Shown here one piece after another: positions 1-45,405 of a DNA stretch of 45,405 nt (positions within the stretch are counted from its first letter, which is position 1; every line of letters begins with the position of its first letter). Where the stretch lies: NCBI GenBank assembly GCA_002692205.1, contig NZJM01000031.1, positions 1 to 45,405 on the forward strand. Direction: 5' to 3'. Position numbers and translations under genes: made by a program. The notes beneath the pieces are model-generated. The model made no database searches, had not been told where the DNA came from, and was given only the letters and a program-made list of their open reading frames with translations. This stretch comes from Legionellales bacterium. GTDB taxonomy: Bacteria; Pseudomonadota; Gammaproteobacteria; Eutrophobiales; Eutrophobiaceae.

Positions 1-329
1 CCTTTGACTAATTCTGGAATACCTACAGCGGCAACTAAAATATCTGCAGACAGGCAAACTTCTTTTAGATTTTTAGTACGTGAGTGACATACGGTGACTG
101 TACAATTTTCTCTAAGCAATAATTGAGCTATTGGCTTGCCAACCAAATTTGATCTTCCAACGACGACGGCATGAAGTCCTGATAGATCGCCGAGAGTTTC
201 TTTAATGAGAAGTGCTGATCCCTGTGGTGTACAAGGTACCATACCCCTTAAGCCACTTGCTAAATATCCAGCATTAACAGGGTGTAACCCATCCACATCT
301 TTTGATGGTAAGATAGTTTCAATAATTCT
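1..329 (-). pseudogene. folD: FolD (methylenetetrahydrofolate dehydrogenase/cyclohydrolase) C-terminal fragment; N-terminal part absent and frame closed by a stop at 330-332; continues off the left edge
   Basis: Minus-strand translation [110 protein letters not shown] matches FolD (DVDGxxPxN, PCTPxG, VVGRSxxVGxP). TAA at 332-330 immediately precedes the homologous segment. Confidence 0.8.
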
Positions 330-583
330 TTAGCTTTTTTTTGAATTGTTTTTGAAGTTATATTTTTTTCTTCTAACATTGTAAGTAATTTTTTTGATTC
401 TATTTCGTAATTTGTTAACAGACTTGCAGCTTTTGAAAGCCGATCTTTATCAGCTTTATTTATAATGTCTGTTTTTGAGACTTTGTTTATATCCTCTTCA
501 CTCATAGAAGCTCCACCTGATGACGAGAATGTACTTTGACTTGTTAGCAGAAATACTAATATCGATAGTGTTTTTAAATTCAT
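260..583 (-). CDS. small secreted protein of unknown function; C-terminus is an out-of-frame translation of folD DNA
   Basis: Signal peptide [24 protein letters not shown] runs into the folD fragment in another frame. Confidence 0.5.
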
Positions 584-617
584 TTTTACTCCTTCAATTT
601 ATTTAATTTTTCTATAT

Positions 618-636
618 GATAACGATTCTCATTTAG
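618..636. promoter_or_regulatory. Fur-box-like site
   Basis: GATAACGATTCTCATTTAG; matches 13 of 19 positions of GATAATGATAATCATTATC; 35 bp upstream of the ORF starting at 583. Confidence 0.45.
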
Positions 637-684
637 GAATGAAAGCGTTTTTATAGAGAATCCTTAGAAAGAGTAGAAAAATAA

Positions 685-1023
685 CTAACTTGAGATTTTT
701 TTATTTAAATGAGGAAGCGAGGATTTATCTCCCGCTTTCATATATTTTTTCTCGCCATCAGAAGCCGTTACATTCTCATACACACCATCATCGCGTTTTA
801 CTAATTTTGTAAAACCAACTTCCTTTAGCTGTGAATTACTAGTTGGAATACTTATAGAAGGAGGACTAATTTTTATATCAACAGGGGTTAACGCATCTGT
901 GTCACCCAGCGAGATTTGCGCAACAAAACATACTTCTCCCCAGGTTTTTAATTTGGTGTTGACATCATGGCTGACCTCTATGGTTTTACCATTTTTTCTA
1001 CAAAAATAATCATAATTCGGCAT
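685..1023 (-). CDS. FmdB-like/zinc-ribbon-type family protein
   Basis: N-terminus MPNYDYFCRKNGKTIEVSHDVNTKLKTWGEVCF resembles FmdB-family MPxYDYxCxxxGxxxEVxH...WGExC. Confidence 0.6.
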   Translation of the reverse strand: MPNYDYFCRKNGKTIEVSHDVNTKLKTWGEVCFVAQISLGDTDALTPVDIKISPPSISIPTSNSQLKEVGFTKLVKRDDGVYENVTASDGEKKYMKAGDKSSLPHLNKKISS

Positions 1024-1051
1024 AATTTTTTACAATTTCCTTTTCATCGTA

Positions 1052-2023
1052 TCATTCCCATTCTAACTCAGTATATGTTTTTGATACATTAGTTGAGTGC
1101 TGATAATCATGTAATAGCCATTTTAATTTATTTTCTTTATCTATATGCTCCACTGCTTCATTTATAAATTTTCCTTCGGCAATAGCTTCACGAGTTTTAT
1201 TTAATAGTATTTTAAAATATTCCTCTTGTTGCTTCAAAGCTACCTCCAATGAAGATGCAACTTTGCCATGACCCGGGATTACGAGCTTTGTATCTAATGT
1301 TTTTAATTTCTCTATGGTTTTTAACCAGCCTTTTAAGCTACCTGTTAATGATGGAATTCGTTCTCTAAATATTAAATCTCCCGCCCATAGTGTTTTTGTT
1401 TTCTCATCGATTACTACAATATCATTATGACTATGCGATGTAGGGAATGGTATTAGAGTTAAAATACGATTTCCTAACTCCAATTTAGTCGATTTTTCGA
1501 TTAGAATATTTGGGCTAATGATATCTGATTCTTCTGCATCTTTACTCAAATTCTTCTTGAATTGACTCAGAAAGAATTTTTTATTTTGATTAATTGCATC
1601 TCGAAGGTTTTTATGGCCAACAAAGTCTGGGTTTTCTTCCGCAAATGATTTGTTTCCTAAAATATGATCATAGTGAATATGAGTGTTGATAACATAACAT
1701 ATTGGTTTTTTTGTTATTTTACGTATACTTTTTTTAAGTTTTCTTCCGATGTTAATTGACCCCCCAGTATCAATAACTGCTACACAAGTGTCACCAACTA
1801 TAAATCCAATATTGGCAATATCATCATTTTTTTCAGCCTCAATTGAAGCATGCTTGCCAATGTGAACATAATTTTTCTCAGCAATTTCAATTAAATTAAA
1901 GTCTGAACTTATTTCAGATGCGAAAGCTATAGACGATATAGTTAATATTACTAGACAAGCAATAGAAAAGTCTTTCCTCATAGTAGCCATTAAATTTTTA
2001 TCCAAAATTAATTTCAAAAACAT
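1052..2023 (-). CDS. MBL-fold metallohydrolase, quinoprotein relay system (SoxH-like) type, secreted
   Basis: Signal peptide; THIHYDHILGN (HxHxDH), VIDTGGS, PGHGKV motifs; NYVHIGKHA start typical of quinoprotein-relay zinc metallohydrolases. Confidence 0.75.
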   Translation of the reverse strand: MFLKLILDKNLMATMRKDFSIACLVILTISSIAFASEISSDFNLIEIAEKNYVHIGKHASIEAEKNDDIANIGFIVGDTCVAVIDTGGSINIGRKLKKSIRKITKKPICYVINTHIHYDHILGNKSFAEENPDFVGHKNLRDAINQNKKFFLSQFKKNLSKDAEESDIISPNILIEKSTKLELGNRILTLIPFPTSHSHNDIVVIDEKTKTLWAGDLIFRERIPSLTGSLKGWLKTIEKLKTLDTKLVIPGHGKVASSLEVALKQQEEYFKILLNKTREAIAEGKFINEAVEHIDKENKLKWLLHDYQHSTNVSKTYTELEWE

Positions 2024-2273
2024 ACCTAGTAATTAGTAACCATTACTTTCAATTCTAACCATAACGAATTGATATATATAATACAAATATTCTTCTTGAA
2101 ATTATTGAAATTAAGACTAATGTATTAAACAGAAAAATTACTTTTTTATAGAAACAGTTCACCCTTTAGTTTCACTACTGTACAAATGAAAAAATAGGAG
2201 GATAAAGTCAGCATTAAGCATTCCAAATACTTTCATTCATATATATTTCCAAATTGTTTGGAGAGGAGATGCA

Positions 2274-2498
2274 ATGTTTGAACAAGATAAAGAAATTGTA
2301 GAGTCTTTGTTGGATAATAATAAAAATTTCAGAAGACTATATAATAAACACTGTCAGTTGAAGAGCAAAGTAAAGGAGGCAAACGAGGGTAATATTATCA
2401 TTGATAACTTATTTCTAGATGGTCTTAAAAAAGAAAAACTACAAATAAAAGATCGCTTGTCAATAATTATAGAGGATTATAGGCATAGCCATACATAA
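2274..2498 (+). CDS. YdcH-like DUF465 family small protein
   Basis: 74 aa, helical, LYNKHCQLKSKVKEAN...LKKEKLQIKDRLSIIIEDYR; good RBS (ggagaggag). Confidence 0.7.
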   Translation: MFEQDKEIVESLLDNNKNFRRLYNKHCQLKSKVKEANEGNIIIDNLFLDGLKKEKLQIKDRLSIIIEDYRHSHT

Positions 2499-2525
2499 CA
2501 TTTCGCAAGCTAGAGTAAATTAAAG

Positions 2526-2548
2526 GCCCTGACGAACAGGGCTTTTTT
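2526..2548 (+). terminator. Rho-independent terminator
   Basis: GCCCTG-acgaa-CAGGGC followed by TTTTTT, downstream of the DUF465 gene. Confidence 0.85.
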
Positions 2549-3350
2549 ATTGAACCAATAAAATCCCAATTACTAACAACATGCTTGCTAAGATTGTGCG
2601 CATAATATTATCTGGTATCAGTCCTCCTACATGACTTCCTAGATATATGCCAGGTAATGAACCGACGATTAAACTAAAAAGTAGGACATAATCAACAGTT
2701 CCTAAGTTTGCATGTCCAATTCCTGCTATTGCAGTTATAGGGATAGCATGCGCTAGGTCTGTTCCGACTATTTCAATAGTTTTGTATTTTGGGTATAAGA
2801 AGAAAAGAAAGGCTGCCCCGATTACGCCAGCACCGACAGATGAGAATGTTACTAATGTTCCAATTAGAATACCGGCAAAAATAGTAAAAGCGTCAGTATA
2901 TTTGCTATGCAATACTTTCATAAATGCAAAATGTTGGTCTTTACTTAATTTTTGCCATTGACTACGAAAAATTAAAAAAATTGCGGTTAATATCATCGCA
3001 AAACTTAGTGTATTCAATATCAACCCATCATAATTAATTCCTGAATTATTAAGTTGTTTAATAATAAAGAGTGATATGAGTGAAGCAGGAATACTTCCAA
3101 TGCACAACAGACTAACAACTTTCCATTTTATATTGCTTTGTTTTTGATGTGCAAATACACCTACTGATTTTGTTATTGCGGCATACAATAAGTCTGTCCC
3201 AACGGCAACAGCTGGCTGAATATTGAATCCTAGTACAAGGATTGGAGTCATTAGAGAGCCTCCACCCACACCAGTCATACCAATAACAAAACCAACAGAG
3301 AAACCCGCTGCTATTTTGAATAGAAATTCTATAGTGAATATAAATTCCAT
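2547..3350 (-). CDS. TauE/SafE family sulfite exporter-like permease
   Basis: FSVGFVIGMTGVGGGSLMTPILVLGFNIQPAVAVGTDLLYAAITKSVG; multiple TM segments. Confidence 0.85.
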   Translation of the reverse strand: MEFIFTIEFLFKIAAGFSVGFVIGMTGVGGGSLMTPILVLGFNIQPAVAVGTDLLYAAITKSVGVFAHQKQSNIKWKVVSLLCIGSIPASLISLFIIKQLNNSGINYDGLILNTLSFAMILTAIFLIFRSQWQKLSKDQHFAFMKVLHSKYTDAFTIFAGILIGTLVTFSSVGAGVIGAAFLFFLYPKYKTIEIVGTDLAHAIPITAIAGIGHANLGTVDYVLLFSLIVGSLPGIYLGSHVGGLIPDNIMRTILASMLLVIGILLVQ

Positions 3351-3428
3351 TTATTTTTATCGATTTATACTAGATAAAATCCAAATTATTATGTGTATCA
3401 AGCATATCTTCCACTATTTCTTTTTCAC

Positions 3429-4157
3429 TTATTTTTTTAGATTACCAGAGTGTAGGCCACATTCTTTCTGTGTCGCATCTTCCCACCACCAACGACCTTC
3501 GCGTTCATGCTGATTTGGTAAAACTGGGCGAGTACAAGGCTCACAACCTATACTTATAAAACCTTTATCATGTAAGCTATTAAAGGGCACGTCATTGCTT
3601 CTTATATATTCCCATACTTGTGTTGATGACCAATTTGAAAGTGGGTTAAACTTTACTAATTGATTTTTTTCTGTTGAAAAAGCTCCGTCATTTTCAACAA
3701 CAGGAACACTAACTCTTGTTCCTGGACTTTGATCTTTACGTTGACCTGTAATCCAAGCATCTAGAGTACTAAGCTTTCTTCTTAATGGCACAACTTTACG
3801 AACTCCACAGCACTCCTTATGACCATCTTTATAGAAACTATACAATCCTTTTTTAGCAACAAATTCTTGTAGAGATTCGGTGTCTGGAGAAAGCACATCA
3901 ATTTCAATATTATAGTGTTCTCGTACTTGTTCGATGAAACGGTAGGTTTCTGAGTGCAAACGTCCAGTGTCCAGAGAAAATACTTTGACATCTTTTTTTA
4001 TTTTTTTAGCGATGTCTACGAGAATTACATCTTCAGCACCACTAAAGGAAATGGAGATATTATCAAAATTTTCAAGGGCCAATTTTATAATTTTCTCGGG
4101 AGCTTCATTATCGTATTCATTTGCTAATTCTTCTACATTAAATTCTATTTTACTCAT
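3429..4157 (-). CDS. cysH: phosphoadenylyl/adenylyl-sulfate reductase (Fe-S APS reductase type)
   Basis: [61 protein letters not shown]; paired Cys typical of APS-type reductases. Confidence 0.9.
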
Positions 4158-4327
4158 GGTGTTATTTACTCAAGTTGATATATTTTTGTTTTATAGTTTT
4201 AATTAGGGTCGAGGATTTTATCAGAAAGTGTTGCTCTGCGAGCGACTTTTTGTCGAAATTACTGTGTTATAGGCATAAATATGCCGAAATATACTAATGC
4301 GGTCTGCTTTGTATCAAGTTCTTGAGG

Positions 4328-5188
4328 TTACATTAAGCTAAGGCTAAGACTATTATCTGCGACATATTTTGCTGGTATGAAGGTTCCATGTGAAGATAGA
4401 TCGGTGAGATACAGCATGTTAGTTTCAGCACCCTCAATTACGACATGCATACGTGATATATCTCGTAAATTTTGACTCATAACAATATCGCTATCACTTC
4501 CTCGTCCGATTACATTTTTGCCACTTTTTAATTTATGGTATCTGCCTGATTCATCAACAAACTTTATACTTGATTCTTCACCTACAATTGAACATTGATG
4601 ATTTGATAATAGAAGAGCAATCTTATCACCAGCATTAATATGAATAGCTATATTTTCACCTTTAGAGAGCCTCTCCATTTCTTGTTCCTTAGAAAAACTC
4701 TTTGTTATGTTTTGTTTTGCATTCTTACTATGAGATATGGACGATTTTAGTATTTCTTTTTTCTTTTCAGCATAAAACTCCTGTAGAACTTCTTGTATAG
4801 ATGAAAGATATTGCAAATATTTAACCATAGCAATATGTCTAAACTCATTTAGTTCATCGTCACCATTATGAAGAGCACTTATTATTGTTCGCCAGCCATG
4901 TTCTTCTGAGAATGTATTTATATCTATTTCGCGCAGCGAACGATTAATACTGCCAGGTTGTGATATCGATGCCGATAGTATCGAAACCAATTCTTTTTCA
5001 ATAACCTTTATTTTTTTGTATTCTTTTTTTAATTCACCAAGAGTTAGTTTCATTGCTCTTTTGAACTTTGCTACAGGCAATGACGTTCGTCCTACTAAAC
5101 TAAATTCGAACTCAGCTAGAGAGCTAAATTTGTAGGTTTGTTCACCAATGGCAAATTGCATTGGTTTTGATAAAATATTTGTTAACAT
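4328..5188 (-). CDS. FHA domain protein with uncharacterised N-terminal region
   Basis: C-terminal VIGRGSDSDIVMSQNLRDISRMHVVIEG...YLTDLSSHGTFI (GR, SxxH, SxxGT FHA signature). Confidence 0.8.
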   Translation of the reverse strand: MLTNILSKPMQFAIGEQTYKFSSLAEFEFSLVGRTSLPVAKFKRAMKLTLGELKKEYKKIKVIEKELVSILSASISQPGSINRSLREIDINTFSEEHGWRTIISALHNGDDELNEFRHIAMVKYLQYLSSIQEVLQEFYAEKKKEILKSSISHSKNAKQNITKSFSKEQEMERLSKGENIAIHINAGDKIALLLSNHQCSIVGEESSIKFVDESGRYHKLKSGKNVIGRGSDSDIVMSQNLRDISRMHVVIEGAETNMLYLTDLSSHGTFIPAKYVADNSLSLSLM

Positions 5189-5236
5189 ATTGATAAGAAT
5201 TATAGTTCAGAGTACATATCATGAGTAATGAAAGCT

Positions 5237-5252
5237 TGTGAAATTGCTCACA
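5237..5252. promoter_or_regulatory. palindromic operator-like site 1 (CRP/FNR-like spacing)
   Basis: TGTGAAATTGCTCACA (TGTGA-N6-TCACA). Confidence 0.6.
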
Positions 5253-5268
5253 TTAATTACTATAACCT

Positions 5269-5284
5269 TGTGAAATAGTTCACA
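5269..5284. promoter_or_regulatory. palindromic operator-like site 2
   Basis: TGTGAAATAGTTCACA (perfect 6-bp arms). Confidence 0.65.
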
Positions 5285-5298
5285 TTTCTAGCTCTATC

Positions 5299-5314
5299 TG
5301 TGAAGTAGTTCACA
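5299..5314. promoter_or_regulatory. palindromic operator-like site 3
   Basis: TGTGAAGTAGTTCACA (perfect 6-bp arms). Confidence 0.65.
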
Positions 5315-5357
5315 ATTATTTGAAATTAGTTTTTAGAGCAGTAAAGGAATAAAAATC

Positions 5358-6188
5358 ATGTTCAAAACAATTATTGATTCCAATGTACTTTTAAATCAAT
5401 TGGAAGATGATGATCTGGTAATTTTCGATGTTCGATATGATCTAATGGATAAGGTAGCGGGAAGAAAAGCATATCTCCAGTCGCACATTCCTAGCGCTAT
5501 TTATGTTGACCTAAGCTTGGATTTGAGTAGATCCCCTTCAACAAATTTGTCAAGACACCCTTTGCCTGACAATGAAACCATGAATACATTATTTTCTGAG
5601 CTTGGGGTTAACAGAAATAAACAGGTGATTGTTTATGACGATGCATTTGGTTCAATTGCTGCTCGACTATGGTGGATGTTAAATCATATGGGTCACGAGA
5701 ATGTGGCGGTGCTTGATGGAGGTTGGAGTCAATGGATTAATTTAGGAGGGCCTGTATGTTCAAAAGATGAAAAACCTAAGCTGACTAAATTTAACAATAC
5801 ATCATTAAATAACGATGTCGTAAATATACACCAAGTAAGTAATTTTAATTTAATTATTGATTCAAGAGAGCCATCTAGATATTCGGGAGAGCTAGAACCA
5901 ATTGACAAAAGAGCTGGTCATATTCCAAATGCAATCAATAGATTTTGGAAAAATAATTTGAGTACGACAGGGTGTTTTAAAGAGCAGAATATACTTTTGC
6001 AAGAGTTTAAAGAACTTTTTGGTGAAGTTCCGTCCGAGGATGTTGTATTTTATTGTGGCTCTGGTGTAACGGCATGCCATAATTTATTAGCCACTGTTCA
6101 TGCTGGATTCAATCCATCAAGATTATATGCTGGCTCATGGAGCGAGTGGAGTGCTACACCAGGGCGTGGTATCGAAACATCAAATTAA
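5358..6188 (+). CDS. sseA: 3-mercaptopyruvate sulfurtransferase / rhodanese (two-domain)
   Basis: VIFDVRYDL, HIPSAIYVDLSLDLS, VVFYCGSGVTACHNLLA active-site CGSGVTA, LYAGSWSEWSATPGRGIET. Confidence 0.88.
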   Translation: MFKTIIDSNVLLNQLEDDDLVIFDVRYDLMDKVAGRKAYLQSHIPSAIYVDLSLDLSRSPSTNLSRHPLPDNETMNTLFSELGVNRNKQVIVYDDAFGSIAARLWWMLNHMGHENVAVLDGGWSQWINLGGPVCSKDEKPKLTKFNNTSLNNDVVNIHQVSNFNLIIDSREPSRYSGELEPIDKRAGHIPNAINRFWKNNLSTTGCFKEQNILLQEFKELFGEVPSEDVVFYCGSGVTACHNLLATVHAGFNPSRLYAGSWSEWSATPGRGIETSN

Positions 6189-6333
6189 TTTTTCTAGACT
6201 AAAAAACCATGACTCATTCATCAAAAATTAGATAAAGATATTGTGATTTCTATCGACATAGATAATCATTCAGTCCCGTATAATTGATTTAAAATGGAAT
6301 GGAACACATAATTTAGTTGTATTTAATTATTTT

Positions 6334-8070
6334 TTGGGATTCCTTATGGAAAATGTATTTAAAGAAGCTTTAAAGATAGCAGCACTTTTGCTTATGAGTG
6401 CTAGCTTTATTCATGCAGGCCAAAATGATTCTGTCGATATGCAGACAATTGATTATGTCGATGATGAAGATGACGCGAATACTTCTTTAGTAGAGGATAT
6501 TGCTGCTGGCGAAAAAAATGGGGAATTAAAACTACAGACTGATGAAAGCATTGCGCAACCAGTTGATGTAATACTCGTGCTTGATAACTCGGGTAGTATG
6601 AAAAAAAATGATCCCGAATTTTTAGTTGGAAATGCAATAAAAGAGTTTATCAGTCAAGCAAGTGAAAATACGCGAGTTGGGATTATTATTTTTGCTGAAA
6701 CAGCAGATCTCAAAGTTTCTTTATCAGCATCATCTTACGCAAATCACGAAGAAGCTTTAAATAGCATCAAAGAAATAAACTATAAAGGTCAATACACGGA
6801 TTTTCCGGCTGCTATAGAACGAGCGATTTATGAGCTTAAAGAGACCGCACGCGAAGATGCTCAAAAATCGATCATTTTTATGACAGATGGCATAGTAGAT
6901 ACAGGAGATGCCGGTCGTGATTTAGAGAAGTCTAGATGGATGCGTCAAGAATTGGCTGCTGACGCTGCTGACAATGAAATAAAAGTATTCGGAATAGCTT
7001 TTACGGAATCAGCTGATTTCCAATTAATCCAGTCAATTTCTCAACAAACATCTGGGGAGTATTTTCGCGCATTAACCGCTACGGATTTACAAAATGTTTT
7101 TGTAGAAATTGAGAATATTATAAATGAAGCAGCTGATTCATTAGTCGTTTTAGAATCAGATGAGATTTTAGTATCGACCGATATTCAGCCTGATGTATCA
7201 CAAGTTATTTTAGATAATGCAGAAATGGATAACGTTGCTGATACAATAAGACCCAGAATTGAAGCTGTTGAGAAAGCTTTATATGATTTAGAGGGGCCAG
7301 CTTTACTTTCATCTAGTTCGCTATTAGCAATAATATTATTATTCCTTGTTATGACTTTATTGTTTTTATTTTTACAAAGAAAACGGTTATTGAAAGTCGA
7401 TAAAAATGATTTTGTTCAAGAAGCCTACATAAATGATCCTGAAGGAAAAACTAATAAGCAGGCACACATTCTTGATGAAAGACCTAAAATGATTGGTCGT
7501 GTTGCTGGAAAGGATACAGATCACATGGATTATATTGTTGTTAATGAATCAACTATTAGTCGTCGACATGCTCTAATAGAATATAAAGACTATTCATTCT
7601 GGATCATTGATCAAGGAAGCAGCAATGGAACCTTTATAAATAATGAAAAAATTAATAATGAAGTTAGATTGAAACATGGTGATAAAATAAGACTTCATAA
7701 TTATGAGTTTGATTTCATTGTTCCTGAGATGGATGAAAACGATGAAACAATTGTATATACCCCAGGAATGAAGCCACTTGTTGATGATGACGGTAATAAA
7801 TTGGTTTCTGAAGAAATAACATACGGTCTAGAGGAGATCGCAAATAACCCCATTAAATCAAAGGCTACCCAAGTAAGTAATGCATCTGATATATCGAATG
7901 ATGAAGAGGTTACAGTAATTCATAATACAAGTCACGAAGGCGTCACTGACCTAGATTTGGATAATGATGCAGCTAGTCTGATTAATAAGGATATTGATGA
8001 AGAAAATATAGATGACGATGACGATGATGATGATGATGATACAACCGTGATTAGTACAATCAATAATTAA
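6334..8070 (+). CDS. membrane protein with periplasmic vWA domain, TM segment, cytoplasmic FHA domain and poly-Asp tail
   Basis: DVILVLDNSGSMKKND (MIDAS DxSxS), FMTDGIVDTG; TM LLAIILLFLVMTLLFLFL; FHA MIGRVAG...STISRRHALIEY...DQGSSNGTFINN; DDDDDDDDDD tail. Confidence 0.85.
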   Translation: MGFLMENVFKEALKIAALLLMSASFIHAGQNDSVDMQTIDYVDDEDDANTSLVEDIAAGEKNGELKLQTDESIAQPVDVILVLDNSGSMKKNDPEFLVGNAIKEFISQASENTRVGIIIFAETADLKVSLSASSYANHEEALNSIKEINYKGQYTDFPAAIERAIYELKETAREDAQKSIIFMTDGIVDTGDAGRDLEKSRWMRQELAADAADNEIKVFGIAFTESADFQLIQSISQQTSGEYFRALTATDLQNVFVEIENIINEAADSLVVLESDEILVSTDIQPDVSQVILDNAEMDNVADTIRPRIEAVEKALYDLEGPALLSSSSLLAIILLFLVMTLLFLFLQRKRLLKVDKNDFVQEAYINDPEGKTNKQAHILDERPKMIGRVAGKDTDHMDYIVVNESTISRRHALIEYKDYSFWIIDQGSSNGTFINNEKINNEVRLKHGDKIRLHNYEFDFIVPEMDENDETIVYTPGMKPLVDDDGNKLVSEEITYGLEEIANNPIKSKATQVSNASDISNDEEVTVIHNTSHEGVTDLDLDNDAASLINKDIDEENIDDDDDDDDDDTTVISTINN

Positions 8071-8145
8071 AATATACTCTAAATTTTTTTCAAAAATATT
8101 TGGTAGGTATCGCAAACTACCATCAAAAACAATAAGACCTTACCA

Positions 8146-9123
8146 ATGAAGAAAGAATACCCTAGACTTTTAAAAATCATTTCTGATGGAAATTTTCATT
8201 CAGGTGAAACGCTAGCGGTTAAATTAGGTGTTTCTAGGGCTGCAATATGGAAATCGATCAAATCACTTCAAAAAAATGGTTTAGAAGTTTCTGCAATTCC
8301 AGGAAAGGGTTATTGCTTAGATAATAAATTTGAACCGCTATTAGCTAATGAAATACAGAGCATGATATCTAGAAGAGCCCAAAAATGCTGCAAGGATATC
8401 AATGTTGTATTAGAAATAAAATCAACAAACTCATATTTTCTTGATCAATTAAATCAAAAAAAATCAATTCATGGTTCCGTTTTGCTTGCTGAATACCAAT
8501 CAGACGGAAGGGGTCGTAGAAACAAAAAATGGTTATCACCCATTACTAGTGGTATTTGTTTCTCCTTAGGGTGGCGTTTTGAAGTAATGCCAATAAATTT
8601 GGGGTTATTATCCTTATATATGGGTCTTGCAATAGCGCGAGCTTTGAAGTCTTTAGGGCTTAAAGGAATTGGTTTGAAGTGGCCCAATGATGTTATTGTA
8701 ATGAATCATAAAATAGGCGGAATATTACTCGATATTCGAGGTGAAAGCGCCGGACCTTTAGATGTTGTAATTGGTGTTGGGGTCAATTATAAATTACCAA
8801 AAAAAGAAATAGTTAATATTGATCAATCTATAATTGATATATCTAATGCTTCGAAGAAATATTTATCAAGAAACATGATAGCCGCTAATTTAATATCTAA
8901 TATTTTTGAGATACTTAATGATTTGGTAATTGGTAGCAATTCAAATTTAATAAAAGAATGGCGAGAATATGATTGTTTTTTTGATCAAGAAGCTAAATTA
9001 ATATTAGCTAACGAGGAAATAACGGGAACATTGAAAGGAATAAACGATCAAGGTGCATTATTAATATCAGTAAATGGCAGGCTATTGAGTTATAATTCAG
9101 GCGAAGTTAGTTTAAGAATATAA
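8146..9123 (+). CDS. birA: biotin--[acetyl-CoA-carboxylase] ligase / biotin operon repressor
   Basis: N-terminal HTH LAVKLGVSRAAIWKSIKSL; EYQSDGRGRRNKKWLSP; LKWPNDVIVMNHKIGGILLD. Confidence 0.9.
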   Translation: MKKEYPRLLKIISDGNFHSGETLAVKLGVSRAAIWKSIKSLQKNGLEVSAIPGKGYCLDNKFEPLLANEIQSMISRRAQKCCKDINVVLEIKSTNSYFLDQLNQKKSIHGSVLLAEYQSDGRGRRNKKWLSPITSGICFSLGWRFEVMPINLGLLSLYMGLAIARALKSLGLKGIGLKWPNDVIVMNHKIGGILLDIRGESAGPLDVVIGVGVNYKLPKKEIVNIDQSIIDISNASKKYLSRNMIAANLISNIFEILNDLVIGSNSNLIKEWREYDCFFDQEAKLILANEEITGTLKGINDQGALLISVNGRLLSYNSGEVSLRI

Positions 9124-9125
9124 AT

Positions 9126-9872
9126 ATGAAACTCTTATTAGATATAGGTAATTCATCGGTCAATTGGGCTAGTGAAAAAAAATCAAAATTTTTATCACAA
9201 GGCTCGTTTATATATGATAAAGAGAATGTTGAAGGCAGTTTAAAAAATAATTTATCGCTTACAAAAGAGACCTCAAAAATACTATTATCCAATGTTGCTG
9301 GATTAGAAGTCTATAATTCTCTAAATTGCTGGATAAAAAAACACGGGGATATTGAGTTATGGCAATCATCTGTAGATGAGAAATTCAAGGGCCTAAGCAC
9401 AAGCTATACTGAATCTAAACAGATAGGAATTGATCGCTGGCTAGCAATGGTAGCAAGCTGGGATAAGTATCACTCATCATTATGCGTAGTAAATTGCGGT
9501 ACCGCACTCACCATTGATCTAGTTGATATACATGGGCATCATTTGGGCGGATATATTATGCCAGGTGCTGAATTGATGCATAAAGCTTTAATGAGAAATA
9601 CCGATAAAATCAATGTTAGTATGACGAATATAGCATCACTAGATTATGCCTCAAATACACAGGCGGCAGTAAATAATGGTGTTTTTTTAGCTTTAGTATC
9701 TGCCATTGAGCGCATTGTTAATAAATTTTCAGTTGAATCAGGTGTCATGCCAAAATGTATTATTTCGGGAGGCAATGCTGAATTGATCGAACCATTACTC
9801 GAGTATCAATTTGAGTTCGAACCTAATCTTGTTTTGCGTGGTCTTTTAATCGCTCATAATACTTCAATATAG
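9126..9872 (+). CDS. coaX: type III pantothenate kinase
   Basis: LLLDIGNSSVNWA, GIDRWLAMVA, CVVNCGTALTIDLVD, GGYIMPGAELMHKAL. Confidence 0.9.
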   Translation: MKLLLDIGNSSVNWASEKKSKFLSQGSFIYDKENVEGSLKNNLSLTKETSKILLSNVAGLEVYNSLNCWIKKHGDIELWQSSVDEKFKGLSTSYTESKQIGIDRWLAMVASWDKYHSSLCVVNCGTALTIDLVDIHGHHLGGYIMPGAELMHKALMRNTDKINVSMTNIASLDYASNTQAAVNNGVFLALVSAIERIVNKFSVESGVMPKCIISGGNAELIEPLLEYQFEFEPNLVLRGLLIAHNTSI

Positions 9873-9948
9873 ATTAGCTATTTACCTTTAATTTTTCGTA
9901 TAATCTTTTAGATATCATACATAGTAATAAAACAAGGGATGGTGATTT

Positions 9949-10022
9949 GCCCCGATAGTTAAATGGTATAACCGATGATTTGTAATCATCTATTGGGGGT
10001 TCGATTCCCTCTCGGGGCTCCA
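9949..10022 (+). tRNA. tRNA-Thr (anticodon TGT)
   Basis: 74-nt cloverleaf: acceptor GCCCCGA/TCGGGGC, anticodon arm GATGA-TTTGTAA-TCATC, TTCGATT T-loop, encoded CCA. Confidence 0.88.
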
Positions 10023-10078
10023 CTTTAGTTTATGAGGATTTATGGGATTTTATTTTATCGACTAAAAAAATATATTAT

Positions 10079-11476
10079 ATGCAAATAGTCAGGAACATTT
10101 TATTAGTTTTTCTTCTAACCGTCACGTTGGGTAGTAACTCCTATTCGCAAGTTACATATAGTGAAATTCAATTACTTATAGATAATGAAAAATATAAAGA
10201 TGCACTCGATTTAACTGAAGACCATCTTTCTCGCAATAAATCTGATGTTAAATTTCAATTTTTAAAGGGCCTGATTTTAACGAAGCTAGGTAGATATGAT
10301 GATGCGGAGAAAATATATTATAGAATAGCTGAACAAAATCCAAATTTACCCGAGCCTTTAAATAACTTAGCGGTAATTTATGCAATTCAGGGTAAATATT
10401 CACAAGCACAAGACGTACTTAAAAAAGCATTGAGTTCTAATAAAAATTACGAAACTGCCTATAATAATCTTAGCGATATTTATGCTAAAGCTGCTAGTCA
10501 TGCGTATAACCAAGCATTAGGTTTAGAGAAGGGTAAGGCGGATAGTAAAGAGAAATTATTGATTCTTAGTGAACTAAATTTACCTGAATCTGAGATTATT
10601 GAATCGTTGAGTAGCGAAAATTTAGAGCTTAAAAGCGTATTAAAGGATATAGAAAAAGCGCTTAATGAAAATAAGTTAGCTATGAAAATTAAAAATCAAC
10701 AACTAGCTAAACTCGGCGAAACTCAGAGATCAATTCAAAAATTAATGCAAGAAAAATTAGAACTTAATATGACTATAAAAGAGCTTAAGGGTTCTTTGGA
10801 TGAAGTTATGTACTCACTCACACTTAAAGATGAACAATTAGCTAAGCTTGAAAAAACAGAAAAAGCTCTTGCATCACTATCCAATACAAATAAAGATCTT
10901 AAAGATAGACTATTGAGAACTGAAGAATCACTGGGACAATTAAATAGCTCACTAGTACTTAAAGATGAACAATTAGCTAAGCTTGATCAAGGGTTTAATG
11001 CGACGGTTACAAATGCGTTAAAAAAAGAAAATAATAATCTAAAAGATAAAGTAAAAGAGAGAGAAATATTGCTTGATGAGCTTAAAAAGTCAGTCGCTGC
11101 AAAAGAAGAAAATGAAAATACTAATAAATTGAGTGAACAGAAAAAAGCCATTGAATTAGCTATAAACCAATGGGCGAGCGCTTGGTCTTCAAAAGATGTA
11201 GAGGGTTACATCTCAAGTTATGCAGATGATTTTAAGCCTTCAAGAGGGTTAAGTAAAAATAAATGGGAAAAACAAAGGCGTGAACGTCTTGCAAACCCAG
11301 CTTTTATCAAGATAACATTAGTTAATCTGAATATTGAAATTAACGATAACGGTTTTGCAAAAATAAGATTTAAGCAGGAATATAAATCAGACACATACAG
11401 TGATGAAGTTGAAAAAGAGATAACAGTTATGATGTTTAAGGATAAATGGTTGATTACACGTGAGAGAGTACGTTAA
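10079..11476 (+). CDS. secreted TPR + coiled-coil protein with C-terminal NTF2/SnoaL-like domain
   Basis: Signal peptide; TPR units (LPEPLNNLAVIYAIQGKYSQAQDVLKKAL); coiled coil; C-term WASAWSSKDVEGYISSYADDF...WLITRERVR. Confidence 0.75.
   Translation: MQIVRNILLVFLLTVTLGSNSYSQVTYSEIQLLIDNEKYKDALDLTEDHLSRNKSDVKFQFLKGLILTKLGRYDDAEKIYYRIAEQNPNLPEPLNNLAVIYAIQGKYSQAQDVLKKALSSNKNYETAYNNLSDIYAKAASHAYNQALGLEKGKADSKEKLLILSELNLPESEIIESLSSENLELKSVLKDIEKALNENKLAMKIKNQQLAKLGETQRSIQKLMQEKLELNMTIKELKGSLDEVMYSLTLKDEQLAKLEKTEKALASLSNTNKDLKDRLLRTEESLGQLNSSLVLKDEQLAKLDQGFNATVTNALKKENNNLKDKVKEREILLDELKKSVAAKEENENTNKLSEQKKAIELAINQWASAWSSKDVEGYISSYADDFKPSRGLSKNKWEKQRRERLANPAFIKITLVNLNIEINDNGFAKIRFKQEYKSDTYSDEVEKEITVMMFKDKWLITRERVR
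10688..10986 (+). repeat. three coding repeats at 135-bp (45-aa) period
   Basis: IKNQQLAKLGE / LKDEQLAKLEK / LKDEQLAKLDQ; the 29-bp CTTAAAGATGAACAATTAGCTAAGCTTGA is identical at 10823-10851 and 10958-10986, with a degenerate copy near 10688. Confidence 0.8.
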
Positions 11477-12690
11477 TGAGCATAAGATACAAAATTATAG
11501 CCTCAATATTATTTCTTCAGTCAAATATTTTATCAGCTGAAGGCAATTCTAGTGGAGAAATATCTTTATCTGAGGCAGAAATATCAATATATTCAGAAAA
11601 AGCATTAATTCAGGCGGTTGAGTATGTCAGAAATAATGAAATAAATAAGGCTATTGAGGAATTAAATCAATTACTAAAAACAAACCCCAGCTTTAATGCA
11701 GCTCAACTTATGTATGCGGACTTAATGCTATCTCGATCAAAAGCAATAACTGATTTTGGTAATATAACAAGCGCCCCTTTTAATCATATCGATTCATTGC
11801 TAACTGAAGTAAAAGCAAGATGGGATTTTCATAAAAACTCGGTTGATAAAAATAAAATACCGTCATCTTTAATAAAATTAGCTAATACACAAAGCCATGT
11901 AATCGTTGTCGATGCTCAATCCTCTCGATTGTTTTTATTTGAAAATGATAATGGTGTTCCTAAATTAAAAAGTGATTTTTATGTCACTATTGGTAAAAAT
12001 GGTACAGGTAAATATACCGAAGGCGATCAGAAAACACCCATTGGGGTTTACTTTGTAACTGGTTTTATTCCATCTGAAGATTTGCCCGATCTTTATGGCG
12101 ATGGTGCATTTCCGATTAACTACCCCAATGCCTGGGATCAAAGACATAATCGAACAGGATATGGAATATGGCTTCATGGCACTCCAAGTAAAGTTTATAG
12201 CCGTGCACCGAAAGATAGCAATGGATGTGTCATTGTTAGCAATAATGATTTGAATACATTAGCTGACTTTATAGATGAAGGAAAAACGCCAGTGATTATT
12301 GCTAATTCTATAAATTGGATAAATAAGAAAGAATGGAAAAAAAGAAATGACAATTATAATTTATTTGTCGAACAGTGGCGTCGAGACTGGGAAACGCGTA
12401 ATGTAAAATTATACTTACGTCATTATTCAAAAGAATATACAGGCCTGGGTAAAAATTATGATTCATGGGTCCAATATAAAAGTAGAGTTATACCTACAAA
12501 AAAATTTATTAAAGTAGACCTATCAAATAAAAGTGTTTTTCTCTATCCAGATATTCCTGATTTAATGGTCGTTACTTTTTTACAAGATTATAGTAGTGAT
12601 ACTTTTCGTAGAAAATTTGTAAAAAGGCAATACTGGAGAATGGAGGAAGATGGAAAGTGGCGTATTATATATGAGGGCACCGCATCCTAG
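11476..12690 (+). CDS. L,D-transpeptidase (YkuD domain) with C-terminal NTF2-like domain
   Basis: VIVVDAQSSRLFLFENDN, GDQKTPIGVYFVTG, YGIWLHGTPSKVYSRAPKDSNGCVIVSNNDL (HGT...S.GC YkuD catalytic motif). Confidence 0.88.
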   Translation: MSIRYKIIASILFLQSNILSAEGNSSGEISLSEAEISIYSEKALIQAVEYVRNNEINKAIEELNQLLKTNPSFNAAQLMYADLMLSRSKAITDFGNITSAPFNHIDSLLTEVKARWDFHKNSVDKNKIPSSLIKLANTQSHVIVVDAQSSRLFLFENDNGVPKLKSDFYVTIGKNGTGKYTEGDQKTPIGVYFVTGFIPSEDLPDLYGDGAFPINYPNAWDQRHNRTGYGIWLHGTPSKVYSRAPKDSNGCVIVSNNDLNTLADFIDEGKTPVIIANSINWINKKEWKKRNDNYNLFVEQWRRDWETRNVKLYLRHYSKEYTGLGKNYDSWVQYKSRVIPTKKFIKVDLSNKSVFLYPDIPDLMVVTFLQDYSSDTFRRKFVKRQYWRMEEDGKWRIIYEGTAS

Positions 12691-12696
12691 TGATTT

Positions 12697-13617
12697 TTAT
12701 TCGGGGTCGTAATCATACTCTTGTGTTGCACTGCCATCATTCTCAACGATATTTTTACGTAGCCAACCCACTAAATCACGCCAAATATTACCAATTTCTT
12801 CTTTTGTAGGCATAATTCCGGCATATGGAAGCTCCACGGTAATTATAGGAATTTGACGTTGTACACCCGCAAAGTTTCCGAGAGAACCTGGGTACGTACC
12901 AAGATAGCTTAGGTAAAGACTACCTAATTTATCAGGCGCATTTCTGGGACCATCGTGATCAATTACTCCGTATGGCGCGTGTATAGCTAGAATTACATCA
13001 GGCTGAAAAGTATTTATATGGCCAACTAACCAGTTTGATTCCGGCTCACTCAGCGCCTCTGGACCTGGATAATATCTCGGATCTTTCCCTTTTTCTTCTA
13101 TCCAATATTTTATTGCCGTATTCTCCCAGTTCTGTGAATCTGGCATTGGAAAATTGCGGTTTAAATCAACATTATTTTCATTCATTCGTTGCGATTTTTT
13201 TCTCAATAAACCATCTGGATTTAGTAATGGAACAATATTCCAATGAAATAGACCGCTATGATGTTGATTGAGTATTTTCAGCCATTTGAAAACTATACTT
13301 ACCGATGAATACTCATCACCATGAATACCACCTATTAGTAATACCTTACCCAGAGGGAGACGATTTTCTAATGGCGGATATTCCTTAATTAAAATTACAT
13401 CATCTTTAACTGTCCATCCATCAGTTACAGATAATTTAATATCCAAACAATCATTAATACTGACACTTCCTAGTTTAGAGCCTATCCTTTTACATTGGTC
13501 ATTAACCGGGCTCATCTCATCTCCTGCTATCAATTGCGATGACAAGAAGAATGAAACTAGGAAAGTTTTTAATAAAAGAACCATTTTGTTATTCATAATA
13601 GTTAAAAAATAATCCAA
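12697..13617 (-). CDS. M14-family zinc carboxypeptidase / murein peptide amidase-like protein
   Basis: VLLIGGIHGDEYSS (HxxE), NVDLNRNFP, DVILAIHAPYGVID, ITVELPYAG. Confidence 0.8.
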   Translation of the reverse strand: MDYFLTIMNNKMVLLLKTFLVSFFLSSQLIAGDEMSPVNDQCKRIGSKLGSVSINDCLDIKLSVTDGWTVKDDVILIKEYPPLENRLPLGKVLLIGGIHGDEYSSVSIVFKWLKILNQHHSGLFHWNIVPLLNPDGLLRKKSQRMNENNVDLNRNFPMPDSQNWENTAIKYWIEEKGKDPRYYPGPEALSEPESNWLVGHINTFQPDVILAIHAPYGVIDHDGPRNAPDKLGSLYLSYLGTYPGSLGNFAGVQRQIPIITVELPYAGIMPTKEEIGNIWRDLVGWLRKNIVENDGSATQEYDYDPE

Positions 13618-14467
13618 TAAATATTACTAGTCCAAATAAATTATTATTTAAGAATGCTTTCATACAATTATTTCTTTTTCTATTCTTTATTAAATATAAT
13701 TGATATATAAATAAGCATGCTCCAATTACTAAGCCAATATAGTACTCGAAACCTAGGGAAGCTTGCCTTCCAAATATAGCTAGCGCAATAATAACAAGCC
13801 CTTGAATTATACCAATAATTATACGATCAGCATCGTCGAATAAAATAGCAGTCGATTTAATACCAATTTTCAGATCGTCGTCACGATCTATCATTGCGTA
13901 AATAGTATCATACGCAACCGTCCAAAGTATATTAGCAATGAATAGCAACCATGCTATCCGTGGTATAGAGTTGGAGGTTGCAGCAAAAGCCATAGGAATT
14001 GACCAACTAAATGCTATTCCTAAAAAAAATTGAGGAATATATGTATAACGTTTAAGAAAGGGGTAAGCACTCGCTAGAATAATTGCTATGAACGCAAGCT
14101 GAATCGTTAACTTATTTGTTGTTAAGACTAATAAGAACGATAAAGAAACTAAGATGCAAGCAAAAATAAATGCATCAATTGAAGATAGTTTATTCGCTGC
14201 TAAAGGCCTATTCTTTGTACGTGCAACAAATTTATCAAGATCTTTATCAATAATATCATTCAAAATACATCCAGCTGAGCGCATTAAGATAACACCTAGA
14301 ATAAATACTATCAGAATACGATTATCAGGAAATCCTTCTGCAGCTATCCATAATCCCCAAAGAGTAGGCCATAGTAATAAAAAAATACCAATAGGACGAT
14401 TTAGTCTTATTAATAATAAATATTGCTTAAATTTTTCTAGTTTTAATTTAATTATTTTTAGGTTCAT
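13589..14467 (-). CDS. ubiA: 4-hydroxybenzoate octaprenyltransferase
   Basis: RLNRPIGIFLLLWPTLWGLWIA, GCILNDIIDKDLDKFVARTKNRPLA, YDTIYAMIDRDDDLKIGIKSTA. Confidence 0.93.
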   Translation of the reverse strand: MNLKIIKLKLEKFKQYLLLIRLNRPIGIFLLLWPTLWGLWIAAEGFPDNRILIVFILGVILMRSAGCILNDIIDKDLDKFVARTKNRPLAANKLSSIDAFIFACILVSLSFLLVLTTNKLTIQLAFIAIILASAYPFLKRYTYIPQFFLGIAFSWSIPMAFAATSNSIPRIAWLLFIANILWTVAYDTIYAMIDRDDDLKIGIKSTAILFDDADRIIIGIIQGLVIIALAIFGRQASLGFEYYIGLVIGACLFIYQLYLIKNRKRNNCMKAFLNNNLFGLVIFIGLFFNYYE

Positions 14468-14502
14468 AATTATGTATGTTTTTAATATATAGAAATAAAC
14501 TT

Positions 14503-15039
14503 CTATGTTCCCATAAGTGCTGGGAGAAAAATTTCAATAACAAGTAAAGGTTTACTATTTATATAGAATATCGATTGTCTGGCGAATAGGCTATAGGGTA
14601 TTTTTTCATCCAAAGTGATTTTACTATGACTTATATCCTGGAGCGAAATCTTTCCATACTTAATATTTTTACGATGGGCTTTTTTATTTTTGAATAGTAC
14701 TTCTCCAAGTGGACTATGTCCCAATCTCGTAAGTTTTTGATTTTTTCTATCGAGCGTTTTTCTAGGGATAATAGTACGAGCATATACCAGTTTTTCATTA
14801 TTACAGCTTAAATAAGATTCCCTCACAAAAGAATTTTCATTATTACGTAGTGATAGAACTCGCATTTCATCAGGTAATGCTTTGCACCATGATTCATTTA
14901 TTAAACTTATATCAAATCTTCCTGTACATTTTTTTTGTAAAAGACGCGTTAATGAACCGCTTTCAAATATAAATTTTTTTAGGTGTTTGTTTTTGACAGC
15001 GAGTCTAACAATTTCTTTATTTTTCCAACTTATTTTCAA
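14503..15039 (-). CDS. ubiC: chorismate--pyruvate lyase
   Basis: SGSLTRLLQKKCTGRFDISLINESW, VRESYLSCNNEKLVYARTIIPRKTL, LGHSPLGEVLF; adjacent to ubiA. Confidence 0.85.
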   Translation of the reverse strand: MKISWKNKEIVRLAVKNKHLKKFIFESGSLTRLLQKKCTGRFDISLINESWCKALPDEMRVLSLRNNENSFVRESYLSCNNEKLVYARTIIPRKTLDRKNQKLTRLGHSPLGEVLFKNKKAHRKNIKYGKISLQDISHSKITLDEKIPYSLFARQSIFYINSKPLLVIEIFLPALMGT

Positions 15040-15055
15040 TTACATGTTTTCCATT

Positions 15056-17155
15056 TTATACATTACTATATTCTTGTTTTTTTCCAAGCCATCGGTTAAT
15101 TATTAGTTCTACTTTTTTTGGTTCAGTTCTAATTAATTTTATAGCTATTTTCTGAATCTTTGTTAGTAGATATGCATCTCTTTTTAGATCGGCAATACGA
15201 AGATCAGGTATTCCTGCTTGTCGTGTCCCCAAAACTTCACCAGGACCACGTAATTCAAGATCTTTTTCAGCAATTAAAAAGCCATTATTAGTAGTCCGCA
15301 TTGTTTCAAGCCTTTCTTTTGCTAAGTCACTGAGTGGTGATTGATAGATTAACATGCAGTGGCTTTTCTCATTACCTCTTCCGATTCGACCACGAAGTTG
15401 GTGCAATTGAGAAAGCCCTAGTCTTTCCGCATTATCAATTATCATTAAACTAGCATTCGGAACATCTACGCCAACTTCGATTACTGTTGTTGCTACCAAA
15501 AGGTCTATTTTTTTAGTTTTAAAATCCCTCATGATTTTTTCTTTTTCATTTGGTTTCATTCGCCCATGTATTAAGCCAACATTAATTTTAGCTAGTTTTT
15601 TATTGAGCTGTTCAGCAGTTGTAATTGCGGTTTCGCATTGTAGGGACTCTGACTCATCAACTAGAGTGCATACCCAATATGCTTGACATTTTGTATCAAG
15701 TATTCTTTTCTTTATGCTTTCTATTATTTCATTCCTTTTCACATTTGCATGACTAGTAGTATTGATAGGTATCCGACCCGGAGGAAGCTCATCAATTATA
15801 GAGTGATCTAGATCAGCATATGCAGTCATAGTCAGTGTTCTTGGTATAGGAGTTGCGGTCATTATTAATTGATGTGGATATACATCAAAAGATTGTCCTT
15901 TTTCAATTAATGCAAGTCTTTGATGCACTCCAAATCGATGTTGCTCGTCGATAATAACTAGGCCTAAGTTGGAAAAAATGACACTTTCTTGAAATAAAGC
16001 ATGGGTTCCTATCACAACAATGGGATTATTATTTTTTAGTTTTTCTTGAATGATTTCTTTCAATGATTTCTTTAACTTACCTGTTAAAAGAACTACATCT
16101 ATATTTAATTTCTCGAACCAGGCATAAAAATTTTTATAATGTTGTTCAGCAAGAATCTCAGTTGGAACCATAATTGCTACTTGATAATTATTTTCGATTG
16201 TTTGTAGTGTAGCTAGAGCTGCTATTACTGTTTTACCTGAACCAACATCTCCTTGTAAAAGTCTCAGCATCGCAGAACTTTTATTTAAATCGGATGCTAT
16301 AGTTTTAGATGCTTTTTTTTGAGCATTAGTTAATTTAAAAGGTAATTTTTCTATGAACTGGGGTATGAGATTTTTACTTATTTCTATAATAGGCGATTTC
16401 TCTTTTTTAATTTCATTGCGAAGCTCTAGAAGGCTCAGTTGATGCGCAAGAAGCTCCTCTATTATTAACCTTTTTTGTGCAGGGTGAATTTCCCTAATAA
16501 GACTTTTGATATCTGCTGTGATAGACGGGCAGTGAACATGCTCAAGCGCATCAGTCAATGTTGGTAGATTTTCTTGTAATAGCACTTCATCAGGCAGTAG
16601 TTCAATAATATTTTTTCTATGATTTTTTAAGACATCCAGTGCTTGCTGAATTAATTTTCGTATTCGCGGCTGTTGCAAACCCTCAGTACTCGGATAGACT
16701 GCTGTTAATTTTTTTTCCAATTCAATATCATCGTTACTTTGAATTAGACGATATTCAGGGTGTACTATTTCCAAAGAACTCGATCCTTTTCTAACCTTCC
16801 CATAACAACGTAAGATCTGACCTCTTTGTAATTTATTTTGTTGTGATTTGGAAAAATAAAAAAAACGTAAAATAATTGCACCAGTACCATCGCTGATGCG
16901 GCATAGTAGCGACCTACGTCTCCCGTAACGAACTTGAGTTAGTTCGATTTCACCCTGCAAGTACGCATCAGCACCTGCTTTTAATTCGCCAAGAGGAATT
17001 AAACGTGTTCTATCGATATAACGGTAGGGCAGATGAAATAATAAATCTTGTATTTTATTAATTCCAATATTATTCAATTGCTCCTGTGATCGAGGACCGA
17101 TTCCGTTCAGAGATGTTATTGGATCTGATAAAATTAATTGTTTTTTTATTATCAA
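15056..17155 (-). CDS. recG: ATP-dependent DNA helicase RecG
   Basis: LLQGDVGSGKTVIA, IIDEQHRFGVHQR, MTATPIPRTL, GLSQLHQLRGRIGRG. Confidence 0.96.
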   Translation of the reverse strand: MIIKKQLILSDPITSLNGIGPRSQEQLNNIGINKIQDLLFHLPYRYIDRTRLIPLGELKAGADAYLQGEIELTQVRYGRRRSLLCRISDGTGAIILRFFYFSKSQQNKLQRGQILRCYGKVRKGSSSLEIVHPEYRLIQSNDDIELEKKLTAVYPSTEGLQQPRIRKLIQQALDVLKNHRKNIIELLPDEVLLQENLPTLTDALEHVHCPSITADIKSLIREIHPAQKRLIIEELLAHQLSLLELRNEIKKEKSPIIEISKNLIPQFIEKLPFKLTNAQKKASKTIASDLNKSSAMLRLLQGDVGSGKTVIAALATLQTIENNYQVAIMVPTEILAEQHYKNFYAWFEKLNIDVVLLTGKLKKSLKEIIQEKLKNNNPIVVIGTHALFQESVIFSNLGLVIIDEQHRFGVHQRLALIEKGQSFDVYPHQLIMTATPIPRTLTMTAYADLDHSIIDELPPGRIPINTTSHANVKRNEIIESIKKRILDTKCQAYWVCTLVDESESLQCETAITTAEQLNKKLAKINVGLIHGRMKPNEKEKIMRDFKTKKIDLLVATTVIEVGVDVPNASLMIIDNAERLGLSQLHQLRGRIGRGNEKSHCMLIYQSPLSDLAKERLETMRTTNNGFLIAEKDLELRGPGEVLGTRQAGIPDLRIADLKRDAYLLTKIQKIAIKLIRTEPKKVELIINRWLGKKQEYSNV

Positions 17156-17179
17156 AGTAAAATCATGCTTAGAATATTT

Positions 17180-17560
17180 TTATATTATCATTATTGCATC
17201 CATTTCAACCATTGCATTTTTAGGTAAGCTTGAAACGCCAATAACCGCACGAGCTGGATATGGTTCCTTAAAATACTCGGTCATAACTTTATTAACTAAT
17301 GGAAAATCGGACAAATCAATAAGAAAAATATTTAATTTACTTACATCTGATAAAGTTCCCCCTGCAGCTTTCGCAACAGCAGAAAGATTCATAAAAACCT
17401 GTGAAATTTGTTTTTCTATGTCACCTTTAACCATTTCCATTGTTTCCGGTATTAGCGGTATTTGCCCAGACATGTATACAGTATTTCCTATTTTTACAGC
17501 TTGCGAATATGTTCCTATTGCTTTAGGCGCATCATTAGTAAAGATTATTTCCTTTTGCAT
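17180..17560 (-). CDS. ridA: RidA family reactive intermediate/imine deaminase
   Basis: APKAIGTYSQAVKIGNTVYMSGQIPL; PYPARAVIGVSSLPKNAMVEMDAI. Confidence 0.93.
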   Translation of the reverse strand: MQKEIIFTNDAPKAIGTYSQAVKIGNTVYMSGQIPLIPETMEMVKGDIEKQISQVFMNLSAVAKAAGGTLSDVSKLNIFLIDLSDFPLVNKVMTEYFKEPYPARAVIGVSSLPKNAMVEMDAIMII

Positions 17561-17596
17561 TATTATCTCCTTATATCTCCTTTGATATAATGATAG

Positions 17597-19744
17597 TCAA
17601 TTTCTATCTATTTGCGAGACACTTTTTATTAGTCTAATTTTTCTAATTACTTTTGCTAAATGAACTCTATTTTTTACTTCTATAATAAAACGTAAAGATG
17701 TTTGACGATCATCGCGTTCTTTCATTTCTACACTATTTATATTGGCATCGGCATCTGCAATAGTTGCAGCAACAGTAGCAAGCACACCTCGCTTGTTGTT
17801 TACATTCATATGAATCTGAACTTGATATTCACCTTCATTACTAGATTCCCATTCAACATTAATCCATTTTTCTTGTTGTTTTCGATATTCAGTTAAATTT
17901 TTACATATTTGCCGATGAATAACTATACCTCGACCTGCTGTAACAAACCCATGTATTGGATCTCCGGGTATTGGGCTGCAACATTTCGGAAACTTTACAA
18001 CCATACCCTCAGTCCCCTTAATTGATAGCGGGATGGTATTTTTTATCGATTTTTCTTTTTCATTACTCGAGTCTATTTTTTTTGATACAACTAATTGTCT
18101 TGCGATTAGTGGTGCCATTTTATTTCCAAGACCAATATCTTTAAATAAGTCACTTTCATTGTTATTTTTATTTTCTTCGAGCAGATATTTCATGTCAGAT
18201 TCATTTATATCTTGATATGTAAGAGAGAAAGGTTCGAGCTCACGGTTTAATAATCTTTTACCTAATGCTATAGCTTCACTTTGTTGTAGATTTTTTAGAA
18301 AGTGTCTTATTTGTGACCTAGCTTTAGCTGTAACAACAAAACTTAACCAAGCAGGATTAGGTCTCCCACTGCTTGCAGAAATAATTTCGACGGTTTGCCC
18401 GTTTCTCAATTGTGTACCTAAAGGTACAAGTTTTCTATTGACCCTTGCACCGACGCATTTATTACCAATATCAGTATGAATTGAATATGCAAAATCAATT
18501 GTTGTCGAACCACTAGGAAGTGCCATAATTTTCCCTTTAGGTGTAAATATGTATACTTCATCAGGAAACAAATCCTTTTTAACGTTTTCAAAAAATTCTT
18601 CTGGGTTACCAGCAGTCTTGTTCATCTCTACTATATTTCTTAACCATTCTTTAGTTCGACGCTGCGTATCATTACGTTCTTTATTAGTTTTGTTTTTATT
18701 TTTTGATATATTTTCAGTTTTATATAGCCAGTGAGCAGCAATTCCGGTTTCAGCTACATCATTCATATCTTTTGTGCGAATTTGTATTTCAATTGGGACA
18801 CCATATGGACCGAACAAAGCGGTATGAAGCGACTGATAGCCATTTGTTTTCGGTATCGCAATATAATCTTTAAATTTTCCAGGCACAGGTTTGTAAAGAT
18901 TATGCACTGTACCGACTGTTCTGTAACAAGTATCAACATCATCTACAATTATACGAAAGGCATAAACATCATAAACATCTGAAAAGGATAGATTTTGATC
19001 ACGCATTTTTTTATATATTCCATGCAGATGTTTTTCTCTTCCAAAAATTTGTCCCGGAATTTTTTCTTGGCGCATTCGTCGTTTGAGAGCCGTACGAATT
19101 TTTGTGATAATTTCTTTACGATGCCCTCTCGCTTTATTTATTTGCTCATTGAGTATTCTATGACGAAGTGGATACAGAGTAGCGAAACCTAACTCTTCTA
19201 GTTCCAAGCGGATTGAATTAATACCAAGGCGTAAGGCAATTGGCGCATAAATTTCGAGCGTTTCTTTTGCAATACGCATACGTTTTTTTGATTCTAATGC
19301 ATCGAGTGTACGCATATTGTGAAGACGATCAGCAAGCTTAACTAGAATAACTCTTATATCAGTACTCATTGCCATCAGCATTTTTTGAAAGTTACTAGCC
19401 TGAGCTTCTTCAAAACTATCAAATTTAACTTTATCTAATTTACTGACTCCATCGACCAGCTCGGCTACACCTTTACCAAATCTTTTCTTGATCTCTGTTT
19501 TTACCGTTTGAGTATCTTCAATAACATCATGGAGTATCGCAGCTGCTAATGTCTGATAATCCATTCGCATATCACCAAGAATATATGCAACTTCTAATGG
19601 ATGATGTATATATGGTTCTCCACTTATACGTTTTTGTCCTTCATGCGCCTCGGCACTAAAATGATAGGCGAGTTGGACTTTATTAACCTGGTCAGGTTGA
19701 AGATAGGTACCAATTGTTTTACTCAGCTCATTAATTGTTAACAT
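17597..19744 (-). CDS. spoT: bifunctional (p)ppGpp synthetase/hydrolase SpoT
   Basis: HD domain (LHDVIEDT), synthetase YDVYAFRIIVDDVDTCY, TGS VYIFTPKGKIMALPSGSTTIDFAY, ACT C-terminus; order with rpoZ-gmk. Confidence 0.95.
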   Translation of the reverse strand: MLTINELSKTIGTYLQPDQVNKVQLAYHFSAEAHEGQKRISGEPYIHHPLEVAYILGDMRMDYQTLAAAILHDVIEDTQTVKTEIKKRFGKGVAELVDGVSKLDKVKFDSFEEAQASNFQKMLMAMSTDIRVILVKLADRLHNMRTLDALESKKRMRIAKETLEIYAPIALRLGINSIRLELEELGFATLYPLRHRILNEQINKARGHRKEIITKIRTALKRRMRQEKIPGQIFGREKHLHGIYKKMRDQNLSFSDVYDVYAFRIIVDDVDTCYRTVGTVHNLYKPVPGKFKDYIAIPKTNGYQSLHTALFGPYGVPIEIQIRTKDMNDVAETGIAAHWLYKTENISKNKNKTNKERNDTQRRTKEWLRNIVEMNKTAGNPEEFFENVKKDLFPDEVYIFTPKGKIMALPSGSTTIDFAYSIHTDIGNKCVGARVNRKLVPLGTQLRNGQTVEIISASSGRPNPAWLSFVVTAKARSQIRHFLKNLQQSEAIALGKRLLNRELEPFSLTYQDINESDMKYLLEENKNNNESDLFKDIGLGNKMAPLIARQLVVSKKIDSSNEKEKSIKNTIPLSIKGTEGMVVKFPKCCSPIPGDPIHGFVTAGRGIVIHRQICKNLTEYRKQQEKWINVEWESSNEGEYQVQIHMNVNNKRGVLATVAATIADADANINSVEMKERDDRQTSLRFIIEVKNRVHLAKVIRKIRLIKSVSQIDRN

Positions 19745-19839
19745 AATTTTTTTTAAAAGGCTGATTTTTCACGAGCAATTATATGATACAGCAGCAATCA
19801 GACACTTGCTGCGTCTTTCTTCAGGTAGGAAAATTTTGA

Positions 19840-20103
19840 TTATTCAGAAAGTTGAGGCAGTTCAAAAACATCCTCAGTTAGCTCTTCTTCTGTATCTAAT
19901 TGATTTATTTTATCAATATTATCAGTGTTGACTAGGTTTTCAGCGATTTCACGGAGCGCGATAACAGTTGGTTTGTCATTATCTGGCGGAACAAGAGGAT
20001 CTGCGCCGAGAGCTATCTGACGTGCTCGTTTGCTTGCAAGCATGACCAATTCATAGCGGTTTATAACATTTTCTAGACAGTCTTCAACAGTTACTCTAGC
20101 CAT
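19840..20103 (-). CDS. rpoZ: DNA-directed RNA polymerase subunit omega
   Basis: [58 protein letters not shown]. Confidence 0.96.
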
Positions 20104-20168
20104 TCAAATTCCCCAATTTATTTCTAATCATAAACGCCCATTTTTCTTCGGTCGCAATGATACCTAAA

Positions 20169-20840
20169 TCATTCTCTTTGTGCCATTAATTCACTAATAA
20201 AATCGTCATGTAGGCTAGTTTTTTTATGAAGACCTGCCCTAGGACTAGTAATAATTTCATTTAATTTAATCACAGTCTGTTCAAATTCATCATTTACAAG
20301 AATAAAGTCAAATTCATTATAATGTGAAATTTCACTAAACGCGGCGTCCATTCTTCGTTTTATTGTCTCTACACTATCTTTTTGACGACTAATTAGTCTT
20401 TCTTTTAAGGTTTTGTAGTTGGGAGGCAGGATAAAAATCCCCATCGTGTTTATTCCCGACGCCCTAACTTTTTGGGCACCTTGCCAATCTATTTCAAGAA
20501 TGATATTCGATCCCGATTTCAAAATAGATTCAATATGTCCACGAGATGTTCCATAATAATTATCAAAGACTCTCGCATACTCAAGAAAATAGTTCTCTTT
20601 AATCAAATCTTTAAATTTTTTTTCACTTACAAAAAAATAATCTTTTCCTTCTACTTCCCCTTCTCTTGATTGGCGCGTTGTATGTGATATCGAAATAGAT
20701 ACCCGATTGTTTATTTTTTTTAGGGCTTTCAAAAGCGATGTTTTACCAGCACCAGAGGGAGCAGCTACAACAAAGAGAATTGCGTTTTGGTTAACCATTT
20801 CGTTATTCAATATTTTGTATTTGTTCTCGCATTTGCTCAA
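20169..20840 (-). CDS. gmk: guanylate kinase
   Basis: VVAAPSGAGKTSLLKAL, SISHTTRQSREGEVEGKDYFFV, EIDWQGAQKVR; true start probably the internal Met ~45 nt downstream of the listed ORF start. Confidence 0.94.
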   Translation of the reverse strand: MSKCENKYKILNNEMVNQNAILFVVAAPSGAGKTSLLKALKKINNRVSISISHTTRQSREGEVEGKDYFFVSEKKFKDLIKENYFLEYARVFDNYYGTSRGHIESILKSGSNIILEIDWQGAQKVRASGINTMGIFILPPNYKTLKERLISRQKDSVETIKRRMDAAFSEISHYNEFDFILVNDEFEQTVIKLNEIITSPRAGLHKKTSLHDDFISELMAQRE

Positions 20841-21669
20841 TTAGAACTTTGAGCTCAACAGATGCATTACTCGTATCTAGATGGTATGACTTTGAACCCA
20901 ATGTATTTGATTCTCTATTCATTTCTTGCATAAGAAAATCAAGACGTCTTCCCATAGGCCCCTTCTGATTTGTTACTCTCATAACTTCTTCTACATGAGC
21001 AAATAGGCGATCGATTTCCTCTGCTATGTCCATTTTTTGAGAAAGCAGTAATAACTCTTGTTCGAGTCGGTCATTATCTAATTGACTCGAGAGTTCTTTT
21101 GCGCGTTGCATTAATTTTTTTCGTAAGTTCTTTTGGATTATAGGCATTTTTTTTTGTATGTTATTTATAATTTTTTTTATTTTTACACACCGCTGGGCAA
21201 GCATTTTTTTTATTTTTATTCCTTCACGTTGTCGTGTATCAACTACGATATCTAATGTACGAGTTAGTGAGTTGAGAACCGGCTTATTTATTATTTTGGG
21301 ATCTAGAGTATTCTTTTCTAAGACACCGGGCCACCGCAGCAGATCTAATACATTTAATGAATCTGAATTAGATAAGTTTTGACGCGTTTTCTCTGCTGCA
21401 TCAACTACTTTTTTTAAAAAATCCTGATTAATTAGAAGTGATTTATTATTAGCACCATGTTGTTCAATGCGGATATTGCAATCAATTTTTCCTCTTTTTA
21501 ATTTTCGTGAAATGTATTCACGCACCTTTTCTTCAAGTGGCTTCAATTCTTCAGGTAAACGAATTGATATCTCCAAATAACGATGATTTACAGTCCGTAT
21601 CTCACATGAAATTGATTTATCTTTTTTTAGGTCTTCAGTTCTGCCGTAAGCTGTCATACTATGAATCAT
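20803..21669 (-). CDS. yicC: YicC family endoribonuclease-like protein
   Basis: MIHSMTAYGRTE, EIRTVNHRYLEISIRLPEEL, GRRLDFLMQEMNRESNTLGSK. Confidence 0.94.
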   Translation of the reverse strand: MIHSMTAYGRTEDLKKDKSISCEIRTVNHRYLEISIRLPEELKPLEEKVREYISRKLKRGKIDCNIRIEQHGANNKSLLINQDFLKKVVDAAEKTRQNLSNSDSLNVLDLLRWPGVLEKNTLDPKIINKPVLNSLTRTLDIVVDTRQREGIKIKKMLAQRCVKIKKIINNIQKKMPIIQKNLRKKLMQRAKELSSQLDNDRLEQELLLLSQKMDIAEEIDRLFAHVEEVMRVTNQKGPMGRRLDFLMQEMNRESNTLGSKSYHLDTSNASVELKVLIEQMREQIQNIE

Positions 21670-21782
21670 AAAAATTCCTTATTAATATAATATTTGCTAA
21701 TAGTCGTATTTCATTGCTATTGCAGGAAATACGTAGACATATTTTATCGTTATAATACATTACTTTTTGATAGGAGGCTTAT

Positions 21783-22496
21783 ATGCGCTCAGATGGACGT
21801 CTTTTCGATCAACTAAGACCAATTAATATAATAAGAGATTATACATGTTATGCAGAAGGCTCGGTATTGATTGAGTTCGGTAAAACAAAGGTTATTTGTA
21901 ATGCAAGTATAGAAAATGGAGTGCCTAGCTTTTTACGTGGCCAAGATGTGGGCTGGGTGACCGCAGAATATGGAATGCTGCCACGTTCAACGGATTCGCG
22001 TATGAGGCGTGAGGCCGCACAACATAAGCAGGCAGGACGAACAATGGAAATACAAAGATTAATTGGACGTTCACTGCGTACCGCAATTGATATGAATTTA
22101 TTAGGTGAAAATACAATCGTTATTGATTGTGACGTAATTCAAGCTGATGGCGGGACACGGACGGCATCAATTACAGGTGGATATGTTGCTTTATATGACG
22201 CGATTCACAAAGCTATTACGCAGGGTTTAATTAAAAAAAATCCAATTAAGGCAGCAGTAGCCTCTGTTTCTGTGGGTGTGTATAAAGGTGAGCCACTATT
22301 AGACTTAAACTATCTGGAAGATTCGACCGCTGATACAGATATGAATGTGGTTATGGATGAAAATAATAATTTTATAGAGATTCAAGGGACATCAGAGAAA
22401 CGACCATTCACAGATCAAGAATTAAAAAATATGTTAGATATAGCTAAAAAAGGTATATCAGAATTATTTGAATTCCAGAAAAAAGCTTTAGGATAA
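21783..22496 (+). CDS. rph: ribonuclease PH
   Basis: [54 protein letters not shown]. Confidence 0.96.
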
Positions 22497-22501
22497 TAAT
22501 T

Positions 22502-23104
22502 TTGAAAGAAGAAAACATAGTGTTAGCTACAAATAATTTAGATAAGGTTAGAGAAATAAACCAATTATTACATGACAGTACATATAGAATTATTCCACAA
22601 TCTAAATTTAATGTAGTTGAGGTTGAAGAAACAGGCAGTACGTTTATAGAGAATGCTTTGATAAAAGCGCGTAATGCTGCCAAATATACGAATATTCCTG
22701 TTATTGCTGATGATTCAGGAATTGAAGTCGTTGCATTAGATGGACGCCCCGGAATCTTTTCGGCTCGTTATGCGGGAGCTGGAGCTACAGATGAGGATAA
22801 CTTAAAAAAACTTATTAAAGATATAAAACAAATAAATGAAAAAAATCGCTATGCAAAGTTTATTTGCGCCATGGTGTATATAACGAATTCAGATGATCAG
22901 AAACCTATAATAGTTGAAGGAGTTTGGGAAGGATACGTTATAACAAAACCTCGTGGCACCAATGGTTTTGGTTATGATCCAATATTTTATATTCCAGAAT
23001 ATAAATGCACGTCAGCTGAATTAGATAACGAAGAAAAGAACAAATTAAGCCATCGCGGACAAGCATTAAGAAAATTAATCGAAAAGTTGAATAAAGTTAA
23101 ATAG
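22502..23104 (+). CDS. rdgB: XTP/dITP diphosphatase (RdgB/HAM1 family); TTG start
   Basis: IVLATNNLDKVREINQLL, PVIADDSGIEVVALDGRPGIFSARYAG, NGFGYDPIFYIPE. Confidence 0.94.
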   Translation: MKEENIVLATNNLDKVREINQLLHDSTYRIIPQSKFNVVEVEETGSTFIENALIKARNAAKYTNIPVIADDSGIEVVALDGRPGIFSARYAGAGATDEDNLKKLIKDIKQINEKNRYAKFICAMVYITNSDDQKPIIVEGVWEGYVITKPRGTNGFGYDPIFYIPEYKCTSAELDNEEKNKLSHRGQALRKLIEKLNKVK

Positions 23105-23107
23105 TAT

Positions 23108-24280
23108 ATGAAAAAAGAAATTGATGTCGAAACTGCATCAAGCATACCCATCTCACTATATATCCATATTCCTTGGTGCGTAAAGAAATGCCCCTATTGT
23201 GATTTTAATTCTCACGAAGCATCAATGTCTTTTGATGAGCAAGGCTATATTAATGCTTTAATAAATGATCTTGAAGTTGAATTACCTCATATTAGTGATA
23301 GGTTATTAACAAGTATATTTATCGGAGGTGGCACGCCAAGTTTATTTTCACCAGAATCGTTAGATATGTTACTTAGTTCAATCAGAGAATATTTAAATTT
23401 ATATTCAAATATAGAAATAACTCTAGAAGTGAATCCTGGAACTGTAGAAGCCAAGAAATTTTTTGAATATAAAGAAGTAGGTATAAATCGTCTATCTATT
23501 GGAATACAAAGTTTTGATGATAAATCTTTGAAATTATTAGGTAGGATTCATGATGCTGATGAAGCAAAGGAAGCAATTTTAATTTGCAAAGAAGCAGGAT
23601 TCGGGAATTTTAATTTAGATATTATGTATGGTTTGCCTAACCAAACCGTAGATAATGCTTTATTAGATCTTACGCAGGCAGTTGAGCAATCACCAACACA
23701 TATTTCATGGTATCAATTGACCATTGAACCAAATACTGCATTTAGTTCCAATCCGCCACAGATACCTAATGATGATATTACTTGGGACATGCAGAAAGAA
23801 GGACAAGAATTTCTTAAACATAGTGACTTTCATCGATATGAAATTTCTGCGTATACAAAGAAAAAATTTGCATCAATTCATAATACTAATTATTGGGAAT
23901 TTGGTGACTACATTGGAATTGGGGCTGGTGCGCATAGCAAAGTTACAAACGCGAGCGAAGGAAAAATTGAGAGATATTCTCGACATAAAATTCCCAAGCG
24001 TTACATTGAGTTAGCTGGTTCTAAAGCTGTCATTACCGAAAAACGGTTATTAAATGCCTCTGAAATACCGCTTGAATTTATGATGAATGCATTACGTTTA
24101 ACTGATGGGGTGCCAAGTAAACTTTTTTTTGAGAGAACAGGTTTATCTATGGACACAATAGCAAAAGAATTGAAATATGCAGAAAAGGGAGGTCTTCTTG
24201 AGTCGCATCAAAATAAAATAATACCGTCTTCCCAAGGACAACGTTATTTAAATGATTTACTAGAGATATTCATGAGGTAA
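23108..24280 (+). CDS. hemW: radical SAM heme chaperone HemW
   Basis: SLYIHIPWCVKKCPYCDFNSHE, FIGGGTPSLFSPESLDMLL, GIGAGAHSK; rph-rdgB-hemW order. Confidence 0.95.
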   Translation: MKKEIDVETASSIPISLYIHIPWCVKKCPYCDFNSHEASMSFDEQGYINALINDLEVELPHISDRLLTSIFIGGGTPSLFSPESLDMLLSSIREYLNLYSNIEITLEVNPGTVEAKKFFEYKEVGINRLSIGIQSFDDKSLKLLGRIHDADEAKEAILICKEAGFGNFNLDIMYGLPNQTVDNALLDLTQAVEQSPTHISWYQLTIEPNTAFSSNPPQIPNDDITWDMQKEGQEFLKHSDFHRYEISAYTKKKFASIHNTNYWEFGDYIGIGAGAHSKVTNASEGKIERYSRHKIPKRYIELAGSKAVITEKRLLNASEIPLEFMMNALRLTDGVPSKLFFERTGLSMDTIAKELKYAEKGGLLESHQNKIIPSSQGQRYLNDLLEIFMR

Positions 24281-24288
24281 CCTAAATA

Positions 24289-24711
24289 TTATTCGCCAAC
24301 TATTTGAACAATAATATCTCGTTTTCTAGGAGTGGTATCAAAATCAATTATTACTATTTGTTGCCAAGTTCCAAGCGTGAGTTTTCTATCTAAAAATGGG
24401 ACAGATAGCGATTGTCCCTGAATCTGTGCACGTAAATGACTATGCGCATTATCCTCACCTGAATTTAATATATTATGTTTCCATTTCTCATCTTCAGGTA
24501 CTAATGTTTTCCAGATCATGTTCGTATCACTATGCAACCCTGATTCATCTTCAAAAATCATAACTGAGGCAGTTGTATGTTTTACAAATATTGTAATGAT
24601 ACCATTATCTATTTTTAATTTAGAAAGAGCAGTTGATATTTTTTTTGTAATATTGATTACTTCATTGCTACCTTTCATATCCAATACAAATTGTTTTGTG
24701 ATTACTGGCAT
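24289..24711 (-). CDS. YjbQ / UPF0047 family protein
   Basis: GIITIFVKHTTASVMIFEDESG...NSGEDNAHSHLRAQIQGQSLSVPFLDRKLTLGTWQQIVIIDFDTTPRKRDIIVQIVG. Confidence 0.92.
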   Translation of the reverse strand: MPVITKQFVLDMKGSNEVINITKKISTALSKLKIDNGIITIFVKHTTASVMIFEDESGLHSDTNMIWKTLVPEDEKWKHNILNSGEDNAHSHLRAQIQGQSLSVPFLDRKLTLGTWQQIVIIDFDTTPRKRDIIVQIVGE

Positions 24712-24725
24712 ATATTATCCTTAAT

Positions 24726-25586
24726 TTAGATCTTTCTTAGATAATTAAATTCTTCTTTTGAAATGTTTCCGTCACGAGCATCTTTTAAAATATCATCAAA
24801 TAGACCATCTGCTATTAGTTTACGAACCGCTAGCAGTACACTTTTGCTAATTCTTCCTTCATCTACAAGGCTATCGAGATAGTTGAATGCTTCTAAAAAG
24901 CTTTCATCGCAACGATTATAATAATCACCTCCACGTATTCTATTACTATATGCTTCTAACTGTTCGCAGGCGATAAGAATTTCACCTAATTTTTTCACCC
25001 AATTTTGAGCATTATCCATTTTTTCTGGATAGTAATAATATAGTATTACTTTTCCCATCCAGTCTAACCATTCAATTCCTCTTTTTTTAAGCTCAGGCTT
25101 AATTTTTTCTATTTCACGATTAAAGCGTCTAGCATAGCCAAGTCTCATTTCAACTTGTTCTTTTGCCCATTCAGTATTTTCAATTCCAATTTCATATAGT
25201 TCTGATGAATACATATCCCAGAATGCTTCGGTTTCTTTTCCATACGTTGTATTTGGAAATTTTTGACGCCACTCTAATGGCCTTGTAGGCACATTATTAT
25301 TTTTTGCCCACGACCATATTTTGCCAAATAATGCTTGATCAAGACCAGCGCGTCCTAAATCATGAAGAAGACAAGTAATTTGATATTCACATATAATTTT
25401 TTCACTATAATTTAAAGATTTAGCAACAGCGGCACACATTTTTGCTGTTCTAGTGACATGTTCTTTATCATAACCTAGAATAATTTTAGCGCTTTTTATT
25501 GGATGCGGGTAATCGTAATACTTTAATAAGCTCTCCACTGTTGATTGGGAAACCCATAGTAATGAATCTGGAAATATTAATTTCAT
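24726..25586 (-). CDS. HD domain protein (putative metal-dependent phosphohydrolase)
   Basis: EHVTRTAKMCAAVAKSLNYSEKIICEYQITCLLHDLGRAGLD. Confidence 0.75.
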   Translation of the reverse strand: MKLIFPDSLLWVSQSTVESLLKYYDYPHPIKSAKIILGYDKEHVTRTAKMCAAVAKSLNYSEKIICEYQITCLLHDLGRAGLDQALFGKIWSWAKNNNVPTRPLEWRQKFPNTTYGKETEAFWDMYSSELYEIGIENTEWAKEQVEMRLGYARRFNREIEKIKPELKKRGIEWLDWMGKVILYYYYPEKMDNAQNWVKKLGEILIACEQLEAYSNRIRGGDYYNRCDESFLEAFNYLDSLVDEGRISKSVLLAVRKLIADGLFDDILKDARDGNISKEEFNYLRKI

Positions 25587-25666
25587 ATCTTAGAGTCTAA
25601 AAGAAAGTAAAAGTAAAAGTAAATTAAATATAGTGATAGCTCAAAATATTTGCTATTTTTGAGAAT

Positions 25667-26296
25667 ATGATATTCCATGCTTCCAAATTTAAATATTTTT
25701 TTTTCTTAGTTCTCATTATTTCTATAGTAAGTGGGTGTGGAAAAAAGAATCCAACTTTACCTTTATTATCAACTAATTCTGTAATTTTGGCCTTTGGCGA
25801 TAGTCTTACCTATGGATATAATGTGCCCAAAACAAAAAGTTATCCGGCATTTCTTGAGGTATTAGCAGGGTTAAAAGTTGTTAATGCAGGTGTTTCTGGA
25901 GAGATCTCTGAGCAAGGCTTAAAGAGGTTTCCTAAAACTTTAGATAAGCATAATCCTCAATTGGTAATTCTTTGCCATGGTGGGAATGATATGCTTCGTA
26001 AACTTGATGTTAAAAAAATGGAATTGAATCTACGTGAAATGATCCAGCTATCATTGAGCAGGGAAATACCAGTTATTTTATTAGGAGTACCTAAGCCAGG
26101 TCTATTTTTATCTGTTGCTGATATTTATGAAGAAATTGCCAGTTCAATGAATGTTATTTTTATAAAAGACTTAATTCCTGAAGTATTGGGTAACAAGTCG
26201 TTAAAATCAGATTCTATTCATCCAAATGAAAAAGGCTATAGCATCATGGCTGAAGAGATATATTCTTTGTTGTTAGATACAGGCGCAATTCAATAA
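25667..26296 (+). CDS. tesA: GDSL arylesterase/lipase TesA-like, probable lipoprotein
   Basis: Lipobox IVSGCGK; FGDSLTYGYNV, GVSGEIS, HGGNDMLR, DSIHPNEKGY. Confidence 0.85.
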   Translation: MIFHASKFKYFFFLVLIISIVSGCGKKNPTLPLLSTNSVILAFGDSLTYGYNVPKTKSYPAFLEVLAGLKVVNAGVSGEISEQGLKRFPKTLDKHNPQLVILCHGGNDMLRKLDVKKMELNLREMIQLSLSREIPVILLGVPKPGLFLSVADIYEEIASSMNVIFIKDLIPEVLGNKSLKSDSIHPNEKGYSIMAEEIYSLLLDTGAIQ

Positions 26297-26344
26297 AAAT
26301 TAATAAACTATTAAGAATCGTTTAAATTTAAAGGGGAAAATGTA

Positions 26345-26779
26345 ATGCTCGAAGTTAATGAAATACTTTATCCATTTTTTCAAATCGGTTTTTTATTATG
26401 CGTAGCTTTTTTAATTATATGGAATAGGGTTCTTATAATTAGGGTTGTTAAATTAAGACGTGAAAAAAAAATCATTTTAGGATCAGGGGGAGATGAGGAG
26501 TTAATACGTGCTATCAGATGTCATGGAAATTTTATTGAAAGCGTATCTATAACTATCATTATTCCAATTATCCTTTTCTTTCAAAAGGAATTTGTAGTTT
26601 TTAGTTTTGTTGCACTATTTTTATTAAGTATTGGAAGATTTATACATTCAGAAGGATTAAAAAAAGTTGATGAGAATTTAGACTACAGAAGAAGAGGAAT
26701 GTATTTTAGTCGCTATGCCAATGTTGTTTCACTTATTGGCATCACTCTTTATATTTTGCATATTGCCATGTCTTTTTGA
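26345..26779 (+). CDS. MAPEG family membrane protein
   Basis: RAIRCHGNFIESVSITIIIPIILF; four TM segments; RFIHSEGL. Confidence 0.8.
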   Translation: MLEVNEILYPFFQIGFLLCVAFLIIWNRVLIIRVVKLRREKKIILGSGGDEELIRAIRCHGNFIESVSITIIIPIILFFQKEFVVFSFVALFLLSIGRFIHSEGLKKVDENLDYRRRGMYFSRYANVVSLIGITLYILHIAMSF

Positions 26780-27349
26780 TGTTTTTTTAACAGGGAGCGT
26801 GAACCAGTCGTTTCTTGTAATCTCATGAAAGTGATCAGCTTCTTCAATAATTAATCTAGAGGTTGTACTCTCAACAGCAGCAATTTCAACGCGAACGCCT
26901 TCTGATTTAAGATGACGTACTAATTCAATATAATCTGAGTCACCTGACATAATAATTATGGTATCTACTTTATCTGCAACTTGAATTGCATTTATAGAAA
27001 GAGGTATATCAGCACTTTTATGGCATGGCCTAACTGAACCATGATAGAAATTATGCAAGCGCTCTTGCAGCTTATTTGATATGTGCTTGCCTTCTCTAAA
27101 ATAAACTAAACGACTTAGACCGCGATTAACTAATAGTTTTGGTATCAATACATCAAAATTTAGCATTGTATTAATATCATTAGATTCTGAGTGGATACTG
27201 CGCTCTATATTATTTCCATCAATTAAGATTGCGACTGATTGAGATATTAAGATATTCTCAGTATTATTTTGTGTTTCGTTTATTTCGTTCACAATAAGTT
27301 TTACAATTTTAATTAATTTCTTTATTATCTTTTTCTGTTTTAGTTTCAA
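26729..27349 (-). CDS. NYN domain (LabA/PIN-like) protein
   Basis: VAILIDGNNIERS, LVYFREG, KVDTIIIMSGDSDYIELVRHLKSEGVRVEIAA. Confidence 0.85.
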   Translation of the reverse strand: MKLKQKKIIKKLIKIVKLIVNEINETQNNTENILISQSVAILIDGNNIERSIHSESNDINTMLNFDVLIPKLLVNRGLSRLVYFREGKHISNKLQERLHNFYHGSVRPCHKSADIPLSINAIQVADKVDTIIIMSGDSDYIELVRHLKSEGVRVEIAAVESTTSRLIIEEADHFHEITRNDWFTLPVKKTSKRHGNMQNIKSDANK

Positions 27350-27758
27350 TATTATAATTAGTATCCTGCCTTTTTATATTGACAGCATGTTTTTGCTTAT
27401 AAATATCAAATACTTTCTCAGCACTTAACCCAGCACACATCATTGCAGATATTAAAAAATGTAATATATCGATTAATTCTACACGTATATTTTGCATGTC
27501 TATCTTATCTTTACTCCACCACTTCCACAATAACTCGTCATCTAATTCAAGCAATTCTTCTTTTAAAGCCTTTGCATATTTCACCAACCATTCATTAGGT
27601 AAATCATTTACCATTATTTCATTGTTTTCTAAAGCAGTCATGATTGTTTGCATACTTAAATCATTGCCTAATTTATCTTTAATGTTATTCTTTTTAAAGA
27701 CATAATCATTCAGTTCTGATTGCATTTCAAAAATGTTTTCCAGCATAATCATCTCCAT
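27309..27758 (-). CDS. dimeric dUTPase (dUTPase_2 family, all-alpha)
   Basis: LKEELLELDDELLWKWWSKDKIDMQNIRVELIDILHFLISAMMCAGLSAEKVFDIYKQKHAVNIKRQ. Confidence 0.85.
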   Translation of the reverse strand: MEMIMLENIFEMQSELNDYVFKKNNIKDKLGNDLSMQTIMTALENNEIMVNDLPNEWLVKYAKALKEELLELDDELLWKWWSKDKIDMQNIRVELIDILHFLISAMMCAGLSAEKVFDIYKQKHAVNIKRQDTNYNIETKTEKDNKEIN

Positions 27759-27885
27759 TTCTGATTACATATTATTTCTATATGAATTTACTATATCACC
27801 TTTTTATATACAAAAATGTTTCAAGCTGCTTAATACTATATAATTACATTTTTTATATCTAGCAGTCTTTTTATCAATATGCAGA

Positions 27886-28782
27886 ATGAAAATTAAATAC
27901 ATACAAATTAATAAACGCTACATTATGCATGGTTTTCTGCCTGCTTTTTTTTCTGCCTGCTTTTTTGCTGTTATGGTAACTTGCATAAAAGCGGCGTCAT
28001 CTGAATTAGCAGTAATACAGCTCGTATTTCTTAGAAGCTTTGTTGGTTTAATTATCATTCTTCCTTTTGTTATTCATCTTGGAAGCTCATATTTGAGGAC
28101 ATCTATCGTACATATGCATTTATTACGTGGTCTGATTAGTATTTCAGCTATGACATGCTTATATTTTGCTATTGCGAATATAGGTTTATCCGAAGCTACA
28201 TTATTAAATGCCGCGTCACCCTTATTTATAGCATTATTAGCTGTACCGATCCTTAATGAAAGAGTCAGCTTCATGATTTTTTTCATTTTACTTATCGGAT
28301 TTATTGGAGTGATTCTTATTTTAAAACCAGGAACATCCATGTTCTCTATTGGAGCTATTGTTGGCCTTTGTTCAGGTTTTTTTATTGCCTGTGCAAAAAT
28401 ATTGATTCGATATATGGCTAGTACTGAACCTGTTATACGAACTGTATTTTATTTTAGTATCTTCTCGACAATTTATTCTGGCATTGCAATGTTATGGTTT
28501 TGGCAAACACCTAGTATGCATGACCTATTAATTATGATTTTAGCTGGTATTTGTGCGACGGGTGGACAAACACTTCTAACATATGCTTTTACAAATAATG
28601 AAGCATCGACAGTCTCTCCATTTACATACATTACAGTATTAATGGCAACATTATTTGCGTGGATCGGATGGAATGAATTACCCGATATAAGTTCTGGAAT
28701 TGGCGCTATATTTATTATCGGATCTTGTTTATTTCTAACTGTTCAGGGTCAGTTACCAAGTGCTTGGAAGCAAAAAAAATAA
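27886..28782 (+). CDS. EamA/DMT family transporter
   Basis: Ten predicted TM segments; LRSFVGLIIILPF, LNERVSFMIFFILLIGFIGVILILKPG. Confidence 0.88.
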   Translation: MKIKYIQINKRYIMHGFLPAFFSACFFAVMVTCIKAASSELAVIQLVFLRSFVGLIIILPFVIHLGSSYLRTSIVHMHLLRGLISISAMTCLYFAIANIGLSEATLLNAASPLFIALLAVPILNERVSFMIFFILLIGFIGVILILKPGTSMFSIGAIVGLCSGFFIACAKILIRYMASTEPVIRTVFYFSIFSTIYSGIAMLWFWQTPSMHDLLIMILAGICATGGQTLLTYAFTNNEASTVSPFTYITVLMATLFAWIGWNELPDISSGIGAIFIIGSCLFLTVQGQLPSAWKQKK

Positions 28783-28804
28783 GCTAAATTTTTCATACCT
28801 CTAT

Positions 28805-29137
28805 TTAAGGGCGATTATTTGTTGGTTGAACTAAAATCCATGGCTTTATAACGACTGCCCAAACTATCATGTTATTTTTATGCCATGCTTTTGCAAGCTC
28901 ATCGCTAACTTTTTCTACGTATTTTTTTTTCATCCACTCTTTTATCTTCTCTTCGTTATCAATGGATAATTGATGCGCAACATCTATCAAATCAAGATTA
29001 GACGAAACGTATATTACTGTACCTTTCGCAAAAAAAGGTAGCAGTTCTCTCCAGGGAGTTTTCGAGGTTTCTAAGTTTAATTTGTGGTGGCTAACTTCAG
29101 ACTTTTTATCTTCGGTATTATTTAAGCCAGAACTCAT
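28805..29137 (-). CDS. DUF2288 family protein
   Basis: TPWRELLPFFAKGTVIYVSSNLDLIDVAHQLSIDNEEKIKEWMKKKYVEKVSDELAKAW...VVIKPWILVQP. Confidence 0.8.
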   Translation of the reverse strand: MSSGLNNTEDKKSEVSHHKLNLETSKTPWRELLPFFAKGTVIYVSSNLDLIDVAHQLSIDNEEKIKEWMKKKYVEKVSDELAKAWHKNNMIVWAVVIKPWILVQPTNNRP

Positions 29138-30042
29138 TTTTTTGATTTTGATATTACTTCCAAAACATGTTTGATTATTTCATCTGGAGCTTCTCTGTGA
29201 ATTTGATGCCCACTGTTACTAATGATAGTTTGCCAGCTATTTCTACTTAATTTTAGTAAATCTTTTTGCATTTCCTGCCATTCATTTTCTAAAGAGATTC
29301 CATCGAGAACAGGTAATTGCCCTTTTCCTCTAGATAACACCGCTATTGGTATGTCTTTTATTGGCCCAGCATGCTTTACTTGATAAGCACTTTCCTTGAA
29401 ATATTTGAGTTCACCCATTTGAGCAAAAGTTGCTTTTCTGCTTGAATTTAAAAAGTACCATTTTTTTTCAAAAGGAGTGAAATCATCTGGAGCGAAACCT
29501 TTTCGCCCTGTAATCAGAGGTTTTTTCTCGACTTTGTCTAACGCGGATAATCGATATATTTGCTCTGGGTGGGAAGAGTCTACTAGAACTAACCCTAAGA
29601 TATTCTTTGGAAATTTGGCAGCTAAATAGCGTGCTGTAAATCCACCAAATGAGTGTCCTACGACTATAAACGGACCGGGGATTTCAGCTTTTTTTATCAG
29701 AAGATTCAACTCATGAACAATCGTTGCTGTGGTTCTCATTCCTCTACCCGGATCACTCCATCCATAGCCTGCTCTGTCATATACGCAAACACGAGCACTT
29801 TCAGATAAACGCTTAGCTATTCTATACCAGCTTGCAGATGACTCAGCAATTCCGACATCGATTAGAATAGTTGGTGATTCACTACCAAGACAGTCTATGT
29901 ACATTGTCTGGAATCCAATATTTATGAAACGTCCAGGCGGAGTAAACGGGACATCAGTCGCATATACGTTGGTACTAAGGGGTAGCGCTAAAAAAATAGC
30001 GATAATAATAAAGCATGATTTTTTTGAGATTGACATTATCAT
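29134..30042 (-). CDS. secreted alpha/beta hydrolase
   Basis: Signal peptide; VCVYDRAGYGWSDPG, FIVVGHSFGGFTARYLA (GHSFGG), GHQIHREAP. Confidence 0.88.
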   Translation of the reverse strand: MIMSISKKSCFIIIAIFLALPLSTNVYATDVPFTPPGRFINIGFQTMYIDCLGSESPTILIDVGIAESSASWYRIAKRLSESARVCVYDRAGYGWSDPGRGMRTTATIVHELNLLIKKAEIPGPFIVVGHSFGGFTARYLAAKFPKNILGLVLVDSSHPEQIYRLSALDKVEKKPLITGRKGFAPDDFTPFEKKWYFLNSSRKATFAQMGELKYFKESAYQVKHAGPIKDIPIAVLSRGKGQLPVLDGISLENEWQEMQKDLLKLSRNSWQTIISNSGHQIHREAPDEIIKHVLEVISKSKK

Positions 30043-31028
30043 TTCTCAACAACAATATTTTCAGCGGTCACCACTTCAGTAAGTGCTTTTTCAAGTATCG
30101 ATCTTGCATGCCCAGTCATGTTACCAAGCAACCTATGTAATTCAGCATCTTTTTTATATCTAGTTATACATTCTTCACTGTAAGCCTCAAATTGAAGTAA
30201 CTTAATTATAATACTAGATAAATGTTGAGGGCACTCACATTTAATAGTTGATGATGCTGACGATAATTGTATTAGTTGTTTGGTCGTGTAGATCTTTTTT
30301 GGCGAAGGGCCACGAACATCAGAATTAGTTTTTACTGGTGCTATTGGCTGTTTATTTTTAGCAAGGTTCCTAATTTCAGTTTTAAGATGTTCTGTAGAAA
30401 TTGGAGCTTGAAAAAACACAAAACTGTTTTGACTTAATTTCTTTTTAGTTGAGTTATTCATGAAACCATATATCAGTATTAACTGGCTTGCACCAGATTC
30501 TCTATATATCTTTTCTATACTACTAACGTGATCCCCTTGTACTGTTGGAAACTCCATAACCAGCATATCAATTTTTTCTGTTTTATTTTTATCATGGAAT
30601 TCTTCTTCGTTTCTAAAAATACCAGAGAAATAGAAATTAGAATCAACATTATTTGAGTATTCTAATTGTAGAGATAGGACATCACCTATAGCCACAACAT
30701 TACTCTTTCTTTGCATATCAGATATTTCAACAAGTCTGCTTCCTTTACTTGAAAACTCAAGACGCTGACTCAATTCCTCGTTATTTAGTTTAGCTATAGT
30801 CCCGATAGAATGTCCTTTATCAACAAGTAATTTAAGTAGTGTCAGTCGATTTATATCTTCTCTTTTATAAAGTCTGTCTGCTTTTTCAGAACGGCAGGGC
30901 ACGACGACGCTATAACGTCTTTCCCAGATACGAAGTGTATCGACGGGAATATTTGTTATTCGCGAAACGACACCGATTTTAAATGTATTTGATAAATCGG
31001 AAGTTAATACTTCAGTTGAATAAGCCAT
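30039..31028 (-). CDS. MerR-family regulator of the CarA/CarH/LitR type with degenerate C-terminal cobalamin-like domain
   Basis: FKIGVVSRITNIPVDTLRIWERRYSVVVPCRSEKADRLYKREDINRLTLLKLLVDKGHSIGTIAKLNNEEL; likely start ATG 31028 with AAAGGA RBS (longer ORF from GTG 31058). Confidence 0.85.
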   Translation of the reverse strand: MAYSTEVLTSDLSNTFKIGVVSRITNIPVDTLRIWERRYSVVVPCRSEKADRLYKREDINRLTLLKLLVDKGHSIGTIAKLNNEELSQRLEFSSKGSRLVEISDMQRKSNVVAIGDVLSLQLEYSNNVDSNFYFSGIFRNEEEFHDKNKTEKIDMLVMEFPTVQGDHVSSIEKIYRESGASQLILIYGFMNNSTKKKLSQNSFVFFQAPISTEHLKTEIRNLAKNKQPIAPVKTNSDVRGPSPKKIYTTKQLIQLSSASSTIKCECPQHLSSIIIKLLQFEAYSEECITRYKKDAELHRLLGNMTGHARSILEKALTEVVTAENIVVEK

Positions 31029-31050
31029 AACATATATCCTTTTAAATTCG

Positions 31051-31079
31051 ATGGACACAATATAGACAGAATATGGACA
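31051..31079 (-). promoter_or_regulatory. operator-like array of three 11-bp direct repeats
   Basis: Minus strand TGTCCATATTC TGTCTATATTG TGTCCAT; cores at 31073-31079, 31062-31068, 31051-31057. Confidence 0.7.
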
Positions 31080-31279
31080 ATAGTCGATGCCTATCGGATA
31101 TCGTCCTAGTCAAAAAGAGCTTCTTATTGTTATTTATTACTTAAACTATTGTTTAAATTAATATTTTTATAATAAATCTTGTCATGGACAAAGATTGGAT
31201 AATGATGAATTTATCAAATATTGTTTTAATTTAAATAAATACAATTGATTAAAATAAACTGCAGGATTAAATTGAATGT

Positions 31280-31843
31280 ATGACTACTCAGCCTGTAAAT
31301 ATTGAAAAATTAATCACGTCTAGACGAACAATCCACAATTTTATTCCAAATAAGATCCCAGATGAGTCAGTGATTAAGAGAGCTATTGAAACTGCTTGCT
31401 GGGCTCCCAATCATCATTTGACAGAACCATGGCATTTTTATTTATTGGGAGCTGCAACAATTACCAGTATCTGCGATTTAAATAAAAAACTTGTGACTAT
31501 TGCAAGCGGTGAAGATGCAGCAGAAAAAAAATATTTACGTTGGTTGAGTATTCCAGGTTGGATAATAGTTACATCTAAAAGATCTAATGATGAGATTATT
31601 TTTAACGAGGACTATGCCGCATGTTGTTGTGCCATACAAAACCTCATGCTTTCCTTATGGAGCAAAGGTATTGGGACAAAATGGTCAACGGGGGAGATTA
31701 CTAGAAATGATGAATTTTATGACATCGTTTGGGTCAACAGAGATTTAGAGAATATAATTGGTATTGTTTGGTACGGTTATCCCGAAGATGTGACGAAGAC
31801 AGTTAGAAAAAATCTATCGGAATCACTAACACAACTTCCATAA
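31280..31843 (+). CDS. nitroreductase family protein (YdjA-like)
   Basis: LITSRRTIHNFIPNKIPDESVIKRAIETACWAPNHHLTEPWHFYLL; ENIIGIVWYGYPED. Confidence 0.88.
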   Translation: MTTQPVNIEKLITSRRTIHNFIPNKIPDESVIKRAIETACWAPNHHLTEPWHFYLLGAATITSICDLNKKLVTIASGEDAAEKKYLRWLSIPGWIIVTSKRSNDEIIFNEDYAACCCAIQNLMLSLWSKGIGTKWSTGEITRNDEFYDIVWVNRDLENIIGIVWYGYPEDVTKTVRKNLSESLTQLP

Positions 31844-31850
31844 ATTTTTT

Positions 31851-32375
31851 CTAGTCACAGTCTCTTATCTTTATCCACTTTTCATGATTAATGCCTATTC
31901 TTTTTGCCTCTGTGTAATAATCTTCACAGAGTTGCGTTTTTGGGTTAATCGACCTAGATAATATCCAAGCATAGTTTAAATTCGGACCAATAACCAAAGC
32001 CATTGTATAATCTGCATCTAACTTTACTATGTTGTAAGCACCATAAAACGGCCAAAAGAAAGAAACTTTTAAACTTCCGATATTCTTTTTACCGATAAAA
32101 TAGGCTTTACCACTAGCTTCTTTCCACTTTCCGTTACTCGGATTTTTCCCATGATTAGTGACTTTAATGCCCCCGTCCTCTCTGAGTGAATAATTAGCAT
32201 AAACTTCAACTAAATTTCTCTCAAAACTATGGTCAAGTCGCGCTATCTCATGCCAGGTTCCAAGATACCTAGTAATATCAAAATTTGTAATCGGTTCTAC
32301 ATTAGCTGGTATTGAGGCACATCCTAATAAACTTATTATAAAAAAATGTATGGACAATATTTTTATGAAATTCAT
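31851..32375 (-). CDS. blc: lipocalin family lipoprotein (Blc-like)
   Basis: Lipobox LLGCAS; YLGTWHEIARLDHSFERNLVEVYANYSL; YAWILSRS. Confidence 0.88.
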   Translation of the reverse strand: MNFIKILSIHFFIISLLGCASIPANVEPITNFDITRYLGTWHEIARLDHSFERNLVEVYANYSLREDGGIKVTNHGKNPSNGKWKEASGKAYFIGKKNIGSLKVSFFWPFYGAYNIVKLDADYTMALVIGPNLNYAWILSRSINPKTQLCEDYYTEAKRIGINHEKWIKIRDCD

Positions 32376-32492
32376 ATTTTTTATATTTCTTTATTATTTT
32401 GATTCATGACTCTATAATATTTAGTATATAGAAACACAATATAATGTTTTTTTAAATAAATTTCAGTCTTCTTTCAGAGGTAATTAGTTTAA

Positions 32493-32840
32493 ATGAGAAT
32501 TTTAATCATATTTGTATTTATTTTTATAAATGGGTGTTCTAGTGATGAAGATGCACAAGAGGTTGATAAAATTAATTCAGATGAAATTAATTTAGATGAA
32601 ATTAATATTAATGCTGATCATGAAGCTGACGAAATCGAGTTTCTATTAAAACGTTCCATCGCTGGTACTGAAGACCTCATTTTTTTATATGCAGAAAATG
32701 ACTGGCGTACTGATGAGCTTAAACGCCAACTAATGGAAAAAATGGATAAGCTTATGCTACTTTATTTTGAAAGTGGTCGTGATATGTCCGAACTTGAAAA
32801 AAAACTAGTTGAAATTGATAGGCAACTTGAATCGTTATAA
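32493..32840 (+). CDS. small putative lipoprotein
   Basis: Signal/lipobox IFINGCSS; acidic, helical. Confidence 0.6.
   Translation: MRILIIFVFIFINGCSSDEDAQEVDKINSDEINLDEININADHEADEIEFLLKRSIAGTEDLIFLYAENDWRTDELKRQLMEKMDKLMLLYFESGRDMSELEKKLVEIDRQLESL
32565..32609 (+). repeat. three imperfect 15-bp tandem units inside the lipoprotein gene
   Basis: GATAAAATTAATTCA / GATGAAATTAATTTA / GATGAAATTAATATT (DKINS/DEINL/DEINI). Confidence 0.75.
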
Positions 32841-32846
32841 TTTTAA

Positions 32847-33617
32847 ATGAGGATAACAATCATAATGTTATTAAAAATAATTTTTATACTCGCTACCGTT
32901 AGTTTAAATTCATATGTTTATGCTGAGAAAGAATATGATGCTATTGAATTTCGGGAACTTAATCTATCGCTGATTGCCGCAGCTAAGGATGGGGATATCA
33001 ATGGTGTAAAACAGCATCTTGATGAGGGTGCTTCGATTAAGGCACGAAATAGATTTGGTAATACCGCACTAATTTCAGCAACACGAGCCGGTGCTTTAGA
33101 TATTGTTAAATTACTTGTTGAGAGGGGTGCGATTGTCGATATGGTTAATACTAATGCAGAGACAGCATTAATGAATGCCGCTTCTCGAGGTTATGAGGAT
33201 ATTGTACGGTATTTAATTGATAAAAATGCCAATATTAATAAACTTAGTGTCAAAAATATTTCAGCGCTTATGGAAGCAGTATTTGCTGGGCATGAAGCTA
33301 TTGTAAAAATTCTTCTTGGACTTTATGCGGATGTTAGTGTGATTGATTATTCTGGAAAGAATGCATTAAATTATGCATCAGCTAATGGCGATGTTTCTAT
33401 AATCAAATTATTAGTTGAACATGGTGCAGATTTAAATATTCAAACAGAGAATGATTTGACTTCATTGATGTGGGCAACGGGCTATGGGAAAACTGAAGCG
33501 GTAAAAGCTCTTTTACAATTAGGCGCAGATAAATCGTTGAGAGATAATCGAGGTCTTACTGCATTAATGATAGCTGAAGAAAATAATTACAAAGAAATTA
33601 TCAAGTTACTTAAGTAG
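32847..33617 (+). CDS. secreted ankyrin-repeat protein
   Basis: Signal peptide then ANK units: GNTALISATRAGALDIVKLLVERGA, AETALMNAASRGYEDIVRYLIDKNA, KNALNYASANGDVSIIKLLVEHGAD. Confidence 0.9.
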   Translation: MRITIIMLLKIIFILATVSLNSYVYAEKEYDAIEFRELNLSLIAAAKDGDINGVKQHLDEGASIKARNRFGNTALISATRAGALDIVKLLVERGAIVDMVNTNAETALMNAASRGYEDIVRYLIDKNANINKLSVKNISALMEAVFAGHEAIVKILLGLYADVSVIDYSGKNALNYASANGDVSIIKLLVEHGADLNIQTENDLTSLMWATGYGKTEAVKALLQLGADKSLRDNRGLTALMIAEENNYKEIIKLLK

Positions 33618-33637
33618 TAAGCAATAATACTAAATTA

Positions 33638-34234
33638 CTATGGCTTAAAACCTGCCAGATAATCTGCAAGAGCTTCAATTTCATCATCAGGCGTATCAGC
33701 AAACAATGAGTTTTTTGCAGCAGAGTTTGTACGTACTTTATTTTTGAAATCAAGCATTATCTTTTTCAGATATTCATAATTCTGACCCGATAATCTTGGT
33801 GTTCCACTTGCTCCTTCAAAACCTCCGAGATGGCATTGTACACACTGACCTGCTGTTATGCCTTTTTTTGCAATATCTGTTTTCTTTGGGTCTGATTGAT
33901 ATTTAGTTTCTGGCCAGGCCTGATCGGAAAAATAACCTGCTAGTATTTTCATTTCATCTTTGTTTAAGTCTTGACCCATAGCCGCCATAACTTCATTTTT
34001 ACGCAGACCTGATTTCAGATCTTTAAGTTGAACATAATTATAATAAAAGTTTTGTCCAGCGAGAATTGGGTAAACAGGCATAATTGTATTACCTGCATCA
34101 CCATGACATGAAACACATAACTGTATTTTACCTTTCATTTTTGCATCCATTTCTGAAGAGCCAGTTTCCTCAGCTCGCAGTGTTACTAAACAAAAAAGAG
34201 TTAATAATATAGTGATGATATTTTTTTGGAACAT
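33638..34234 (-). CDS. diheme cytochrome c (c4-like), secreted
   Basis: Signal peptide; two CxxCH motifs, CVSCHGDAGN and CVQCHLGG. Confidence 0.85.
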   Translation of the reverse strand: MFQKNIITILLTLFCLVTLRAEETGSSEMDAKMKGKIQLCVSCHGDAGNTIMPVYPILAGQNFYYNYVQLKDLKSGLRKNEVMAAMGQDLNKDEMKILAGYFSDQAWPETKYQSDPKKTDIAKKGITAGQCVQCHLGGFEGASGTPRLSGQNYEYLKKIMLDFKNKVRTNSAAKNSLFADTPDDEIEALADYLAGFKP

Positions 34235-34303
34235 AATTGATACCTTAGTTTTATTATAATTAAGACTAGTCGTAATCTAGAATTGTTCAATGACTGTAGT
34301 AAT

Positions 34304-34334
34304 TAAAAAAAACGGCCGCCTCGCGGCAGCCGTT
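34304..34334 (-). terminator. Rho-independent terminator of the PQQ dehydrogenase gene
   Basis: Minus strand AACGGCTGCCGCGAGGCGGCCGTT followed by a T-run, just 3' of the stop at 34356. Confidence 0.75.
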
Positions 34335-34355
34335 TATTAACGCACATTGAAAAAA

Positions 34356-36044
34356 TTATTTCAATTTGTAGGCAATAATTTCATTACCACGTTTTGAGTT
34401 AATTTGTGCATTACCACCAGAACCAACAACGATGTACTGCTCGCCACCAACATTGTATGATGATGGAGGTGCATTAACACCTGCATTGGTTTGGTCTTGC
34501 CACATTAATTCACCGGTAGTTGAGTTATAAGCTTTGAAAAGCCCATTTGCTTCACCAGTAAATACTAAACCGCCACCAGTAGCTAAAATACCACCGATCA
34601 TTGGCTGTTGAGTTTTAACTTTCCACTTGATTGCTCCAGTGTTGTAGTTAACCGCTGTGACATTACCCCATTGCTCTTCAGATGGAATAACTTTGAAAGC
34701 ACCACCTAACCATAGCTTACCGCCAGGGTATGGAGTGGCTTCCACATGATAGGTCATTGGCTGATGAAGGTTGATGGCATAAGTCAATTCTTGACTTGCA
34801 TCAATCGCCATTGGCGACCATTCAACACCACCATTCGCACCAGGTAACATACGTTCGCCATCTTTGGTTGGAAGAACCCAACGATTTTCCTGTGAGACCA
34901 TCGCTTCAGAATGACGAATCAAGCTGCAGTCAGATGCACGATGAACATAAACATAGCCAGTTTTTCCGCCATGTAGAACACCCTTAACGGTTGAACCATC
35001 ATTGTCTTTAACAGAAGTCAAAATTGGAGGACTTACCGCATCCAAATCCCAAACATCATGAGCGATGTATTGGAAATGGCAACGCTTTTCACCTGAATCA
35101 AGGTCAATTGCGACCAGTGAGTTGGTGTAAAGGTTGTCCCCAGGACGAATCGCACCATAGAGATCAGGTGAAGGGTTACCAACTACAAAGTAAACCATTC
35201 CGTTATCACGGTCGATAGCCATGTTTTGCCATACGCCACCACCAAGAGTTTTATATGGATCACCTAATTTCTTAAGCGCAGCTTTTTCTGCAGCGATATC
35301 ACGATGCATGTGTAAACCAGTTGCATCTCTTTCTTCCCAAGTACCAACAGAATTTTCTGGGATACTATGGAAGGTCCAGATTAATTTACCAGTTTTAGCA
35401 TCAAACGCTTTTACGAAACCGCGGATACCATATTCACCACCGTTGGTACCGATAAGAACCTTACCGTCTGCAACAGTTGGCGCCATGGTTTCACTATAAC
35501 CAAGCTCTGGATCTGCAATTTGGGTTTCCCAAACTTTTTTACCAGATGCCGCATTAATAGCAACTAACTTCGCATCCAAGGTTCCCATGTAAAGCATACC
35601 CTCATAAGGGAAAACTCCACGGTTATTTGGTCCGCAACAATAAGTGGTGATAGGACCCATCTTATGTTTGAAGTGCCATTTTTGTTTACCAGTTTTAGCA
35701 TCAAGCGCATATACATGGTTAAAAGAAGATGTTACGTACATTGTGCCATCTACAATAATTGGAGATGTTTCTAATGAATCGACAACTTCCATTTTAAATG
35801 ACCATGCACGTGCCAAATCTCCCACGGTTTCGCGGTTGATTGATTGCGCTGGATAGAAACGGGTTTGATCATAGTTACCGTTGGTATGAAGAAAGTTATT
35901 TGCATCACCGGCAGCATGGTCAAGCATGTCTTGTGTGACCGTTTTCATGTTGCCGTATAGTGTATCTGCTGCAAAAGCCTGACCTATACCTAAGGTAAGT
36001 ACGACTGCTCCCACTACTGATGTGAGTCTTTTTATATTAGTCAT
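34356..36044 (-). CDS. PQQ-dependent methanol/ethanol-family dehydrogenase (quinoprotein)
   Basis: Signal peptide; CCG vicinal Cys pair ([10 protein letters not shown]); beta-propeller units ([23 protein letters not shown]); HDVWDLDA. Likely start ATG 36044 with GAGG RBS; track start at 36059. Confidence 0.9.
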
Positions 36045-36125
36045 ATAGATTAACCTCATCCAGTTAGGATTTATTATTTATAATTAATTATAAAGTAGAG
36101 GATTTATCATTCTCTCCTCCTCTGT

Positions 36126-36152
36126 TGCATCGAAGGGTTGCCCTTCAATGCA
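36126..36152 (-). promoter_or_regulatory. leader hairpin upstream of the PQQ dehydrogenase
   Basis: TGCATTGAAGGG-CAA-CCCTTCGATGCA: 12-bp stem with one G-U pair, no T-run. Confidence 0.5.
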
Positions 36153-36286
36153 CCTCTGAGGATATCAAGAAATATGAAATTTTCCCAGTTTGATCAGGAC
36201 ATATATCTTTCTTTAGAGTGAGGATTTAATGTTAAGGGAAGTATCTCTTTGTTTTTATTGATTTTAAATGGTTTTAGAGTACTAAT

Positions 36287-37222
36287 TCAGTTTCTAGAAG
36301 AGGCGACAGCAGCCACTGTTAATGCCCAAATCTTATTTTCCGAATCCTCAGTGAGGTCAATGATTCCAAAAATATGGTCAAGGGTTTCCTCTCGGGTTTT
36401 TATGTTTTTAAGTTCATTTTGCGCATCAAGTAAAATTGTGAGTGCTGTGAGTTGCTGTGCTGGATTATCAATTTTACGTGTCACTAGCTTTGCTTCAGAA
36501 ATTGCTGTTTCTGATTTTTCTTGATTACCAATTAGACCGGATGCAGCAGCAAAATTTGAGTAGGCCGCAACTCTTGGTAGATTGATAGCCATTGTACTTA
36601 TTCCCTTCTCAATACCATTGAGTACACTGTTCGCGGCTTCATTGTTCTCAAGCTTTGCATGTAACCAGGCTGTGGACGAAACCAGCAATAGTTGCGCCTC
36701 TGGTTGGGATATTAATCTAACCATCGCAGTAAGTGAGTCAGTAATCAATTTAGCTTGTTTTAAGTTTCCCGATTCAATTTGATTATAGCCAATGCCAAAA
36801 AGAATTACGGCGCGATCAAAATGATCGCTTATACGAATTGTTTCCGCACTTGCTTCTTTACCAAGTGCCTCCGATTTTTCTTGGTTACCATTGTTAGCAT
36901 AAATAAGTGACATATCGCCCATAATACTTGCTCGTGCAAATGCACTGCTAACTTTTGATACATCACCGATTTCTTTAAGTAGTTTGATCGCTTTGTCATT
37001 CGAACCAATTGCTGACCAAGTAGACGCAATAATAGCTTGGTTTATTTTTCTTTTGTCATCGTCGTTAATTCCATTTGCTAGTTTTTCAGCTTTAGCTACC
37101 AGACATTCTGATACTGGGACGTCATTACATATTTCAGATAATTGTTTGGATTGCGCGTTAGATGATAAAAATAGTAATGCTGGGACTACTGTTAGTGTTT
37201 TTAAAATAAATTTAATATTCAT
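36287..37222 (-). CDS. secreted TPR-like helical repeat protein of unknown function
   Basis: Signal peptide; repeated helical units (SVLNGIEKGISTMAINLPRVAAYSNFAAASGLIGNQEKSETAISEAKLV). Confidence 0.65.
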   Translation of the reverse strand: MNIKFILKTLTVVPALLFLSSNAQSKQLSEICNDVPVSECLVAKAEKLANGINDDDKRKINQAIIASTWSAIGSNDKAIKLLKEIGDVSKVSSAFARASIMGDMSLIYANNGNQEKSEALGKEASAETIRISDHFDRAVILFGIGYNQIESGNLKQAKLITDSLTAMVRLISQPEAQLLLVSSTAWLHAKLENNEAANSVLNGIEKGISTMAINLPRVAAYSNFAAASGLIGNQEKSETAISEAKLVTRKIDNPAQQLTALTILLDAQNELKNIKTREETLDHIFGIIDLTEDSENKIWALTVAAVASSRN

Positions 37223-37235
37223 GTTTTTTTTACCT

Positions 37236-38153
37236 TTATTTTTTACCTATTATTGATCTAATTTCGGAAAGGATAAGCTCGGGCTGCTCAAGATGGATAT
37301 GATGACCGCTTCCATTTGCTATCAACAAACGCCCTTTTGGGGTTGATCTTGATAGTTTGGTTTGTAGTTCCAGCCATATTTCTTCCATATTTATGAACAT
37401 CGGATTATCCCAAATTTGTTTCCCGTGTGTTATTACTGATAAGGGGATATCAGGCATTTTAGCTGCATTTAATGTTTCCTCGGTACTGATATGCATGTTG
37501 CGCAATTCATTAAACATACTCGATACGGCTTCATCAGATCTAACTAATTCATAGGCAATATCTTTGTACTTCGTTGGCATTCCTTCGGTAACCTGGTCTT
37601 TACTGCCAAGTAGAAATCGTGTTGTATTCATAGTAGGAATTTCAATACCAGCATCTTCAAATCTCTTGTACTGTTCTGCATGTATTGAATCAATGAGTAT
37701 TAGCCCCATTACGTCTTTGGGATTTGTTCGCGCAAAATATTGCATATTTAATCCACCAAAAGAATGCCCAACAAGAATATACGGAGGTTCTTTTTTCGCG
37801 ATTTTTAATATTTTAATCAACTCGCTTACGATTCGATCGCTTGTTCTTGGTTTAATTCCCATTTCACTCCAACCATATCCGGAGCGGTCATAACTACAAG
37901 CTTGAGTTAATTCACCTGCGCGTGACTGAACATTTATCCAATCCAAATGTGAACCACCGACACCACTATCAAAAACAATGATTGGCGAACCTTCGCCCAC
38001 ACAGTGTAGATGAATTTTGTTGGTTTCAAGACTAATGAATTGTCCAGGAGGGGCGGCAGTCTCAGTGTTAGTTTCGGCCAGGGCAGGCAGTGATAACCAC
38101 AAGGCAATGAAAATAGCTAGAAAATGTCTAGTAGCGAGTAACAATTTGTACAT
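37236..38153 (-). CDS. secreted alpha/beta hydrolase (paralog of 29134-30042)
   Basis: Signal peptide; CSYDRSGYGWSEMG, YILVGHSFGGLNMQYFA, GSGHHIHLEQPELI. Confidence 0.88.
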   Translation of the reverse strand: MYKLLLATRHFLAIFIALWLSLPALAETNTETAAPPGQFISLETNKIHLHCVGEGSPIIVFDSGVGGSHLDWINVQSRAGELTQACSYDRSGYGWSEMGIKPRTSDRIVSELIKILKIAKKEPPYILVGHSFGGLNMQYFARTNPKDVMGLILIDSIHAEQYKRFEDAGIEIPTMNTTRFLLGSKDQVTEGMPTKYKDIAYELVRSDEAVSSMFNELRNMHISTEETLNAAKMPDIPLSVITHGKQIWDNPMFINMEEIWLELQTKLSRSTPKGRLLIANGSGHHIHLEQPELILSEIRSIIGKK

Positions 38154-38258
38154 CCATTCAGTAATAACCTTTCCTTATACAGAGGTTAAAGGAGTATAGA
38201 TAGTGTTCAGGGCTTTTGTCCTAGTTATTTGTTATTTTTTCTCGATGATAAACAGCTG

Positions 38259-38963
38259 CTATACGTCACTTTTAAATCGTTCTGCGTTAATCTGTTCGTA
38301 TTCTTCTATCTCTCCTTTGCCAAAAAATGCCCAAAATGGCTCGGGAATTTCTAATGCACGTTGTGTAGCCTCTCGTGCATCAATTCGGTCGAGCCAGGCC
38401 TGAAGATGGTGAAGTTTCTCAATAGAGACATTCGCCCAGTAGTAGGCACGCGCCCATGGATAGGTTGCAATATCAGCAATTGTATATTCATCTGCGACTA
38501 AATACTCACGATCTACTAAATGTTTATCTAGTATCTCCATTAAGCGCCGACTCTCGTTAACATAACGCTTAATTGCAAAAGGGTTCTCCTCTCCAAGCTT
38601 AGCTGCGATACGTTGAAAATACATTGCTTGCCCCATCATCGGACCAATGTTTGCCATCTGAAACATCAGCCACTGCAATGTTTGTGATTTATCATTTGAG
38701 TTTTGAGGAAGAAATTTATCGTATTTTTCAGCCAAGTACCAAAGGATTGCCCCCGACTCAAATACTATAAAGTTATTGTTAGAGCGGTCTACTATGGTTG
38801 GGATACGTCCATTAGGATTTAGTTTGAGGTACTCTTTTTCTTTTTGCTCTCTTTTATCAAAGTTGATTGCAGTAATATCATATTCAACATTGGCTTCCTC
38901 CAAAAATATAATTGGTTTCCATCCATTTGAGGTTGGAGCGGTATACACGTGAATATCTTTCAT
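38259..38963 (-). CDS. glutathione S-transferase (YfcG/YghU, nu-class-like)
   Basis: YTAPTSNGWKPIIFLEEANVEYDI, LNPNGRIPTIVDR, FESGAILWYLAEKY. Confidence 0.9.
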   Translation of the reverse strand: MKDIHVYTAPTSNGWKPIIFLEEANVEYDITAINFDKREQKEKEYLKLNPNGRIPTIVDRSNNNFIVFESGAILWYLAEKYDKFLPQNSNDKSQTLQWLMFQMANIGPMMGQAMYFQRIAAKLGEENPFAIKRYVNESRRLMEILDKHLVDREYLVADEYTIADIATYPWARAYYWANVSIEKLHHLQAWLDRIDAREATQRALEIPEPFWAFFGKGEIEEYEQINAERFKSDV

Positions 38964-38998
38964 GGTTACGAATTATGCAGAAGTTTAAAATAATTTTC

Positions 38999-40933
38999 TT
39001 AGAAGATAGCTTGTAATCTTAAGAGGCCTGTAACATTTTTTTCACCGCCGCCGGCTCTTCCGTGTTCAAAATCGGCGACTAGATTCATCTGGTTAGTAAT
39101 TGTAATTTGCGCATTTATTCCAACATAGCCCCCATAAACACTATCATCGCTCGCATTAGGAATCCGAAAATCTGTGCCTGCTAAATTCAAATCAATATCC
39201 GCATTATCAGAATAACGTGCTTTAGTTCCAGCTCGAAATTCAACCCCACCCTTTTCAAAAAAAGGATACGCTACAGCCAATTGTAATTGTCCAGTTAATG
39301 CGTGAACATTGCGATTATCAACAACTAGATTTGAACGTGTGGTACCCGATTCTGCATAATCCTCATACCAACCTCCGCTGTAGGAGAGCGTTGCTGAGGG
39401 ACGTAGCTCAATTCTTTCATCTATACTATAAGCAGAACTTAATGTGAATGACGGGCTGATAAAAAAACTGGAGAATTCAGCTTGTGCGGTTTCAAAACCA
39501 TTTATGTTGTCAACTACTGCACGGTCATTCTCGTGTTCTTCATAACCTGCCATTAAGACCGTTGTTAAATTTATTCTTCCAAGGAAATATTGACTGTAAG
39601 CACCAACAAAAAAACTATCGCTGTCGGTATCAACTGATCTAATCCGACCAAACTTATCTCCCGTGGTTTTTACTGTTGAGTTAACAAAACCACCCAGTAA
39701 CCCAATACGTGCTTTATAAAAACTTACTTCATAACCACCGCTAAAGCCAACGTAGTTATGTTCATAGGCGAGGGCGATGCCTTCTAAATCACGTTCCCGC
39801 ATCGTACCCAACATGCTCCCCCAAATTTGTGGAGCACGTTCTTGAAATACCATTCCAGATGTAAGTTCCGATGTGGCAACTTGTATTGGTTTTAATGCTT
39901 CATGATGAGATAAACGTTGGTTGATCACATTATGCACAGCAAATGTGGTGTCACTGAGTACCGCACTACTGACTGATTGACCGGTTGGGTCAACCATAGT
40001 TACCACATCACCGACTAACAAACCATTACCATTAATAATATTAATTGTTTCGACATCAGTTAAGGTCAGTGTTGATGAATTATTTGCGCCCGAGATATTA
40101 ACCGTATCGGTACCCGCATCCAAATCAATGGTACCGATGATCTGCGAACCGGAAAGTAAATTTAGTGTCTCAGCGTTATCACTTCCGTCTATTGCTGCGG
40201 TCGCTGATTGTTCACCCGAGATAAGCCCGCTGTTGTTAATCGTAGTACCGCTAGCGTTCACTAATAAAATACCCACAGAACCACTTCCCGTTACCCTTAT
40301 TATATTGTTATTAGTAATAGTGGGATTCACTCCCGTTCCTACATTTTTGCCAACAATAATAGCACTGGCATTATTTGCCGATGCGGTAATGGTACCGTTA
40401 TTAGTAACTCGATCACCATCACCCTCTGTGAAAACATTTTGAGTACTTCCAGTTGTTTCCAATGTTCCGTTGTTTGTAATTGAACCGTTATCACCAAAAT
40501 TGATCACAGTTTCGCCACTTGAACCTGATGTTGTAATATTGCCATTATTGATGAAAGTGAAGTTAGACCCACTGTTTTGAGCCACACCATCACCATTTTC
40601 TTGGGAGACGGTAATCGAACCATTATTAATTACGGTAATGTTTGATTGGTTCCCTATCGCAATACAGTCGACTTTTTTTCTACAGATGATCGAACCATTA
40701 TTGGTGACGGTGACGTTATCAGCAGTAATTGATACCGCTTTTCTTTGAGCGGTACCGCTGGTGTCAATAATGCCACCGGAGATAATCAAACCCGTGGCAC
40801 CGTCAACACTCAGAGTTTGAGTGGCGGTTACCGTCTCACCATCTGAGATGGTGAAAGATAGTGCCGGTGATACCGCAGCAATCATGCCACTAAATAACAG
40901 GGCTCGTTTTGAATTTTTAGAAAACCTATACAT
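38999..40933 (-). CDS. autotransporter-like protein: beta-helix (xxNNGxI repeats) passenger and C-terminal beta-barrel
   Basis: Repeated TNNGSI/NNGNI/TNNGTL/TNNGTI; C-terminal amphipathic barrel strands ending LLRLQAIF (terminal Phe). Confidence 0.85.
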   Translation of the reverse strand: MYRFSKNSKRALLFSGMIAAVSPALSFTISDGETVTATQTLSVDGATGLIISGGIIDTSGTAQRKAVSITADNVTVTNNGSIICRKKVDCIAIGNQSNITVINNGSITVSQENGDGVAQNSGSNFTFINNGNITTSGSSGETVINFGDNGSITNNGTLETTGSTQNVFTEGDGDRVTNNGTITASANNASAIIVGKNVGTGVNPTITNNNIIRVTGSGSVGILLVNASGTTINNSGLISGEQSATAAIDGSDNAETLNLLSGSQIIGTIDLDAGTDTVNISGANNSSTLTLTDVETINIINGNGLLVGDVVTMVDPTGQSVSSAVLSDTTFAVHNVINQRLSHHEALKPIQVATSELTSGMVFQERAPQIWGSMLGTMRERDLEGIALAYEHNYVGFSGGYEVSFYKARIGLLGGFVNSTVKTTGDKFGRIRSVDTDSDSFFVGAYSQYFLGRINLTTVLMAGYEEHENDRAVVDNINGFETAQAEFSSFFISPSFTLSSAYSIDERIELRPSATLSYSGGWYEDYAESGTTRSNLVVDNRNVHALTGQLQLAVAYPFFEKGGVEFRAGTKARYSDNADIDLNLAGTDFRIPNASDDSVYGGYVGINAQITITNQMNLVADFEHGRAGGGEKNVTGLLRLQAIF

Positions 40934-41027
40934 AGCCAGATATTATGCAATATTTTCTCTACTTTATGTTAGAAAATTATTACAAGCTGCTGATTTTCAT
41001 ATTAAATAAATAACGATCTTAAACTTA

Positions 41028-41786
41028 CTAACGACCTATATGGGTGGATTTTCGGGCGACATCACATCGCTCACAAGAGCGAAAATGGCGAACGTAAAAA
41101 CATAAAAGATCCCAAAAGTTCTTCAACCTGTTTTTGAAATAAATTTCACGATATTGTGCTGGATCCGGATCCATTATGAAATTTCGGAAGTAAGTCCACA
41201 TAGATTCAGGACTATCACCGCCCTCGCCAAAATCTATACGCCCCGACATAATGTTGCGGAAATAGTGTTTGGGATAATCGCGTGCCAAGGTTTGGGTCGC
41301 GTTGTAAAGTCCGGCTTTGGATGAATAGTAATCAACATGTCTTTCATGCCCACTAAGCGCTCTCCCGGCAAGCACATTGATGATTTTCTTACCATGGTTC
41401 CTGCCTCGATTCAGAGTGTATTTAATGCAGTAAAGCCCCCCTGCACAATTGACCATATAACTTTCCTTAATCCTTTCGTCGTCAGCGTTGTTAACAAAAT
41501 CGCTGAAACCTGAAATGGTGGTCACTGCGGCATTATTAATGAGCACATCAATTTCTCCCTGTTCGTCATGGATTTGCTCGAATATTTTTCTCACTGATAG
41601 TGGGTCAGAAAGCACCACCCGATGAACAATCGACGATGATTCGTGATCAATTTTTAGTTTCGATGGATCAGAAGTGAGTAAGATGGGCGTAATCTGAGGT
41701 TCTGCCAACAACCGCTTGGCTAAAAAGTTTCCTAATCGCCCACCGGCTCCCGTCAAAACTACAACCTGATTCTTGGCCTCGCCCAC
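41028..41786 (-). CDS. short-chain dehydrogenase/reductase (NAD(P)-binding), GTG start
   Basis: VVLTGAGGRLGNFLAKRLL (TGxxxxxG), LINNAAVTTISGF (NNAA), YYSSKAGLYNATQTLARDY (YxxxK). Confidence 0.85.
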   Translation of the reverse strand: MGEAKNQVVVLTGAGGRLGNFLAKRLLAEPQITPILLTSDPSKLKIDHESSSIVHRVVLSDPLSVRKIFEQIHDEQGEIDVLINNAAVTTISGFSDFVNNADDERIKESYMVNCAGGLYCIKYTLNRGRNHGKKIINVLAGRALSGHERHVDYYSSKAGLYNATQTLARDYPKHYFRNIMSGRIDFGEGGDSPESMWTYFRNFIMDPDPAQYREIYFKNRLKNFWDLLCFYVRHFRSCERCDVARKSTHIGR

Positions 41787-41810
41787 AATTACATGGGGCC
41801 TTTACTGACT

Positions 41811-43325
41811 TTACCCAATATTCAGACCTAATTGGCGCAAAGCGCCAATTCCATGAACTGCAGTCTTATAAGCAAGGATTTTTGAGTGCAAAGGGAACTT
41901 CTTCAATCCATCTAGGTGCTGGAGTAATACCTCGTGATTACCAACACGACTTAAATATTGAGCCTGTAGATCACTAATGTTCAGTGTCATAGATGGTTCG
42001 TCAGTGCCGTGGACTCCGAGTTCCCGATAGAAGGCATCGCGATCGTTTTCGAACTTCTCTCGATCAAGCCATCCCTCCGCCAGCGCGTTGTTGTAAAGGC
42101 CAGTTCCAGGATAAGGATTAGGTAGGTTAAACTTTGAAAAATCTGGGTGCAAATACTTCGCGAGCTCTATGGTTGCATAAGCACCTTCAATCGTATCTCC
42201 CGGTAAGGCCAGGATATAGTAGGCTCTAGTTTCAACACCGATTTTCTTGGCTATTTGAATATTTTCTTTAATTAGTTTCCAGTTCTTAAATCTACGATTG
42301 GCTTGTTTCAGCACCTCTTCATTTGCCGATTCGACACCAAAGGCGAGAATTCGCAGGCCGGCCTTATACATAAGCTCGATCATAGAAGGGTCAAGATGTG
42401 CCATATGAGTCTCACACTCCCACTCGATATCTAAATTGGCGTCAGCAAGAAGCTCACATAATTTAATCACTCTTTTTTTATCAAGGGTGAAAATTGGATC
42501 GTGGATTATGATTCGACGCGCACCAAACTCCTCTCTCAAATATTTGATTTCCTCAAATGCACGCTCGGATGTTTTCGCTCTGAATTTATGTCCTTGAGAA
42601 AGGTAGTAGGGACAGTAATTGCAAGCCATGGGACAACCACGGCTTGTCTGAACGATAAAACGATCGATCTTCGAGTGATCGACGCACTCGTAGGCCGGCA
42701 TTGGTAGTGTTTGCATATCGGTCAAAGCACGTGGCAAATTTCCACTATGATAACTATCATTCTTAAGATAGTAGAAACCTGGAATTTTGTCTGGGTTTTT
42801 GTGTTCAATCACATCAAGGATGACGGCTTCTATCTCACTTGTGATCACGCCATCAAATAACTTTTTTTGCTTAACAAAATCAACAAACTCAGAAGCAGAA
42901 AACAGCGGACCGAATATGTAAAGTGGAATGCCTGGGTAAAGCGTATGCAACATATCGACCTGCTCTATATCATGAAGCAAAGTAGGCAAACTAGTGCGAA
43001 CGAAGATAGCACATGGTGACTCACAGCGACTCTTAAGCGCGCTTTTGTAGGCCTCTGGATCCACCGAATCTCGATACTGGTCATCATCTATTATGACCGG
43101 ATATCCGGCTTCTTTGACAATGGCGGCAGCGTATTGAAGTTCAGCAATAGGGTAAATTCGTCTTGGCTTTGCGTGATGCAATACTGGTCGCACCGATTTG
43201 AAACCTACGCCACTACCCATTTCCTTATGGTATTGGTAACCTCGATCGAAATCTGCCAAGCTGAGAAGCAACACGGTTTTTTTTCTATCATTCATATTAT
43301 CTTTTTTCAGCTCAGAGTTTGGCAA
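41811..43325 (-). CDS. B12-binding-type radical SAM protein
   Basis: RGCPMACNYCPY (CxxxCxxC); N-terminal Rossmann-like region; GVESANEEVLKQANR, PGDTIEGAYATIELAKYL. Confidence 0.88.
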   Translation of the reverse strand: MPNSELKKDNMNDRKKTVLLLSLADFDRGYQYHKEMGSGVGFKSVRPVLHHAKPRRIYPIAELQYAAAIVKEAGYPVIIDDDQYRDSVDPEAYKSALKSRCESPCAIFVRTSLPTLLHDIEQVDMLHTLYPGIPLYIFGPLFSASEFVDFVKQKKLFDGVITSEIEAVILDVIEHKNPDKIPGFYYLKNDSYHSGNLPRALTDMQTLPMPAYECVDHSKIDRFIVQTSRGCPMACNYCPYYLSQGHKFRAKTSERAFEEIKYLREEFGARRIIIHDPIFTLDKKRVIKLCELLADANLDIEWECETHMAHLDPSMIELMYKAGLRILAFGVESANEEVLKQANRRFKNWKLIKENIQIAKKIGVETRAYYILALPGDTIEGAYATIELAKYLHPDFSKFNLPNPYPGTGLYNNALAEGWLDREKFENDRDAFYRELGVHGTDEPSMTLNISDLQAQYLSRVGNHEVLLQHLDGLKKFPLHSKILAYKTAVHGIGALRQLGLNIG

Positions 43326-43495
43326 CTAAGCAATATTAAAACTCCATTTTTCTGGTTTGTAGGTTTTGCCTTTCTTCCCCACAGGCCGTAATACATCACA
43401 AGAAAAAGCACTCAATAAAAGCGTATAACAAAGAACAATAGAATACAATAAGGACTTATAGCCGTGGGTATTTATGTATAAATGATTGATTGATT

Positions 43496-43569
43496 TGGCT
43501 GGGGGTAGAGGATTCGAACCTCTACTGACGGAGTCAGAGTCCGTAGTGCTACCGTTACACAAACCCCCA
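43496..43569 (-). tRNA. tRNA-Gln (anticodon CTG)
   Basis: Minus-strand TGGGGGTTTGTGTAACGGTAGCACTACGGACTCTGACTCCGTCAGTAGAGGTTCGAATCCTCTACCCCCAGCCA. Confidence 0.92.
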
Positions 43570-43586
43570 AAGGGGTATTATACGTA

Positions 43587-43979
43587 TTAGCGTTTCGAGT
43601 ACTGTGGTCTCTTACGTGATTTGTGTAGACCGATTTTTTTACGCTCAACTTCCCTTGCATCACGTGTAACAAATCCTGCCTGACGTAGTGGTTTACGTAA
43701 TGATTCATCGTAGACCATGAGTGCACGAGTGATACCATGACGTATTGCACCAGCTTGGCCGGAGATACCCCCACCAGTAACAGTGATATTGAAATCAAAA
43801 TCTTCACCCATCTTGAGTGTCTCTAATGGTTGGCGAACAATCATGCGTCCTGTTTCACGACCAAAGTATTGATCGATGGTACGATTATTGATTGTGATCT
43901 GACCGCTACCGCGTTTTAAAAAAACCCGCGCCGAAGAGCTTTTGCGTCTTCCCGTACCATAATAAATCTGATCTGCCAT
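43587..43979 (-). CDS. rpsI: 30S ribosomal protein S9
   Basis: [36 protein letters not shown]; terminal [11 protein letters not shown]. Confidence 0.98.
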
Positions 43980-43982
43980 TAC

Positions 43983-44411
43983 TTAAATCTCCAATACTTG
44001 CGGTTGTTGTGCCGAATGGTGATGTTGTTCATCAGCGTAAACTTTAAGCTTGCGGTACATTTCTCTTCCCAGAGGACCCTTTGGGAGCATACCTTTCACA
44101 GCCTTTTCTATGACTGCTTCCGGCTTTTTTTCCAACAATTTTTCAAAATTAATGGATTCTATTCCACCTGGATAACCAGTGTGATGATGATATATCTTAT
44201 CGCTTCGTTTATTACCGCTCACTCGGACATCTTTAGCATTAATGACTACAATATAGTCACCAGTATCCATGTGTGGGGTATACTCTGGTTTATGTTTACC
44301 GCGAAGACGTCTTGCAATTTCAGTCGCCAATCGACCTAGAGTTTTACCGGCAGCATTAACGACATACCAGTCACGTTTAATATCATCAGGTTTTGCAGTA
44401 TAGGTTTTCAT
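43983..44411 (-). CDS. rplM: 50S ribosomal protein L13
   Basis: [46 protein letters not shown]. Confidence 0.98.
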
Positions 44412-44503
44412 TTTTTACATCTTGGCCAAAAAAGAGGTGGAATAGTACGGATTGACCTCTGGACTGTCAATGATATAAGTAGTTAAATTGACGTTTTTAA
44501 ACA

Positions 44504-45169
44504 GTGATTTTGAGTAATTTTATGAGTATAAGACAGTTCAGCACGCTAGATGAAGTAATAATGCGACTTGATAGTACGCTCCTCGGGCTTAAGAAAAGAA
44601 CATCGACCCGAAAAAAGAGAGAATTTCCAGCAAAATCATGTGCTAACTCTAATCTTAGTTTGCATGAGAAGAGACATGTCTCTGGATTAATGCGTGTGAA
44701 TCATGCTGGCGAAATTGCTGCTCAAGCGCTATACAAAGCTCAGTCGCTTACTGTTAGAGACGATAAACTTCAAGAAATAATGAAGGAATCAGCAGAAGAA
44801 GAGTTCGACCATCTTTATTGGTGTGAAAAGCGTTTAGATGAGTTGGGCGAGGATATAAGTCGATTAACACCATTTTGGTATTTAGGTTCATTTTGCATTG
44901 GTTTTTTTGCCGGCTCATTTGGAGATAAATGGAATCTAGGTTTTATAGCAGAGACTGAACACCAAGTAGTGAAACATCTTGAGTCGCACATAGAGAAATT
45001 ACCATCAAGCGACAATCGAAGCAGGGCGATACTTGAACGGATGCGAGATGATGAATTACATCATGCCGAACAAGCTGAGATATGCGGTGCCAACGAATTA
45101 CCAACAGGTGTTAAATACTTAATGAGATTCGCATCAAAAATAATGACCAAAACTTCCTATTATATTTAA
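44504..45169 (+). CDS. coq7: 2-polyprenyl-3-methyl-6-methoxy-1,4-benzoquinol monooxygenase (diiron hydroxylase)
   Basis: LMRVNHAGEIAAQALYKAQ, ESAEEEFDHLYWCEKRLDEL, AETEHQVVKHLESH, DELHHAEQA; start probably ATG at 44522. Confidence 0.93.
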   Translation: MILSNFMSIRQFSTLDEVIMRLDSTLLGLKKRTSTRKKREFPAKSCANSNLSLHEKRHVSGLMRVNHAGEIAAQALYKAQSLTVRDDKLQEIMKESAEEEFDHLYWCEKRLDELGEDISRLTPFWYLGSFCIGFFAGSFGDKWNLGFIAETEHQVVKHLESHIEKLPSSDNRSRAILERMRDDELHHAEQAEICGANELPTGVKYLMRFASKIMTKTSYYI

Positions 45170-45251
45170 TTCAAAATTTCCTTCTTGAAAAATAAATTCT
45201 AGCCCCAATTTACCTGAGTAGCTAAACATAAATATAGTGATGGAGGTTAAA

Positions 45252-45405
45252 ATGTTATTAGTAAACCGTGACCCATGGGATCTTTTTGATAAGGCTCATC
45301 ATAGTTTAAATAATTTGGCGCAGTCAGGTAGTTATAAAAATAACTGGTATCCTGCAGTTGATATAAAAGAGGAAAAAGAAAAATTCCTAATTACTGCTGA
45401 TGTTC
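45252..45405 (+). CDS. Hsp20/alpha-crystallin small heat-shock protein, truncated by window end
   Basis: MLLVNRDPWDLFDKAHHSLNNLAQSGSYKNNWYPAVDIKEEKEKFLITADV; RBS GGAGG. Confidence 0.8.
   Translation, partial: MLLVNRDPWDLFDKAHHSLNNLAQSGSYKNNWYPAVDIKEEKEKFLITADV

Follow-up and report, generated by a model that had tools for sequence, protein, structure and literature searches.

Short direct repeats immediately upstream of a gene for a MerR-type regulator in a Legionellales bacterium (assembly GCA_002692205.1, contig NZJM01000031.1) raise the question of whether they form the operator of that very regulator, and of how far its likeness to CarH extends. All coordinates are those of the window, the whole stretch of 45,405 nucleotides that was analysed. 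The elements on which the argument turns are the following.

31051..31079, minus strand: tandem array of the cores TGTCCAT, TGTCTAT and TGTCCAT, parted by attc and attg, with an 11-bp period; proposed operator
31074..31079, minus strand: DR1, TGTCCA, in the -35/-10 spacer; kept in orthologues
31063..31068, minus strand: DR2, TGTCTA, its last two bases being the TA of the -10 element; identical in 14/14 aligned orthologues
31052..31057, minus strand: DR3, TGTCCA, close to where transcription is predicted to start; perfect in this genome only, not conserved
31082..31087, minus strand: predicted -35 element TCGACT of the regulator promoter, with a 17-bp spacer; TCGAC conserved
31059..31064, minus strand: predicted -10 element TATATT, of which T, A and the last T do not vary among orthologues
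30039..31028, minus strand: MerR-type regulator of 329 aa, with a helix-turn-helix (HTH) domain (13-97), a receiver/Rossmann-like domain (108-224) and a C-terminal helical domain with CECPQH (247-322)

The repeat array and the predicted promoter

The minus-strand letters 31079-31051 are TGTCCATATTCTGTCTATATTGTGTCCAT, in which three 7-bp cores start at 31079, 31068 and 31057, at start-to-start distances of 11 and 11 bp. The three repeats of exact 11-bp period reported in the preliminary description are thus borne out, whereas its distance of 23 bp to the start codon needs a slight correction, the last base of the array lying 22 bases before the ATG at 31028-31026. When up to three mismatches were allowed, TGTCYAT-N4-TGTCYAT-N4-TGTCYAT matched once in the window versus 0 matches in 100 dinucleotide shuffles. 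On the plus strand the array reads TGGACA-N5-TAGACA-N5-TGGACA, and three TNNACA at an 11-bp period occur on that strand once in the window versus 0.02 expected. The array is not a chance occurrence. It satisfies the published CarH repeat, nnnnTnnACAn (PMC9304148), three times in tandem on the plus strand. The genome search proposed in the preliminary description returned the two-repeat pattern TGTCYAT-N4-TGTCYAT at this site alone, as two overlapping matches, in the whole own genome (a 1.32-Mb MAG, 87% complete).

The array does not point to a genome-wide regulon, this promoter alone carrying it in the own genome. Other exact matches to the pair, in the four relatives inspected, all lie inside unrelated coding genes, which resemble those of triosephosphate isomerase, an ABC transporter and PEP carboxylase.

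A consensus promoter scan of the minus strand returned TCGACT (31087-31082), 17 bp and TATATT (31064-31059). In so short a region shuffles give such matches equally often and the scan alone is no proof; the promoter call therefore rests on the conservation of alignment columns described below. DR1 lies inside the spacer, DR2 shares its last two bases with the beginning of the -10 element, and DR3 is near the expected start site. The conserved TCGAC upstream of the first repeat coincides with the -35 hexamer, and TCGACT may be a degenerate upstream half-repeat as well.

Conservation of the repeats in orthologous promoters

An alignment of orthologous promoters, which the preliminary description had proposed as a check, shows that the repeat pair is kept. 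TGTCYA-N5-TGTCTA, exact or with 1-2 mismatches, is found upstream of 15/15 orthologous regulators, at the same place in the predicted sigma-70 promoter. These comprise 14 that were read, this regulator included, and L022; they belong to several genera and span 52-100% protein identity (the lowest about 52%). Best-pair scores were reached in at most 1% of 300 shuffle rounds of the same intergenic DNA at 13/14 loci, in a test that additionally took in the more distant L024. At L037 the automatic scan chose another, non-significant place; the pair AGTCGA-N5-TGTCTA, seen in the promoter alignment, was used there for the column alignment. In a gapless alignment of 14 orthologues on DR1, the top columns are TCGAC, TGTCNA, TGTCTA and TA....T of the -10 element, with most flanking columns poorly conserved; anchoring on TGTC-type pairs favours the repeat columns by construction, but the anchor included neither TCGAC nor the last T of the -10 element.

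The third repeat (31051-31057) behaves differently. It is perfect here only, reads AGTCCA, a near-perfect form, in the congener G002 and TGTTTA in G001, and its place is taken in other genera by a different or a 10-bp-spaced sequence. Because it is decayed or absent elsewhere, the conserved unit, as read from the alignment, comprises two repeats and the TCGAC of the -35 element; the third repeat was added in a particular lineage. The three-repeat claim of the preliminary description thus holds for the array in this genome and not for its conservation. By eye, no clear correlation links the fourth repeat base (A versus C) to residues of the wing.

Could the conservation reflect the promoter alone, the 11-bp repetition being a coincidence? 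A sigma-70 promoter would explain the conserved TCGAC and TAnnnT, and the last TA of DR2 falls within the -10 element. However, TGTC of DR1 in the spacer and TGTC of DR2 just upstream of -10 are as conserved as the hexamers, and these bases are no requirement of a sigma-70 promoter. The same 11-bp spacing moreover recurs at distant homologues (see below), and we regard this explanation as highly improbable.

Binding by a response regulator of the OmpR/PhoB type, a class that also uses direct repeats of 7 bp which contain TGTC and are parted by 4 bp, is very unlikely too. The Pho box, CTGTCAT-N4-CTGTMAY, does share the period and the TGTC core with the array (PMC3465305). Base 5 of the repeat, however, is never the A of the Pho box but C, T or G throughout the aligned orthologues, and the strict Pho-type TGTCAY-N5-TGTCAY has no match in the genus genomes searched. 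Response-regulator activators bind at or above -35, whereas the array sits on the spacer and the -10 element. It is the invariable lack of A at base 5, together with the confinement of the array to one promoter in the genome and its tracking of the MerR gene, that disfavours the Pho-box reading.

Domain composition of the regulator

Pfam recognizes MerR_1/MerR alone in the regulator (MerR_1, 9.7e-15). In profile searches against PDB, its HTH matches CarH (3e-11) and the CarA DNA-binding domain (1e-10), and the best single-sequence PDB match of the HTH is 2jml, the DNA-binding domain of CarA (Myxococcus xanthus). The likeness to CarH does not extend over the rest of the chain. The DxHxxG motif of B12 binding, present in CarH, is found in 0/22 aligned homologues, and no B12-binding Pfam domain matches the regulator. 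The NCBIfam CarH equivalog scores 29.3 bits, over the HTH only, against a cutoff of 400. CarH is arranged as HTH, four-helix bundle and B12 Rossmann domain; here the order is HTH, receiver/Rossmann-like and helical, and the AlphaFold model likewise has HTH, alpha/beta and helical parts in this order (mean pLDDT 81, pTM 0.56). Foldseek with the whole chain lists CarH first with low TM-scores (0.2), and the middle domain alone retrieves receivers in domain-length matches (TM of target 0.6-0.7).

Many invariant residues fall in the C-terminal domain, among them C264, C266, P267, H269, E281, C287 and H298. This helical domain (residues 247-322) has no Pfam name; its CxCPxHL, C287 and H298 are invariant in 22/22 homologues. 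The pattern suggests, as a guess, a metal, heme or redox site or sensor.

Among the adjacent genes no photoreceptor partner was seen. A photolyase-family gene is present on another contig. A rhodopsin search gave no match, but the control genomes gave none either. The label 'CarH/LitR-like' of the preliminary description therefore suits the DNA-binding domain and not the whole protein, which has no B12 motif, another domain order and no link to light. The evidence supports a CarH-like mode of action on DNA, but not the identification of the protein as a CarH.

Repeats at distant homologues and paralogues

The 11-bp spacing is also found beyond the orthologues. We searched the 300-bp upstream regions of 23 homologues of roughly 30-42% identity for two TGTNNA on one strand, with 200 shuffle rounds. 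A pair at exactly 11 bp is present in 14/23 regions (shuffles: mean 0.4, maximum 3), a count whose independent part is slightly lower since L043 and L044 are close relatives. Every other spacing from 6 to 40 occurs in at most 4 of the 23. The cores include TGTATA, TGTACA, TGTTCA and TGTCCA. The own-genus paralogues L006, L009 and L010 have no array upstream; not every member of the family thus has a self-operator of this kind. One of them, L010 (G000:C38:14204-15154), is a second regulator in the own genome, 29% identical and of the same architecture, without the repeat array. An order-level genome search returned nothing beyond the family-level homologues.

The divergent nitroreductase gene and a palindrome

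Three further features belong to the locus.

31280..31843, plus strand: nitroreductase-family gene, divergent; adjoins the regulator at the inspected orthologous loci
31179..31191, no strand: palindrome TTGTCCATGACAA (TTGTC-N3-GACAA), proposed nitroreductase-side operator; kept in most orthologous loci
29134..30042, minus strand: alpha/beta hydrolase gene, directly downstream of the regulator with a 4-base overlap; conserved neighbour, probably co-transcribed with the regulator

The preliminary description placed the array in the nitroreductase promoter as well. This part of the proposal is weak: about 200 bp lie between the array and the nitroreductase start, and the separate palindrome is the likelier site on that side. 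For the nitroreductase itself, no -35/-10 element consistent across orthologues was found. Some 110 bp separate the palindrome from the array (across loci, the distance to DR1 is usually 100-112 bp), and the palindrome is built from inverted copies of the same half-site, TTGTC. The shared half-site suggests that the same regulator may act at the nitroreductase side in another geometry.

Nitroreductase orthologues are also found in relatives without the regulator, which allows the two kinds of loci to be compared over 420 bp upstream of the nitroreductase. An array-like pair (score 11+/12) is present in 12/16 loci with the regulator versus 0/13 without it (Fisher p 6e-5), and the palindrome (9+/10) in 10/16 versus 0/13 (Fisher p 4e-4), p values that are indicative since the loci are related. 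At several of the array-negative loci with a regulator, a longer gap puts the array beyond 420 bp. L119, whose regulator is on another contig, was left out.

A proposed model of autoregulation

We consider it likely that the array serves the 30039-31028 regulator as its autoregulatory operator, most probably a repressive one, bound head-to-tail as by CarH. The proposal that the regulator has its own operator here is supported by the position of the array in the promoter and its presence at 15/15 orthologues, its absence from nitroreductase promoters without a regulator and the 11-bp signature at distant homologues. Counting against it are the unconserved third repeat, a core unlike the TGTACA of Pseudomonas LitR operators, a repeat direction opposite to that in Thermus CarH and the own-genus paralogues without an array.

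MerR-type HTH domains would dock head-to-tail on the 11-bp direct repeats, which read TGTCYA on the strand of the regulator and TRGACA on the opposite one, as in CarH. Since the first repeat fills the -35/-10 spacer and the second overlaps the -10 element, the bound protein should exclude RNA polymerase and thereby repress the regulator-hydrolase transcription unit, an effect deduced from position. The same protein, or its dimer, probably also binds TTGTC-N3-GACAA ~110 bp away and would control the divergent nitroreductase. Release would follow a signal that the receiver-like domain and the CxCPxH domain sense.

The regulator might instead bind the array and activate transcription from its own promoter or from the divergent one. 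Activation from within a promoter spacer is the mode of many MerR proteins, and the present spacer might be open to such remodelling. The array also lies upstream of the nitroreductase, about 200 bp before its start. MerR-activated promoters, however, have a spacer of 19-20 bp, which here is a normal 17 bp, and the repeats cover the -10 element and in this genome also the expected start site. Activation is thus unlikely, and repression is retained in the model.

Comparison with known regulators

The CarH proteins of Thermus thermophilus and Bacillus megaterium (class I LitR) have the same type of MerR HTH at the N-terminus and tandem 11-bp direct repeats that overlap promoter elements (PMC9304148), as DR2 does here on the predicted -10 element. 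Relative to the promoter, the repeats here run in the opposite sense to those of Thermus CarH, in which a TnnACA repeat includes the -35 element. CarA acts without B12, a likeness to the present regulator, and yet retains a CarH-type B12 domain; the C-terminal half of the regulator gives no sequence match to that of CarA. The CarA operator has been described with inverted repeats plus direct repeats (PMC9304148). Class II LitR proteins of Pseudomonas (PplR1, PmlR2) are likewise MerR regulators without a usable B12 site, and they repress by occupying promoter elements (PMC9758184). They differ in their site, TGTACA-N12-TGTACA with an 18-bp period in place of TGTCYA at 11 bp, and in their partner, a short LOV protein, of which none was seen next to the regulator gene. 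BldC, with a MerR-type HTH, also binds head-to-tail direct repeats (PMC5859096); it is, unlike the present regulator, a 68-residue protein without effector domains, and its repeats are of about 9 bp (AATTxxxxC).

The CarH-style reading of DNA, head-to-tail on 11-bp repeats, is thus suggested not to be tied to B12 or to CarH proper, and to recur in a broader MerR set with a different sensor half. More tentatively, a widespread MerR subfamily may keep the CarH operator code of head-to-tail 11-bp repeats and have, where CarH carries its B12 photosensor, a receiver-like domain and an undescribed CxCPxH helical sensor for metal, heme or redox. Within a single intergenic region, such a regulator may recognize two kinds of site: its own gene would be controlled through direct repeats, and the divergent flavoenzyme gene through a palindrome made of the same half-site. 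The array offers a ready candidate site for finding the signal of this uncharacterised sensor domain, and it may allow operators of related regulators to be predicted from sequence alone.

Variation of the gene neighbourhood

In the congener G005 (L007 1489-1641), the regulator is cut to its last 46 residues beside an intact nitroreductase, and the intergenic region with both operators is gone; this remnant reflects either gene loss or a MAG assembly artefact. At L030 and L032 the nitroreductase and the regulator are about 1 kb apart, an interval that may hold an additional gene between their promoters, and the array stays with the regulator. A lipocalin gene (window 31851-32375) lies beside the nitroreductase and is near the locus in most relatives; in other genera it is found on the other side of the hydrolase.
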